Positions 1 to 45,680 of a stretch of DNA of 45,680 nucleotides are shown here, piece after piece; the stretch's first letter is position 1; the number at the start of each line of letters is the position of its first letter. The translations under genes were made by a program, and so were the position numbers. The notes beneath the pieces were generated by a model. That model was not told the DNA's origin. It saw only the letters and a list, made by a program, of their open reading frames with translations, and ran no database searches. The stretch is from Clostridia bacterium. GTDB taxonomy: Bacteria; Bacillota; Clostridia; Oscillospirales; CAG-272. The DNA is taken from positions 1-45,680 of the forward strand of contig JAFWAA010000054.1 of assembly GCA_017507905.1 (NCBI GenBank), given 5' to 3'.

Positions 1-353
1 ACGGGAGTATCACCGATGTTTTTTGAAAATTCCGCCATGGCGGCAGAGATATAGCACGCGCGTGGAACGGAGATGGAAAACTTACGCTTTTTATGCGAGC
101 CGTCACGGTAGGACTGCTCGATCTTATCGATACGGTGAAGAATATCCCGTGCATAATCCATAAACTCCTCGCCGTCGGGAGTCAGAACCATTCCCTTTGC
201 GCTTCGTTGGAATATGGTAATTCCAAGATCGGCTTCGAGCTCTTTGATCGATCGGCTGATATTCGGTTGTGCGATCATCAGCGTTTCCGCCGCTTTATTC
301 AGCGATCCAAGTCTTGCAACCTCAACTGCGTATTTCATATGTAGAATATTCAT
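1..353 (-). CDS. LysR family transcriptional regulator, N-terminal part (cut by window edge)
   Basis: Only the first 117 or so residues are present; the gene runs off the left edge. The N-terminus has the winged helix-turn-helix of LysR regulators: an A-x-x-G-S-L-N-K-A-A-E-T-L segment, the recognition helix around Q-P-N-I-S-R-S-I-K-E-L-E, then L-G-I-x-I-F-Q-R and the wing L-T-P-D-G-E-E-F. A linker helix follows (residues about 65-90), and the start of the effector domain has the basic K-K-R-K-F-S-I-S-V-P pattern. The ATG at 353 is preceded by GAGGAGG eight bases away and by a strong promoter. LysR proteins bind DNA as tetramers and respond to a small molecule; the effector and targets cannot be seen because the ligand domain and left-hand neighbour are outside the window. 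Confidence 0.9.
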   Translation of the reverse strand, partial: MNILHMKYAVEVARLGSLNKAAETLMIAQPNISRSIKELEADLGITIFQRSAKGMVLTPDGEEFMDYARDILHRIDKIEQSYRDGSHKKRKFSISVPRACYISAAMAEFSKNIGDTP

Positions 354-395
354 ATACAGGCCCTCCTCTCATTGCACTGCTTACCGATTTACTCT

Positions 396-424
396 ATTAT
401 ATCACAAAACGGTGAATAATTCAA
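396..424 (-). promoter_or_regulatory. sigma-A promoter of the LysR gene
   Basis: On the minus strand TTGAAT (419-424) and TATAAT (396-401) are separated by exactly 17 bases. The predicted start of transcription lies about 35 bases upstream of the LysR ATG. The stretch 425-547 between this promoter and the trkH terminator holds nothing else I can recognise. Confidence 0.8.
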
Positions 425-547
425 GGCGTTTTTTTCTTTTCCCTTGATCTGCGCCAAACAAGATGGCATCGGATGAAAATCCCTTAACCGTCGCCTCCGC
501 CGCACTCCGCTTCGGTCCTCCCGATCCGTTAGGACTATACACGCAAA

Positions 548-578
548 AGAGGTCCGTCCCACCTTGGGACGGACCTCT
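548..578 (-). terminator. Rho-independent terminator after trkH
   Basis: A 13-bp perfect stem (AGAGGTCCGTCCC and its complement) with a 5-base loop is followed, on the minus strand, by TTTTG. It lies about 65 bases past the trkH stop codon and ends the trkA-trkH unit. Confidence 0.8.
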
Positions 579-641
579 GTCGATCCTTTCTTTCCCGTCG
601 GGCGCACGCGCCCTTTGCAATGCGGTATTGCTTTTTTGCCG

Positions 642-2183
642 TCAGACCTTCTTCCAGGTCTTCGGGCTGAACAGAATGAACACGGGCAGGATCTCAAGTC
701 GGCCGAGCATCATCGTCATGGCCAGAACGATCTTGGAGAATGCGCTGTAGTCTGCGTAGTTTGCATACGGACCGACCGCCTCAAACGCAGGGCCGACGTT
801 GGAGATGCAAGCAAGTGCCGCCGAGAAGTTGCTGAAAAATCCGTGCTGCATCTCATAGCTTCCCGAATCGGACGTGATCTGCACCACCGCGCCGTTTGAG
901 GGATCAAAGGACAGGAGGAAGATCGCGGCAACGAGAATGAAGAAATACAGCGTAATAAAGGCAAACACGTCGCTGATCGTCTTTTCCTCCAGCGGCTTCC
1001 CTTCCATCTTGACCTTGGGCACGTATCTTGGATTGATCAGCTTTCGGACGTTGATGTATGCGCCCTTCATCGCGATCACAATGCGGGAGATCTTGATGCC
1101 GCCTGCGGTCGAGCCTGCCATTCCGCCGATGAACATGGCCACGATGAGCGTGGTCTTGGCGAGCATGGGCCAGGTGCCGTAATCCGAGGTGGTAAAGCCC
1201 GCCGTGGTCATCAGCGAGGCAACCTGGAACAACGAATGCCGAAACGCCTCCTCGGTCGTATAGATCTGCGGAAAGGCCTCAAGCCTTCCCACAAGGCTGA
1301 GGAAAACGAAGGCAACCGCGGCACTAAGGATCAGAAAATAGGCCTTGACCTCCTCGCTCTTGAAGATCTGCTTCACCTTGCCGATGAGCAACAGATAGTA
1401 AAGGCTGAAATTGCAGCCGTACAGAATGAGGAAGATCGCCATGACGTACTGCGAAAAGGGATGGAACAGCTCCATGCTTCCCGGAATAAAGCCAAAGCCG
1501 CCCGTTCCCGCACAGCCAAACGTGGCAAGCAGGCTGAAGAACAGCTGCTCGCTCTCGTAGCCGGGGATCGGCTTATCGAGCATCAGAATGATCACCTCAA
1601 GCACGCTCATTCCGAGGTAGATGAGGTAGAGGATCCTCGTGGTGACCTTCATCTTGGAAACGATCTTGCCCACCTGCGGTCCGGGGCTCTCCGCGCGGAG
1701 CAGGTGCATGGAGGAGCCGTCGTCGCTTTCGGGAATAAAGATCAGCACGAATACGAGGATACCCATGCCGCCGATCCAGTGCGAGAAGCTTCTCCAGAAA
1801 AGGGTGGAGTGCGACATGGCCGTAATGTCGGTGACCACGCTAGCTCCCGTGGTGGTAAATCCCGACATGATCTCAAACCAAGCGTCCACGTAGTTGGGAA
1901 TATCCCCGTTGATCACCGGCGGAATCGCGCCTGCAAGCGTCATCACGACCCAAACGAGAGCCGTCAGCGCAAAGCCCTCCTTCTGGTAGAGGGTGTTTCT
2001 ATCCGGCTTTGGGATCTGCAGAAGCACTCCCACCACCGTAAGCACAACGATGGGAATGACGAAAGCCAGGACGTTTCTTATCCCTTCCTCGTAAAGGAAG
2101 GCCACGGCAAGGGGTGCGAGCATCAATATGGCTTCCATCACCATGATCTTGCCGAGGATTTTTCCGAGTTTCTTATAGTTCAT
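642..2183 (-). CDS. trkH: TrkH-type potassium uptake protein, channel subunit
   Basis: This 513-residue polytopic membrane protein is the ion-translocating subunit of a Trk/Ktr K+ uptake system. Four pore-loop repeats are visible, each with a filter-like sequence: T-T-G-A-S near residue 110, G-T-G-G-F-G near 225, T-A-G-F-T near 330 and the S-N-V-G-P-A-F segment near the C-terminus, separated by hydrophobic helix pairs. The length fits TrkH (about 480-510). It starts 14 bases after the stop of trkA, so the two are co-transcribed from the trkA promoter, as expected for a channel and its gating partner. The Shine-Dalgarno site is weak, suggesting translational coupling. K+ specificity and the energy source are inferred from the family. 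The gene ends in a clear terminator. Confidence 0.95.
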   Translation of the reverse strand: MNYKKLGKILGKIMVMEAILMLAPLAVAFLYEEGIRNVLAFVIPIVVLTVVGVLLQIPKPDRNTLYQKEGFALTALVWVVMTLAGAIPPVINGDIPNYVDAWFEIMSGFTTTGASVVTDITAMSHSTLFWRSFSHWIGGMGILVFVLIFIPESDDGSSMHLLRAESPGPQVGKIVSKMKVTTRILYLIYLGMSVLEVIILMLDKPIPGYESEQLFFSLLATFGCAGTGGFGFIPGSMELFHPFSQYVMAIFLILYGCNFSLYYLLLIGKVKQIFKSEEVKAYFLILSAAVAFVFLSLVGRLEAFPQIYTTEEAFRHSLFQVASLMTTAGFTTSDYGTWPMLAKTTLIVAMFIGGMAGSTAGGIKISRIVIAMKGAYINVRKLINPRYVPKVKMEGKPLEEKTISDVFAFITLYFFILVAAIFLLSFDPSNGAVVQITSDSGSYEMQHGFFSNFSAALACISNVGPAFEAVGPYANYADYSAFSKIVLAMTMMLGRLEILPVFILFSPKTWKKV

Positions 2184-2197
2184 TTTCCGTCGCCGCC

Positions 2198-3553
2198 TTA
2201 TTCGAGAATGTCGGTCAGATCGTCAAAGTTTTTGTGCGTCGTAACGACGATGACGTTATCGCCAAGCTGGATGCAATCGTTACCGTTCGGGATAATGACC
2301 TCATTCTCGCGAATGATGCAAGCAATCAGACAGTTTTCCTTGAGCCTGAGCTCCTTCAGGGGCTTGTTGTAGATGCGCTCGGGCTTCTTTGCGTAAAACT
2401 CCAGGGCCTCGACCTGATCGTTGACCAGACGGTAGAGCGTAAGCACGTTACTGCCCCTCGTATTCGCAAGAGCGCGTATATAGCTGATGATGCGGTTGGC
2501 CACGATGCTCTGCGGAGAGACGGTGTTTTCATTGCCAAGCTCGTCCAGCATTCCCACAAGGTCGTCGCTCTTGATCTGCGTGATGGTCTTTTTGACCTTC
2601 ATTTTGTTGGCAAACATCGTAACGACCATGTTTTCCTCGTCGATGTCGGTCAAGGCAACGAAAGCGTCCATGGCCTCGATGCCCTCCTCAATGAGCAGAC
2701 CGTGCCGCGTTCCGTTTCCGTGGATCACGGTTACACGGGGAAGCTCGCTTGCCAGCGCCTCTGCCGCGTTGCGATCGCTTTCGATCAGCTTGATCTTATA
2801 CTTCTTTTTGGAAAGCTCATTGGCAAGATAGTAGCCGAGTCGGCTGCCGCCAACGATCATAATATTCTTCAGCGGAGACTTGACCAGATTGACCTCTGCC
2901 AAAAAATCGCGCAGGGACTTTGCATCCGAGGTAAGATAGATCCTATCCCCCTCCTCGATCACGAAGTTACCGGTAGGAATGGTCACGCTCTGTCCTCTCT
3001 GCACGGCGCAAAGCAGGACCTTGGTCTTCAGCTTTCGGCCGAGCGTGATCAGCGTCTCGCCGATCAGAGCGCAGCCCTTTTCCGCAACGATCTCCACGAG
3101 CAGAACTCTGCCCTTGGCAAAATGCTCGACCTGTGCGATCGAGGGCAGGTTGATGAGGTTGAAGATCTCGGCGGCCGTATCCTGCTCGGGATTGACGATC
3201 ATCGAGATGCCAAGCTCGTCCTTCATGTCCAGGATCTGCTTTCGGTAATCGGGATTTCGGACGCGGGCGATGGTATTCTTTACCCCGTTCTTCTTGGCAA
3301 CGAGACAAGCAAACACGTTCAGCTCATCGCTGTTGGTCAGCGCGATCACCAGATCCGCCCCCTTGGCCCCTGCTTCCTTTTGAATATCCAGGCAGGCACC
3401 GTTGCCAACGACGCCCGAAACGTCATATCGCTCGATCAAGCCCTCGACCTTATCCTTATCCTCATCGATAATGATCATGTTATGGCCTTTTCCGGACAGA
3501 CTTTTCAGTATGGTCTTGCCGATCGTGCCAAGACCGATGATAACAATTTTCAT
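2198..3553 (-). CDS. trkA: TrkA, regulatory subunit of potassium uptake
   Basis: This 451-residue cytoplasmic protein has two tandem RCK units, each a Rossmann domain followed by a TrkA-C domain. The first starts at residue 1 with a nucleotide-binding G-L-G-T-I-G motif and an acidic I-I-D-E-D strand end. The second begins near residue 230 with I-V-G-G-S-R-L-G and L-I-E-S-D. TrkA binds NAD(H)/ATP and gates the TrkH channel. TrkA-C domains in Firmicutes can also bind cyclic di-AMP, which I cannot judge from sequence alone. The ATG at 3553 has TTGGAGA seven bases upstream. It is the first gene of the trkA-trkH operon and is divergent from a cation:proton antiporter, together forming an ion-balance module. 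Confidence 0.95.
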   Translation of the reverse strand: MKIVIIGLGTIGKTILKSLSGKGHNMIIIDEDKDKVEGLIERYDVSGVVGNGACLDIQKEAGAKGADLVIALTNSDELNVFACLVAKKNGVKNTIARVRNPDYRKQILDMKDELGISMIVNPEQDTAAEIFNLINLPSIAQVEHFAKGRVLLVEIVAEKGCALIGETLITLGRKLKTKVLLCAVQRGQSVTIPTGNFVIEEGDRIYLTSDAKSLRDFLAEVNLVKSPLKNIMIVGGSRLGYYLANELSKKKYKIKLIESDRNAAEALASELPRVTVIHGNGTRHGLLIEEGIEAMDAFVALTDIDEENMVVTMFANKMKVKKTITQIKSDDLVGMLDELGNENTVSPQSIVANRIISYIRALANTRGSNVLTLYRLVNDQVEALEFYAKKPERIYNKPLKELRLKENCLIACIIRENEVIIPNGNDCIQLGDNVIVVTTHKNFDDLTDILE

Positions 3554-3634
3554 AGATCAATCTCCAATCGTAAGCATTCTTCGGCATTTGCGTTTCGCCG
3601 CTCGATCGTGCTATCGCCCATGCGGCATCTCTTT

Positions 3635-3663
3635 ATTATACCACAGCTTTCGCAAAAATTCAA
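3635..3663 (-). promoter_or_regulatory. sigma-A promoter of trkA-trkH
   Basis: On the minus strand TTGAAT (3658-3663) and TATAAT (3635-3640) are spaced 17 bases apart. The leader to the trkA start is about 75 bases. I saw no riboswitch consensus in it. Confidence 0.8.
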
Positions 3664-3800
3664 TCCTTTTGCCGCAGATTCATGCACAACTTTTGCACCT
3701 GACCGCCGCCGGCCAAGAGCCAAACGCAAAAAAAAGCACCGACGGAGCAAAAAAAACGCTGCATTATGCGAAATCCTTTCAAAATACTTTTCAAAAGGTA

Positions 3801-3829
3801 TGGACTTTTGCAAAGAAACATGATATAAT
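3801..3829 (+). promoter_or_regulatory. sigma-A promoter of the cation:proton antiporter gene
   Basis: TGGACT (3801-3806), a 17-base spacer and a perfect TATAAT (3824-3829). It predicts a transcript start near 3836 and a leader of about 115 bases before the ATG at 3953. The stretch 3664-3800 between the two divergent promoters shows nothing else recognisable. Confidence 0.75.
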
Positions 3830-3869
3830 AGATAGCCGTTGAGCAAAGAATGCGGCCGTGACAGACCTT

Positions 3870-3887
3870 GGAGGAAGATCTTCCTCC
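3870..3887 (+). promoter_or_regulatory. 18-bp perfect palindrome in the antiporter leader
   Basis: GGAGGAAGATCTTCCTCC is an uninterrupted palindrome about 35 bases past the predicted transcript start and 65 bases before the start codon. It contains a GGAGG, so it could be a repressor site or an RNA hairpin that hides a Shine-Dalgarno-like sequence. No regulator is known for it; the role is inference. Confidence 0.4.
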
Positions 3888-3952
3888 CTCGGCGTCACCG
3901 CGGCATCTCCCTCGACGTCTTATCATCAAACGTAGGAAAGAAGGCTTATCTC

Positions 3953-5245
3953 ATGACGCAAACAGCCAGTGTCTTTTTGAGCTTGTCCATCGCTCTGCTT
4001 GCAGGTCTCCTCCTGTCCAGACTTGCCAAGGTCGTCAAGCTCCCCGCAGTTACCGCATATCTGATCTCCGGTGTCCTGATCGGCCCGTTCGTGCTGGGCG
4101 CGATCGGCGTTCCCGGCATCGGCATTGCCGCAAAGCAGATCGAGGACTTCGGCCTGATCGCCGATCTTGCGCTCGGCTTTATCGCCTTCTCCATGGGCAA
4201 CGAGTTCCGCCTCGCCCAGCTCAAGAAGATCGGAAAGCAGGCCATGATCATCGGTATTTTCCAGGCTCTGATCACCACTGTGGTGGTGGACGTTGCCTTA
4301 ATCGCGCTACACTTTGCCATGCCCAACGTGCTCTCTATCCCCGCCGCGATCGTTCTTGCCTCGGTGGCTACCGCAACCGCTCCCGCGGCTACGCTGATGG
4401 TCGTCAAGCAGTATAAGGCAAAGGGACCGGTTACCGATATTCTCCTCCCCGTTGTCGCCCTGGACGATGCCGTCGGTCTTGTGATCTTCGCCATCTCCTT
4501 CGGTATTGCCAGATCCATGGGCACGGCAGGCGTCAGCCCGCTGGCCATCATTCTCGAGCCCCTGCTTGAGATCCTTCTCTCGCTCCTGCTCGGCTTTGTG
4601 ATGGGTCTGCTCTTTACGCTTTGCGAGCGGTTTTTCCATTCGCGCTCCAAGCGTATGGCGGTTTCGGTCACCTTCGTGATGCTGACCGTCGCGCTCTCGA
4701 GCCTCAAGTTTGAGATCGGCGGTATACATATCGCCTTCTCCTCCCTCCTGGCCTGCATGATGCTCGGCACGGTCTTCTGCAACATCTGCGAGGTCTCCGA
4801 GGAGCTGATGGAGAGAGCGGACAGATGGACCACCCCCGTGCTGATCCTGTTCTTCGTCATCAGCGGCGCGGAGCTTGACCTTTCGGTCTTTGCCCAGTGG
4901 GGCGTCGTGGTGGTTGGACTGGTTTACATTGTTGCACGCTCGCTCGGAAAGTATTACGGCGCAGGCATCAGCGCAAGAATGACCAAATGCGACCCCATGA
5001 TCGTCAAATACCTGGGCATCACCCTGCTCCCGCAGGCAGGCGTTGCGCTGGGCATGGCGATCAAGGCGATCGAGCTTGGCCCCGACGGCGCGATCGTGCG
5101 AAACATTACGCTTTTTGCCGTTTTGATCTATGAGATCGTCGGCCCGTTCCTGACCAAGCTGGCCCTGACCAAGGCAGGCGACATCAAGGAGGAAGGCCGC
5201 AAGAGCGCCCGCGAGGAGCACCTCGCCCAGAAAAAGAAGGCTTAA
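3953..5245 (+). CDS. CPA2-family cation:proton antiporter (NapA/KefB type)
   Basis: The 430-residue membrane protein exchanges Na+ or K+ for protons. It has about 12 hydrophobic segments and CPA2 hallmarks: a first helix pair ending in L-P-x-V-T-A-Y-L-I-S-G-x-L-I-G-P, the stretch F-S-M-G-N-E-F (79-85), and two neighbouring aspartates in A-L-D-D-A-V-G-L (D171-D172). A double-Asp motif is typical of electrogenic Na+/H+ antiporters such as NapA. No C-terminal RCK domain is present; the tail is short and charged. I chose the ATG at 3953 because GAAAGAAGG lies eight bases upstream; the longer frame from 3839 adds a basic, non-hydrophobic segment with no family resemblance. The gene is divergent from trkA-trkH, which supports a role in K+/Na+/pH balance. 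Ion choice is not certain. Confidence 0.9.
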   Translation: MTQTASVFLSLSIALLAGLLLSRLAKVVKLPAVTAYLISGVLIGPFVLGAIGVPGIGIAAKQIEDFGLIADLALGFIAFSMGNEFRLAQLKKIGKQAMIIGIFQALITTVVVDVALIALHFAMPNVLSIPAAIVLASVATATAPAATLMVVKQYKAKGPVTDILLPVVALDDAVGLVIFAISFGIARSMGTAGVSPLAIILEPLLEILLSLLLGFVMGLLFTLCERFFHSRSKRMAVSVTFVMLTVALSSLKFEIGGIHIAFSSLLACMMLGTVFCNICEVSEELMERADRWTTPVLILFFVISGAELDLSVFAQWGVVVVGLVYIVARSLGKYYGAGISARMTKCDPMIVKYLGITLLPQAGVALGMAIKAIELGPDGAIVRNITLFAVLIYEIVGPFLTKLALTKAGDIKEEGRKSAREEHLAQKKKA

Positions 5246-5297
5246 CGAAAAAAAGAAGAAAGCCCGAAGAAAAAACGACGTCAAAAATAGCCAAAAT

Positions 5298-5336
5298 CCA
5301 AAAGCGAAAACCCGAACCCCAAAAGCGAAACCCGAA
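5298..5336. repeat. Tandem 18-19-bp A/C-rich repeat
   Basis: CCAAAAGCGAAAACCCGAA (5298-5316) is repeated at 5319-5336 with one base fewer. It lies between the antiporter stop codon and the terminator. The strand is purine/C rich and could be unstructured mRNA tail; no function is evident. Confidence 0.6.
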
Positions 5337-5359
5337 ACCCAAATCGGATAAAAAAAGAG

Positions 5360-5400
5360 CCGCCCCGAATGCACAAGGCATTCGGGGCGGTTTGCTTTGT
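5360..5400. terminator. Bidirectional terminator between antiporter and XRE gene
   Basis: A 13-bp perfect stem, CCGCCCCGAATGC with its complement (5360-5390, loop ACAAG), has a T-rich run on the plus side and, on the minus side, seven T residues from the A-run at 5350-5356. It can stop both converging genes. Confidence 0.85.
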
Positions 5401-5430
5401 TTGTTTTTTGCACTTACGCGGTGAGGGAAA

Positions 5431-6039
5431 TCACTTCTTGATCACCTTTTTGCACCAGGTGCGTTTTCCGCACGCGGGGCATTTGAGGTGACGCGTGGTT
5501 CCCATGTGCATGGCCCAGAGGGCTTCCCGGTAGGTGGGAACGATCTCGTGGCCGCAATTCCTGCATTTGTAAGCGCCCACGCTGACCTCCAGCTTCAATG
5601 CATAGAAGCACGGGATCAGGAACACAACGCAAAGCCCGAGGATCGCCACCAGCATCCACGGTCCTTCTTGCATAAAGCGTGCCACGGCAAAGAGGCCTGC
5701 AAAAAGGCCGAGCATGCAGACGATCATAATCACCCACATGGTATTCCAGATCGTCTTGTTCTTCCTTTCCAATTCCTTGGACATCTCGAGCAAAAGCTCC
5801 TCGTTTTTCTGATTTTGGTTTTCCATACTGATTTCCTCCCCACTTAATAGTTCGTTGACGGTAATGTCCAGAAGCGTGCAAAGCTCCAGCATGATGGAGG
5901 AATCCGGGAGTGAAAGTCCTCTCTCCCATTTGGAAACGGCCTTATCCGTGATCCCCAGCCTCTCTGCCAGCTGCGCCTGCGTCAGCTTCTTTTCTTTTCT
6001 GCATTCGGCAATAAATCTTCCGATCTTGATCTGATCCAT
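5431..6039 (-). CDS. XRE-family regulator fused to two membrane helices and a zinc ribbon
   Basis: This is a 202-residue protein in three parts. Residues 1-65 are a Cro/C1-type helix-turn-helix (L-T-Q-A-Q-L-A-E-R-L-G-I-T-D-K-A-V-S-K-W-E-R-G). A charged helix follows at about 72-97. Two hydrophobic segments (about 98-120 and 126-147) should cross the membrane. The C-terminal 50 residues hold two C-x-x-C pairs (159/162 and 187/190), a likely zinc ribbon. The start at 6039 has AAAGGAGG six bases upstream; the longer frame is rejected. Membrane-bound XRE proteins are common in Firmicutes, where they couple an envelope or metal signal to transcription. The target is unknown; no partner gene sits beside it. 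Confidence 0.85.
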   Translation of the reverse strand: MDQIKIGRFIAECRKEKKLTQAQLAERLGITDKAVSKWERGLSLPDSSIMLELCTLLDITVNELLSGEEISMENQNQKNEELLLEMSKELERKNKTIWNTMWVIMIVCMLGLFAGLFAVARFMQEGPWMLVAILGLCVVFLIPCFYALKLEVSVGAYKCRNCGHEIVPTYREALWAMHMGTTRHLKCPACGKRTWCKKVIKK

Positions 6040-6210
6040 ACGCTGCCTCCTTTCGAATACAGTATACCGCTTTCGGTGAAAAAAGTACACCTACCGTTGG
6101 TTTACTGGGGAGAAATCCACCCACGGTAGAGGTTTTTTGCAAAAAATGCGCTCCGCGCGGACGGATAACGGGGCTGGACGCAAGGCTTGTCCGACCGCTC
6201 CGTCCTCCAA

Positions 6211-7248
6211 TCAACCCACGCGCGACAGAATTTCGCGCAGTGCCGCAATATCCTCACTCGTCGTTGCCCAGCTGGTGGCAAAGCGGACGGCACAGTGCCC
6301 TTCGTCCACACGCTCCCAGATCTCAAAGCGAACCTGCTTCGAAAGCGCCTCGATCTGCTCGTCCGAAAGGAGAATAAACTGCTGATTCGTCGGAGAGCTT
6401 TTGAAGAAGGAATAGCCCTTTTCCAAAAACAGGGTCTTCAGCTCCTCTGCGCGATCGATGGCGTTTTGGCTGATGCGCAGGTAGAGATCGTCGGTAAAGA
6501 GCGTATCGAACTGCACGCCAAGCAAGCGTCCCTTTGCAAGAAGCGCACCGTTTTGCTTGACGGTGGTGAAGAAATGCTTTGGTGCATTGTCATGCGTAAA
6601 GACAACGGCCTCGCCGCAAAGCGCACCGACCTTGGTTCCGCCGATATAGAAAACGTCGCAAAGTGCGGCGATATCCGCAAGCGTGACGTCGGTATCCCGG
6701 CTCATCAGTCCGTAACCAAGCCTTGCGCCGTCCAGAAAGAGCGGGATCGCATGGCGGCGGCAGAGTGCGGAAAGCGCCTGCAATTCGGCAAGCGTGTAGA
6801 GCGTTCCGTACTCGGTGGGATGCGAAATATAGACCATCCCCGGGAAGACCATATGCTCGTGCGAGCCGTCGGCATAAAAGGTGTCGATCAGAGCTTCCAC
6901 ATCCTGTGCAGAGAGCTTGCCGTCATATCCCGGAACGGTCAGCACCTTGTGCCCGGACGCCTCAATGGCGCCTGCCTCGTGGGCGCTGATGTGCCCCGTG
7001 GTGGCCGCGATCACGCCCTCGTAGCTCTTGAGCATTGAATCAATGACGATGCGGTTGGTCTGCGTTCCGCCCACCAAAAAGCGAACGTCGGCATCCTCCC
7101 GTCCGCAGGACATGCGGATCTTCTCGCGCGCCTGCTCGGTGTAGGGGTCCTTTCCGTAGCCCGGGCAGGGCTCCATGTTCGTGCGCAGGAGAGCCTCAAG
7201 GATCTCGGGATGCGCACCAACGTTATAATCACATTCAAACGATAGCAT
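6211..7248 (-). CDS. ltaE: Threonine aldolase-like PLP enzyme
   Basis: The 345-residue protein belongs to the beta-eliminating lyase / low-specificity L-threonine aldolase family (fold type I PLP enzymes), which split L-threonine or allo-threonine into glycine and acetaldehyde. Visible marks are the N-terminal S-F-x-C-D-Y-N-V-G-A-H-P, the G-G-T-Q-T-N motif that binds the PLP phosphate (60-65), T-G-H-I-S-A-H-E-A-G-A (84-94), D-G-A-R-L-G-Y (173-179) and the Schiff-base lysine in Y-I-G-G-T-K-V-G-A (K206). The ATG has GGAGG upstream. It is divergently transcribed from an MFS transporter from back-to-back promoters, which could link amino-acid handling and transport, but that is inference. The exact substrate is not proven. 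Confidence 0.85.
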   Translation of the reverse strand: MLSFECDYNVGAHPEILEALLRTNMEPCPGYGKDPYTEQAREKIRMSCGREDADVRFLVGGTQTNRIVIDSMLKSYEGVIAATTGHISAHEAGAIEASGHKVLTVPGYDGKLSAQDVEALIDTFYADGSHEHMVFPGMVYISHPTEYGTLYTLAELQALSALCRRHAIPLFLDGARLGYGLMSRDTDVTLADIAALCDVFYIGGTKVGALCGEAVVFTHDNAPKHFFTTVKQNGALLAKGRLLGVQFDTLFTDDLYLRISQNAIDRAEELKTLFLEKGYSFFKSSPTNQQFILLSDEQIEALSKQVRFEIWERVDEGHCAVRFATSWATTSEDIAALREILSRVG

Positions 7249-7345
7249 AACGATCCTCCGTTTTCAAGGGCTGCTTTTGTGGCTTTTCCTCCCTTTCGTT
7301 CAACAAAGAAAGGACGCCTTCCGCAACCCATTTCTGATTAGTATC

Positions 7346-7374
7346 ACTATATCACATTTTTGTCCCAATGTCAA
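7346..7374 (-). promoter_or_regulatory. sigma-A promoter of the threonine aldolase gene
   Basis: On the minus strand a perfect TTGACA (7369-7374) is followed after 17 bases by TATAGT (7346-7351). The leader to the ATG at 7248 is about 90 bases. Confidence 0.85.
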
Positions 7375-7401
7375 CGCCTTCCGCTTTTTTCGCTTGACGT
7401 A

Positions 7402-7430
7402 TTGACTTTTTTGCCCTGCTGTGCTATAAT
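7402..7430 (+). promoter_or_regulatory. sigma-A promoter of the MFS gene
   Basis: TTGACT (7402-7407), a 17-base spacer and TATAAT (7425-7430). The -35 boxes of this promoter and the divergent one are only 27 bases apart, so one regulator could control both. Confidence 0.85.
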
Positions 7431-7437
7431 ACGCCTT

Positions 7438-7470
7438 GGTCGGTTGGCCTCCGCGGGAGCCTTGCCGACC
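7438..7470 (+). other. Hairpin at the very 5' end of the MFS transcript
   Basis: GGTCGG (7438-7443) pairs with CCGACC (7465-7470), with further GGC/GCC pairing inside. It begins about where transcription should start and ends some 25 bases before the GGAGGAA ribosome site. It may stabilise the mRNA; no riboswitch class was recognised. Confidence 0.4.
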
Positions 7471-7508
7471 TTCGCTTCGCGCGTTTTGACTACGGAGGAA
7501 CCCTGTTT

Positions 7509-8669
7509 ATGTATGCTCTTTTACTGTCTCTGATCTACCTCGCCTTTATCAGCCTCGGGCTGCCCGATTCCCTGCTTGGCGCAGGCTGGCCTGCCATGCA
7601 CGCCGAATTGAATCTGCCCGTTTCCTATATGGGTGTCATCTCCATGGTGATCTCGGGAGGCACGATCCTCTCCAGTCTCCTCTCGGATAAGCTCACCCGC
7701 AAGCTGGGCACGCCGATGGTGACCGTGCTGAGCGTGCTGCTCACCGTGCTTTCGCTCTTTGGCTTTTCCTTTTCCACAAGCCTTTGGATGCTGCTCCTCT
7801 TTGCCGTTCCCTACGGTCTTGGCGCAGGCGCGATCGACGCCGCGCTCAACAATTACGTTGCCCTGCATTATAAAGCGCGCCACATGAGCTGGCTACACTG
7901 CTTTTGGGGTGTGGGCGCGATCATCAGCCCCTTTATCATGGGATATGCCCTGACCGGACGCGGCTGGCCCTCGGGATACCGCACCGTCGGCTTTCTGCAG
8001 CTGGGGATCCTGCTTCTCCTGCTTCTCACCCTTCCCGTCTGGCGTATCCATAAGGCGCAGGCGCTTGAGGGACAAAAAAGCCTCGGGCTTCTTGCCGCTT
8101 TGCGGATCAAGGGAGTGCCCTTCCTGCTGCTCGGCTTCTTTGCCTACTGCGCGGCGGAGGCGACCGCCATGTACTGGGCAAGCACCTATTTTGTGCAGGT
8201 CAAGGATCTTTCCGCCGAGCTTGCCGCAAATCTTGCCTCCTTGTTCTACATTGGAATTACCCTTGGACGCTTTCTCTGCGGCTTTATCACCGACCGCTTG
8301 GGCGACCGCCGCATGATCCTGATCGGCACGGGAGTGCTGACCCTTGGCATTCTCACGCTCCTCCTTCCCTTCGAGTCCCCCAAGATCGCCTCTGCGGCCT
8401 TCGTGGTGATCGGCTTTGGATGTGCGCCCATTTATCCCTGCATCATTCATTCCACGCCAAGCAACTTTGGCGCAGAAAATTCGGGCGCGATCATCGGCAT
8501 TCAGATGGCCAGCGCCTACCTTGGATCAACCTTTATGCCTCCGCTCTTCGGTCTGCTCGGCAATCTCATCGGCTTTTCGATCCTGCCGATCTTTCTTCTC
8601 GTCTTCGTGGTGCTGATGGTCACGATGACGGAGCTGACCTTTGCCGCAACGAAAAAGAACACCCACTAA
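7509..8669 (+). CDS. Major facilitator superfamily transporter
   Basis: This is a 386-residue integral membrane protein with about 12 hydrophobic segments in two halves. It shows MFS patterns: G-L-P-D-S-L-L-G-A-G-W-P in the first helix, the loop 2-3 motif L-S-D-K-L-T-R-K-L-G, G-L-G-A-G-A-I-D-A-A-L-N in helix 4, and F-L-C-G-F-I-T-D-R-L-G-D-R-R in the second half. The shape resembles FucP/sugar and small-solute MFS proteins, but the substrate cannot be told from sequence. The ATG has GGAGGAA eight bases upstream. The gene has its own promoter and a strong terminator, so it is a single-gene unit, divergent from the threonine aldolase gene. Confidence 0.85.
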   Translation: MYALLLSLIYLAFISLGLPDSLLGAGWPAMHAELNLPVSYMGVISMVISGGTILSSLLSDKLTRKLGTPMVTVLSVLLTVLSLFGFSFSTSLWMLLLFAVPYGLGAGAIDAALNNYVALHYKARHMSWLHCFWGVGAIISPFIMGYALTGRGWPSGYRTVGFLQLGILLLLLLTLPVWRIHKAQALEGQKSLGLLAALRIKGVPFLLLGFFAYCAAEATAMYWASTYFVQVKDLSAELAANLASLFYIGITLGRFLCGFITDRLGDRRMILIGTGVLTLGILTLLLPFESPKIASAAFVVIGFGCAPIYPCIIHSTPSNFGAENSGAIIGIQMASAYLGSTFMPPLFGLLGNLIGFSILPIFLLVFVVLMVTMTELTFAATKKNTH

Positions 8670-8679
8670 GCAAGGCCTT

Positions 8680-8711
8680 GGCCACTGCCGACACGGCAGT
8701 GGCCTTTTTTC
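8680..8711 (+). terminator. Rho-independent terminator after the MFS gene
   Basis: GGCCACTGCC pairs perfectly with GGCAGTGGCC around a 5-base loop and is followed by six T residues. Confidence 0.9.
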
Positions 8712-8743
8712 TCTCCCCCCAGCCGCTGATGGCAAAAAAGAGA

Positions 8744-8787
8744 GGCTCGGATCTGCCGCAGATTTGCGGCGGATCCGAGCCTTTTTT
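8744..8787. terminator. Bidirectional terminator, mainly for the DUF3899-like gene
   Basis: GGCTCGGATCTGCCGC (8744-8759) pairs with GCGGCGGATCCGAGCC (8766-8781) with one mismatch. There is a six-T run on the plus side and an A-run on the other side that gives T residues on minus. It backs up the MFS terminator and ends the converging minus gene. Confidence 0.85.
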
Positions 8788-8790
8788 CCG

Positions 8791-9216
8791 TCAGGCGGAT
8801 ACCGTATAAAAGTTCAAATACCAAACGACCGTCAGAATGATTCCGGTAAGCAGGAAAAGCAGACCGACAACGAGAAGGCTGCTGTCCCCCGGCTTCTTTT
8901 TCTCGCCAAGCTTACGCTCGCGGTACTGCGCGTAGGTCTCCTGATACTTTCTTCCCATCGGGACGAAGATCAGCGCCACGCTGCGCATCACAAAGCCGAT
9001 ACCGATCAATGCACCCTCGCTGCTGACGAACAGCATGCCTGCAAAAAGCAGGAGCAAAATGCCCGAAACCGAGAAGCCGTCCGAAAGGATCTGGAGGTTG
9101 ACTCCAAGATCGCTCGTGAAAAAGCCTCTGACCCAGAACACGACAAACGTGATCAGCGAAGCAACGCCAAAGCAAATGCCGTATTTGATTAAACGTGACC
9201 GTATTTCGTCTCTCAC
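8791..9216 (-). CDS. Small membrane protein, DUF3899-like
   Basis: The 141-residue protein has four hydrophobic segments (about 9-30, 45-65, 67-87 and 115-138) and a charged loop Q-Y-R-E-R-K-L-G-E-K-K-K between the last two. Length, segment spacing and the G-F-F-S/T-S-D followed by a L-S-D-G-F-S-V-S-G-x-L motif recall the DUF3899 family of Firmicutes; this family call is from memory of the pattern. Function is unknown. The start is a GTG at 9216 with a modest AAGGGA upstream; no ATG gives the full first helix. A 54-base gap separates it from the opp operon upstream on the same strand, and I saw no terminator between them, so it may be the distal end of that transcript. Confidence 0.7.
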   Translation of the reverse strand: MRDEIRSRLIKYGICFGVASLITFVVFWVRGFFTSDLGVNLQILSDGFSVSGILLLLFAGMLFVSSEGALIGIGFVMRSVALIFVPMGRKYQETYAQYRERKLGEKKKPGDSSLLVVGLLFLLTGIILTVVWYLNFYTVSA

Positions 9217-9270
9217 CGCTATTTTCCCTTCGTTTCGTAAATTTACCGTTTTCCGTCCTCGGGCTGATGC

Positions 9271-10719
9271 TTACATCGAAAGAATAGCAACGATCAGAGC
9301 AACGATGCCGGAGATCACGGCAGAACCGAGGATCGTAGATGCGATCGAAGCGATGCGCAGCTTTCTCTCGAGCGCTCTGAAGCGATTCTGCTTTGCCACG
9401 GGCATAGCCACGGGAGTGGCGGCCACGGGAATGCTCTTTTCGGTCTTGACGTATTCTCTTCCCTCGTACTCAGCGAGATAACGCTCATACTCCTCGGAGT
9501 TGCAAAGCACCATGTGTCCGGGAGCGATCTCACGGAAGGTGGGCTGCTCCACGGAGTAATCGTGCGCCTGCAGAGGATTGTAGGTCTCGCGCTCTCTCTG
9601 CTTCTCATACACCGGGTCGGGCAGAGGAATGGCCGAAAGAAGCGATCTCGTGTAGGGGTGGATCGGATGGCGGAAGAGCTCATCCGAATCGGCAAGCTCA
9701 ACCATCTTACCAAAGTACATAACGCCGATTCTGTCCGAGAAGTACTTGACGACGGAAAGGTCGTGCGCGATGAAGAGAATGGTCAGACCGAGACGGTCTC
9801 TCAGATCGTTGAGCAGGTTGATGACCTGCGCCTGGATCGACACGTCAAGCGCGGAGATCGGCTCGTCGGCGATCAGCATCTCGGGCTGCATAATAACGGC
9901 TCTCGCGATACCGATACGCTGTCTCTGTCCACCCGAGAACTCGTGCGGATAGCGGTCTGCGTGCTCGCGCACAAGACCGACCATCTCGAGGATCTCGTAA
10001 ACCTTCTCGTTGATATACTCCTTATCGGTGATGCCCTGAATGATCAGGCCCTCTGCGATGATCTCGCGGACCGTCATACGGGGGTCGAGCGACGCGATGG
10101 GATCCTGGAAAATCATCTGGATCTGCGTGATCAGCTGTGCCCTCTTGGCCACGCGGCTTCTGATCTTGAACTCCTTGCGGAGTGCCTTAAGCTTTTGGGG
10201 ATCGTTCTCTGCCGCCTTAAGCTTGGGGGCGTATTCCTCCTCCAGAGCCTTGAGCAGAGCCTCGGAGTAGCGGCGGTCAACGGCCTTGGTATTGCCCTTG
10301 GCCTCGCGAATCAGCTGCTTGTTCTTCTGTATGATTTCAGCGAGCTGGCGGTCGATCTCATCGATCCGCTTCTTATACTCCTTTGCCTTTTCGGGCTCGG
10401 CGTAGCTTGCCTCGATCAAACGGTCAATGCGGATATCTGCATCCTCGCGGGCCGCCTTGATGGCGTCCTTGTAGGAGCGCGTGCCGGCACCGATTCTCTC
10501 GCCCTTGAAGTAGACGTTGCCCGAGGTGATGTTGTAGAGTCGGATGATGGAGCGGCCGGTGGTGGTCTTTCCGCATCCGGACTCGCCAACAAGGCCAAAG
10601 GCCTCACCCTTGCGGATCTCGAAGTTGACGTCGTCTACCGCCTTCAGGTCCTTGCGTCCCAAACGGAAATACTGACAAAGATGGTCAACCTTTAACAAAA
10701 CATCATTCTGCTGCTTCAT
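9271..10719 (-). CDS. oppF: Oligopeptide ABC transporter ATPase OppF-like, with internal helical insert and C-terminal membrane anchor
   Basis: One of two ATPase subunits of a peptide importer. ABC motifs: Walker A G-E-S-G-C-G-K-T (45-52), Q-loop Q205, signature S-G-G-Q-R-Q (262-267), Walker B M-L-I-A-D-E-P (281-287), H-loop His319, then the H-P-Y-T-R-S-L-L oligopeptide C-terminal motif. Two things are unusual. About 110 charged, helix-prone residues (80-190) are inserted between Walker A and the Q-loop, where a normal OppF has only a short link. After the usual end, residues 400-456 form a P/V/A-rich linker and 457-480 a single hydrophobic helix, so this ATPase may be tethered to the membrane. 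Length is 482 against about 310-330. The start overlaps the end of oppD by 17 bases, with GGAGG inside oppD. Confidence 0.9.
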
Positions 10720-12946
10720 TGCTGTTGCCTCCTCTCTCCTTCATTCGCTTGATGCGCTCGGTAATGATCTTGGGGATCTCTACCTTGGGTGCGTTGGGGT
10801 GGAGCAGCCAGGTTGCCGCATAGTGCGTGGGCGAAACCTCGTACATCGGCGGCTGCATTTCAAAATCGATCTCCATGGCATACTTGTTTCTCTCCGCAAA
10901 GGCGTCGCCGACCGGCGGATAGATCATGTTCGGAGGAGTGCCGGGAATGGCATCCAGCTTCTCGTTGGTGTCAAGGTCAGGCATGGAGGAAAGCAGTGCC
11001 CAGGTGTAGGGGTGCTGCGGATCGTAGAAGATGTCGTTTGCGGTGCCGTATTCCACGATCTTTCCCGCATACATCACGGCGATACGGTCTGCCATGTTGG
11101 CCACGACGCCAAGGTCGTGCGTAATGAAGATGATGGACAAATTGTGCTCGCGCTTGAGTCGGTTGATCAGCTCCAGGATCTGTGCCTGAATGGTCACGTC
11201 AAGCGCGGTGGTGGGCTCGTCGCAGATCAGAATGTCGGGGTTGGCCGACAGAGCGATCGCGATAACGATACGCTGGCGCATACCGCCCGAGAACTCGAAG
11301 GGATACTGTCTGAAACGGATTCTGGCCTCGGGAATACCGACCTCCTCCATCAGCTTGATCGCCTTCTCCTTGGCAATACGCTTGGTCAGCGTGTAGACGA
11401 CCTGCGAAGCCTTTTCCTTGAGGTAGTCGATCAGCTCGACGCAGCGCTTCTCCAGATCCACGCTTGCGGCGCTTTCCACGTCGGCACGGAACCTGTTCAT
11501 GACGCGCGTCATGACCGAAACGATGGTCTCGATCTGCTTTTCGGGCTCGATTACCGACTTGGGAACGACCTTCCAGTCAACCGTCTTGCCCTTGGCCAGG
11601 AGTGCCTCTCTCTTCGCCGTCTGACGGGCAAAGCGTGCCTCCTCCTTGGGATTGTTCTTCAGGTAGAAGAAGTATTTTTCCACTTCTCTTTCCAGCGCGC
11701 TTCCAAAGGTGTAGGCCACGTTGTCCTTGATCACCGCAAGGGGATCGATCGCGGCGCGCACCTTACGGTTTACGCTCTTGCAGGCAGCAGCCGCGCTCTG
11801 CGCGGTAAATCCGCCCGCCTTGAAGAAGTCGATGGTCTCCTGCAGCGCGACGATCGCCTGCTGCTTGTTGGCCAGCGTCTTCTTGAAGGAATACTCTACG
11901 GCGATGCGCTCCAGACGTCTGAAGGCGGCCATGTAGTCCTCCGTGAGGAATTGAAGCGCCATTTCGTTGGCTTCCTCGGCAGGCATGGTGCTCAGGTCTG
12001 CGTCGGGGTGCTTGGTCAGATAATAACCAATGCGGAAGAAGTTGTACTGGGGCTGCTCGAGCATCTCCTCGACCGTTTGCTGAATGGCCGTGAGGACCTC
12101 AGCGGTACGCGCGGAAGCATCCTTGCGAATGGTGGTCATGGTGACGACCTTCTTGATCGAGTCACCGAGTGTTACCTTTGCACGCTCCTCCTTCAGTACT
12201 GCGCTCAGCGCCTCCATATGGGCGTTGAGGACGGTCGCGTATTGAGCGGCAAAATACTTGTCGCCTGCGGCGTCCTGCAGCTTGTGGGCAACCAGCTTCA
12301 GCGAGGCAACGGCATCCACCTTCTGTCTCTTTTCCGTGAGGAAAAGGAAATCCTTGATGGTGGCGATCATTTCCTCTGCTGCGGTGCGTGCGGCGTTGTA
12401 GCTGTTCTCCAGCTTGATGGCCTGAATGTTGAAGTTGTCGAAGGTCCTGATATAGCCGTCAACGTCCTCAACGGAGAATTCGCTCTGTGCGGTGTGCGCA
12501 AGAGCCTCCTTCATCAGATCGGAGAGTGCGGCAAGCGTCTTGTTGAAGGTTACGCGGCCCTCCTTGCGGTTGGCCTTGTTCTTCAGCAGCATTGCCTCGG
12601 TGATCTGCTTACCGATGCGCATGATCGGGTTGAGCGAGGAGAGCGGATCCTGGAAGATCATGGCGATCTTGTCACCGCGGAGCTTGTGCATTTCCTCCTC
12701 GGGAATACGGAGCAGGTCCTGGCCGTCATAGAGGATCTCGCCGCCCTCGCAGATGGAGTTTACGGCAGAAATTCCCATGATCGCCTTGGACGTAACCGAT
12801 TTTCCGGAGCCCGACTCACCAACGATCGCCAGGGTCTCGCCCTTGTAAAGATCGAAGGAGATATCGCGCACGGCCTGCACCTTTCCGGCGTCCGTGCGGA
12901 AGGACATTCTCAGGTTATTTACGGATAATTTTACTTCTTTACTCAT
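10703..12946 (-). CDS. oppD: Oligopeptide ABC transporter ATPase OppD-like, with insert of about 390 residues
   Basis: The second ATPase subunit, 747 residues against the usual 320-350. Walker A G-E-S-G-S-G-K-S (43-50), Q-loop Q99, signature S-G-G-M-R-Q (553-558), Walker B I-L-I-C-D-E-P (572-578), H-loop His610 and the H-P-Y-T-W-A-L-L motif are all intact, so it should hydrolyse ATP. Between residues about 128 and 520, exactly in the helical subdomain between Q-loop and signature, lies a long charged segment rich in A, K, E and L, predicted all-helical and without a domain I recognise. The cysteines that usually follow the H-P-Y-T motif in DppD/OppD (G-C-x-F-x-x-R-C) are replaced (D-A-F-A-E-R-N), so the iron-sulfur site described in some relatives is absent. 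It starts three bases after oppC, with GGAGG in the oppC end. Confidence 0.92.
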   Translation of the reverse strand: MSKEVKLSVNNLRMSFRTDAGKVQAVRDISFDLYKGETLAIVGESGSGKSVTSKAIMGISAVNSICEGGEILYDGQDLLRIPEEEMHKLRGDKIAMIFQDPLSSLNPIMRIGKQITEAMLLKNKANRKEGRVTFNKTLAALSDLMKEALAHTAQSEFSVEDVDGYIRTFDNFNIQAIKLENSYNAARTAAEEMIATIKDFLFLTEKRQKVDAVASLKLVAHKLQDAAGDKYFAAQYATVLNAHMEALSAVLKEERAKVTLGDSIKKVVTMTTIRKDASARTAEVLTAIQQTVEEMLEQPQYNFFRIGYYLTKHPDADLSTMPAEEANEMALQFLTEDYMAAFRRLERIAVEYSFKKTLANKQQAIVALQETIDFFKAGGFTAQSAAAACKSVNRKVRAAIDPLAVIKDNVAYTFGSALEREVEKYFFYLKNNPKEEARFARQTAKREALLAKGKTVDWKVVPKSVIEPEKQIETIVSVMTRVMNRFRADVESAASVDLEKRCVELIDYLKEKASQVVYTLTKRIAKEKAIKLMEEVGIPEARIRFRQYPFEFSGGMRQRIVIAIALSANPDILICDEPTTALDVTIQAQILELINRLKREHNLSIIFITHDLGVVANMADRIAVMYAGKIVEYGTANDIFYDPQHPYTWALLSSMPDLDTNEKLDAIPGTPPNMIYPPVGDAFAERNKYAMEIDFEMQPPMYEVSPTHYAATWLLHPNAPKVEIPKIITERIKRMKERGGNSNEAAE

Positions 12947-12948
12947 GC

Positions 12949-14532
12949 TTACTCCTCCGATCCTCTGAGCGAGGGGTTGAATGCGTCACGCAAGCCGTTT
13001 CCGAACAGGTTAAAGCTGAGCATTAACAAGACGAGGAACAGGCAGGGGAATGCGGCTACGTAGGGCGCAAACATAATGTCTCGCTGTCCTGCGGCGATCA
13101 TGGTACCGACACTGGTGATGTTACCGTGCTCGAGGTTGATGATGCCGAGGTAAGACAGGTTGGTCTCCGAATAGATCATGGACGGAATGACCAGTGCGAA
13201 GCGGGTAACGATGGTACCAAGGCCGTTCGGGAAGATATGCTTGAACATAATTCTTCTGTCACGTGCACCGAGCGTTCTTGCCGCCAGAACGTACTCCTGG
13301 TTCTTAAAGCGGTAGAACTGCATACGCGTTGTTCCCGCCATACCGATCCATCCTGTTAGGAAGAAGGAAATAAATAGGATCAATACGTGGGTCGATGAGC
13401 CCATGTGGTATTTCAACAGCGTAATGACGATCATGGAAGGAACCGAACCGAGAATCTCGGAGAAGCGCTCCATGAACAGGTCGATCTTACCGCCAAAGTA
13501 ACCCGAGATGGATCCCCAGATCACACCGACGATAAAGTTGGATACGGCAACGACGGTAGCAAAGATAAAGGAGAATCTTGCACCGTTCGAAAGGCAAGCA
13601 AAAATATCCTTACCCTCGGAGGTGGTGCCGAAGATAAAGTTCGGCTCCTCGATGCCGTCCTTAAGCAGCTGGGTATGCTTGTAGGTGTAGTACTCATAGT
13701 AGTCAGCTCTGACCTCAACGCCGCCAACCACCTTCTGTCCGTAGACGTAGAAGTACTGCTTGTCGCCCTTCATAAAGCCGTCCTCACCCTCGATTCTCAT
13801 CTTCGAGGTGTAATCGGCGGCAAGACCGGAGGTGGAGCCAGCAGCCATCTCCCAATAGTTGATCTGCAGATCGCCGTTCTCGTCATAAACGGGAACGGTC
13901 TTTCCGCCCTTATCCTTTTCGGTCTTGTAGTAGAAGTTTGCATTGTCCTTATCCTGCGTTGCCTCGGGTCTTGCCCAGGGAGCAACCGTCGGATAGAGAA
14001 CCTGGCGTCCGGTCTCGTCCTGATATCTCTGGATATCCAGATATTCCTCATTGGAGATAATGCGGTACTTTCCAAAGCCAACGCCGTAATAGGTGTTGTA
14101 GCGATAGGTATACAGCGTGCCGTCCTCGCTCACCGTATACTCGCCGCGCTTGATCACGTCCTTGCCCGTCTCCAGACCAAGAGCGTAATCCTGCAGGAAG
14201 GCGCGGTAACCGACCTCCTTCACCTTGCAGCCGTCCCAGAAATCCCAGCCCAGCTTCTCTGCCAGGGGGAGCTTCGGGCTCGTGGTGGCGTACAGCTTGT
14301 CGGTATACGAGGGGCTATACGGCGTGCAGAAGGGGGCGATAATGGCAAACAGGATCAGCAGGGCGATAACGATACCGCCAACCACGGCTCCCTTGTTCTT
14401 GCAGAAGCGGCGGAACGCATCCTGAAAATAGCCAACGGGCTTGGTGCTGAGCTTGCTGTCGTGGCTGAGGGTGCGCTTCGCAAACTGAAACTTTTCTGCG
14501 GGGATATTTGCATACATATTCGTCTTTTCCAT
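12949..14532 (-). CDS. oppC: Oligopeptide ABC transporter permease OppC-like, with large extracytoplasmic insert
   Basis: One of two membrane subunits; 527 residues against about 300. The N-terminal cytoplasmic tail is followed by TM1 (about 48-68). Then come about 230 polar, Tyr/Asp/Lys-rich residues (75-300) before the conserved F-G-T-T-S-E-G-K-D-I-F motif (301-311), which normally follows TM1 after only a short loop. The rest is typical: five more membrane segments and the EAA coupling loop E-Y-V-L-A-A-R-T-L-G-A (413-423) followed by K-H-I-F-P-N, where the ATPase docks. The insert should face outside, next to the binding protein. The gene starts three bases after oppB; its Shine-Dalgarno site is weak, so coupling is likely. 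Confidence 0.92.
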   Translation of the reverse strand: MEKTNMYANIPAEKFQFAKRTLSHDSKLSTKPVGYFQDAFRRFCKNKGAVVGGIVIALLILFAIIAPFCTPYSPSYTDKLYATTSPKLPLAEKLGWDFWDGCKVKEVGYRAFLQDYALGLETGKDVIKRGEYTVSEDGTLYTYRYNTYYGVGFGKYRIISNEEYLDIQRYQDETGRQVLYPTVAPWARPEATQDKDNANFYYKTEKDKGGKTVPVYDENGDLQINYWEMAAGSTSGLAADYTSKMRIEGEDGFMKGDKQYFYVYGQKVVGGVEVRADYYEYYTYKHTQLLKDGIEEPNFIFGTTSEGKDIFACLSNGARFSFIFATVVAVSNFIVGVIWGSISGYFGGKIDLFMERFSEILGSVPSMIVITLLKYHMGSSTHVLILFISFFLTGWIGMAGTTRMQFYRFKNQEYVLAARTLGARDRRIMFKHIFPNGLGTIVTRFALVIPSMIYSETNLSYLGIINLEHGNITSVGTMIAAGQRDIMFAPYVAAFPCLFLVLLMLSFNLFGNGLRDAFNPSLRGSEE

Positions 14533-14535
14533 AGT

Positions 14536-15543
14536 TTATTTTGCCCCCATTCGAATTCTCGGGTCGATGAAGCCGTAGCTGATATCGAGAACGATACCCG
14601 CCGTCAGGCTGATCAACGTGTAGAAGCCGGACAGCAACATAAAGAAGTCGTAGTCCTGGAAGTTGATCGAGTTGAGGTACAGTCCGCCAACGCCGTTGAT
14701 CGAGAACATATTCTCAATGATCAGCGAGCCGGAAAGAACGCCAATAAACTCAGCCAGGATCGAGGGGAAGATAACGACCATCGAGTTGCGCATAGCGTGT
14801 CTCAGCACGGCTTGGCTCTTGGTCAGACCCTTGGTTCTGGCAAGCAGCATGAATTCACTCGTCAGCACCTCCGAAAGCTCGGCACGCGTACCGCGCGCAT
14901 AGCCCGCGATCGAACCCAAGCTGAGCGCGAACACGGCCGGAAGCATGGAATGGAATACAGGCCACGTGAAGTAATCGTTGCTTGTTTCCATCTGTATTGG
15001 GAACCAGTTCAGCTTGAAGCAGAAGATATACTGGATCAAGAGGCCGAGAATAATCGAAGGAACGGAGATCAAAAGAATGATGAAGATGTTGATCGCCTGG
15101 TCCTGCCACTTATTCTTCTTGAGCGCGGCAAAAATACCGAGAGCCAGTCCGATCGGCACACCGAACAGCGTAGAATAAATGTTGATCAGGATCGTGGGAG
15201 GCAGATGGTCCACGAACACCTCCCAAACGGGCATGTTCAGGTACTCACCGTAGGTGGTGGCAATACCGAAGTCCCACTGGGTGACGATCCTCTTGGCATA
15301 GTTCACGAGCTGGAGCAGGATCGGAACGCGCTCATAGAGGAAGGTTCCGTTCGGTCCCGGGCGGACGTTGCAGATCCAACCTCTTCCCTCCAGACGCTTG
15401 TAAGCGATCAGGGGGTCCTCGTTGGGTGCGATGTTGACCTGAATCGGCAGGAGCTTGATGAGAATAAAGCACATCACGATGATGATCGTGAAGGTAAACA
15501 GCATCAGCCCGAGACGCTTCATCACATATTTAAACATATACAT
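14536..15543 (-). CDS. oppB: Oligopeptide ABC transporter permease OppB-like
   Basis: The 335-residue permease has TM1 at about 9-31 and an outside loop of about 75 residues. The D-F-G-I-A-T-T-Y-G motif and five further membrane segments follow. The EAA loop E-F-M-L-L-A-R-T-K-G-L (227-237) precedes R-H-A-M-R-N-S, and the sequence ends with the usual D-P-R-I-R-M. It is close to the standard OppB size, unlike its partners. The ATG at 15543 has GAGGAG about nine bases upstream; a second in-frame ATG lies six bases later. The 232-base gap to oppA upstream contains two RNA hairpins, so the binding protein is probably made in excess over the membrane complex. Confidence 0.92.
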   Translation of the reverse strand: MYMFKYVMKRLGLMLFTFTIIIVMCFILIKLLPIQVNIAPNEDPLIAYKRLEGRGWICNVRPGPNGTFLYERVPILLQLVNYAKRIVTQWDFGIATTYGEYLNMPVWEVFVDHLPPTILINIYSTLFGVPIGLALGIFAALKKNKWQDQAINIFIILLISVPSIILGLLIQYIFCFKLNWFPIQMETSNDYFTWPVFHSMLPAVFALSLGSIAGYARGTRAELSEVLTSEFMLLARTKGLTKSQAVLRHAMRNSMVVIFPSILAEFIGVLSGSLIIENMFSINGVGGLYLNSINFQDYDFFMLLSGFYTLISLTAGIVLDISYGFIDPRIRMGAK

Positions 15544-15616
15544 AAGGTTTTACTCCTCTGTCTGGTTATTTTCCTCATTCAGTAAAGAACAATAAGCCAT
15601 TCAATACGGCATCGGT

Positions 15617-15652
15617 AAAAAGGGCGCAATCGCGCTGTTTTGGCAGCGCGCC
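15617..15652 (-). terminator. Possible partial terminator between oppA and oppB
   Basis: On the minus strand CGCGCTG pairs with CAGCGCG (15631-15650), and a competing GGCGC/GCGCC pair lies outside it. CTTTTT follows at 15617-15622. The pairing alternatives and the 8-base gap before the T-run suggest incomplete termination that would lower oppBCDF relative to oppA. Confidence 0.45.
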
Positions 15653-15709
15653 GTATGTCATTTGTTTGTTGTGGTATGTTTCCCTCGCGGGGGGGTAGAC
15701 TGCAAATCA

Positions 15710-15739
15710 GCGGTGAGCGAAAGGAATTTCGCCCACCGC
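15710..15739 (-). other. Stem-loop just downstream of oppA
   Basis: On the minus strand GCGGTGGGCGAAA pairs with TTTCGCTCACCGC around a 4-base loop, with one G-U pair and no T-run. It sits about 36 bases past the oppA stop codon. Such hairpins often protect the upstream message from 3' exonucleases, as after malE and other binding-protein genes. Confidence 0.65.
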
Positions 15740-15775
15740 ATCGTTTAGGGTTTAGTAATCTTTAAGGGTAAAGAA

Positions 15776-18442
15776 TTACTCGGTCTTCTTGTACTCGTTG
15801 GTCAGGTCGCGGTTGTTCGCTCTGAGGAACTCCTCCCACTCACCGTCCGAATAGTTGACCTCAAGGTATCTCATACCGCCGAAGCCCATGAAGGTGTTGT
15901 AGGACTCGGTGAAGAAGTGAGAGAACTTGGGGCTCAGGAAGGAGCCGGAGTAGTCACCGATCAGCATTACGGAACGGCTTTCCTTAATAACAACTTCCTC
16001 AAGAGCAGCCAGGATGGTCAGTCTTACGCTTGCAGGAGCGTAGCCGGCATCCCAGTTGTAGGTCTTCTCCTGCTCCTTCTCGGCGCCAAGGCCGTTGAGG
16101 CAGAAGAACCAGTTCTGAACGCTCATGGTGATGGTCTCGCCGGCTGCCTCGTAGTCACCCTCGGGCATGGTGAGAGTCATGTCGATAACGGAGGTATCCC
16201 AGTAAGCGTGATAGTTCAGAGAATCGTCGGGATCGACGAATGCACCGATGATATCAAAGGGATTGAAGGGGTTACCGGAGAAGCCGTAACCAAAGCCGAT
16301 CTGGGTGTCACCGTTACGGAATGCATCTGCCCACTTGGAGCCTGCGGATGCATCGAACTTGATCTCGATCTGGCCCTGGAGAGCGGTGCCCTCGATCAGG
16401 GTGTTGATCACGTTCTGGAGGTACTCAGCTCTCTCACGCTGCTTAGCGTTGTCAACGGAAGAACCGTAAACGAGAGTGATCTTCTTGGAAGAATCGTAGC
16501 CGTACTCCTCAGCGTTCTCGGTGAGGATCTTGATGGCCTCAGCCATGGTGGTCTTTGCGAGAGTGGGGTTGTAGCCGGTCAGAGCGTAGCAAGCCTCCTC
16601 GAAGGAAAGGCCGGTCAGCTCGCCGCTGGACCAGGTGCCGTCCTCGGCCTCAACGAAGCCGTAAGCGCGGAGCAGACCCTCCTTAGCCTCAACGGTGTTA
16701 CGGTAAACACCACCGTCAGCGAGGTTAGGAGAATTCTCGATGTCGTAGTAGTACTCGGAGTTAACGAGACCAAGGCAAGGAGTGGAGGTACCGGGCCAGA
16801 TCTTCTCAACGATGTCGCTTCTGTTGAGAGCGAGGTTGAGAGCCTGTCTGAACTCCTTGATTGCCAGGATACCGTTGTTGTTCTCGCTTCCCTTCAGGAC
16901 ATTGAGGTCGCTGAAGAGCTGCATGCCGAACGTACCGGTGGAGGGAGTGTAGGAAACGTACTTGGAGTTCATGTACTCAGCGATGTTCTCGCTTGCCAGG
17001 CTGGAATCGTCGTAGTTACCGGCCAGGAAGCCCATCCACTGGGTTGCGAACTCAGAAACCTTACGGCAGTAGATAGCGGAAACGTTGTACTGGTTCTTGT
17101 ACTCGTCCATTGCGTAGCCGTACCAGTTCTCGTTCTTTGCGAGCTTGTAGTGAGAGCCTGCCTCAAACTCAACGAGCTTGTAGGGACCCCAGCTTGCAGT
17201 GGTCTCGAGAGAGGAGTTGTAGTTAGAGGTCCACAGGGTTGCGCCCTCAGCGGGAGCGATCTTGCAAGCCTCGTACTTAGTCTGGTGAACGAGGGGAAGG
17301 CTGGACATGTAGTAAGCAGCCAGGTAGGACAGAGAACCGTCCTCCATCAGGAAGGCGTATGCCTTATCGAGGCAGACAACGATTGCGTTCTCGCCCTCGA
17401 CAGCGTACATACCAACGGTGTTCCAATCCACCTCATCGCCGTAGCCGGAGAGGTAGAACAGAGCCTCCTTGAAGAGCTGCTCCTGCTCCTCAGCAGACAT
17501 GGTGCTCCAGTCAAGGCCGAAGGGCATCAGAGCGTAAGCGATCAGCTGCTTAGCAGCCTCCATGTTCTCCTCGTTGATCAGCGCGTAGCCGAACTCGTTC
17601 TCGGCGTCAGCGATAACCTTCAGAACAGCCTTAGCCTCTGCCGTGCCAACGTAGTTGTTGATCAGCTCCTCGAGAGAGTAGCCGGCAAGGGTCATACCGG
17701 TGGTGGTGGTGTTCAGGTAGTAATCAACATCGCCGTTCAGGTCGAAGGAGTAATCGGGAGTATCACCCTCGCCATATGCGGGAACGATGGGAGAATAGAT
17801 GGGAGCTCCGGAGTAGAAGTATGCTCTGGAGTTCTTAATTCTCAGGGTATCGTAGTAGGTGTTGGCACGCATGTTCATGAAATCGGGATCCAGCATTGCC
17901 TGCATGGAGTACACGAAATCAGCAGCGGTGATGGCCGTACCGTCGTCCCACTTCAGGTCGTTACGGAGAGTGATCTTCCAAGCATAGCCGCCCTGTGCCT
18001 TCTGATCCTCAGTGTAGCCCCACTTTGCATCAACGGTGGAGGTGACGTCCTCCAGCTTGGTTGCTGCAGAGTAGTTGGTGGTGTAAGCACCCAGTACGAT
18101 GGCATCCTTGTTGATGGTGCCGTCTGCGTTGTACTTCGCGTCACCCTCGAACTTGTAGTCATAGTCGAAGAAGGAAGAACCGATGTAGCTCATAATCTGA
18201 GTATCGTTGTTATCAGCGTAGGTCAGCTCGTTCCAGTTACTGGGCATGGTGCTCGTCGTGGTGTTGTACGTTACACGGTTGTAAGCGTCGGGATCGATCG
18301 GGGGGAGAGTATCCGTCGGATCGGTCTCGGTGGGATCGGTCTCTACGGGATCCACAGGGTCTTTATGACAACCTGCGAACACAGCAGCAACCATCACCAA
18401 GCACAGCACGAGCGCGAGCAAGGATTTGAGATTCTTGTTCAT
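15776..18442 (-). CDS. oppA: Oligopeptide-binding lipoprotein, OppA-like, unusually large
   Basis: This is the substrate-binding protein of the Opp importer. From the ATG at 18442 (GGAGG seven bases upstream) it is 888 residues; typical members have 520-620. The N-terminus is a lipoprotein signal: M-N-K-N-L-K, a hydrophobic core and V-F-A-G-C, with Cys25 lipidated. An acidic P/D/T linker (about 29-55) follows. The SBP_bac_5 family is shown by W-K-I-T-L-R-N-D-L-K-W-D-D-G near 165-180 with the T-A-A-D-F-V-Y-S helix behind it, and by the E-F-R-Q-A-L-N-L-A-L-N-R motif in the second half. The extra length is spread through inserts between these blocks. First gene of oppABCDF. The bound peptide class is not predictable; a nutrient or signal peptide is inferred from the family. 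Confidence 0.92.
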   Translation of the reverse strand: MNKNLKSLLALVLCLVMVAAVFAGCHKDPVDPVETDPTETDPTDTLPPIDPDAYNRVTYNTTTSTMPSNWNELTYADNNDTQIMSYIGSSFFDYDYKFEGDAKYNADGTINKDAIVLGAYTTNYSAATKLEDVTSTVDAKWGYTEDQKAQGGYAWKITLRNDLKWDDGTAITAADFVYSMQAMLDPDFMNMRANTYYDTLRIKNSRAYFYSGAPIYSPIVPAYGEGDTPDYSFDLNGDVDYYLNTTTTGMTLAGYSLEELINNYVGTAEAKAVLKVIADAENEFGYALINEENMEAAKQLIAYALMPFGLDWSTMSAEEQEQLFKEALFYLSGYGDEVDWNTVGMYAVEGENAIVVCLDKAYAFLMEDGSLSYLAAYYMSSLPLVHQTKYEACKIAPAEGATLWTSNYNSSLETTASWGPYKLVEFEAGSHYKLAKNENWYGYAMDEYKNQYNVSAIYCRKVSEFATQWMGFLAGNYDDSSLASENIAEYMNSKYVSYTPSTGTFGMQLFSDLNVLKGSENNNGILAIKEFRQALNLALNRSDIVEKIWPGTSTPCLGLVNSEYYYDIENSPNLADGGVYRNTVEAKEGLLRAYGFVEAEDGTWSSGELTGLSFEEACYALTGYNPTLAKTTMAEAIKILTENAEEYGYDSSKKITLVYGSSVDNAKQRERAEYLQNVINTLIEGTALQGQIEIKFDASAGSKWADAFRNGDTQIGFGYGFSGNPFNPFDIIGAFVDPDDSLNYHAYWDTSVIDMTLTMPEGDYEAAGETITMSVQNWFFCLNGLGAEKEQEKTYNWDAGYAPASVRLTILAALEEVVIKESRSVMLIGDYSGSFLSPKFSHFFTESYNTFMGFGGMRYLEVNYSDGEWEEFLRANNRDLTNEYKKTE

Positions 18443-18613
18443 GATGTTTCCTCCATAAAAATTTTGGATTATTATTTCATTACCCGCAAAATCACTTTCC
18501 TTACAACGCCCACGCAAACGCAAGCATCATAATCTCCGCAACGGCCGCCCCTGCGGCTAACATTGAGGCCTCCGCCGGAAGAAAGAAAACTGTACGAATA
18601 TATGAATACAAAT

Positions 18614-18642
18614 ATTATAGCACACAGAACTCGGGTTGTCAA
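18614..18642 (-). promoter_or_regulatory. Consensus sigma-A promoter of the opp operon
   Basis: Perfect TTGACA (18637-18642) and TATAAT (18614-18619) with a 17-base spacer on the minus strand. The predicted leader is about 165 bases. It contains a small GCCGC/GCGGC hairpin near 18545 but no riboswitch I recognise. Confidence 0.9.
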
Positions 18643-18826
18643 TGTTTTTGTTACAAAAAAATCGCATATTTTTTCACATTTTCTTTATTTATTTATAAAT
18701 TAAGGAAAAATTCAAGCCAAAGCCGCCGCGATCCTTTCATCCGCTAAAATTTTGTCCGCTTTGGTTTTCCTCCCGCCGTCCACGCCTCCCATCGCTCCTC
18801 CGTTTTGCCGCTTTTTGCAAAAAACG

Positions 18827-18840
18827 AATGAATATTCATT
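18827..18840. promoter_or_regulatory. 14-bp palindrome upstream of the opp promoter
   Basis: AATGAATATTCATT is a perfect palindrome in the otherwise featureless stretch 18643-18873 between the opp promoter and the nrdD terminator. It lies about 190 bases upstream of the opp -35 box. It does not match the ArgR or CodY consensus; it may be chance in AT-rich DNA. Confidence 0.25.
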
Positions 18841-18873
18841 TTTCTATGCATTTTCCCTTCCCTGCCAAAGGCG

Positions 18874-18911
18874 AAAAAAGCCTCCCCCGACGCCAAAGCG
18901 TCGGAGGAAGC
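18874..18911 (-). terminator. Rho-independent terminator after nrdD
   Basis: On the minus strand GCTTCCTCCGACGC pairs with GCGTCGGGGGAGGC with two G-U pairs and is followed by six T residues, 20 bases past the nrdD stop codon. Confidence 0.9.
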
Positions 18912-18930
18912 TCTCGTCTTTTGGAGTGGC

Positions 18931-20550
18931 TTATGCGTTGATCATTCCCTTGATCTCGGCCACGCCAACGTATTTCTGTGCGTTTCCGCCCTTGGCGACC
19001 ACGAGCGTGGGAGCCTGACGGATGCCAAATTCCTCTACCTGTGCGGGATATTGGCTGGCCAGACGCTTCTCGTAGGCGATGCCTGCCTTATCCAGCATTG
19101 CGGCTGCGATCTTGCAGTTGGGGCAGGTCTCGGTGGTAAAGAGCCATACGCCCTCCTCTGCGGTGGCGGCGGGAGCAGCCTCGTTGCAAGCGCAATCGGG
19201 ATGGAGAACGCCCGTATGCGTCAGCTTGGAATTCTCCACGTCGTAGACCTTGCGCTCCTTGTACTCCTGCGCCTTACCGTCGTTCCAGTTCTGCACGGGG
19301 CGGTAGTAGCCGGTGATGCGGCTGTATACCTCGGTGGTCGCACCGCACTCGGGGCACTCAAAGTGCTCGCCCGAAATGTAGCCGTGCTTCTTGCAGACCG
19401 AGTAGGTGGGAGACATGGTGTAATAGGGGAGCTTGTAGTTCTCCGCGATCTTGCGGACGAGGGATGCGGCAGCCTTCCAGTCGGGCAGCTTCTCGCCAAG
19501 GAAGGCGTGGAAGACCGTTCCGGAGGTGTAAAGCGTCTGCAGCTCGTCCTGAATATCCAACGCGGTGAAGATATCGTCAGTATAGTCGACCGGCAGGTGG
19601 GAGGAGTTGGTGTAGTAAGGCGTTCCGCCCTTCTTGGTTGCGGCGTGAATGATGTCGGGATAGAGCTCCACGTCGTGCTTTGCCAGACGGTAGGAGGTGG
19701 ACTCTGCGGGGGTTGCCTCGAGGTTGTAGAGGTCGCCGTACATCTCCTGATAGTCGGAGAGGCGCTCGCGCATATGGTTGAGGACCTCCTTGGTGAACTC
19801 CTGCGCGCTCTCGTGCGTCAGATCTTCGCGGATCCAGTTGGCGTTGAGGCAGGCCTCGTTCATGCCGACAAGACCAATGGTGGAAAAGTGATTGCTGAAG
19901 GTGCCGAGGTATCTCTTGGTGTAGGGATACAGGCCGTTGTCGAGCAGACGGGTGATGACCGTGCGCTTGATCTTGAGCGATCTTGCGGCAATGTCCATCA
20001 TCTTGTCCAGGCGGGCGTAGAAATCCTTGCGGTCGGTGGCAAGGTACGCGATGCGGGGCATATTGATGGTAACCACGCCGACCGAGCCCGTGGACTCGCC
20101 GCTTCCGAAGAAGCCGCCCGACTTCTTGCGCAGCTCGCGCAGGTCAAGGCGCAGACGGCAGCACATGGAGCGAACGTCGCTCGGCTCCATATCGCTGTTG
20201 ATGTAGTTGGAGAAATAGGGCGTGCCGTATTTCGCCGTCATCTCAAAGAGGAGCTTGTTGTTCTCGGTCTCGCTCCAGTCAAAGTCGCGCGTAATGGAAT
20301 AGGTAGGAATGGGATACTGGAAGCCGCGGCCGTTGGCGTCACCCTCGATCATGATCTCGATGAAGGCCTTGTTGACCATGGCCATTTCCTTCTCGCAATC
20401 CTTATACTTGAAGTCGACCTCCTTGCCGCCGATGATGCAGTTCTGCTCGGCGAGGTCCTTCGGAACCACCCAGTCCAGCGTGATGTTGGAGAAGGGTGCC
20501 TGCGTGCCCCAACGGGAAGGCGTATTCACACCGTAAATGAAGGACTGCAC
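18931..20550 (-). CDS. nrdD: Anaerobic ribonucleoside-triphosphate reductase NrdD, C-terminal part after a frameshift, with glutaredoxin-like tail
   Basis: This frame holds the catalytic barrel and glycyl-radical domain of class III ribonucleotide reductase, which reduces NTPs to dNTPs without oxygen. Visible in order (numbered from the GTG at 20550): S-F-I-Y-G-V-N-T-P-S-R-W-G-T-Q-A-P-F (3-20), the M-C-C-R region (129-132), a zinc site with Cys386 and C-P-E-C (399-402), and the glycyl-radical motif R-I-T-G-Y-Y (Gly414). After a C-A-C (453-455), residues about 465-539 form a glutaredoxin/NrdH-like domain with C-P-N-C (476-479), the cis-proline motif Q-A-P-T-L-V-V and a K-Y-V-G strand. The reading frame really continues upstream to about 20573 and joins the N-terminal part there; one base is missing. 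The GTG has no ribosome site, so it is not a true start. Confidence 0.93.
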   Translation of the reverse strand: MQSFIYGVNTPSRWGTQAPFSNITLDWVVPKDLAEQNCIIGGKEVDFKYKDCEKEMAMVNKAFIEIMIEGDANGRGFQYPIPTYSITRDFDWSETENNKLLFEMTAKYGTPYFSNYINSDMEPSDVRSMCCRLRLDLRELRKKSGGFFGSGESTGSVGVVTINMPRIAYLATDRKDFYARLDKMMDIAARSLKIKRTVITRLLDNGLYPYTKRYLGTFSNHFSTIGLVGMNEACLNANWIREDLTHESAQEFTKEVLNHMRERLSDYQEMYGDLYNLEATPAESTSYRLAKHDVELYPDIIHAATKKGGTPYYTNSSHLPVDYTDDIFTALDIQDELQTLYTSGTVFHAFLGEKLPDWKAAASLVRKIAENYKLPYYTMSPTYSVCKKHGYISGEHFECPECGATTEVYSRITGYYRPVQNWNDGKAQEYKERKVYDVENSKLTHTGVLHPDCACNEAAPAATAEEGVWLFTTETCPNCKIAAAMLDKAGIAYEKRLASQYPAQVEEFGIRQAPTLVVAKGGNAQKYVGVAEIKGMINA

Positions 20551-21302
20551 GCACTGCTTGACTTCCTTATAGTAAGGTTGTCGATCTTTACGAAGGGAGC
20601 AAGGTAGGTATCAAAGGAGGAGAATGCCTGCGCGCCCGCCCACTCGTTCTGCATGATGCCAAGGAAGTTGACCATCTGGTTGCAGAGGGTGGAGAGGTGA
20701 GATGCGGGAGCCGAGGTGATCTTTCCGGGAACACCGCCAAGGCCCTCCTGGATCAGCTGCTTGAGCGACCAGCCTGCGCAGTATCCGGTAAGCATGGAAA
20801 GGTCGTGAATGTGGATATCGGTATTCTTGTGTGCATTGGCGATCTCGTCGTCATAGACCTCGGAGAGCCAGTAGTTTGCCGTGATGGCACCGGAGTTGTG
20901 CAGGATCAGACCGCCCACCGAATAGGTAACGGTGGAGTTCTCCTTGACGCGCCAATCCAGAGCCTTGACGTACTTGTTTACAATGTCCTTATAGTCCAGC
21001 ATGGTCGCGCTGATGTTGCGCACCTTTTCACGCTGGCGGCGGTAGAGAATGTATGCCTTGGCAACGTCGTCGTAGCCTGCCTTGATCAACACGCTCTCCA
21101 CGCTGTCCTGAATGCTCTCGACCGTTATGGTGTCGTTCTCGATCTTCTCGGTAAAGTCTGCGGTGACCTTCAGGGCCAGAAAATCGATCACATCGGGGTT
21201 ATACTGCTTTTCACAGGCGTCAAACGCCTTGGTGATCGCCTTGCTGATCTTGGAAAGATCGAAGGAGACCCGCTTTCCGTCTCTCTTAATTACCGTATAC
21301 AT
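20526..21302 (-). CDS. nrdD: Anaerobic ribonucleoside-triphosphate reductase NrdD, N-terminal part before a frameshift
   Basis: The first 244 or so residues match NrdD: an ATP-cone (V-I-K-R-D-G-K-R-V-S-F near 4-14, through the I-L-Y-R-R-Q-R-E-K block) that senses ATP/dATP, then the start of the barrel with H-N-S-G-A-I-T-A-N-Y-W, H-I-H-D-L and W-A-G-A-Q-A-F-S-S-F-D-T-Y. After D-N-L-T the frame goes wrong and stops at 20526. Adding one T after position 20571 (minus strand) gives T-Y-K-E-V-K-Q-C-V-Q-S-F-I-Y-G and joins the next frame without loss. So the gene is one nrdD of about 790 codons with a one-base deletion, either a sequencing/assembly error or a recent mutation. I chose the ATG at 21302 because AGGAG lies six bases upstream; the ATG at 21308 is too close to it. 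Confidence 0.93.
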   Translation of the reverse strand: MYTVIKRDGKRVSFDLSKISKAITKAFDACEKQYNPDVIDFLALKVTADFTEKIENDTITVESIQDSVESVLIKAGYDDVAKAYILYRRQREKVRNISATMLDYKDIVNKYVKALDWRVKENSTVTYSVGGLILHNSGAITANYWLSEVYDDEIANAHKNTDIHIHDLSMLTGYCAGWSLKQLIQEGLGGVPGKITSAPASHLSTLCNQMVNFLGIMQNEWAGAQAFSSFDTYLAPFVKIDNLTIRKSSSACSPSFTV

Positions 21303-21320
21303 AAACATCTCCTATCGTAA

Positions 21321-21336
21321 ATACTATATATTGTGT
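21321..21336 (-). promoter_or_regulatory. NrdR box, downstream copy
   Basis: On the minus strand ACACAATATATAGTAT closely matches the NrdR consensus (ACACWATATATWGTGT). It lies between the -10 box and the nrdD start. NrdR is the ATP/dATP-sensing repressor of ribonucleotide reductase genes; its gene is not in this window. Confidence 0.8.
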
Positions 21337-21347
21337 CGGCGATTTTT

Positions 21348-21376
21348 ATTATATACTATATATCGTGGTTTGTCAA
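21348..21376 (-). promoter_or_regulatory. Consensus sigma-A promoter of nrdD
   Basis: TTGACA (21371-21376) and TATAAT (21348-21353), 17 bases apart on minus. One NrdR box fills the spacer and the other covers the early transcribed region, so bound NrdR would block RNA polymerase. Confidence 0.9.
21353..21368 (-). promoter_or_regulatory. NrdR box, promoter copy
   Basis: On the minus strand CCACGATATATAGTAT matches the NrdR consensus core. Its offset from the second box is exactly 32 bases, about three helical turns, the pair spacing typical of NrdR sites. Confidence 0.8.
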
Positions 21377-21432
21377 TACGTTTTTTCGGTTTTTTCGGTA
21401 GAAATTTCCACCCGTTTTTTGTCGATTTTGAC

Positions 21433-21486
21433 CAAAAAAGGAGAGGCTGCCAACTTTCCCTCGGGGGAGGGCCTTGCGACAGCCTC
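21433..21486 (-). terminator. Rho-independent terminator after nrdG
   Basis: On the minus strand GAGGCTG (21480-21486) pairs with CAGCCTC (21443-21449), with an inner CCCTC/GAGGG stem, and six T residues follow at 21434-21439. It separates nrdG from the nrdD promoter, so the two genes are not simply one transcript. Confidence 0.75.
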
Positions 21487-21507
21487 TATATCTTGTGCTT
21501 TTCGCGT

Positions 21508-22194
21508 TCAGCGCACGCGCGTGGGAACGCCGCGCTCCTCGGCAGCCGCCTGCATGGCGGCAAGCGTCTCCTTGGAAACGGAGCTCATTCCCTGCCCCAC
21601 CAGGTCTCCCGAATCCACAAAATTCTGGAGGTAGTAAGCAGGTGCGCCTTGGATCCAATCCGCAATCGCGGCAATATCCTCAACGGTGTGCAGCTCTGCG
21701 GTCACCGTGGTGCGCAGCTCAAAGGGGATCCTTCCCGCAAGGAGGAAGGCAAGGCTCTGCTCGATCTCCTGCAGATCAAGCGTCCTGACGCCCGCCGTCT
21801 CTGCGTACTTCTCCCGACGGTTCTTCACGTCCATGGCCACGTAGTCCACAAGCCCTGCCTCCACAAGGGAGCGCAGGCGTGCGGAAAAGGTGCCGTTGGT
21901 ATCCAGCTTGACCGAAAAGCCCATTCCCTTGATGCGCGAGAGAAGCTCCTCCAGTCCATTCTGGAGCAAGGGCTCGCCTCCCGTGATGCACACGCCGTCC
22001 AGGATCCCGCGGCGCTTCTCCAGCTGGCGAAGGATATCCTCCTCGCACAGCCTTGCGGCAGGATCGACGTGGCTGACCAGGGCGGCATTATGACAGAAGG
22101 GGCAACGGAAATTGCATCCCTCCGTAAAGAGAATGCAGGCCACCTTGCCCGGATAATCCAGAAGCGTCAGCTTTTGAAAGCCTTGAATCCGCAT
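21508..22194 (-). CDS. nrdG: Anaerobic ribonucleotide reductase activating protein (radical SAM)
   Basis: The 228-residue enzyme uses S-adenosylmethionine and a 4Fe-4S cluster to place the glycyl radical on NrdD. The cluster cysteines are in C-N-F-R-C-P-F-C-H-N (Cys27, 31 and 34), followed by the radical SAM G-G-E-P motif (I-T-G-G-E-P-L-L) and K-L-D-T-N-G-T. The opening G-F-Q-K-L-T-L-L-D-Y-P-G-K belongs to the NrdG2-type activases (about 220-230 residues) rather than the shorter E. coli NrdG. The ATG has AAGGAGA upstream. It sits directly upstream of nrdD on the same strand but has its own promoter-like -10 box and a terminator behind it. No NrdR box was found in front of it. Confidence 0.93.
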   Translation of the reverse strand: MRIQGFQKLTLLDYPGKVACILFTEGCNFRCPFCHNAALVSHVDPAARLCEEDILRQLEKRRGILDGVCITGGEPLLQNGLEELLSRIKGMGFSVKLDTNGTFSARLRSLVEAGLVDYVAMDVKNRREKYAETAGVRTLDLQEIEQSLAFLLAGRIPFELRTTVTAELHTVEDIAAIADWIQGAPAYYLQNFVDSGDLVGQGMSSVSKETLAAMQAAAEERGVPTRVR

Positions 22195-22246
22195 AGTTCG
22201 GTCTCCTTTTTTCAGCGTTTTACCAAAGGTGTGGTGTTTTCTTCCT

Positions 22247-22261
22247 TATAATAGTATTATA
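22247..22261 (-). promoter_or_regulatory. 15-bp palindrome overlapping the -10 box of nrdG
   Basis: TATAATACTATTATA (minus strand) is a perfect inverted repeat around one central base. Its first six bases form the likely -10 box of nrdG; no good -35 box stands 17 bases upstream. It could be an operator, or a chance product of an AT-rich promoter. Confidence 0.35.
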
Positions 22262-22294
22262 GCGCGTCCTCGGGGGGAAGAAGGCCCGAGGGAT

Positions 22295-22329
22295 AAAAAA
22301 GCGTACCGGGAAGAAACTTCCCGGCACGC
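22295..22329 (-). terminator. Rho-independent terminator after the CNNM/CorC gene
   Basis: On the minus strand GCGTGCCGGGAAG pairs with CTTCCCGGTACGC (one G-U pair) around a 3-base loop and is followed by six T residues. Confidence 0.9.
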
Positions 22330-22355
22330 GGCTTTTCGTCAGTTGAAGGAGAGGA

Positions 22356-23717
22356 TCAGTCCTCCGTCTTCTCCGCCTTTTCCGTCTCCTCTGCTCCGTC
22401 CTCCTGCTCATCCTCCTCGGTTTCGGGAGGCGTGACCTCGACCTTGATCTCGTGGGTCATGGTCTCGTCGGCCGACAGAACGGTAACGGTCAGATTTTCG
22501 TACGTAAAGGAATCGCCAAGGCGAGGAATGTTCTCAAAATGCTCGGTGAGCCAGCCGTTGACGGTGGTGGATTCGATCTCGTCGTTCGGTGCCAGCTCGA
22601 AGAAGCTGAAGAACTCGTCGATCGATGTGCTGGAGCGCACCGTGTAGGTGTTCTCTGCGATCTCGGTGATGGACTCAGTCTCCTCGTCCTGCTCATCCCA
22701 GATCTCGCCGACCAGCTCCTCCAGGATATCCTCCATGGTCACGATACCCGACGTGAAGCCGTACTCGTTGACCACGATGACGATGTGGGTGCGGTTCTTC
22801 TGCATCTCCTTAAAGAGGACGTCCAGGTGCATGGTCTCGGGCACGAACACGGGAGCCATGATGGCATCCTCAATGTCAAAACCCTCGCGCGTGCGCTTGA
22901 GGAGGAAATCCTTGGTGTGCAGGATACCGAGAATGCGGTCTACGCTCTCGGCAAAGAGCGGAATGCGGGAGTATCCCTCGATCTCGAGGATCTCGAGGAG
23001 CGATTCCTCCGAAATATCGCGCGGCAGAGCGACCATGTCGCTGCGCTGCGTCATGACGTCGGCGGCGGTCAGACGGTCGAGCTTAAAGACGTTCTTGATG
23101 TACTCGATGTCGTCGCCGTCCAGCGTTCCCTCATCTACACCGGCATCCAGCATGATGACGATGTCCTCCTCCGAAACGGTCTCCTCCTTCTCGTTGGGGT
23201 TAATGCCAAAGAGACGAAGCACGCCGTTGGTGGAAACGGTGAGGAACCAGACGATGGGCTTGAGAACGGCCATGAGGACGGAGATCACTCCGCTGGCGGC
23301 GGAGGCAAGCTTCTCCTTGTGTTTCATGGCGATGCGCTTGGGCACAAGCTCGCCCAAAACAAGGGTAAAATAGGAAAGGATCAGGGTGATCAGAATGACC
23401 GAGATGGTGTCCACCGTTTCGTAGTAACGGGGCGCCAGATTAAAGATGTCCAGGAAGAATTCGGTCAATCCGTCCGAAAAGCTATCGGCCGCGAATGCGG
23501 AGCCGAGAAAGCCGGCAAGGGTAATTCCGACCTGAATGGTAGAAAGAAAGCGGGTGGGGTCCTCAATGATCTTCAGCATCTTTTTTGCCTTTTTGTCCCC
23601 GTCTTCTGCGGTGGACTTCAGCTTTTTCTCATTCAGGGAGATCACGGCGATCTCGGTGGCGGCAAAAAATGCATTCAGCAGGATCAGGACCAGCTGCAGC
23701 AGCAATTGGAAAAACAT
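22356..23717 (-). CDS. CNNM/CorC (HlyC) family transporter with CBS pair
   Basis: This is a 453-residue membrane protein of the hemolysin C / CorC group. Residues 1-180 form the DUF21 (CNNM) membrane domain: F-F-A-A-T-E-I-A-V-I-S-L-N near 18-30, then Q-V-G-I-T-L-A-G-F-L-G-S-A near 62-74 and L-G-E-L-V-P-K-R-I-A near 122-131. Two CBS domains follow (about 205-325, with V-M-T-Q-R-S-D-M-V-A-L-P and a G-I-V-T-M-E-D-I-L-E-E-L-V-G-E-I end). Next come a CorC_HlyC domain (about 345-425) and a very acidic E/D/T tail. Bacterial CNNM/CorC proteins export Mg2+ and bind Mg-ATP in the CBS pair. The ATG has AGAGAGG upstream. A strong promoter lies 210 bases upstream, and the leader carries a 38-codon reading frame and three hairpins. 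Confidence 0.92.
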   Translation of the reverse strand: MFFQLLLQLVLILLNAFFAATEIAVISLNEKKLKSTAEDGDKKAKKMLKIIEDPTRFLSTIQVGITLAGFLGSAFAADSFSDGLTEFFLDIFNLAPRYYETVDTISVILITLILSYFTLVLGELVPKRIAMKHKEKLASAASGVISVLMAVLKPIVWFLTVSTNGVLRLFGINPNEKEETVSEEDIVIMLDAGVDEGTLDGDDIEYIKNVFKLDRLTAADVMTQRSDMVALPRDISEESLLEILEIEGYSRIPLFAESVDRILGILHTKDFLLKRTREGFDIEDAIMAPVFVPETMHLDVLFKEMQKNRTHIVIVVNEYGFTSGIVTMEDILEELVGEIWDEQDEETESITEIAENTYTVRSSTSIDEFFSFFELAPNDEIESTTVNGWLTEHFENIPRLGDSFTYENLTVTVLSADETMTHEIKVEVTPPETEEDEQEDGAEETEKAEKTED

Positions 23718-23772
23718 AATAACCTCTCTTTGTTCAAAATTCTTGGAATGGCTGTGTGTGTTCTATACGCTT

Positions 23773-23889
23773 TCACATCCGCATGCAAAAGAGCGTGCGT
23801 TGCAGCCTCAGGCTGCATGGCCATGGCAAGAACCCGGGAGGTTCTTCTGAAAACACCTCATCCGAGGTGCAACTTCGGGGCAATTCCAT
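23773..23889 (-). CDS. Possible 38-codon leader peptide upstream of the CNNM/CorC gene
   Basis: The first ATG after the predicted transcript start (about 23920) is at 23889, with AAGGAGA five to six bases before it. It opens a frame of 38 codons ending 55 bases before the CNNM/CorC start. The peptide begins M-E-L-P and contains an acidic-proline run S-E-E-P-P-G-F-L-P-W-P. Three 6-7 bp hairpins fall inside the frame. In enterobacteria the Mg2+ transporter gene mgtA is controlled by a proline-rich leader (MgtL) whose translation changes leader folding; this resembles that design but is not homologous as far as I can tell. A real small protein or chance frame is also possible. Confidence 0.4.
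   Translation of the reverse strand: MELPRSCTSDEVFSEEPPGFLPWPCSLRLQRTLFCMRM
23801..23869 (-). other. Three successive leader hairpins before the CNNM/CorC gene
   Basis: Stems on the minus strand: TGCAGCC/GGCTGCA (23801-23817, loop of 3), AAGAACC/GGTTCTT (23828-23846, loop of 5) and CACCTC/GAGGTG (23854-23869, loop of 4). They are evenly spaced within the leader frame and lack T-runs. They do not match the M-box Mg2+ riboswitch as I know it. Confidence 0.5.
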
Positions 23890-23926
23890 TTCTTTCTCCT
23901 TCTTTTCAGATTTGATACGCAGAGCA

Positions 23927-23955
23927 ATCATACCATACTTTTTGCAAAATGTCAA
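23927..23955 (-). promoter_or_regulatory. sigma-A promoter of the CNNM/CorC gene
   Basis: Perfect TTGACA (23950-23955), 17 bases, TATGAT (23927-23932) on minus. It gives a leader of about 200 bases. Confidence 0.85.
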
Positions 23956-24021
23956 GAGCTTATCGCGAAATATCTCCTTCATTTCTACTTTATTTACAAA
24001 ATTGATCCTATCTTGATCAAA

Positions 24022-24049
24022 AAGCAAAAAAAGAAAAGCCCTTTCGGGC
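24022..24049 (-). terminator. Rho-independent terminator of the non-coding unit
   Basis: GCCC-GAAA-GGGC (24038-24049) is followed on minus by TTTTCTTTTTTTGCTTTTT. The stem is short but the loop is a stable GNRA tetraloop and the T-tract is long. Confidence 0.65.
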
Positions 24050-24066
24050 AAGAAAGGCGAACAAAG

Positions 24067-24117
24067 AGAAATGACCCTTGACCGCAGGTTGTAAGTCCGC
24101 GACCAAGGGTCATTTCT
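24067..24117 (-). repeat. Long inverted repeat (21-bp RNA stem, minus strand)
   Basis: AGAAATGACCCTTG (24067-24080) and its exact complement (24104-24117) flank 23 bases. Read as minus-strand RNA, seven more pairs form inside (three of them G-U), leaving a 9-base loop. As plus-strand RNA those three pairs would be A-C mismatches, so the structure favours minus transcription. Confidence 0.75.
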
Positions 24118-24551
24118 GTTCACTCTTAGTATCTAACATCTTTTGTTATCCTCTCTTTCCTAATCTACCTCTTGCTCTTCCTTCGCACTTCGCTAAAACA
24201 CACACAAATCTCGGTTTCTTTTGCAGAAGATGACTTTTTGTTTCTTTCCCATGCTACCGTTGGCAAAAGGTGAATGAAGGTTCAACGCTTGCGTCCTTCG
24301 GGAGATTCTCTCTTGCTTGGAGGATTCTGATTTGTTTCCTTGCCCTTCTCCCGTTCCCGAATTCCGATCGATCTGCTGCGTCACACCGCCGTGTTGGCAC
24401 TTTTCTTGTGCCGAGGATTCTGCTTGCGTTTCCGTACGGCTCTCTCTTTCCCTTCCGTACGTTCTACCGGTTCGATCCATTCGGGTTTCTGCGATTGTTG
24501 AACATAGGCGGTTACTTGTTCATTGGCTTGTACCTTCCTTTCTTCACCTAT

Positions 24552-24580
24552 AGTATAGCACAGGTCAAGGGGTTTTGCAA
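24552..24580 (-). promoter_or_regulatory. Promoter of the non-coding unit
   Basis: TTGCAA (24575-24580), 17 bases, TATACT (24552-24557) on minus. The -35 box lies inside an 8-bp inverted repeat, TTGCAATT-gaca-AATTGCAA (24575-24594). Confidence 0.6.
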
Positions 24581-24654
24581 TTGACAAATTGCAAGAAATT
24601 CACAATATTTTTTTGTGCAAATAGCAGAAATTGGTTAAAACGCACAAAAATCTG

Positions 24655-24683
24655 TTGACAAACGCCAAAAATCATGCTATACT
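24655..24683 (+). promoter_or_regulatory. Strong promoter of a small RNA candidate
   Basis: Perfect TTGACA (24655-24660), 17-base spacer and TATACT (24678-24683). No gene follows on this strand, only about 87 bases ending in a terminator. Confidence 0.75.
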
Positions 24684-24689
24684 GTATAT

Positions 24690-24776
24690 GTTGTGTTGCT
24701 CCGCGCCTTGCGCGGATAAGAAAAAAAGCAGAAAAAGACGGACGGAATGCGCAGGGCTTTCCGTCCGTCCTTTTTT
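24690..24776 (+). ncRNA. Small RNA candidate, about 87 bases
   Basis: Between a strong plus promoter and a strong terminator lies no open frame, but a 5' hairpin CCGCGC-ctt-GCGCGG (24701-24715), a purine-rich single-stranded A-run (24716-24736) and the terminator stem. That layout (hairpin, unpaired linker, terminator with U-tail) is typical of trans-acting bacterial sRNAs. The family is unknown. It ends tail to tail with the small gene on the opposite strand. Confidence 0.5.
24737..24776. terminator. Bidirectional terminator of sRNA candidate and small membrane protein gene
   Basis: GACGGACGGAA (24737-24747) pairs perfectly with TTCCGTCCGTC (24759-24769). Six T residues follow on plus; on minus there are TTTTT and then a further seven-T run. 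Confidence 0.85.
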
Positions 24777-24779
24777 GCT

Positions 24780-25169
24780 TTACATTCCGGCAACGATCAT
24801 TTGCACGTCCTGTGCAATGTTGTTCGGCAGGGAGTACTGATTGACGCATCCGATCACTCCGGTAATCAGCGGAATGCAGCAGATGATCCAACCGACGATC
24901 AAGGCAACGATCTTGTTGGTCCACGCCTCATCCGAGAAGGTGACCGTGAGAAGATCGTTGGTCAGAATGCAGTTGACGCGCACCGATTCGCTCATGCCGA
25001 GCAGGTGCGTTGCTCCCGAGGTTCCCTTTTCAATGGTCAGGGCAGTGGCTCCGTTGATGTTAAGAATGTTAACCGTGTAGCCCTTGTTGATGTAGGTCTT
25101 GGCGAGACGGTCTGCAAAAACGGCGATGTCGAAATCGCTCTTGACGTTTACCAGTACGTTGTTTGCCAT
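24780..25169 (-). CDS. Small protein of unknown family with soluble N-terminal and membrane C-terminal part
   Basis: The 129-residue protein is not recognised. Residues 1-82 look like a compact alpha/beta domain (alternating strands V-L-V-N-V, Y-T-V-N-I-L-N-I-N-G, A-L-T-I-E-K, S-V-R-V-N-C-I-L-T, L-L-T-V-T-F). Residues about 86-108 form one strong hydrophobic segment with I-I-C-C-I-P, and a short amphipathic tail follows. No signal peptide is present. The ATG has GGAGG seven bases upstream, a perfect promoter precedes it and a terminator follows, so it is a well-supported single-gene unit and probably well expressed. Codon use is like that of its neighbours. It may be a peripheral or single-span membrane protein; its function cannot be assigned. 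Confidence 0.8.
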   Translation of the reverse strand: MANNVLVNVKSDFDIAVFADRLAKTYINKGYTVNILNINGATALTIEKGTSGATHLLGMSESVRVNCILTNDLLTVTFSDEAWTNKIVALIVGWIICCIPLITGVIGCVNQYSLPNNIAQDVQMIVAGM

Positions 25170-25204
25170 GATTAGCCTCCTGAAAAGCAGATGTTGATAC
25201 TGTT

Positions 25205-25233
25205 ATTATAGCACTCGGCCGATCGCTTGTCAA
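25205..25233 (-). promoter_or_regulatory. Consensus sigma-A promoter of the small membrane protein gene
   Basis: Perfect TTGACA (25228-25233) and TATAAT (25205-25210), 17 bases apart on minus, about 36 bases before the ATG. Confidence 0.9.
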
Positions 25234-25288
25234 TGCTTGTCGGGGGCTTTTTTGTCGAGCGGAGAGGAATGCGCGCCCTCTCCCTGAC

Positions 25289-28132
25289 TTATTTCAATCG
25301 CCCTTCCCTTTCGAGAATGCGCTTGAGATAGCGTCCCGTGTGGGAGGCCTCCACGAGCGCGACCTGCTCGGGTGTGCCCGTGGCAAGAAGCGTTCCGCCC
25401 CCGTCTCCGCCCTCGGGACCGAGGTCGATGAGGTAGTCGGCGCTCTTGATGACGTCCAGATTGTGCTCGATGACCAGCACCGAGTTTCCGGCGTCGCACA
25501 GCCGCTGCAATACCTCAAGCAGCTTTGCCACGTCGGCCGTGTGAAGACCCGTGGTGGGCTCGTCCAGGATATAGACCGTACGTCCCGTGGAACGGCGCGC
25601 AAGCTCGGTTGCGAGCTTAACTCTCTGCGCCTCGCCGCCCGAGAGCGTGGTCGAGGACTGCCCGATCTTGACGTAGCCAAGGCCAACGTCATAGAGCGTT
25701 TGCAGCTTGCGCTGAATGGTGGGAAGTCCCTCAAAGAAGGCAAGTCCCTCCTCCACCGTCATTTCCAGAACGTCATAAATGTTTTTTCCTTTATAGTATA
25801 CGTCCAGCGTATCGCGGTTATAGCGTTTTCCCTTGCAGACGTCGCAGGTGACGTAAACGTCGGACAAAAAGTGCATCTCGATGCATTTGACGCCGTCGCC
25901 CTCGCAGGCCTCACAGCGTCCGCCCTTGACGTTAAAGGAGAAGCGTCCCGCCTTAAAGCCCTTGGATCGGGCGTCGCGCGTTTGGGCAAAGAGCTCGCGG
26001 ATATCCCCAAAGAGCCCCGTGTAGGTGGCAGGATTGGAGCGCGGCGTGCGCCCGATGGGGCTTTGGTCGATGCAGATCACCTTGTCCAGATGCTCCAGCC
26101 CCTCGATCGAGCGGTGCTTGCCCGCGTAGGTGACGGCGCGGTTGAGCTTTTCCGCCAGAACGGGATAGAGAATGCCGTTGACGAGCGAGGATTTTCCCGA
26201 GCCCGAAACACCCGTGACGCACACGAAGCAGCCCAGGGGAATATCCACGTCCAGATCCTTCAGATTGTTCTTTGCCGCTCCGCGGATCGCAAGCACGTGC
26301 CCGTTGCCCGTGCGGCGCGTTTTCGGAATGGCGATCCTGCGTCTTCCCGAGAGGTAGTCTCCCGTGATGGAGGCAGGATTCTCCTTGATCTCCTCGGGCG
26401 TTCCCGCCGCCACGATCAAGCCGCCGTGAATGCCCGCGCCGGGGCCAATATCAAGAAGATAATCGGCGTTCTCCATCGTCTCCTCGTCATGCTCCACCAC
26501 GATCACGGTGTTGCCGATGTCGCGCAGGCGCTTCAGCGTGGCGATGAGCTTGGAGTTGTCACGCTGATGCAGACCGATGCTCGGCTCGTCCAGAATATAC
26601 AGCACGCCCACAAGAGAGGAGCCGATCTGCGTGGCCAGACGAATGCGCTGCGCCTCACCGCCCGAGAGCGTTCCCGCCTTGCGCGAAAGGGTCAAATAAT
26701 CCAGACCCACGCTGATGAGGAAGCTCAACCGCGCACGCACCTCCTTGAGGATCTCGGCGGCGATCGAGCGCTCGGACTCGGTCAGGGAAAGCGCGTTGAC
26801 GAATTCCAGCGCCTTCTCCACCGAAAGCGCGCAAAGCTCGTGAATGTTCAGCCCTCCCACCGTAACGGCAAGCATGGTCTTCGACAAACGCTGACCGTTG
26901 CACTCGGGACAGGGGGCCTCCTCGGTGAACTGCTCGTAGTAGTCGTTCCCCATCATCTGCATACGGTTTTGGATCATCTTGACCAGGCCCTCGAACTTCA
27001 CCCTTTGGTGATGCTCCTCCTTGCCGTACCAGCGGTGGATATCGTAGATTTCCTCGCCCGTGCCGTAGAGCAATTGCTCGTACTGCTTCTCGCTGAGCTG
27101 CTCAATGGGGGTGGAAAGATCAAACCCAAAGCGCTCGCCGACGGCCGAAAAGAGGGGCCCGTTCCAGCTCTCCTCCTCCAGCGTCTTAAAGCCGTTGACG
27201 TTGATCGCGCCCTGGCGAAGCGAAAGCGTTTTGTCCGGGATCAGGCGCTCAGGCGCGATGCGCTGCAGCTCGCCAAGTCCCGCGCAATGTGGACACGCCC
27301 CCATGGGATTGTTGAAGGAGAACATTCGCGGCTCAAGCTCGCCAAAGGAGATGCCGTGCTCCTCGCAGGCGTAGGACTGGGAAAACTCCAGCTCCCGTGC
27401 CTCCTCTCCCTCGCGGGGGACGGTCACGATCAAAAGATGCCCCTCGGCGGCGTGGAGAGCGTTCTCGACCGAGTCCGAAAGACGGGTCTCAATTCCCTCA
27501 CGCATCACCAAACGGTCCACCACGATCTCGACCGTGTGCTTCAAATTCTTCTCCAGACGGATCTCCTCGGAGAGATCGTAGAGGCTTCCGTCAATGCGTA
27601 CGCGGACGTAGCCGCTTTTGCGCGCACTCTCCAGAACCTTCTCGTGCGTACCCTTCTTGGCGCGCACCACGGGTGCCAGCACCATAAAGCGCTCGCCCTC
27701 GGGAAGCTCGAGAATGCGGTCGATAATCTGGTCGGTGGTCTGCTGACGGATCTCCTTGCCGCAGACCGGGCAGTGCGGAATGCCGATGCGGGCGTAAAGC
27801 AGACGCAAATAATCATAGATCTCCGTGACCGTGCCCACCGTGGAGCGCGGATTCTTGGAGGTGGTCTTCTGGTCGATGGCGATCGCGGGAGAAAGCCCCT
27901 CCACCGAGTCCAGGTCCGGCTTGTCCAGCTGACCCAGGAACATACGGGCGTAGGAGGAAAGCGACTCCACGAAGCGGCGATGCCCTTCGGCATAGAGCGT
28001 ATCAAAGGCGAGCGAGGACTTTCCCGAGCCCGAAAGGCCGGTCAGAACGACCAGCTTGTCGCGCGGAATGTCTACGTCAACGTTTTTTAGATTATGCACC
28101 CGCACACCGCGGAGTGAGATCTGATTGGGCAT
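25289..28132 (-). CDS. uvrA: UvrA, excinuclease ABC subunit A
   Basis: The 947-residue DNA damage sensor of nucleotide excision repair has the full UvrA layout: ATPase I with G-L-S-G-S-G-K-S (32-39), a first zinc finger C-P-V-C-G near 120, the UvrB-binding and insertion domains, and a zinc site C-P-H-C near 280. Next are the first ABC signature L-S-G-G-E-A-Q-R near 488, ATPase II with G-V-S-G-S-G-K-S near 640, the C-E-A-C/C-D-V-C zinc module near 735-765 and a second L-S-G-G-E-A-Q-R near 825. UvrA dimers load UvrB at lesions. The ATG follows AGGAG by six bases. It is second in a uvrB-uvrA unit, 56 bases after uvrB. uvrC is not in this window. Length and motifs are normal. Confidence 0.98.
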
Positions 28133-28188
28133 AAAAAACTCCTGTTTTTTCTATCGTTTCTTCGAAAAATGCTATACGGTGTCGAAAA

Positions 28189-30204
28189 TCAATGCTTACG
28201 CGCGCGATCAATCTTGCCCTCGCGCAGCTTGCGGATCTCGTCCCGCAAAAAGGCGGCCTGCTCGAATTCCAGACGCCTTGCCGCGTCCTTCATCTCCTGC
28301 GTCAGCTCGGCGATCAGCTTTTCGCGCTCGGCGGCAGTCAGGCGGCGCTCGGTACGGGCGTCGCTTCTTTTGCGCTTTCCGCCCCCTGCGGACTCCTCCT
28401 TCGCACCGATCTCGATGACGTCGCGCACGCTCTTGACCACGGTCCTCGGCGTAATGCCGTGCGCCTTGTTGTAGGCGTCCTGCAGTGAGCGGCGTCGCTC
28501 GGTCTCGCGGATCGCGCCGCGCATGGAGCGCGTGATCTCGTCGGCATACATGATGACCCTGCCCTCGGCGTTTCGCGCCGCACGGCCAATGGTCTGGATC
28601 AGGGAGCGCTCCGCGCGCAAAAAGCCCTCCTTGTCGGCATCGAGAATGGCCACGAGCGAGACCTCGGGAATATCCAAGCCCTCGCGCAAAAGGTTGATGC
28701 CCACCAATACGTCAAAGGCACCGAGGCGCAGATCACGCAGGATCTCCATGCGCTCAAGCGTGTCCACGTTGAAGTGGATATAGCGCACCCGTATGCCGTT
28801 TTCCTCAAGATACTCGGTCAGATCCTCGGCCATCTTTTTCGTGAGCGTAGTGACCAGCACGCGCTCGTTTTTGGCGGCACGTATGCGGATCTCGCCCAGC
28901 AGATCGTCCACCTGCCCCTCGATCGGACGCACCTCGATGGCGGGATCGAGAAGACCCGTGGGACGGATCAATTGCTCGACCACGCGCGTGGAATGCTCGT
29001 TTTCATAGTCTCCCGGCGTGGCGCTGACGAAGACCGCCTGGTGAATGCTCTGCTCAAACTCCTCAAAGTAGAGCGGTCGGTTATCGTAGGCGGAGGGCAA
29101 GCGGAAGCCGTAATCCACCAGATTCTTTTTGCGTGCGGTGTCTCCGCCGCTCATGCCGCGCACCTGCGGAAGCGTAACGTGCGACTCGTCCACGAAAAGG
29201 ATATAATCCTCGGGGAAATAATCCAGAAGCGTAAAGGGCGTTGATCCCGCGGGGCGTCCCGAAAGAACGCGGGAATAATTCTCCACGCCCGAGCAAAAGC
29301 CGATCTCGCGGAGCATCTCCAGATCGTATTTGACGCGCTCGCGAATGCGTTGCGCCTCGATCAGTTTGTTTTCGGCCTCAAATTCGGCCACACGCTCGAC
29401 CATTTCGCGCTCGATCTGCAAAAGCGCGGCCTCACGCTTCTCGTCCGAAACGGCGTAGTGCGTGGCGGGATAAATGGCCGCGTAGGTCAGGCGTCGCTTC
29501 AGCTCTCCCGTGACGATGTTGATCTCCGAGATGCGGTCGATCTCGTCCCCGAAGAATTCCACGCGCAGGGCGCTGTCGTTCATGTTTGCGGGAATGATCT
29601 CCACCGTGTCGCCGTTTACGCGGAAGCTGTCGCGCTCCAGGACCAGGTCGTTGCGGTTGTAGCTGTTGGCCACGAGCTTGCGGATAAAGATGTCGCGGCT
29701 CATCTGCGAGCCGGGACGGATCGCCAGCACCAGCCCCTGGTACTCCCCGGGGTCACCCAGCGAATAGATGCAGGAGACCGAGGCCACGATGATCACGTCA
29801 CGCCGTTCAAACAGCGCACTCGTTGCGCTGTGGCGCAGGCGGTCGATCTCCTCGTTGACCAGCGCGTCCTTTTCGATATACATATCCTTGCCCGGGATAT
29901 AGGCCTCGGGCTGGTAATAATCGTAGTAGGAGACGAAAAACTCCACCGCCGCGTCGGGAAAGAACTCGCGCATCTCGGTGCAGACCTGTGCCGCAAGCGT
30001 TTTGTTGGGCTCAAGGATCAGGGTCGGACGGTTCATGCGCGCGATCACGTTGGCCATGGTAAAGGTCTTACCCGAGCCCGTTACGCCGAGCAGAGTCTGC
30101 ATCCGCTCCCCCGCAAGAAGTCCCTCGGTCAGCCGATCGATGGCCTCGGGCTGGTCGCCCGTGGGGCGGTATTCACTTTTGAGCTGAAAGGGAGTATCCT
30201 TCAC
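28189..30204 (-). CDS. uvrB: UvrB, excinuclease ABC subunit B
   Basis: The 671-residue damage-verifying helicase has Walker A G-V-T-G-S-G-K-T (40-47), the beta-hairpin [12 protein letters not shown], Walker B V-D-E-S-H, helicase motifs through Q-T-I-G-R-A-A-R-N and a C-terminal UVR motif ([18 protein letters not shown]) that binds UvrC/UvrA. The start codon is GTG at 30204, chosen because GAAGGAGG lies eight bases upstream and the [12 protein letters not shown] start fits the family. It leads the uvrB-uvrA operon and is divergent from lon. I looked for a Firmicute LexA site (CGAAC-N4-GTTCG) near its promoter and did not see one. Confidence 0.98.
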
Positions 30205-30233
30205 CGTCCTCGCCTCCTTCCTCTTTTGGAACC

Positions 30234-30262
30234 ATTATAGCACACCCACGCTCCGCCGTCAA
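30234..30262 (-). promoter_or_regulatory. sigma-A promoter of uvrB-uvrA
   Basis: TTGACG (30257-30262), 17 bases, TATAAT (30234-30239) on minus, about 30 bases before the GTG start. Confidence 0.85.
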
Positions 30263-30464
30263 GCCTTCCGCGCGCGATTCTTCCCCTTTTGGAAGGATTT
30301 TTTCGGCACGTCGGCAAGCGGCCCCTCAGGCGGAAGGCGTGCTCCCGAAACAGTATACCACAAATCCCCCCGCAAGTAAAGCGAAGCTTGTAAAAATATC
30401 CGCTTTTTTCGCGATGGACAAAGACGCTTTTTTGCACATTTCCGGAGTTTTTTTCAAAAAGGTA

Positions 30465-30493
30465 TAGAAATCCCATAAAAAGTATGCTATAAT
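30465..30493 (+). promoter_or_regulatory. sigma-A promoter of the lon operon
   Basis: TAGAAA (30465-30470), 17 bases, TATAAT (30488-30493). No CIRCE (HrcA) or CtsR repeat is visible near it. The 30263-30464 stretch between the divergent promoters shows nothing else. Confidence 0.65.
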
Positions 30494-30552
30494 ATAAAGT
30501 AAATCATTACAATCGGTACTTATACCCCCGTTTTTTTTGGAAAGGATTCAGC

Positions 30553-33003
30553 ATGCCCTCTTATATCGAAAAAGCAGATCAGCTCACGCTTCCCGTCATC
30601 GCGCTCAGCGCAACCGTCCCCTTCCCTGCGGCCAACTTCAACTTTGAGGCCGACGAGGAGGCCTTTGCCGCCGCGGCAAAGGTAGCGGCCGACGGAAACG
30701 CCCTGATCTTTCTCGTTGCCTTCTCCGAGCTTGCCGAGGAGGCAGATCCAAAGGTTCCCTACCCCTTCTACACGGTCGGCACGGTCGCCCGCATCAAGCA
30801 GATGCTCCGCACCCCCGAGGGACAGACCCGCATCATCGCCGAGGGACTTTCCCGCGCGACGGTGCTCCGCTACGCCGACCAAGGCTCCTATATCGAGGCC
30901 GACCTCATTCGCAAGCGCATCTATCTGCCCGACAACGGCGGCATCCGCGGTGAGGCCGCGATCGCCGAAATGCGCAAGGCACTTGAGTCCAGCCTGCAAT
31001 TCCTCCCCGCAAACACCGAGGAGCTGATGAAGACCGCGCGCGCCTTCCGCGACCCCGGTGCGCTGGCCGATTTTATCGCCGCCAACGCCCTTGTCCGTCC
31101 GCGCGACAAGCAGGCCGTGCTGGAGTGCTTCGACCCTCTGCAGAGAGCAGAGATCCTGCTTGAGATCCTGCGCGAGGAGCTCGAGATCCTGCATGAGGAG
31201 GCCCTCATCCGCCGCCGCGTGAACGCGAGAATGAACCGCAACCAAAAGGAATACTACCTGCGCGAGCAGATCAAGGTGATCCAGGAGGAGCTTGGCGAGG
31301 GAGGCGAGGTGGAGGAATTCTACGCCCGCATCGACCAGGCAGACCTTCCCGCAGAGGTTGCCGCCAAGCTGCGCAAGGAGACCGATCGCCTGGCCAAGAC
31401 CCCCTTCGGCTCGGCCGAGGCCACCGTGCTCTCCAACTATCTCGACACCTGCCTTGACATTCCCTGGGGAAAGACCACCAAGGACCGCGTCAGCTTCTCC
31501 ACCGTGCAAAAGGTGCTGGACGCCGACCACTTCGGTCTGGAGAAGGTCAAGGAGCGCATCACCGAATACATCGCCGCAAAGCAGTTCAATCCCGAGCTGC
31601 GCCATCAGATCATCTGCCTCGTCGGCCCTCCCGGCGTGGGCAAGACCTCGATTGCCTCCTCCATCGCCCGTGCCATGAACCGCAAGTACGTGCGCGTGTC
31701 TCTTGGCGGTATCCGCGACGAGGCCGACATCCGCGGTCACCGCAAGACCTACATCGGCGCGATGCCCGGACGCATCATCAACGCCGTCATTCAATCGGGC
31801 GTTTGCAACCCTTTGATCCTTCTGGACGAGATCGACAAGCTGACCCGCGACCCCCACGGAGACCCGACCTCTGCCCTGCTTGAGGTGCTGGACGCCGAGC
31901 AGAACAAGACCTTCCGCGACCATTTCGTGGAGCTTCCCTTCGACCTCTCGGGCTGTATGTTCCTCGCCACGGCAAATTCGCTGGAGAGCATTCCCCGTCC
32001 CCTGCTTGACCGCATGGAGATCATTGAGCTTGGCATCTACACCAAGCGCGAAAAGCTGGCCATCGCCAAGGAGCATCTTCTGCCCAAGCAGCTCAAGCGC
32101 CACGGCCTCTGCCGCCGCACCCTCAAGATCACCGACGGTGCGCTGACCGAGCTGATCGACTACTACACCAAGGAGGCAGGCGTCCGCCATCTGGAGCGTG
32201 CCATCGCCTCCCTCTGCCGAAAGGCCGAAAAGAAGCTGCTCACCGAGGGCTCCCACCGCACCGTGATCGACACGGCCGACGTTGCCGCCTATCTCGGCGC
32301 GCGCAAGTACCTGCCCGAAACGACGGGGGAGGAAAACGAGGTAGGCTGTGTAAACGGCCTGGCCTATACCGAGCTTGGCGGAACCCTGCTCAAGGTGGAG
32401 ATCGCCGTTCTCGAGGGAACGGGCAAGATCGAGACCACGGGCTCGCTTGGCGACGTGATGAAGGAGTCCGCAAGGATCGCCGTCAGCTACGTTCGCTCGG
32501 TGGCCGAGCAGTACGGCATTCCCACCGATTTCTACAAGACCAAGGATATCCACATTCACTTCCCCGAGGGCGCGGTCCCCAAGGACGGCCCCTCCGCAGG
32601 CGTGACGATGGTCACTGCTCTGGTCAGCGCCCTGTCCGGACGTGCGGTGCGCCGCGACGTGGCCATGACGGGTGAGATCAGCCTGCGCGGCAAGGTCCTG
32701 CCCATCGGAGGACTGAAGGAAAAGACCATGGCCGCCTACAATGCGGGCGTCAAGACGGTCTTCCTTCCCGTGGAAAACCTGCGCGACCTCGAGGAGCTTG
32801 ATCCTCTGGCGCGCGAAAATCTCGAGCTGATCCCCTGCAAGCGCATCGGTGAGATCCTGGAGCAGGCTCTGCTTCCCCTTTGCACCGACGCCTATGCGTT
32901 GGAGACGGCCGAGCAGACGCCCGCCGAAAAGCCGCAGTTTCATCTTCCCTCGGGAAAGCCCTCCTCCGTTGATCGGATCCGCTGCCACGGCGAGGAGAGC
33001 TGA
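30553..33003 (+). CDS. lon: Lon ATP-dependent protease
   Basis: The 816-residue cytoplasmic protease degrades damaged and regulatory proteins. It has an N-terminal substrate-binding LON domain (1-200; L-P-V-I-A-L-S start and A-R-I-K-Q motif), a coiled coil (about 215-260, with the [18 protein letters not shown] motif), and an AAA+ domain with Walker A G-P-P-G-V-G-K-T and Walker B L-I-L-L-D-E-I-D. The C-terminal peptidase has the catalytic Ser in P-K-D-G-P-S-A-G and Lys in G-G-L-K-E-K. The length is usual for LonA. The start has GGAAAGGA six to eight bases upstream. It is the first gene of a long operon and is followed by engB, as in Bacillus. Confidence 0.98.
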
Positions 33004-33038
33004 CCGAGACCAACCCCAACGAAAAAAGGAGTAGGCTT

Positions 33039-33647
33039 ATGTCCTTAAATCTCAATCGGACCGAGCTGCGCATCAGCGCAGGACAGATCCGCCAGTTTCC
33101 GGCAGACCCCATGGTGCAGATCGCCTTTTCGGGGCGCTCCAACGTGGGCAAAAGCTCGCTGATCAATTCCCTGCTCGGGCGAAAATCCCTCGCCCGCGTC
33201 AGCGCCTCCCCCGGAAAGACCATCACCATCAACTTCTACGACGTGGATAAACAGCTCTTCCTCGTGGACCTGCCCGGCTACGGCTTTGCCAAGCGCAATC
33301 CCGCAGACAAGGCACAGTGGTCTGCCCTGACCGACGGCTATTTTACCAAAAATCCGAACCTTGACCGCCTGCGTCTGGTGATCCAGCTGGTGGACAGCCG
33401 CATCGGACCGACGGCCGACGACGAGATGATGCTGCGCTTTTTGCGCGAGTCCGGCCTCCCCTTTATCGTGGTGGCCACCAAGGCCGACAAGCTCAACGCC
33501 ACCGAGCGCAAGCGATCCACCGAGCTTTTGCACGATCACCCCGATATTCCCGCGGAAACGCCGATCCTCTTTTACTCCTCCCAAAAGGGGGAAGGAAGAG
33601 CCGACCTCTGGCGCCTGATCGCGCAATACACCGACGTCAAGCTTTGA
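33039..33647 (+). CDS. engB: EngB/YsxC ribosome-assembly GTPase
   Basis: The 202-residue TRAFAC GTPase is needed for late assembly of the 50S ribosomal subunit. G1 is G-R-S-N-V-G-K-S (32-39); the switch I region T-I-T-I-N-F-Y, G3 D-L-P-G-Y-G-F-A-K and G4 T-K-A-D are all visible, and the size is typical. The ATG follows AAAAAAGGAG by six to seven bases. It lies 35 bases after lon; the lon-engB pair is conserved in many Firmicutes. No anomalies were seen. Confidence 0.97.
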   Translation: MSLNLNRTELRISAGQIRQFPADPMVQIAFSGRSNVGKSSLINSLLGRKSLARVSASPGKTITINFYDVDKQLFLVDLPGYGFAKRNPADKAQWSALTDGYFTKNPNLDRLRLVIQLVDSRIGPTADDEMMLRFLRESGLPFIVVATKADKLNATERKRSTELLHDHPDIPAETPILFYSSQKGEGRADLWRLIAQYTDVKL

Positions 33648-33717
33648 TCTGACAAGACCGACCTCTGCGGAACCGACCCCCCGTGAAAAATAACGAGAAA
33701 GGATCCAAACCGTAACT

Positions 33718-34440
33718 ATGCTGCTTACCCTGTTGAGCGGCGGAAATCTCAAAAACACCGTCATTTCCCTGCTCATTTCCCTGCCCGTGATCCTCTTTGC
33801 CCTCTCGGTCCACGAGGTGGCGCACGGATTTGCGGCCTATAAATGCGGAGACCGAACCGCCTACAACCTCGGACGGCTGACGCTCAACCCCCTGAAGCAC
33901 CTTGACCCCATGGGCTTTCTCTGTATGCTGGTCTTCGGCTTTGGCTGGGCAAAGCCCGTGCCGGTAAATACCCGCAATTTTGAGAACCACAAGCGCGGCA
34001 TGGCCATCACCGCCGCGGCAGGCCCTGCGGCAAATCTCGTCATCGGCACGGTCAGTGCCGTGCTTTACGGCATTTGCCTTGCATGGTACTCCTTCGTCTT
34101 CTTCTCTGCGGAGAGCGAGTTCCTCATCATGCTCGCCTACTGGTGCACGCAGCTCTGCTTCATGAGCGCCTTCCTCAACTTCGTTTACATGGTCTTCAAC
34201 CTGATCCCCATTCCGCCCTTCGACGGCTCGCGCATCGCTCTTGCCTTCCTTCCCGAGCGCACCTATTTCGGGATCATGAAGTACGAGCGGCAGATCATGC
34301 TGGGTCTGCTCGTCGTTCTGCTCGTGCTTTCCTACGCCTTTGACTTTTCCCCCTTCGGCTTCCTTGCCGAAAGGCTGACCGATCTGATCTCGCGACCGAT
34401 CGCCGAGCTTTTCCTCCGCCTTTTCGTCAAGGGACTTTGA
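33718..34440 (+). CDS. Site-2 protease family (M50) membrane metalloprotease
   Basis: This 240-residue protein has five to six membrane segments. The zinc-binding H-E-V-A-H (32-36) lies in the first main helix, and the second metal-ligand motif N-L-I-P-I-P-P-F-D-G-S in a later helix, together with A-A-A-G-P-A-A-N-L. This is the small, PDZ-less group III type related to SpoIVFB and YwhC. Such enzymes cut membrane-embedded substrates. A role in processing a sporulation sigma factor is possible in this neighbourhood but not shown; many Firmicutes have a housekeeping M50 protein directly before scpA, and this is more likely that one. The ribosome site GAGAAAGGA lies unusually far (about 14 bases) from the ATG. 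Confidence 0.92.
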   Translation: MLLTLLSGGNLKNTVISLLISLPVILFALSVHEVAHGFAAYKCGDRTAYNLGRLTLNPLKHLDPMGFLCMLVFGFGWAKPVPVNTRNFENHKRGMAITAAAGPAANLVIGTVSAVLYGICLAWYSFVFFSAESEFLIMLAYWCTQLCFMSAFLNFVYMVFNLIPIPPFDGSRIALAFLPERTYFGIMKYERQIMLGLLVVLLVLSYAFDFSPFGFLAERLTDLISRPIAELFLRLFVKGL

Positions 34441-34488
34441 TCCCGCACCATCTTGACCATTCTTTTGTGAAAGGACCTCTCCGCACAC

Positions 34489-35646
34489 ATGGAAACGCTT
34501 ACCTATCGGATCGAGCAATTTGAAGGTCCGCTTGACCTGCTTCTCACCTTGATCCAGAAAAACAAAATGAATATTCAGGACATTCCCATCGCGGTCATCT
34601 GCGACCAGTATCTGGAGTACATCCGCGCCGCAGAGGATATGGATATGGAGCTGGCAGGCGAGTTTATCGTCATGGCAAGCGAGCTGATGCTCATTAAGAG
34701 CAAAATGCTCCTGCCCCGCGTCACGCCCGACGAAAAGGACCCCCGTGCCGAGCTTGCCGACGCCCTTTTGCGCTATCAGCAGGCCAAGCAGGCCTCGGCC
34801 AAGATGGCGCCGCTCTACCAGCGCTTCAGCGGCCGCATGGTCAAGGACACCGACGAGATCACCGTGGACGTCACCTACGTGGCCGATCAGGAGGTCACCG
34901 ATCTCTGCCTTGCCGTCCGCCGCATCATTGCCGCAAACGAAAGCCGCCCCAAGGCGGAAAAGCAGGTCTTTGCTCCCATGATCGCCAAGCCCATCGTCCC
35001 CGTTGACGTCAAGATCGTGGGCATCCTGCACCATATGGCAAAGAAGCCAAAGCCCTCGATGAAGGAGCTTCTCTCGGACGCTACCTCCCTCTCGGATCTC
35101 ATCGCGATCTTTTTGGGCATTCTGGAGCTGATCAAGGTGCGCAAGATCCTGATCGACGAGGATGAGGACTCCTACGTGACCGTTCACGGCTCGGGGACTC
35201 GCTTTATCGTCAACGAAAATCCCGAGGATCCCAGCGGCGAGGAGGCTAAGGAAAAAACCGTCTACGATGACGACGAGCCCATTCCGCTCTCCTCCAAGGC
35301 CGAGATGCACCGCGAGCAGCGCCGCATCATTCGCGAGCAGAAGCTTGCCGAGAAAAAGCGCCTGCGCGAGGAGGCGCGTGCCAAGCGCGCCGAGGAGCGC
35401 CGACTGGCCAAGGAGACCGCCCGTGCCGCCGATGCCCAGCTCACGCTTGCCGAGGAGCTTGAGGCTCTCCCCGAGGACGACGCTGATCTTGAAGCCGAGG
35501 CAAGGCTTTCCGCCATGCTGGACGATCAGCTTTCCTCCGAGGAGGAGGATCTGATGGACGATCTGGGCCTGGATATGCAGGAGATCGTGCGCACCATGGC
35601 AAAGCAGGCTCGCACGCTCCCAAAGGATGACGCCGAGCAGCTCTGA
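34489..35646 (+). CDS. scpA: ScpA, segregation and condensation protein A, with long charged tail
   Basis: Residues 1-250 match ScpA, the kleisin that bridges the Smc heads: the start Y-x-I-x-x-F-E-G-P-L-D-L-L-L-T-L-I-Q-K-N-K, the M-A-S-E-L-M-L-I-K-S-K-M-L-L-P helix, and the C-terminal winged helix near 185-240 (L-S-D-L-I-A-I-F-L-G-I-L-E-L-I-K). The protein is 385 residues against about 250: the last 130 form a K/R/E/A-rich helix (about 265-315) followed by an acidic region ending near L-G-L-D-M-Q-E-I-V. This tail is not part of the usual fold and might contact ScpB or Smc. The gene is followed 32 bases later by scpB. The Shine-Dalgarno spacing is long (about 13 bases). Confidence 0.95.
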   Translation: METLTYRIEQFEGPLDLLLTLIQKNKMNIQDIPIAVICDQYLEYIRAAEDMDMELAGEFIVMASELMLIKSKMLLPRVTPDEKDPRAELADALLRYQQAKQASAKMAPLYQRFSGRMVKDTDEITVDVTYVADQEVTDLCLAVRRIIAANESRPKAEKQVFAPMIAKPIVPVDVKIVGILHHMAKKPKPSMKELLSDATSLSDLIAIFLGILELIKVRKILIDEDEDSYVTVHGSGTRFIVNENPEDPSGEEAKEKTVYDDDEPIPLSSKAEMHREQRRIIREQKLAEKKRLREEARAKRAEERRLAKETARAADAQLTLAEELEALPEDDADLEAEARLSAMLDDQLSSEEEDLMDDLGLDMQEIVRTMAKQARTLPKDDAEQL

Positions 35647-35678
35647 CGCACAAGACGAGAAAGGATGACGATACCGCT

Positions 35679-36428
35679 ATGGAACAGAATAAAAAGCAAG
35701 CCGTAACCCCCCTGGAGCCCCTTGCCACCGCGCAGGAGCTCTGCCAGGCCATCGAGGCCATTCTCTTTGCCGCAGGCTATCCCATGCGCTACGACAAGAT
35801 TGCCGAGGTCCTCGGCATCAGCGCAAAGGACGTCAAGACCATGGTCAAGGAGCTTGCCGAGCATTACCAAAAGGAGGACACCCACCACGGGATCCAGATC
35901 CTCCTCTACCCCACCACCTGTCAGTTTACCACCAAGGAGACCTACGCGCCCTACGTCCGTGAGGCGCTCGGCATCCGCCGCGGCGGAAACCTCTCGGCCT
36001 CCTCGATGGAGGTTCTGGCCGTGGTGGCCTACAACCAGCCCGTTACCCGCTCCTTCATTGAGCTGGTGCGCGGCGTGGACAGCTCCTACGCCGTTGGCTC
36101 GCTCCTGGACAAGGGGCTGATCGAGGCCGCAGGACGGCTTGACGCGCCCGGCCGCCCCATGCTCTACGTGACCACCGACAAGTTCCTGCGCGTCTTTGGC
36201 ATCAACTCTCTGGATGAGCTGCCCGAGACCGAGGCGCTCAGCGTGGCCGCCTCGCAGGCCGAGGAAAAGGAGACCCCCTCCGAGGAGAGCGAGGAGAGCG
36301 CCGAGCAATTTGAAACGACCGCTACCGCCGACTACACCGAGCCCGTCGATCCCGAGGAACAGAACCTGATCTTCGAGAACGGCGTTTCCGCACAGGAAGA
36401 ACAAAACCTTACCGAAAAGGAGATTTGA
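35679..36428 (+). CDS. scpB: ScpB, segregation and condensation protein B
   Basis: The 249-residue protein contains the two winged-helix domains of ScpB: I-E-A-I-L-F-A-A-G-Y-P near 26-36 and the second-domain signature L-S-A-S-S-M-E-V-L-A-V-V-A-Y-N-Q-P-V-T-R near 104-123, then G-R-P-M-L-Y-V-T-T-D-K-F-L-R-V-F-G. It dimerises and binds the ScpA middle region in the Smc complex that organises the chromosome. The last 60 residues are an extra acidic E/S/T tail, so both ScpA and ScpB carry charged extensions. The frame ends three bases before the next gene, whose ribosome site lies inside the scpB end. The gene keeps the unusual GAGAAAGGA leader 13 bases before the ATG. Confidence 0.96.
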   Translation: MEQNKKQAVTPLEPLATAQELCQAIEAILFAAGYPMRYDKIAEVLGISAKDVKTMVKELAEHYQKEDTHHGIQILLYPTTCQFTTKETYAPYVREALGIRRGGNLSASSMEVLAVVAYNQPVTRSFIELVRGVDSSYAVGSLLDKGLIEAAGRLDAPGRPMLYVTTDKFLRVFGINSLDELPETEALSVAASQAEEKETPSEESEESAEQFETTATADYTEPVDPEEQNLIFENGVSAQEEQNLTEKEI

Positions 36429-36431
36429 TCT

Positions 36432-37184
36432 ATGCATCCTCTCCTCATCGTGCTTACGGTGCTTGGCGGATTGCTGCTGCTCCTCCTGCTTTTGCTTCTT
36501 CTCGGGCATGCGCGCGTGCGCATTCGCTGTCCCGGGAAGGCTCTGCGCGTGACCCTTTCGGTCTGCGGGATCCCTTTTACCCTTCTCTCGGATGCGGAAA
36601 AGGAAATTCCCGACCCGAAGGATCTTGAACACCCCGAGGCCCTGCTCCGCCGTGAGCGCCGACGCCAAAGACGCGCGGAGAAGCGTGCCGAGAAAAAGCG
36701 TCTGCGCGCCCGGGAAAAGGCCGCGAGACGAGCCGAGCAAAAGCGCGCAAGAGCGTCGTCGGGGCAGCCCACGCCAAACCTCAAGGAAAAGCTGGAGATG
36801 ATCCTTGCCCTCTTGAAGCTGCTGTATCGCGAGACGGGCGGCAAGCTCCGCCTGCGCGTTCGCCGCTTGCACCTTCTGGTGGGCACCGACGACGCCGCAA
36901 AGACCGCGATCCTCTACGGCGTGGTCCTACAAAGCGCCACCTACCTTCTCCAATGGATCGACACTCATCTTTTGCGCATCGACCGACGGGATGGCGCGAT
37001 GACCGTTGAGCCCGACTTTGTCAGCGGCAAATGCCATGCCGACATTGATCTTACCTGCTCGATCCGTCTGTATACCGCCCTCGTCATCGGCATCCGTATG
37101 CTACTCGCCTTTCAGCGCGAGAAGGCAGCTGCTGCGCGCAAGGCGGCCCTGCGCGAAAAAAGCAAGGCGCAAAGAAAGCCTTGA
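36432..37184 (+). CDS. DUF2953 (YtfI-like) membrane-anchored protein
   Basis: The 250-residue protein starts with one long Leu-rich membrane helix (about 4-24). A short conserved V-R-I-R-C-P region follows, then a highly basic R/K/A-rich segment (about 72-115), then a domain with the DUF2953 look: L-x-V-G-T-D-D-A-A-K-T-A-I-L-Y-G near 148-163 and an end with D-I-x-L-x-C-S-I-R-L-Y. Members lie next to ytfJ in spore formers and appear in sporulation gene sets; their molecular role is not known. The basic segment is longer than I would expect. It starts three bases after scpB with AAGGAG upstream, so translation is probably coupled. Confidence 0.85.
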   Translation: MHPLLIVLTVLGGLLLLLLLLLLLGHARVRIRCPGKALRVTLSVCGIPFTLLSDAEKEIPDPKDLEHPEALLRRERRRQRRAEKRAEKKRLRAREKAARRAEQKRARASSGQPTPNLKEKLEMILALLKLLYRETGGKLRLRVRRLHLLVGTDDAAKTAILYGVVLQSATYLLQWIDTHLLRIDRRDGAMTVEPDFVSGKCHADIDLTCSIRLYTALVIGIRMLLAFQREKAAAARKAALREKSKAQRKP

Positions 37185-37244
37185 TCCCTCAATTGCATCA
37201 AATAACCATTCCCAAACTATACACCACCCGAAAGGAAGAAGATT

Positions 37245-37793
37245 ATGGAATACGAATCCTCTGTTAAGAACATCCTGAGCAGCTCTCTGGATCAGATCCG
37301 CACCATCATCGATGCCAACACCGTGGTCGGCAACCCCATTCACACCCCCAGCGGAACCGTGATCATTCCGATCTCCAAGGTCTCCATGGGCTTTGCCTCG
37401 GGCGGTCTGGATCTCCCGGCAAAGAGCGAGGAGGGCCGCAAGAGCTTTGGCGGCGGTGGCGGCACCGGTGTGACCGTGCTTCCCATCGGCTTTCTGACCG
37501 TCTACCCCGACGGCAAGGCCGAAATGCTCCCGCTCAATCCCGAGAAGGCAGGTCCGATCGAGCAGGTCGCCGACATTCTCGAGCAGGCTCCCGATATTCT
37601 GGCACGCATCAAGTCGGTCTTTGTCAAGGACGCTGACAAGGAGGAGGCCGAAGGCACGCCCGACGAGCAGGAGATCCGCCGCATGGAGGCGGATTGCGAC
37701 AAGAAGCTTGCCGAGGAGCCCGCTCCCGTCCTGACCCGTCAGGAGCTGAAGGCCATCAAGAAGGCCGCCGCAAAAGAAGCCAAGAAGCGCTGA
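37245..37793 (+). CDS. ytfJ: GerW/YtfJ family sporulation protein
   Basis: The 182-residue soluble protein carries the family marks: V-V-G-N-P-I-H-T-P-S-G-T-V-I-I-P-I-S-K-V near 27-46 and the glycine-rich S-F-G-G-G-G-G-T-G-V-T-V near 67-78, then G-F-L-T-V-Y-P-D-G. The first 115 residues form the core domain; the rest is a charged K/E-rich tail ending K-K-R, longer than in Bacillus YtfJ/GerW. In Bacillus the protein is made in the forespore and is needed for normal germination. It follows the DUF2953 gene, a conserved pairing. Ribosome site AAGGA is eight bases before the ATG. Confidence 0.93.
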   Translation: MEYESSVKNILSSSLDQIRTIIDANTVVGNPIHTPSGTVIIPISKVSMGFASGGLDLPAKSEEGRKSFGGGGGTGVTVLPIGFLTVYPDGKAEMLPLNPEKAGPIEQVADILEQAPDILARIKSVFVKDADKEEAEGTPDEQEIRRMEADCDKKLAEEPAPVLTRQELKAIKKAAAKEAKKR

Positions 37794-37924
37794 TCCGCGC
37801 ACCGCGCAATTCCGCCTTGGCGTTTTTGCGCTTTGCCGTTTCCTCTTTTTTGCCTCACCGACATAATCGCCTCCCCCAAAAGCATACACTGGGATAACCC
37901 TTGTAGCAATTCGGAGGATCAGCC

Positions 37925-39214
37925 ATGCAACGTTGGAAGGCACCCCTATGCATATGCCTCGCGGCTCTGCTCGCGTTTTCTCTGTGCGCCACCCTCGGCG
38001 GATGCGCGCAGGGCGCCAAGGAAGCCCCCAAAGAGCCCTCCGAAAACGAGGTCGCTCTCCCGCCGCTCACCTTCGGCTGTCCTGCCCTGCAGGATACGCT
38101 TCCCTTTTCCCCCGAGGAGCAGGCGACGGAAAAATCCCCGCCTTCCCCTTCGGCCATCTCTGCCTTCAGCGCCATTTTGATGGAGGCCGAAAGCGGACGT
38201 ACCGTGTGGGAAAAGCAGGCCGACCTTCCCCTCCCCATGGCAAGCACCACCAAGATCATGACCGCGCTCACCGCCCTCTCTCTTGCCTCTCCCGACACGC
38301 GCATCTGCGTGGACGAGGAGGCTGTTGGCCTTGAGGGCTCCTCGATCTATCTGGAAAGCGGCGAATGCCTGACGCTGGAGCAGCTGCTCTACGCCCTCCT
38401 TCTGGAATCGGCCAACGATGCCGCCGCCGCGATCGCCATCGGTCTTTGCGGCAGTATCTCTGCCTTTGCCGAGGAGATGAACCGCATCGCGGACTCGCTC
38501 TCGCTTTCCGCCACGCACTTTTGCAATCCGCACGGGCTTGACGAGGAGGATCACTACACCACGGCCGCCGATCTGGCACGCATCACGCGCGAGGCGCTGA
38601 AGCATCCGCTCTTTCGGCAGATCGTTTCAACGGGAACGGCAAGCATTCCGCATCCCACCCTCCCCGAGGGAAGACGCCTCGGCAATCACAACAAGCTCCT
38701 GCACCGCTATTCCGGATGCATCGGCGTCAAGACAGGGTACACCAAAAAGAGCGGACGCTGTCTGGTCTCTGCCGCCGAGCGCGACGGTGTGACCCTGATC
38801 GCGGTCACCCTGCGTGCCGCGGACGATTGGCAGGACCACGAGACGCTTCTCGATTACGGCTTTTCCGCCTTTCGCTCGTTCACCCTCTGTGACGCAAACG
38901 AGCTTCTGGTCTGCCTCCCGACCGTTGGAGGACAGACGTCCTACGCCCTTCTCTCCAATCCCTCCGCCCTTTGCCTGACGCTCCCCTTGCGCATGGGAAG
39001 GATCAGCGGACGCTTGGAGCTTCCCCCCTTTGCCTACGCCCCCTTGATCGAGGGCGAGGTCTGCGGCTACGCCGTCTTTTACGGTGACCGCGACGGCGAC
39101 GGAACCGCCGAGCCTCTCGGAAGGCTCCCCTTGACCGTCTGCCTCTCCGTGGAGCAAAAGCCCAAAAAGCTCTCGCTCCTCGATCGGATCAAGCGCCTGC
39201 TCGGGCTGCTCTGA
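37925..39214 (+). CDS. dacB: D-alanyl-D-alanine carboxypeptidase, DacB-like lipoprotein
   Basis: The 429-residue penicillin-binding protein (peptidase S11) trims the terminal D-Ala from peptidoglycan stem peptides. All three active-site motifs are present: S-T-T-K (107-110, with nucleophile Ser107), S-A-N (162-164) and K-T-G (269-271), followed by the PBP5 C-terminal domain. The N-terminus is a lipoprotein signal ending L-G-G-C (Cys27) and then an E/P-rich linker. In Bacillus, dacB (PBP5*) lies between scpB and rluB and adjusts cross-linking of the spore cortex; the same position here supports that role. The spmA-spmB genes that follow dacB in Bacillus are absent. The ATG has GGAGG eight bases upstream. 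Confidence 0.93.
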   Translation: MQRWKAPLCICLAALLAFSLCATLGGCAQGAKEAPKEPSENEVALPPLTFGCPALQDTLPFSPEEQATEKSPPSPSAISAFSAILMEAESGRTVWEKQADLPLPMASTTKIMTALTALSLASPDTRICVDEEAVGLEGSSIYLESGECLTLEQLLYALLLESANDAAAAIAIGLCGSISAFAEEMNRIADSLSLSATHFCNPHGLDEEDHYTTAADLARITREALKHPLFRQIVSTGTASIPHPTLPEGRRLGNHNKLLHRYSGCIGVKTGYTKKSGRCLVSAAERDGVTLIAVTLRAADDWQDHETLLDYGFSAFRSFTLCDANELLVCLPTVGGQTSYALLSNPSALCLTLPLRMGRISGRLELPPFAYAPLIEGEVCGYAVFYGDRDGDGTAEPLGRLPLTVCLSVEQKPKKLSLLDRIKRLLGLL

Positions 39215-39259
39215 TCCCCACGTCAGGACAACAACCGCCTTGCCCGGAAAGGAGATCCC

Positions 39260-40012
39260 ATGGCCGAGCCGATCCGCCTGCAAAAATATTTTACCGACTG
39301 CGGCGTTCTTTCCCGACGCGCCGCCGAGCGCGCCATCGCCGAAGGAAGGGTCAGGGTCAACGGCCGCGTCGCCGCGATCGGCGACAGAGTTGATCCCTTG
39401 ACCGACCGCGTGGAATACGACGGCCGCCCGATCCTTCCCCCTGCCGACACGCAACGCCACTATCTCCTGCTGAACAAGCCGCGCGGATACGTGACCACGG
39501 CAAGCGACGAGAAGGGACGGCGCACCGTGACCGACCTGGTTCGCGATCTGGGCACGCGCGTTTATCCCGTCGGACGTCTGGACATGGACTCCGAGGGTCT
39601 GCTTCTCCTGACCGACGACGGCGAATTTGCCAACCATCTGACCCATCCCCGACACGAGATCCCCAAGATCTATCACGTCACGCTCTCGCCCGCCCCCACT
39701 CCTGAACAGCTTGCGGCTCTGGCCGCCCCTATGCAGCTCGACGGCTATTCGCTCCGTCCCGTTGGCGTCAGGGTGCTTGCGGAGAACGCGCTTGAAATGA
39801 CCCTCTTTGAGGGGCGCAACCGCCAGATCCGCCGTATGTGCGAGGCGGTCGGCCTTAAGGTCCTGCGCCTGCGCCGCGTGGCCATCGGCAAGATCTCCTT
39901 GGGGGAGCTTCCCGTTGGGCATTGGCGACATCTGACCGCCGAGGAGGTGCGCTACCTCTTTCCCGCCGCGTCGGACGAGCCCTCTATAAAGAAAGATAAG
40001 GAAGGAATTTGA
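39260..40012 (+). CDS. rluB: 23S rRNA pseudouridine synthase, RluB family
   Basis: The 250-residue enzyme has an N-terminal S4 RNA-binding domain (1-60; L-Q-K-Y-F-T-D-C-G-V-L-S-R-R-A-A-E-R-A-I) and an RsuA/RluB/E/F-type catalytic domain. Its core motif is G-R-L-D-M-D-S-E-G-L-L-L-L-T-D-D-G (105-121, catalytic Asp108), followed by the K-I-Y-H-V and R-N-R-Q-I-R-R-M motifs. RluB makes pseudouridine near position 2605 of E. coli 23S rRNA; RsuA-like targets in 16S rRNA are the alternative, but the dacB-rluB neighbourhood favours RluB. AAAGGAG lies five to six bases before the ATG. The stop codon overlaps the leader of the next gene by one base step. Confidence 0.93.
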   Translation: MAEPIRLQKYFTDCGVLSRRAAERAIAEGRVRVNGRVAAIGDRVDPLTDRVEYDGRPILPPADTQRHYLLLNKPRGYVTTASDEKGRRTVTDLVRDLGTRVYPVGRLDMDSEGLLLLTDDGEFANHLTHPRHEIPKIYHVTLSPAPTPEQLAALAAPMQLDGYSLRPVGVRVLAENALEMTLFEGRNRQIRRMCEAVGLKVLRLRRVAIGKISLGELPVGHWRHLTAEEVRYLFPAASDEPSIKKDKEGI

Positions 40013-40013
40013 T

Positions 40014-40406
40014 ATGCTCGAGGTTTTACCCATTCAATCCAAGCAGGAGCAGGAGGCGCTCTGCGCGCGCTGCGGCATTCCCTTTGACCCCTCCCTGCTC
40101 GCCTATCGGGCGCTCGTGGACGGTGAACTCCGCGGCGTTTGCCAGTTCACCATGAACGCCGACGGCGGACGCATTCTCGGCTTTGCCGCCGTCCCCGAAA
40201 AATACGAATTTGAGCCTATGTTCGTCATGGGACGGGCGGCTCTGAATTTTATCGACCTTTGCGGTGTGCATCGCGCCTATTTCGACGCCCCCTGCGACAA
40301 CGAGATCCTCATCAAGGCCATCGGTTTTTCGAAAAATGCCGAGGGACGCTACGAGATGGATCTGACCAACTTCTTCCAAGAGCCCTGTCAGCACGGCAAG
40401 GATTGA
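40014..40406 (+). CDS. Small GNAT-like protein of unknown substrate
   Basis: The 130-residue protein starts one base after the rluB stop codon (TGATATG), with GGAAGGA in front, so it is translationally coupled. Its layout (a central strand pair G-V-C-Q-F-T-M-N-A-D-G-G-R-I-L-G-F-A-A-V, then a helix A-L-N-F-I-D-L-C-G-V-H-R-A-Y-F and a strand with an N-E-I-L-I-K-A-I-G-F motif) resembles a cut-down GNAT acetyltransferase. The acetyl-CoA-binding loop Q/R-x-x-G-x-G/A is not clear, so it may not be active. An N-terminal C-A-R-C pair may bind metal. It is the last gene of the lon operon and ends before a terminator. Confidence 0.65.
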   Translation: MLEVLPIQSKQEQEALCARCGIPFDPSLLAYRALVDGELRGVCQFTMNADGGRILGFAAVPEKYEFEPMFVMGRAALNFIDLCGVHRAYFDAPCDNEILIKAIGFSKNAEGRYEMDLTNFFQEPCQHGKD

Positions 40407-40411
40407 CAGCA

Positions 40412-40418
40412 TTCGACA
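40412..40418 (-). promoter_or_regulatory. Possible Spo0A box upstream of spo0A
   Basis: TGTCGAA on the minus strand is a perfect 7-base Spo0A box, 66 bases upstream of the spo0A -35 box. Several such matches are expected by chance in a window of this size, so the value of this one rests only on its position. Confidence 0.25.
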
Positions 40419-40423
40419 ATTGG

Positions 40424-40470
40424 TTGGCAAAATTTACCAGTTTTATATGGTAAATTTTGTCAACTTTTTT
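40424..40470 (+). terminator. Rho-independent terminator of the lon operon
   Basis: TTGGCAAAATTTACC (40424-40438) pairs with GGTAAATTTTGTCAA (40449-40463) with one G-U pair; CTTTTTT follows. The stem is unusually AT rich for this genome. Confidence 0.8.
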
Positions 40471-40483
40471 GTTCCGTTTTCTC

Positions 40484-40512
40484 TTGCAATTTTTTCCAAA
40501 ATATGGTAAAAT
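40484..40512 (+). promoter_or_regulatory. sigma-A promoter of spo0A
   Basis: TTGCAA (40484-40489), 17 bases, TAAAAT (40507-40512), about 47 bases before the ATG. A sigma-H-type promoter was not recognised. Confidence 0.65.
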
Positions 40513-40559
40513 ATTCCTGTAAAGAAACAAAACTGTAATTTTTGGAGGATATTTTACAA

Positions 40560-41342
40560 ATGGAATACACGACGAAGATCCTGATCGCCGACGAAAGCAC
40601 GGTAAGCCGCTCTACCCTGCGCGAGGGACTGGCACGCGCGGGCTACCGCAACGTTGAGGAGGCCGCAAACGGCGAGGACGCCCTGCACAAGATCACCCAT
40701 TCGCACCCCGACGTCGTTCTGATGGACGTGTGGCTCTCCAAGCTTGACGGCATCGGCGTTCTGCGCAGCTGCCGCTCCCTGGATTTCGGACGGGAGAAGA
40801 AGCCCGCCTTCATCATCATTTCCTCGGTCTCCAACCAGAGCGTCTTTATCCAGGCCACCGAGGCAGGCGCCGATCTTTGCCTGCTCAAGCCCGTTAATCT
40901 GCCCAGCCTCTGCGAGCATATCCGCACCCTTCTGCGCCAGCGCGCGCAGGACATCCCCGCGGCCGCCATGCAGGCCGCCGATCGGACACCCGATATGGAA
41001 ACGCAGGTCACGCAGATCATTCATCAGATCGGCGTGCCTGCGCACATCAAGGGCTATCAGTATCTGCGCACCGCCATCATGCTCACCATCAACGATAGCG
41101 ACGTCATCAATTCGGTCACCAAGGTCCTCTACCCCTCCGTGGCCAAGAAATACCAAACCACCACGAGCCGCGTCGAGCGCGCGATCCGCCACGCCATTGA
41201 GGTCGCGTGGGACAGAGGCGACGTGGATACCCTCAACTCCTACTTTGGCTACACCATTCAGAACAACAGAGGAAAGCCAACCAATTCCGAGTTTATTGCG
41301 ATGATCGCCGACAACCTTCGGCTGAAATACAAAATGTACTGA
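40560..41342 (+). CDS. spo0A: Spo0A, master regulator of sporulation
   Basis: The 260-residue response regulator has a receiver domain (1-122) and the Spo0A DNA-binding domain (about 145-260). Receiver residues: Asp11-Glu12, phospho-acceptor Asp56, Ser89 and Lys110. The DNA-binding domain shows the family marks [18 protein letters not shown][25 protein letters not shown] and a closing S-E-F-I-A-M-I-A-D. The conserved proline after the phospho-Asp loop (D-x-x-M-P) is replaced (D-V-W-L-S-K). The ATG at 40560 fits; GGAGG is about 11 bases upstream. The TTG at 40542 is part of that ribosome site and is rejected. spoIVB, the usual upstream neighbour, is missing here; the gene stands alone between two terminators. 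Confidence 0.95.
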
Positions 41343-41383
41343 TCCTCCCTGGGGCGCGCGGGAAACCGCCCCACACCGAAAAC

Positions 41384-41425
41384 AAGCACGGCAGTCCTGC
41401 TCTCTTTGGCAGGATCGCCGTGCTT
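41384..41425. terminator. Bidirectional terminator between spo0A and the exporter genes
   Basis: AAGCACGGC and TCCTGC pair with GCAGGA and GCCGTGCTT around a 2x2 internal mismatch and an 8-base loop. A T-run follows on the minus side (TTTTCGG). On plus the following bases are only partly T-rich. Confidence 0.75.
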
Positions 41426-41482
41426 CCTTATTCGGTTTTTCGGTAAGTACAATCTCGGCACCGTGCCAAAAGGACGGGTGCG

Positions 41483-41950
41483 TTACGCTTTTTTCGCTCT
41501 CCGCTCACGCACGAAATGGATCACGCTGTTGATCACGCGCACGATCACCGTGCTGGCGATGATCCCGATGGCCAGAGCGCCTGCAAGCTCGACCGTGTTG
41601 ACGGCACGGGCGAAGAAATCCGCCTGGTTCTTGCTCACCGCGCCAACCATCGTGTAGTAGAGCGACGCACCGGGAACCAGGGGAACGAGCGAGGGGAGCA
41701 GAAAGACCGTGGTGGGCGACTTCAGCACGCGCGCCATCAGCTCGTCGTAGAGCGAGACCAGCATGGCCACGAGGAAAAAGCAGACCGTCTCGTTTTTGAT
41801 CCCGCGGTTGAGCAAAAGGAAGAGCAGCCAGCAAAGCGCGCCTCCAACGGCCACCGAGACGAGGCGGCGTCCGCGGATGTTAAAGAGGATCGCAAAGCCG
41901 ATCGAGCCGACCGATGCGACGAGGATCTGGAAAAGCTCAGAAAGGGTCAT
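41483..41950 (-). CDS. Threonine/serine exporter, small C-terminal-type subunit (DUF3815/ThrE_2-like)
   Basis: The 155-residue membrane protein has four to five hydrophobic helices. The family's L-V-P-L-V-P-G-A-S-L-Y-Y-T-M segment (about 90-103) lies in the middle, and the sequence ends in a basic R-E-R-R-A-K-K-A. In Corynebacterium, ThrE is one long protein; in many Firmicutes it is split in two, with this as the second half. It exports threonine/serine or related small molecules by family inference. The ATG at 41950 overlaps the stop of the partner gene by four bases (ATGA), showing coupling; GGGAGGTGGAG is upstream. The longer frame upstream is an overlap artefact. Confidence 0.88.
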   Translation of the reverse strand: MTLSELFQILVASVGSIGFAILFNIRGRRLVSVAVGGALCWLLFLLLNRGIKNETVCFFLVAMLVSLYDELMARVLKSPTTVFLLPSLVPLVPGASLYYTMVGAVSKNQADFFARAVNTVELAGALAIGIIASTVIVRVINSVIHFVRERRAKKA

Positions 41951-42738
41951 ATTGCTCCACCTCCCGCCAGGAATACGAAGAGATAATAGCCTCCCGCGAT
42001 CGCCAATGCACAAAGCACGGCCTCAAGGCATCGCAAAACGCCCGCGATGCTGTCCCCCGTAAAGATGTCGCGCATGGCGTTGGTAAAGCCGATACCTGGG
42101 ATCAGCAGCATAATACAGCCGATGATGATCTCGTCCGCTCGCGGAGCAAGCCCCAGGCGCACAGATCCAAAGGTGAGCGCCGTCAGCACGAAGGAGCAAA
42201 GGAACTTGGAGAAGATCGCGTTTTGGATCAAGCGATCCGAAAGCGCCACCACAAAGCGCAGGATCACGGCGATCACGCCCGCCGCGATCGCCTGCTGCCA
42301 GACGCCTCCAAAGAAGAAGGCAAAGGAGGAGGCGATCATCAGATAGGCCAGGCACTCCCCCCAGAAGGGATAGTGGCGGATCCTGCCGATGGCGTCGATC
42401 TCCTCGCGGATCTGCTCTGCCGTCATGCTCTCCGAGCAGATGCGCCTGGAGAGACGGTTGAGGCGGTCCAGCTTGTGAAAATCGGTTTCCAGGGAGATCA
42501 CGCGCCGTGTTTGCGTATACAGCTTGCCGTCGGGGCCTTTTGCCGTCAGCAGCATACTGCTCGTAATGGTAAACACGTCCACGCGCACGGCTCCCACCGC
42601 ATAGCAAATGCGGCGGATGCTGTCCTCCACGCGATGTACCTCTGCGCCGCAGATCAGCATTTGCTCGCCAATCTCCATCGCGCAGTCGAGAAAGGGACGC
42701 AGGTCCCGGATCTCGGTGCTTGGGGTGATTTCTGTCAT
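41947..42738 (-). CDS. Threonine/serine exporter, large N-terminal-type subunit (DUF1212/ThrE_1-like)
   Basis: The 263-residue protein has a soluble N-terminal half with the DUF1212 pattern: a helix ending G-E-Q-M-L-I-C-G-A-E-V-H-R-V-E-D-S-I-R-R, then V-F-T-I-T-S-S-M. A membrane half of five helices follows, including G-I-I-G-C-I-M-L-L-I-P-G-I-G-F-T-N-A-M-R-D-I-like sequence. Together with the downstream small subunit it should form a split ThrE exporter in the cell membrane. The start at 42738 is chosen because GGAGG lies seven bases before it; the longer frame adds a basic N-terminus without support. It is transcribed with the YwaF-like gene 28 bases upstream. Confidence 0.9.
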   Translation of the reverse strand: MTEITPSTEIRDLRPFLDCAMEIGEQMLICGAEVHRVEDSIRRICYAVGAVRVDVFTITSSMLLTAKGPDGKLYTQTRRVISLETDFHKLDRLNRLSRRICSESMTAEQIREEIDAIGRIRHYPFWGECLAYLMIASSFAFFFGGVWQQAIAAGVIAVILRFVVALSDRLIQNAIFSKFLCSFVLTALTFGSVRLGLAPRADEIIIGCIMLLIPGIGFTNAMRDIFTGDSIAGVLRCLEAVLCALAIAGGYYLFVFLAGGGAI

Positions 42739-42766
42739 ACGTATCCTCCAAAAAGAAAAGCGTTCG

Positions 42767-43600
42767 TTACTTTGCTTGTCCGTCGGCCGAGCGCGCTTTT
42801 GTGCGGGCGACCAGACGCGAGATGCCCATAACGGCAAGCAGGATCAGATAGGCTGCCGCGCTGAAGCCAAGGAAATAGATCAAAAGGCAGAAGGGATAGG
42901 GCACGGCCGCCTGCACCAGGGAATACACGGGGAGCGAGGGCTCGCAGTAGGGGCTGACGAAGAACATATTGAAGGTATGCTCCTCCAAAATTCCCGTCAC
43001 GGCGGCAAGCTCGTTGAGCGTGACGGCGCAAAGGATCGCAACGGCGAAGACCGCCATCGCGCCGAGAATGGTCTTGTGATGCGGCTTGACGTAGCCCGAG
43101 TACCAGAGATACATGCCAACCGAGATCATCGAGCCGTGGCAGATCATGGTCTGGATATTGATGCCGATCGTGGAAATAAAGACCGTGTTGGGATAGACCA
43201 TCACGCAGATGCCCGCAAAGAGTGCGTAGGTTGCCAAAAAGGCCATCAGCGCGCGGTGTACCCTGCCCCGACGGAAGAATGCCGTCAGAAGTCCGACGTA
43301 CATAGGCATGGAGCAGAATTGGAAGGGGAAGCTATACCACTGATAGTAGGTGCGAATGGTGTCTCCCTCCACCGTAAAGGTGTAGTTGATCTGCTTGTAG
43401 ATCTCAAGCACCGTCACAAGGATCGCTACCGCCAGCACCGTGCGGCGCACGCGGCGGTCGTCTCCCTTGCGGTGCAAAGCGCAAAGCAGAATGCCAAACA
43501 GGATCGAAAGCGCCAGCCAAAGCAGATGGAACCACCCGTAGGGGGTTGGCGTTTCCATGCTTGTATCCAAGAGGTTCAACAGGGTTTTCAAAAAGTCCAT
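42767..43600 (-). CDS. YwaF family (TIGR02206-like) membrane protein
   Basis: The 277-residue protein has six to seven membrane segments. The central F-P-F-Q-F-C-S-M-P-M-Y (about 91-101) and the H-G-S-M-I-S-V-G-M-Y-L-W helix (about 155-166) match the YwaF family of Firmicutes, members of which are annotated only as integral membrane proteins of unknown function. The Q-F-C-S segment between two helices is the conserved family core. The ATG has AAGGAGA about ten bases upstream. It precedes the split ThrE exporter on the same strand with a short gap, so the three genes probably share a transcript; a functional link is not shown. Confidence 0.85.
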   Translation of the reverse strand: MDFLKTLLNLLDTSMETPTPYGWFHLLWLALSILFGILLCALHRKGDDRRVRRTVLAVAILVTVLEIYKQINYTFTVEGDTIRTYYQWYSFPFQFCSMPMYVGLLTAFFRRGRVHRALMAFLATYALFAGICVMVYPNTVFISTIGINIQTMICHGSMISVGMYLWYSGYVKPHHKTILGAMAVFAVAILCAVTLNELAAVTGILEEHTFNMFFVSPYCEPSLPVYSLVQAAVPYPFCLLIYFLGFSAAAYLILLAVMGISRLVARTKARSADGQAK

Positions 43601-43695
43601 GGTTTTACGATCTCCTTAAAAGTCGAAAATGGTTTGCGTCTTATGTGGACGGATGCTTTTGCAAGGTGGAGCGCAGCGTGCGGAAAAGCCCTCGA

Positions 43696-44892
43696 TCAGA
43701 CAAGCTCCTTTTCGTGCAGAACGACACCGTTTTTGCGAAGCACGTCCTGCAATGCCTTGACGTCAAGCGAGGAAAAATCCTCCGTCATCGCCGCGGCCGT
43801 TCCTGCGGCCTGCCCCGTGACGGCGCAGCAAGGGATCGAGCGCATCACGTCCCAGAGCGTTTCGTTGACCGAGGTGCAGCGCCCCGCAACGGCGAGGTTC
43901 TTGATCTCCTTGCAGTACAGCGTACGGAAGGGCACCTCATAGACGGGACCGCGCTTTTTCCAGTTGGAAACCAGCCCGATGGAATCCTCCGCATAGGTAT
44001 GCTCCTCGGTGTGGGTCAGCGTGTAGGCACCCACGAGCCTGCGCGTCATGCGGACCTGCGGAATGGTGGCAAGCGTGGCGATCACCACGTCGGGATCGCT
44101 CTCCCGACGCTGCAGCCAATGCGCAAGCGTTGCCTTGTGTGAGAGGACGGTCATGTCGGAAAGCTCCTCGCCGTCCAGACCCGAGAAGCGCCGCTCGTGC
44201 AAGAGAGGCCGCTCCTCTCCGTTCTTTTCCTCCTCGGGAATATCGGCCGCCCCAAGCGACTGCCGCGCATAGCCGTTTTCGTTGGCATAGCAGTACCACG
44301 CGGCAAGCACGTTGCCCTGCTTGAAGACTTCCGTGGGGGCTTTGGCAAAATGCGCAATATCGCAGTCCCCCGTGGCGTCAACCACCGAGCGGACGCCGTA
44401 AGCGGTCCTTCCCGATTTGTTTTCCACGTAGAGCGCCTTGATCCTGTCCTCCTGCAGCTCCACGTCCACCACGTAGCTTCCGTAGAGAATATCCACGCCA
44501 TGCTCGATCAGCTTTTGCTCGGCGAGAATGGCAAAGATCTGGGCATTGTACCGCACCTCGTAGCGCTTGTCCTTTTCGGTACGCGTGCCCTTCCCGTCCA
44601 GCCAGTTTTCGGGATACTTGGCCTCCGCGCCGTAGGTAATGGAGAGCTTCAAGAGCTCCTCGGCAATGCCGAAGGACACCTGACAGCCGTATCCGTCGCA
44701 AAGCGGAAGATAGGTGGTAACCAGTCCCGCCGTGGCCAGACCGCCAAGCATATATTGCTTTTCGAGCAAAAGGACCCGCCTGCCCTCTCTTGCGGCGGCA
44801 AGTGCGGCCGCAATACCTGCAATTCCTCCGCCGCAGACGGCAACGTCGTATGTACGGATCATCTTTGCCGATGACGTATCATTCTCATTCAT
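43696..44892 (-). CDS. FAD-dependent oxidoreductase
   Basis: The 398-residue flavoprotein begins with a dinucleotide-binding fold G-G-G-I-A-G (21-26) and an acidic strand end L-L-E-K (Glu45) to hold the FAD ribose. The G-G-L-A-T (50-54) and V-D-A-T-G-D-C-D-I-A motifs of the FAD-dependent oxidoreductase group (fumarate reductase / thiazole-like, PF12831 type) follow, and the usual C-terminal N-L-A-V-A-G-R-C-T-S and G-Q-A-A-G-T-A-A-A motifs. Substrate and redox partner are unknown; such proteins often act in sugar or amino-acid catabolism. The ATG at 44892 has AAAGGAGA six bases upstream. It is first of a run of four same-strand genes, 95 bases from the next; that gap shows no terminator. Confidence 0.88.
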   Translation of the reverse strand: MNENDTSSAKMIRTYDVAVCGGGIAGIAAALAAAREGRRVLLLEKQYMLGGLATAGLVTTYLPLCDGYGCQVSFGIAEELLKLSITYGAEAKYPENWLDGKGTRTEKDKRYEVRYNAQIFAILAEQKLIEHGVDILYGSYVVDVELQEDRIKALYVENKSGRTAYGVRSVVDATGDCDIAHFAKAPTEVFKQGNVLAAWYCYANENGYARQSLGAADIPEEEKNGEERPLLHERRFSGLDGEELSDMTVLSHKATLAHWLQRRESDPDVVIATLATIPQVRMTRRLVGAYTLTHTEEHTYAEDSIGLVSNWKKRGPVYEVPFRTLYCKEIKNLAVAGRCTSVNETLWDVMRSIPCCAVTGQAAGTAAAMTEDFSSLDVKALQDVLRKNGVVLHEKELV

Positions 44893-44937
44893 ATGGTTTC
44901 TCCTTTCTAAGATCGCCAACGGTCACCGCGGGCGCTG

Positions 44938-44955
44938 CCGCCGCTTTTGCGGCGG
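44938..44955 (-). other. GC-rich hairpin upstream of the FAD oxidoreductase gene
   Basis: CCGCCGC-AAAA-GCGGCGG on minus lies about 45 bases before the start codon and has no T-run. It may be the leader hairpin of this gene. A weak promoter (TTGACC, 17 bases, TACTCT) just upstream is uncertain. Confidence 0.35.
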
Positions 44956-45019
44956 GTCAAGAGTACAAAAGGTCTAAAAATCGGTCAAAAACGGGGGGGT
45001 AATACCTTAAAGTCTCACT

Positions 45020-45056
45020 TTTATAAACAGATATCTATGTGTAATCTGTGTTTAAA
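45020..45056. repeat. Imperfect 13-bp inverted repeat at the edge of an AT-rich stretch
   Basis: TTTATAAACAGAT (45020-45032) and ATCTGTGTTTAAA (45044-45056) pair in 11 of 13 positions. It starts four bases past the stop of the small AT-rich gene and may serve as its terminator, though no T-run follows. It also lies near where base composition changes. Confidence 0.4.
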
Positions 45057-45059
45057 AAT

Positions 45060-45305
45060 TTACTCCTTTATTTCTTTCCAAGCCTTTTTGCCTTTTTCAG
45101 TCAACGAGTATGGGTATTCATCATGTTCAGTTTTCCAATTATAATTAACGCAAATATATCCTTCGTCAAGCATTTCTGCTAACAGTCTTTTAACTTCAAA
45201 ATGAGATATGTCAACTTCAGCAGCTAACACAAAAAATTCTACTATCTGTGTAAAAGCTTCGTCGTCCTCAATTAAACAATCTAAAATCAATTCTTTATTT
45301 GTCAA
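45060..45305 (-). CDS. Small winged-helix-like protein, AT-rich
   Basis: The 81-residue acidic protein has a helix-helix-strand pattern like a short winged helix: V-D-I-S-H-F-E-V-K-R-L-L-A-E-M-L-D-E-G-Y near 31-50 is the likely recognition helix region and Y-P-Y-S-L-T-E-K-G-K-K-A-W the wing and last helix, as in PadR- or antitoxin-like proteins. The start is a TTG at 45305 with AGGGGG nine bases upstream; no ATG lies nearby. Base and codon use are clearly more AT-rich than the genes to the left, suggesting transfer. The function is not known; a regulator or an antitoxin is possible. Confidence 0.6.
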   Translation of the reverse strand: MTNKELILDCLIEDDEAFTQIVEFFVLAAEVDISHFEVKRLLAEMLDEGYICVNYNWKTEHDEYPYSLTEKGKKAWKEIKE

Positions 45306-45387
45306 TTTTCGTTCCCCCTTTATGAAAAAACTTTCGATATGTTATACCAAACAGCTGTAAATTGAAGTTTCGAGTTTCGCTCAAAAC

Positions 45388-45680
45388 TCACATTTGTCCG
45401 TTGATTTTCGCCTTAACGGTGGTAATCGAAGCAATCAACATTCTTCTTATTTTGCCGCACTTGTTCCGCAAGGATTTGAAAGTGAGCTCATCAATAATGC
45501 CGCTCTTAAACAACACCGAGAGCCAATTTTCCGTTTCATTTGCTTCTTTCTGTGCAATTTCGAGCTTGTGAACAAAATCGGCGTTGCTTTCGGCATATTT
45601 TGCTTCGGCTATATTCGCGCTGATTGAAGATGCACTGCGAATAAGTTGCTTTGTGTATTCGGGGCGACCCTTAATTTTTG
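45388..45680 (-). CDS. Four-helix-bundle protein (S23/TIGR02436-like), C-terminal part, cut by window edge
   Basis: The minus frame is open to the right edge and ends at a TGA at 45388-45390, giving about 96 residues. The pattern Q-L-I-R-S-A-S-S-I-S-A-N-I-A-E-A, D-F-V-H-K-L-E-I-A-Q-K-E-A-N-E-T-E-N-W-L and a closing helix with L-R-N-K-C-G-K-I-R-R-M-L matches the four-helix-bundle family first seen in intervening sequences of 23S rRNA genes and now found scattered near mobile DNA. The start lies outside the window. Its role is unknown, perhaps nucleic-acid binding. It is AT-rich like its neighbour and reads toward it with an 82-base gap. Confidence 0.85.
   Translation of the reverse strand, partial: KIKGRPEYTKQLIRSASSISANIAEAKYAESNADFVHKLEIAQKEANETENWLSVLFKSGIIDELTFKSLRNKCGKIRRMLIASITTVKAKINGQM

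Follow-up and report, generated by a model that had tools for sequence, protein, structure and literature searches.

What is the long segment that separates the Q-loop from the signature motif of an oligopeptide importer ATPase, OppD, and does the importer make use of it? The question was raised by the window, the whole stretch of 45,680 nucleotides that was analysed, whose source is contig 46 in a draft genome that totals 1.6 Mb in 63 contigs. On the minus strand from 18442 to 9271, open reading frames and Pfam matches revealed an oppA-B-C-D-F operon, in which the start of oppF overlaps the end of oppD (Table 1). No RNA family reached the gathering score between positions 8000 and 20000, and no plasmid record among the best 5000 matches to the OppD query covered 80% of OppD.

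Table 1. Genes of the opp operon and features of OppD, OppF and OppC in the window
Feature	Positions	Strand	Basis
OppA, solute-binding protein, 888 aa	15776..18442	-	Pfam SBP_bac_5
OppB, permease, 335 aa	14536..15543	-	Pfam BPD_transp_1
OppC, permease, 527 aa	12949..14532	-	Pfam BPD_transp_1 and OppC_N
OppC extra segment, about residues 79-295, junction of N-terminal TM domain and permease domain	13648..14298	-	Pfam, relatives measured
OppD, insert-bearing ABC ATPase, 747 aa, ATG start	10703..12946	-	Pfam ABC_tran, oligo_HPY
OppD Walker A GESGSGKS, residues 43-50	12797..12820	-	alignment with E. coli OppD/DppD
OppD Q-loop FQDP, residues 98-101	12644..12655	-	alignment with E. coli OppD/DppD
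OppD E117, counterpart of the permease-contacting E114 in E. coli DppD	12596..12598	-	alignment
OppD insert, residues 122-520 as used (about 125-519 versus E. coli OppD)	11387..12583	-	alignment
Best conserved insert stretch, residues 401-465, with KDNVAYTF and NPKEEARFARQTAKREALLAKGKTVDWKVVPK	11552..11746	-	alignment, dN/dS
OppD signature SGGMRQ, residues 553-558	11273..11290	-	alignment with E. coli OppD/DppD
OppF, ABC ATPase, 482 aa	9271..10719	-	Pfam ABC_tran, oligo_HPY
OppF insert, residues 79-194, Walker A / Q-loop interval	10138..10485	-	alignment

The amino acid sequence of the window OppD showed 50 and 42% identity over the aligned residues with E. coli OppD and DppD, respectively, with all ABC motifs shared, and the gene order oppABCDF is the same in the window and in E. 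coli. The sequence-only reading had described the catalytic motifs as intact, and this was borne out: in addition to Walker A, the Q-loop and the signature, the Walker B motif (ILICDEP) and the H-switch (H610) aligned with those of E. coli OppD and DppD. The Pfam ABC_tran match to the window OppD was split into two stretches, and oligo_HPY (PF08352) matched residues 631-692 with 51.5 bits against a cut-off of 27.1. The ABC core motifs, the oligo_HPY C-terminus and the oppABCDF context are those of the OppD/DppD type, and because of the approximately 395 extra residues in the helical subdomain the protein was classed as a variant of it. As judged from these matches, the window OppD is an OppD/DppD importer ATPase with one feature altered, and the transporter is otherwise predicted to be an ordinary binding-protein-dependent oligopeptide importer.

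At the place of the insert, in the interval between the Q-loop and the signature, E. coli OppD passes from residue 136 to 137, which agrees with the earlier claim that residues from about 128 to 520 lack a counterpart in ordinary OppD; the ends of the insert were taken from local alignments and are uncertain by a few residues. The insert starts 5-8 residues after E117, the counterpart of DppD E114, and E117 was kept in 52 of 52 OppD relatives aligned, so that the proposed nearness of the insert to the permease contact was also supported. According to a study of the E. coli Dpp transporter, DppD E114 forms a salt bridge to DppB K243 (PMC12136057). The insert is probably helical, as suggested by its alignment-averaged hydrophobicity, which had a period of 3.65 residues (score 2.43, whereas none of 100 shuffles exceeded 1.64), and by its few prolines and glycines (7 Pro and 9 Gly per 399 residues).

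Searches of Pfam, NCBIfam, PHROGs and PDB sequences gave no credible relative of the insert, in line with the earlier statement that it contains no recognisable domain. The Pfam and NCBIfam scans, which took in 47 members, returned 103 and 41 weak families, respectively; among the matches listed, the widest family was PAH_ZNF598 (6 of 47 members, best E 0.0027), and the lowest E-values were those of FCH (0.00093, one member) and KaiC (0.00025, two members). The best E-values were 0.42 in PHROGs and 0.17 for the insert profile against PDB sequences. All these matches were attributed to chance. Among the titles and abstract openings listed from an open-access library, none described such an OppD insert. 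These results bear on the ligand-sensor idea of the sequence-only reading, in which a cytoplasmic metabolite or peptide would bind to the insert and either inhibit or activate uptake. Uptake is controlled by C-terminal regulatory domains in MetN and MalK, and the position of the insert beside the permease contact would permit control of this kind; however, the insert matched no known ligand-binding domain, and highly charged inserts that show no kinship with it occupy the same site in sister lineages, as described below. A ligand sensor therefore appears very improbable.

The insert was present in 80 of 80 kept loci from other assemblies, and an assembly or frame artefact was excluded by this recurrence. 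The sequence-only reading had looked to conservation in many genomes as support for a real system, and this was largely borne out: the insert recurred in many genomes and was under selection, although 21 more distant relatives showed 80% identity with the window in the core and only 37% in the insert. The dN/dS of the insert was 0.09-0.38 in the five of eight pairs for which it was computable (the rest were saturated), compared with at most 0.035 in the core, and that of residues 401-465 was 0.02-0.18, below the whole insert in 5 of 5 computable pairs. The insert is under purifying selection, yet changes much more quickly than the core does; a dN/dS well below 1 indicated that it does not drift freely. 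The low insert identity would nevertheless suit structural drift, in which a loop that tolerates long insertions gained helices that served no new function and retained them once the complex had come to need them for stability (constructive neutral evolution). Against this stand the dN/dS values, the conserved block of the window type, and the length of 369-407 aa in all 52 aligned carriers. Rapid evolution, as at a surface, would also be expected of a docking platform that recruits a cytosolic partner, such as a peptidase, a ribosome or a regulator, and channels peptides or reports uptake. A long, presumably cytoplasmic domain with a conserved charged stretch at residues 432-463 in the alignment would suit this function, but every family of open reading frames (at least 150 aa) outside the operon was confined to 9 or fewer of the 100 loci, many with short flanks.

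The 80 loci were kept from 128 relatives confirmed in a carrier search whose peptide patterns were partly derived from the insert, and they are thus a sample biased towards carriers. When whole genomes were searched with the insert profile, matches were found in 1 of 398 genomes across the phylum (the window's own genome), 40 of 146 genomes from the window's family and 26 of 197 from its order; the three sets overlap. Positive genomes had a single insert match, located in a single frame of 669-765 aa, with the exception of one in which the match lay in two pieces in a 528-aa frame. As a counterweight, 249 genomes across the phylum were searched using only the C-terminal part of OppD, a query that gives inserts no advantage. 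A strong match was obtained in 24, and among the 26 loci read besides the window, 25 were insert-free and one (L196) had extra residues before the Q-loop. This result indicated that the insert is infrequent in the phylum as a whole and concentrated near the window's order.

The sequence-only reading had left kinship with the enlarged Mycoplasma Opp ATPases open. The best NCBIfam matches to the whole window OppD and OppF were NF043079 (MMSYN1_0167, OppD; 466.4 of 740 bits) and NF043078 (OppF; 391 of 800 bits), both below the cut-off, and we take both to be Mycoplasma mycoides families. However, the insert alone had no NF043079 match, and Mycoplasma-type inserts gave E-values of 0.056 or worse against the window insert profile. 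In the 23 Mycoplasma-type OppDs read (L102-L124), about 175-284 extra residues precede the Q-loop, whereas those of the window follow it; on account of this different site, they are not kin of the window insert, and the Mycoplasma link was not supported.

These 23 were among 50 loci read from the class of the Acholeplasmatales carrier L073, presumably Bacilli, in 247 genomes of which overlong OppD frames were frequent among the matches listed. Seven further loci (L125-L131) had no OppD insert, and in the remaining 20 (L132-L151), between 126 and 373 extra residues stood at the same site as in the window; the latter were fetched for their long frames and are therefore uninformative on frequency. 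L133, L134, L137 and, more distantly, L135 matched the window insert profile (E 4e-75 to 2e-20), and the best score among the others of the 20 was that of L146 (E 0.0095). Fifteen of them (L132, L136, L138-L148, L150 and L151) carry a highly charged insert in the same core clade and at the same site; L149 aside, charged residues made up 38-55% in the 14 measured, and the hydrophobic period peaked near 2.2, not at 3.5-3.6. The inserts of the OppD clade at this site are thus of at least two kinds, 350-407 residues of the window type and 126-335 residues of the charged type. A shared origin of the two was not supported, as profile comparison gave no match (probability 0.1); a high cc1-cc2 score was disregarded because the compared segments include 15 core residues per side.

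Trees based on the core only were built after 10 near-duplicate Mycoplasma-type rows had been dropped, and the second of them, with 74 rows, took in 13 of the 26 loci from the OppD C-terminal search. In this tree, the 23 window-type OppDs formed one clade (97/95) within a 41-row clade (100/99), the other members of which were the 15 OppDs with charged inserts and L173-L175, three that have no insert. The order of the deepest branches in the 41-row clade lacked resolution, and a single clade of the 38 insert-bearing rows was not rejected (p-AU 0.43). L149 has an insert at the window's site but lay elsewhere on the tree, and forcing it into the clade was rejected (p 5e-33), which means that, as far as the sample goes, the site was used at least twice. 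The stretch between Q-loop and signature is situated at the interface between ATPase and permease, where strong constraint would be expected; whole segments that differ in kind nevertheless occupy one fixed point in a core that stays about 80% identical. Lengths from 126 to 407 residues with differing content at one site, and the placement of L149, are points in favour of structural drift. For a docking platform, the same substitution of inserts without detectable kinship is awkward, since a content that differs between lineages argues somewhat against one specific partner.

We then asked whether the insert is peculiar to OppD. E. coli OppF and DppF have no counterpart of residues 79-194 of the window OppF, just as E. 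coli OppD and DppD lack the OppD insert. In 97 of 97 loci in which both could be measured, the OppD insert was accompanied by an OppF insert of 46-180 aa. These were 78 of the 80 kept loci, L030 (split OppF) and L066 (no OppF on a short contig) being not measurable, and 19 others (L152-L167, L169, L170 and L208), the OppD of which was on the tree in 18 cases (all except L208); L206 (OppD incomplete, OppF insert of 160) and L203 (OppF not found) were not counted. An OppF insert was found in 14 of 14 fetched operons of the 15 charged-insert OppDs. Both inserts were missing from L199-L201, the operons of L173-L175, and from the outgroup operons L202 and L205, where the OppF link was 8 residues throughout and OppC had 70-73 extra residues in the former three and 8 and 37 in the latter two. 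The ordinary OppD/OppF pairs within L076 and L077 had neither insert, and L211 combined a shrunken OppD insert of 171 aa with a short OppF insert of 55 aa. Four loci (L168, L171, L204 and L207) with other OppD insert arrangements lacked an OppF insert at the window's site, indicating that having an OppD insert does not in itself require one, and the lengths did not track each other (335 in OppD with 75-80 in OppF, 233 with 174). OppC was also enlarged, by 200-333 residues in the 72 of 80 loci measured and by 180-598 in the 19 others; we infer that this extra segment is extracytoplasmic. The insert is therefore not peculiar to OppD alone but comes with an OppF insert and an enlarged OppC. From the sequence-only reading, the position, the intact motifs, the lack of a recognisable domain and the closeness to the permease were retained. 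The enlargement of OppC is again in favour of structural drift, but the pairing with an OppF insert is against it, and we consider that explanation unlikely. A docking platform leaves the accompanying OppF insert unexplained and is doubtful to a similar degree.

Pairwise distances were compared in the 56 complete operons among 81 (25 incomplete ones were omitted) and in a thinned set of 52, after four core distances had been regressed out, with 2000 permutations. OppD-insert and OppF-insert distances correlated at 0.32 in the 56 operons and 0.29 in the thinned 52 (0 of 2000 permutations), and the OppC ectodomain correlated with OppA at 0.38 (0 of 2000). The values for the OppD insert were 0.11 with the OppC ectodomain (162 of 2000) and -0.10 with OppA (1776 of 2000), and those for the OppF insert were 0.19 (4 of 2000) and 0.16 (33 of 2000), respectively. 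This pattern fits joint evolution of parts that share a side of the membrane, although the permutation leaves common descent in, and because of the weak links of the OppF insert to the OppC ectodomain and OppA, general co-divergence may account for some of the signal. As few as one or two events may underlie the co-occurrence of the two inserts.

In ABC dimers, each signature arm lies opposite the Walker A arm of the partner ATPase. The inserts of OppD and OppF would consequently flank the same composite ATP site. We tentatively propose, with a probability of roughly 0.38, that they are a paired cytoplasmic helical add-on, in putative contact, that tunes NBD closure, ATPase coupling or D-F assembly. 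The OppD insert would be a folded, mostly helical segment that grew from the loop behind helix 1 of the helical subdomain and adjoins the permease contact, and it would meet the OppF insert on one side of the ATPase dimer. Together they might act as a cytoplasmic clamp on the site built of the OppF Walker A and the OppD signature, setting how easily this site closes and thereby tuning ATPase coupling, or alternatively might hold the D-F dimer together. In the Dpp study, E. coli DppBCDF without DppA had nucleotide in DppF only and essentially no ATPase activity (PMC12136057); this nucleotide-holding DppF site is the equivalent of the proposed clamp site. The paired inserts, which occur in various gut bacteria, hint at a clamp or regulator built into the importer and absent from those of E. 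coli, and a true clamp would be a natural experiment on the control of unequal ATP sites in a heterodimeric importer.

We also considered whether the inserts serve as dimer glue in place of [4Fe-4S] clusters. The same study reports that C-terminal cysteines bind a [4Fe-4S] cluster in the E. coli Dpp ATPases and that DppBCDF disassembles once these cysteines are removed (PMC12136057). The cysteines are missing in the window OppD, but also in the insert-less L173, L076 and L077, and cluster replacement as the specific cause was therefore rejected.

With regard to the insertion site, the window OppD resembles other ABC proteins as they are generally known: Rad50/SMC/RecN and UvrA also have a long insertion between the halves of the ABC core. 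These proteins act on DNA, whereas the window core is that of a peptide-importer ATPase, and the Pfam SMC_N match to OppD residues 38-626 was below the cut-off (24.4 of 40 bits). As regards an antiparallel coiled coil of the SMC/Rad50 kind, the window-type insert had the helical period of 3.65 and the charged types the peak near 2.2. That the carriers represent a distinct class of peptide importer, with matched ATPase inserts at one ATP site, an asymmetric exchangeable clamp that regulates the motor or assembles it, and reuse of the SMC/UvrA insertion site to control transport, seems to us rather unlikely. Named carrier records were mostly metagenome assemblies; one carrier, Acetivibrio ethanolgignens ACET-33324 (L072), is a named strain and opens the way to experiment.

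At locus L149 (operon L168), OppD had an insert of 144 aa after the Q-loop, in the position where the window OppD carries its own. This OppD was placed outside the clade (the 41-row group of the core tree containing the insert-bearing OppDs of the window and charged types), and the OppF encoded alongside it had no insert; the post-Q-loop site was thus used separately here. A natural short form was observed at locus L211, in which the OppD insert was 171 aa and the OppF insert just 55 aa. The conserved NPKEEARFARQ...GKTVDW block was missing from the L211 OppD insert.

The OppDs of L196/L204, L117, L118/L171, and L119 had approximately 236–246 extra residues ahead of the Q-loop, the Mycoplasma-type arrangement. 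Translated with the standard code, these OppDs are free of in-frame stops, which indicates that the arrangement extends beyond genomes reading TGA. One genome with an OppD of this type (G142) belongs to the window's own class.

The OppC of the window and of related loci contains an extra segment that separates the permease domain from the first TM domain. Its length in relatives ranged from 180 to 598 aa, and a distance comparison across operons showed that its divergence followed that of OppA. The extension ending the window OppF included a strongly hydrophobic stretch (mean hydropathy of 2.57 across 19 residues), which, judging from the sequence, is possibly a membrane anchor. The OppF of locus L050 was 482 aa, equal to the window OppF; the other OppFs from the loci of the window-type relative set did not exceed 458 aa.

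Coordinates of the features described in the text
Feature	Position	Strand	Remark
L211 OppD and OppF	ORFs 552–2087 and 2087–3151		short-insert form
OppF C-terminal hydrophobic stretch, residues 462–480	9280–9336	minus	hydropathy
OppC extra segment	13648–14298	minus	
NrdD, anaerobic ribonucleotide reductase	18931–21308	minus	two overlapping frames
NrdD frame	20526–21308	minus	ATP-cone and N-part
NrdD frame	18931–20550	minus	remainder of NrdD and glutaredoxin-like tail
uvrA	25289–28132	minus	same window as insert-bearing oppD

The split of the window NrdD represents either a frameshift or an assembly error. UvrA is also an ABC ATPase with a core interrupted by inserted domains.
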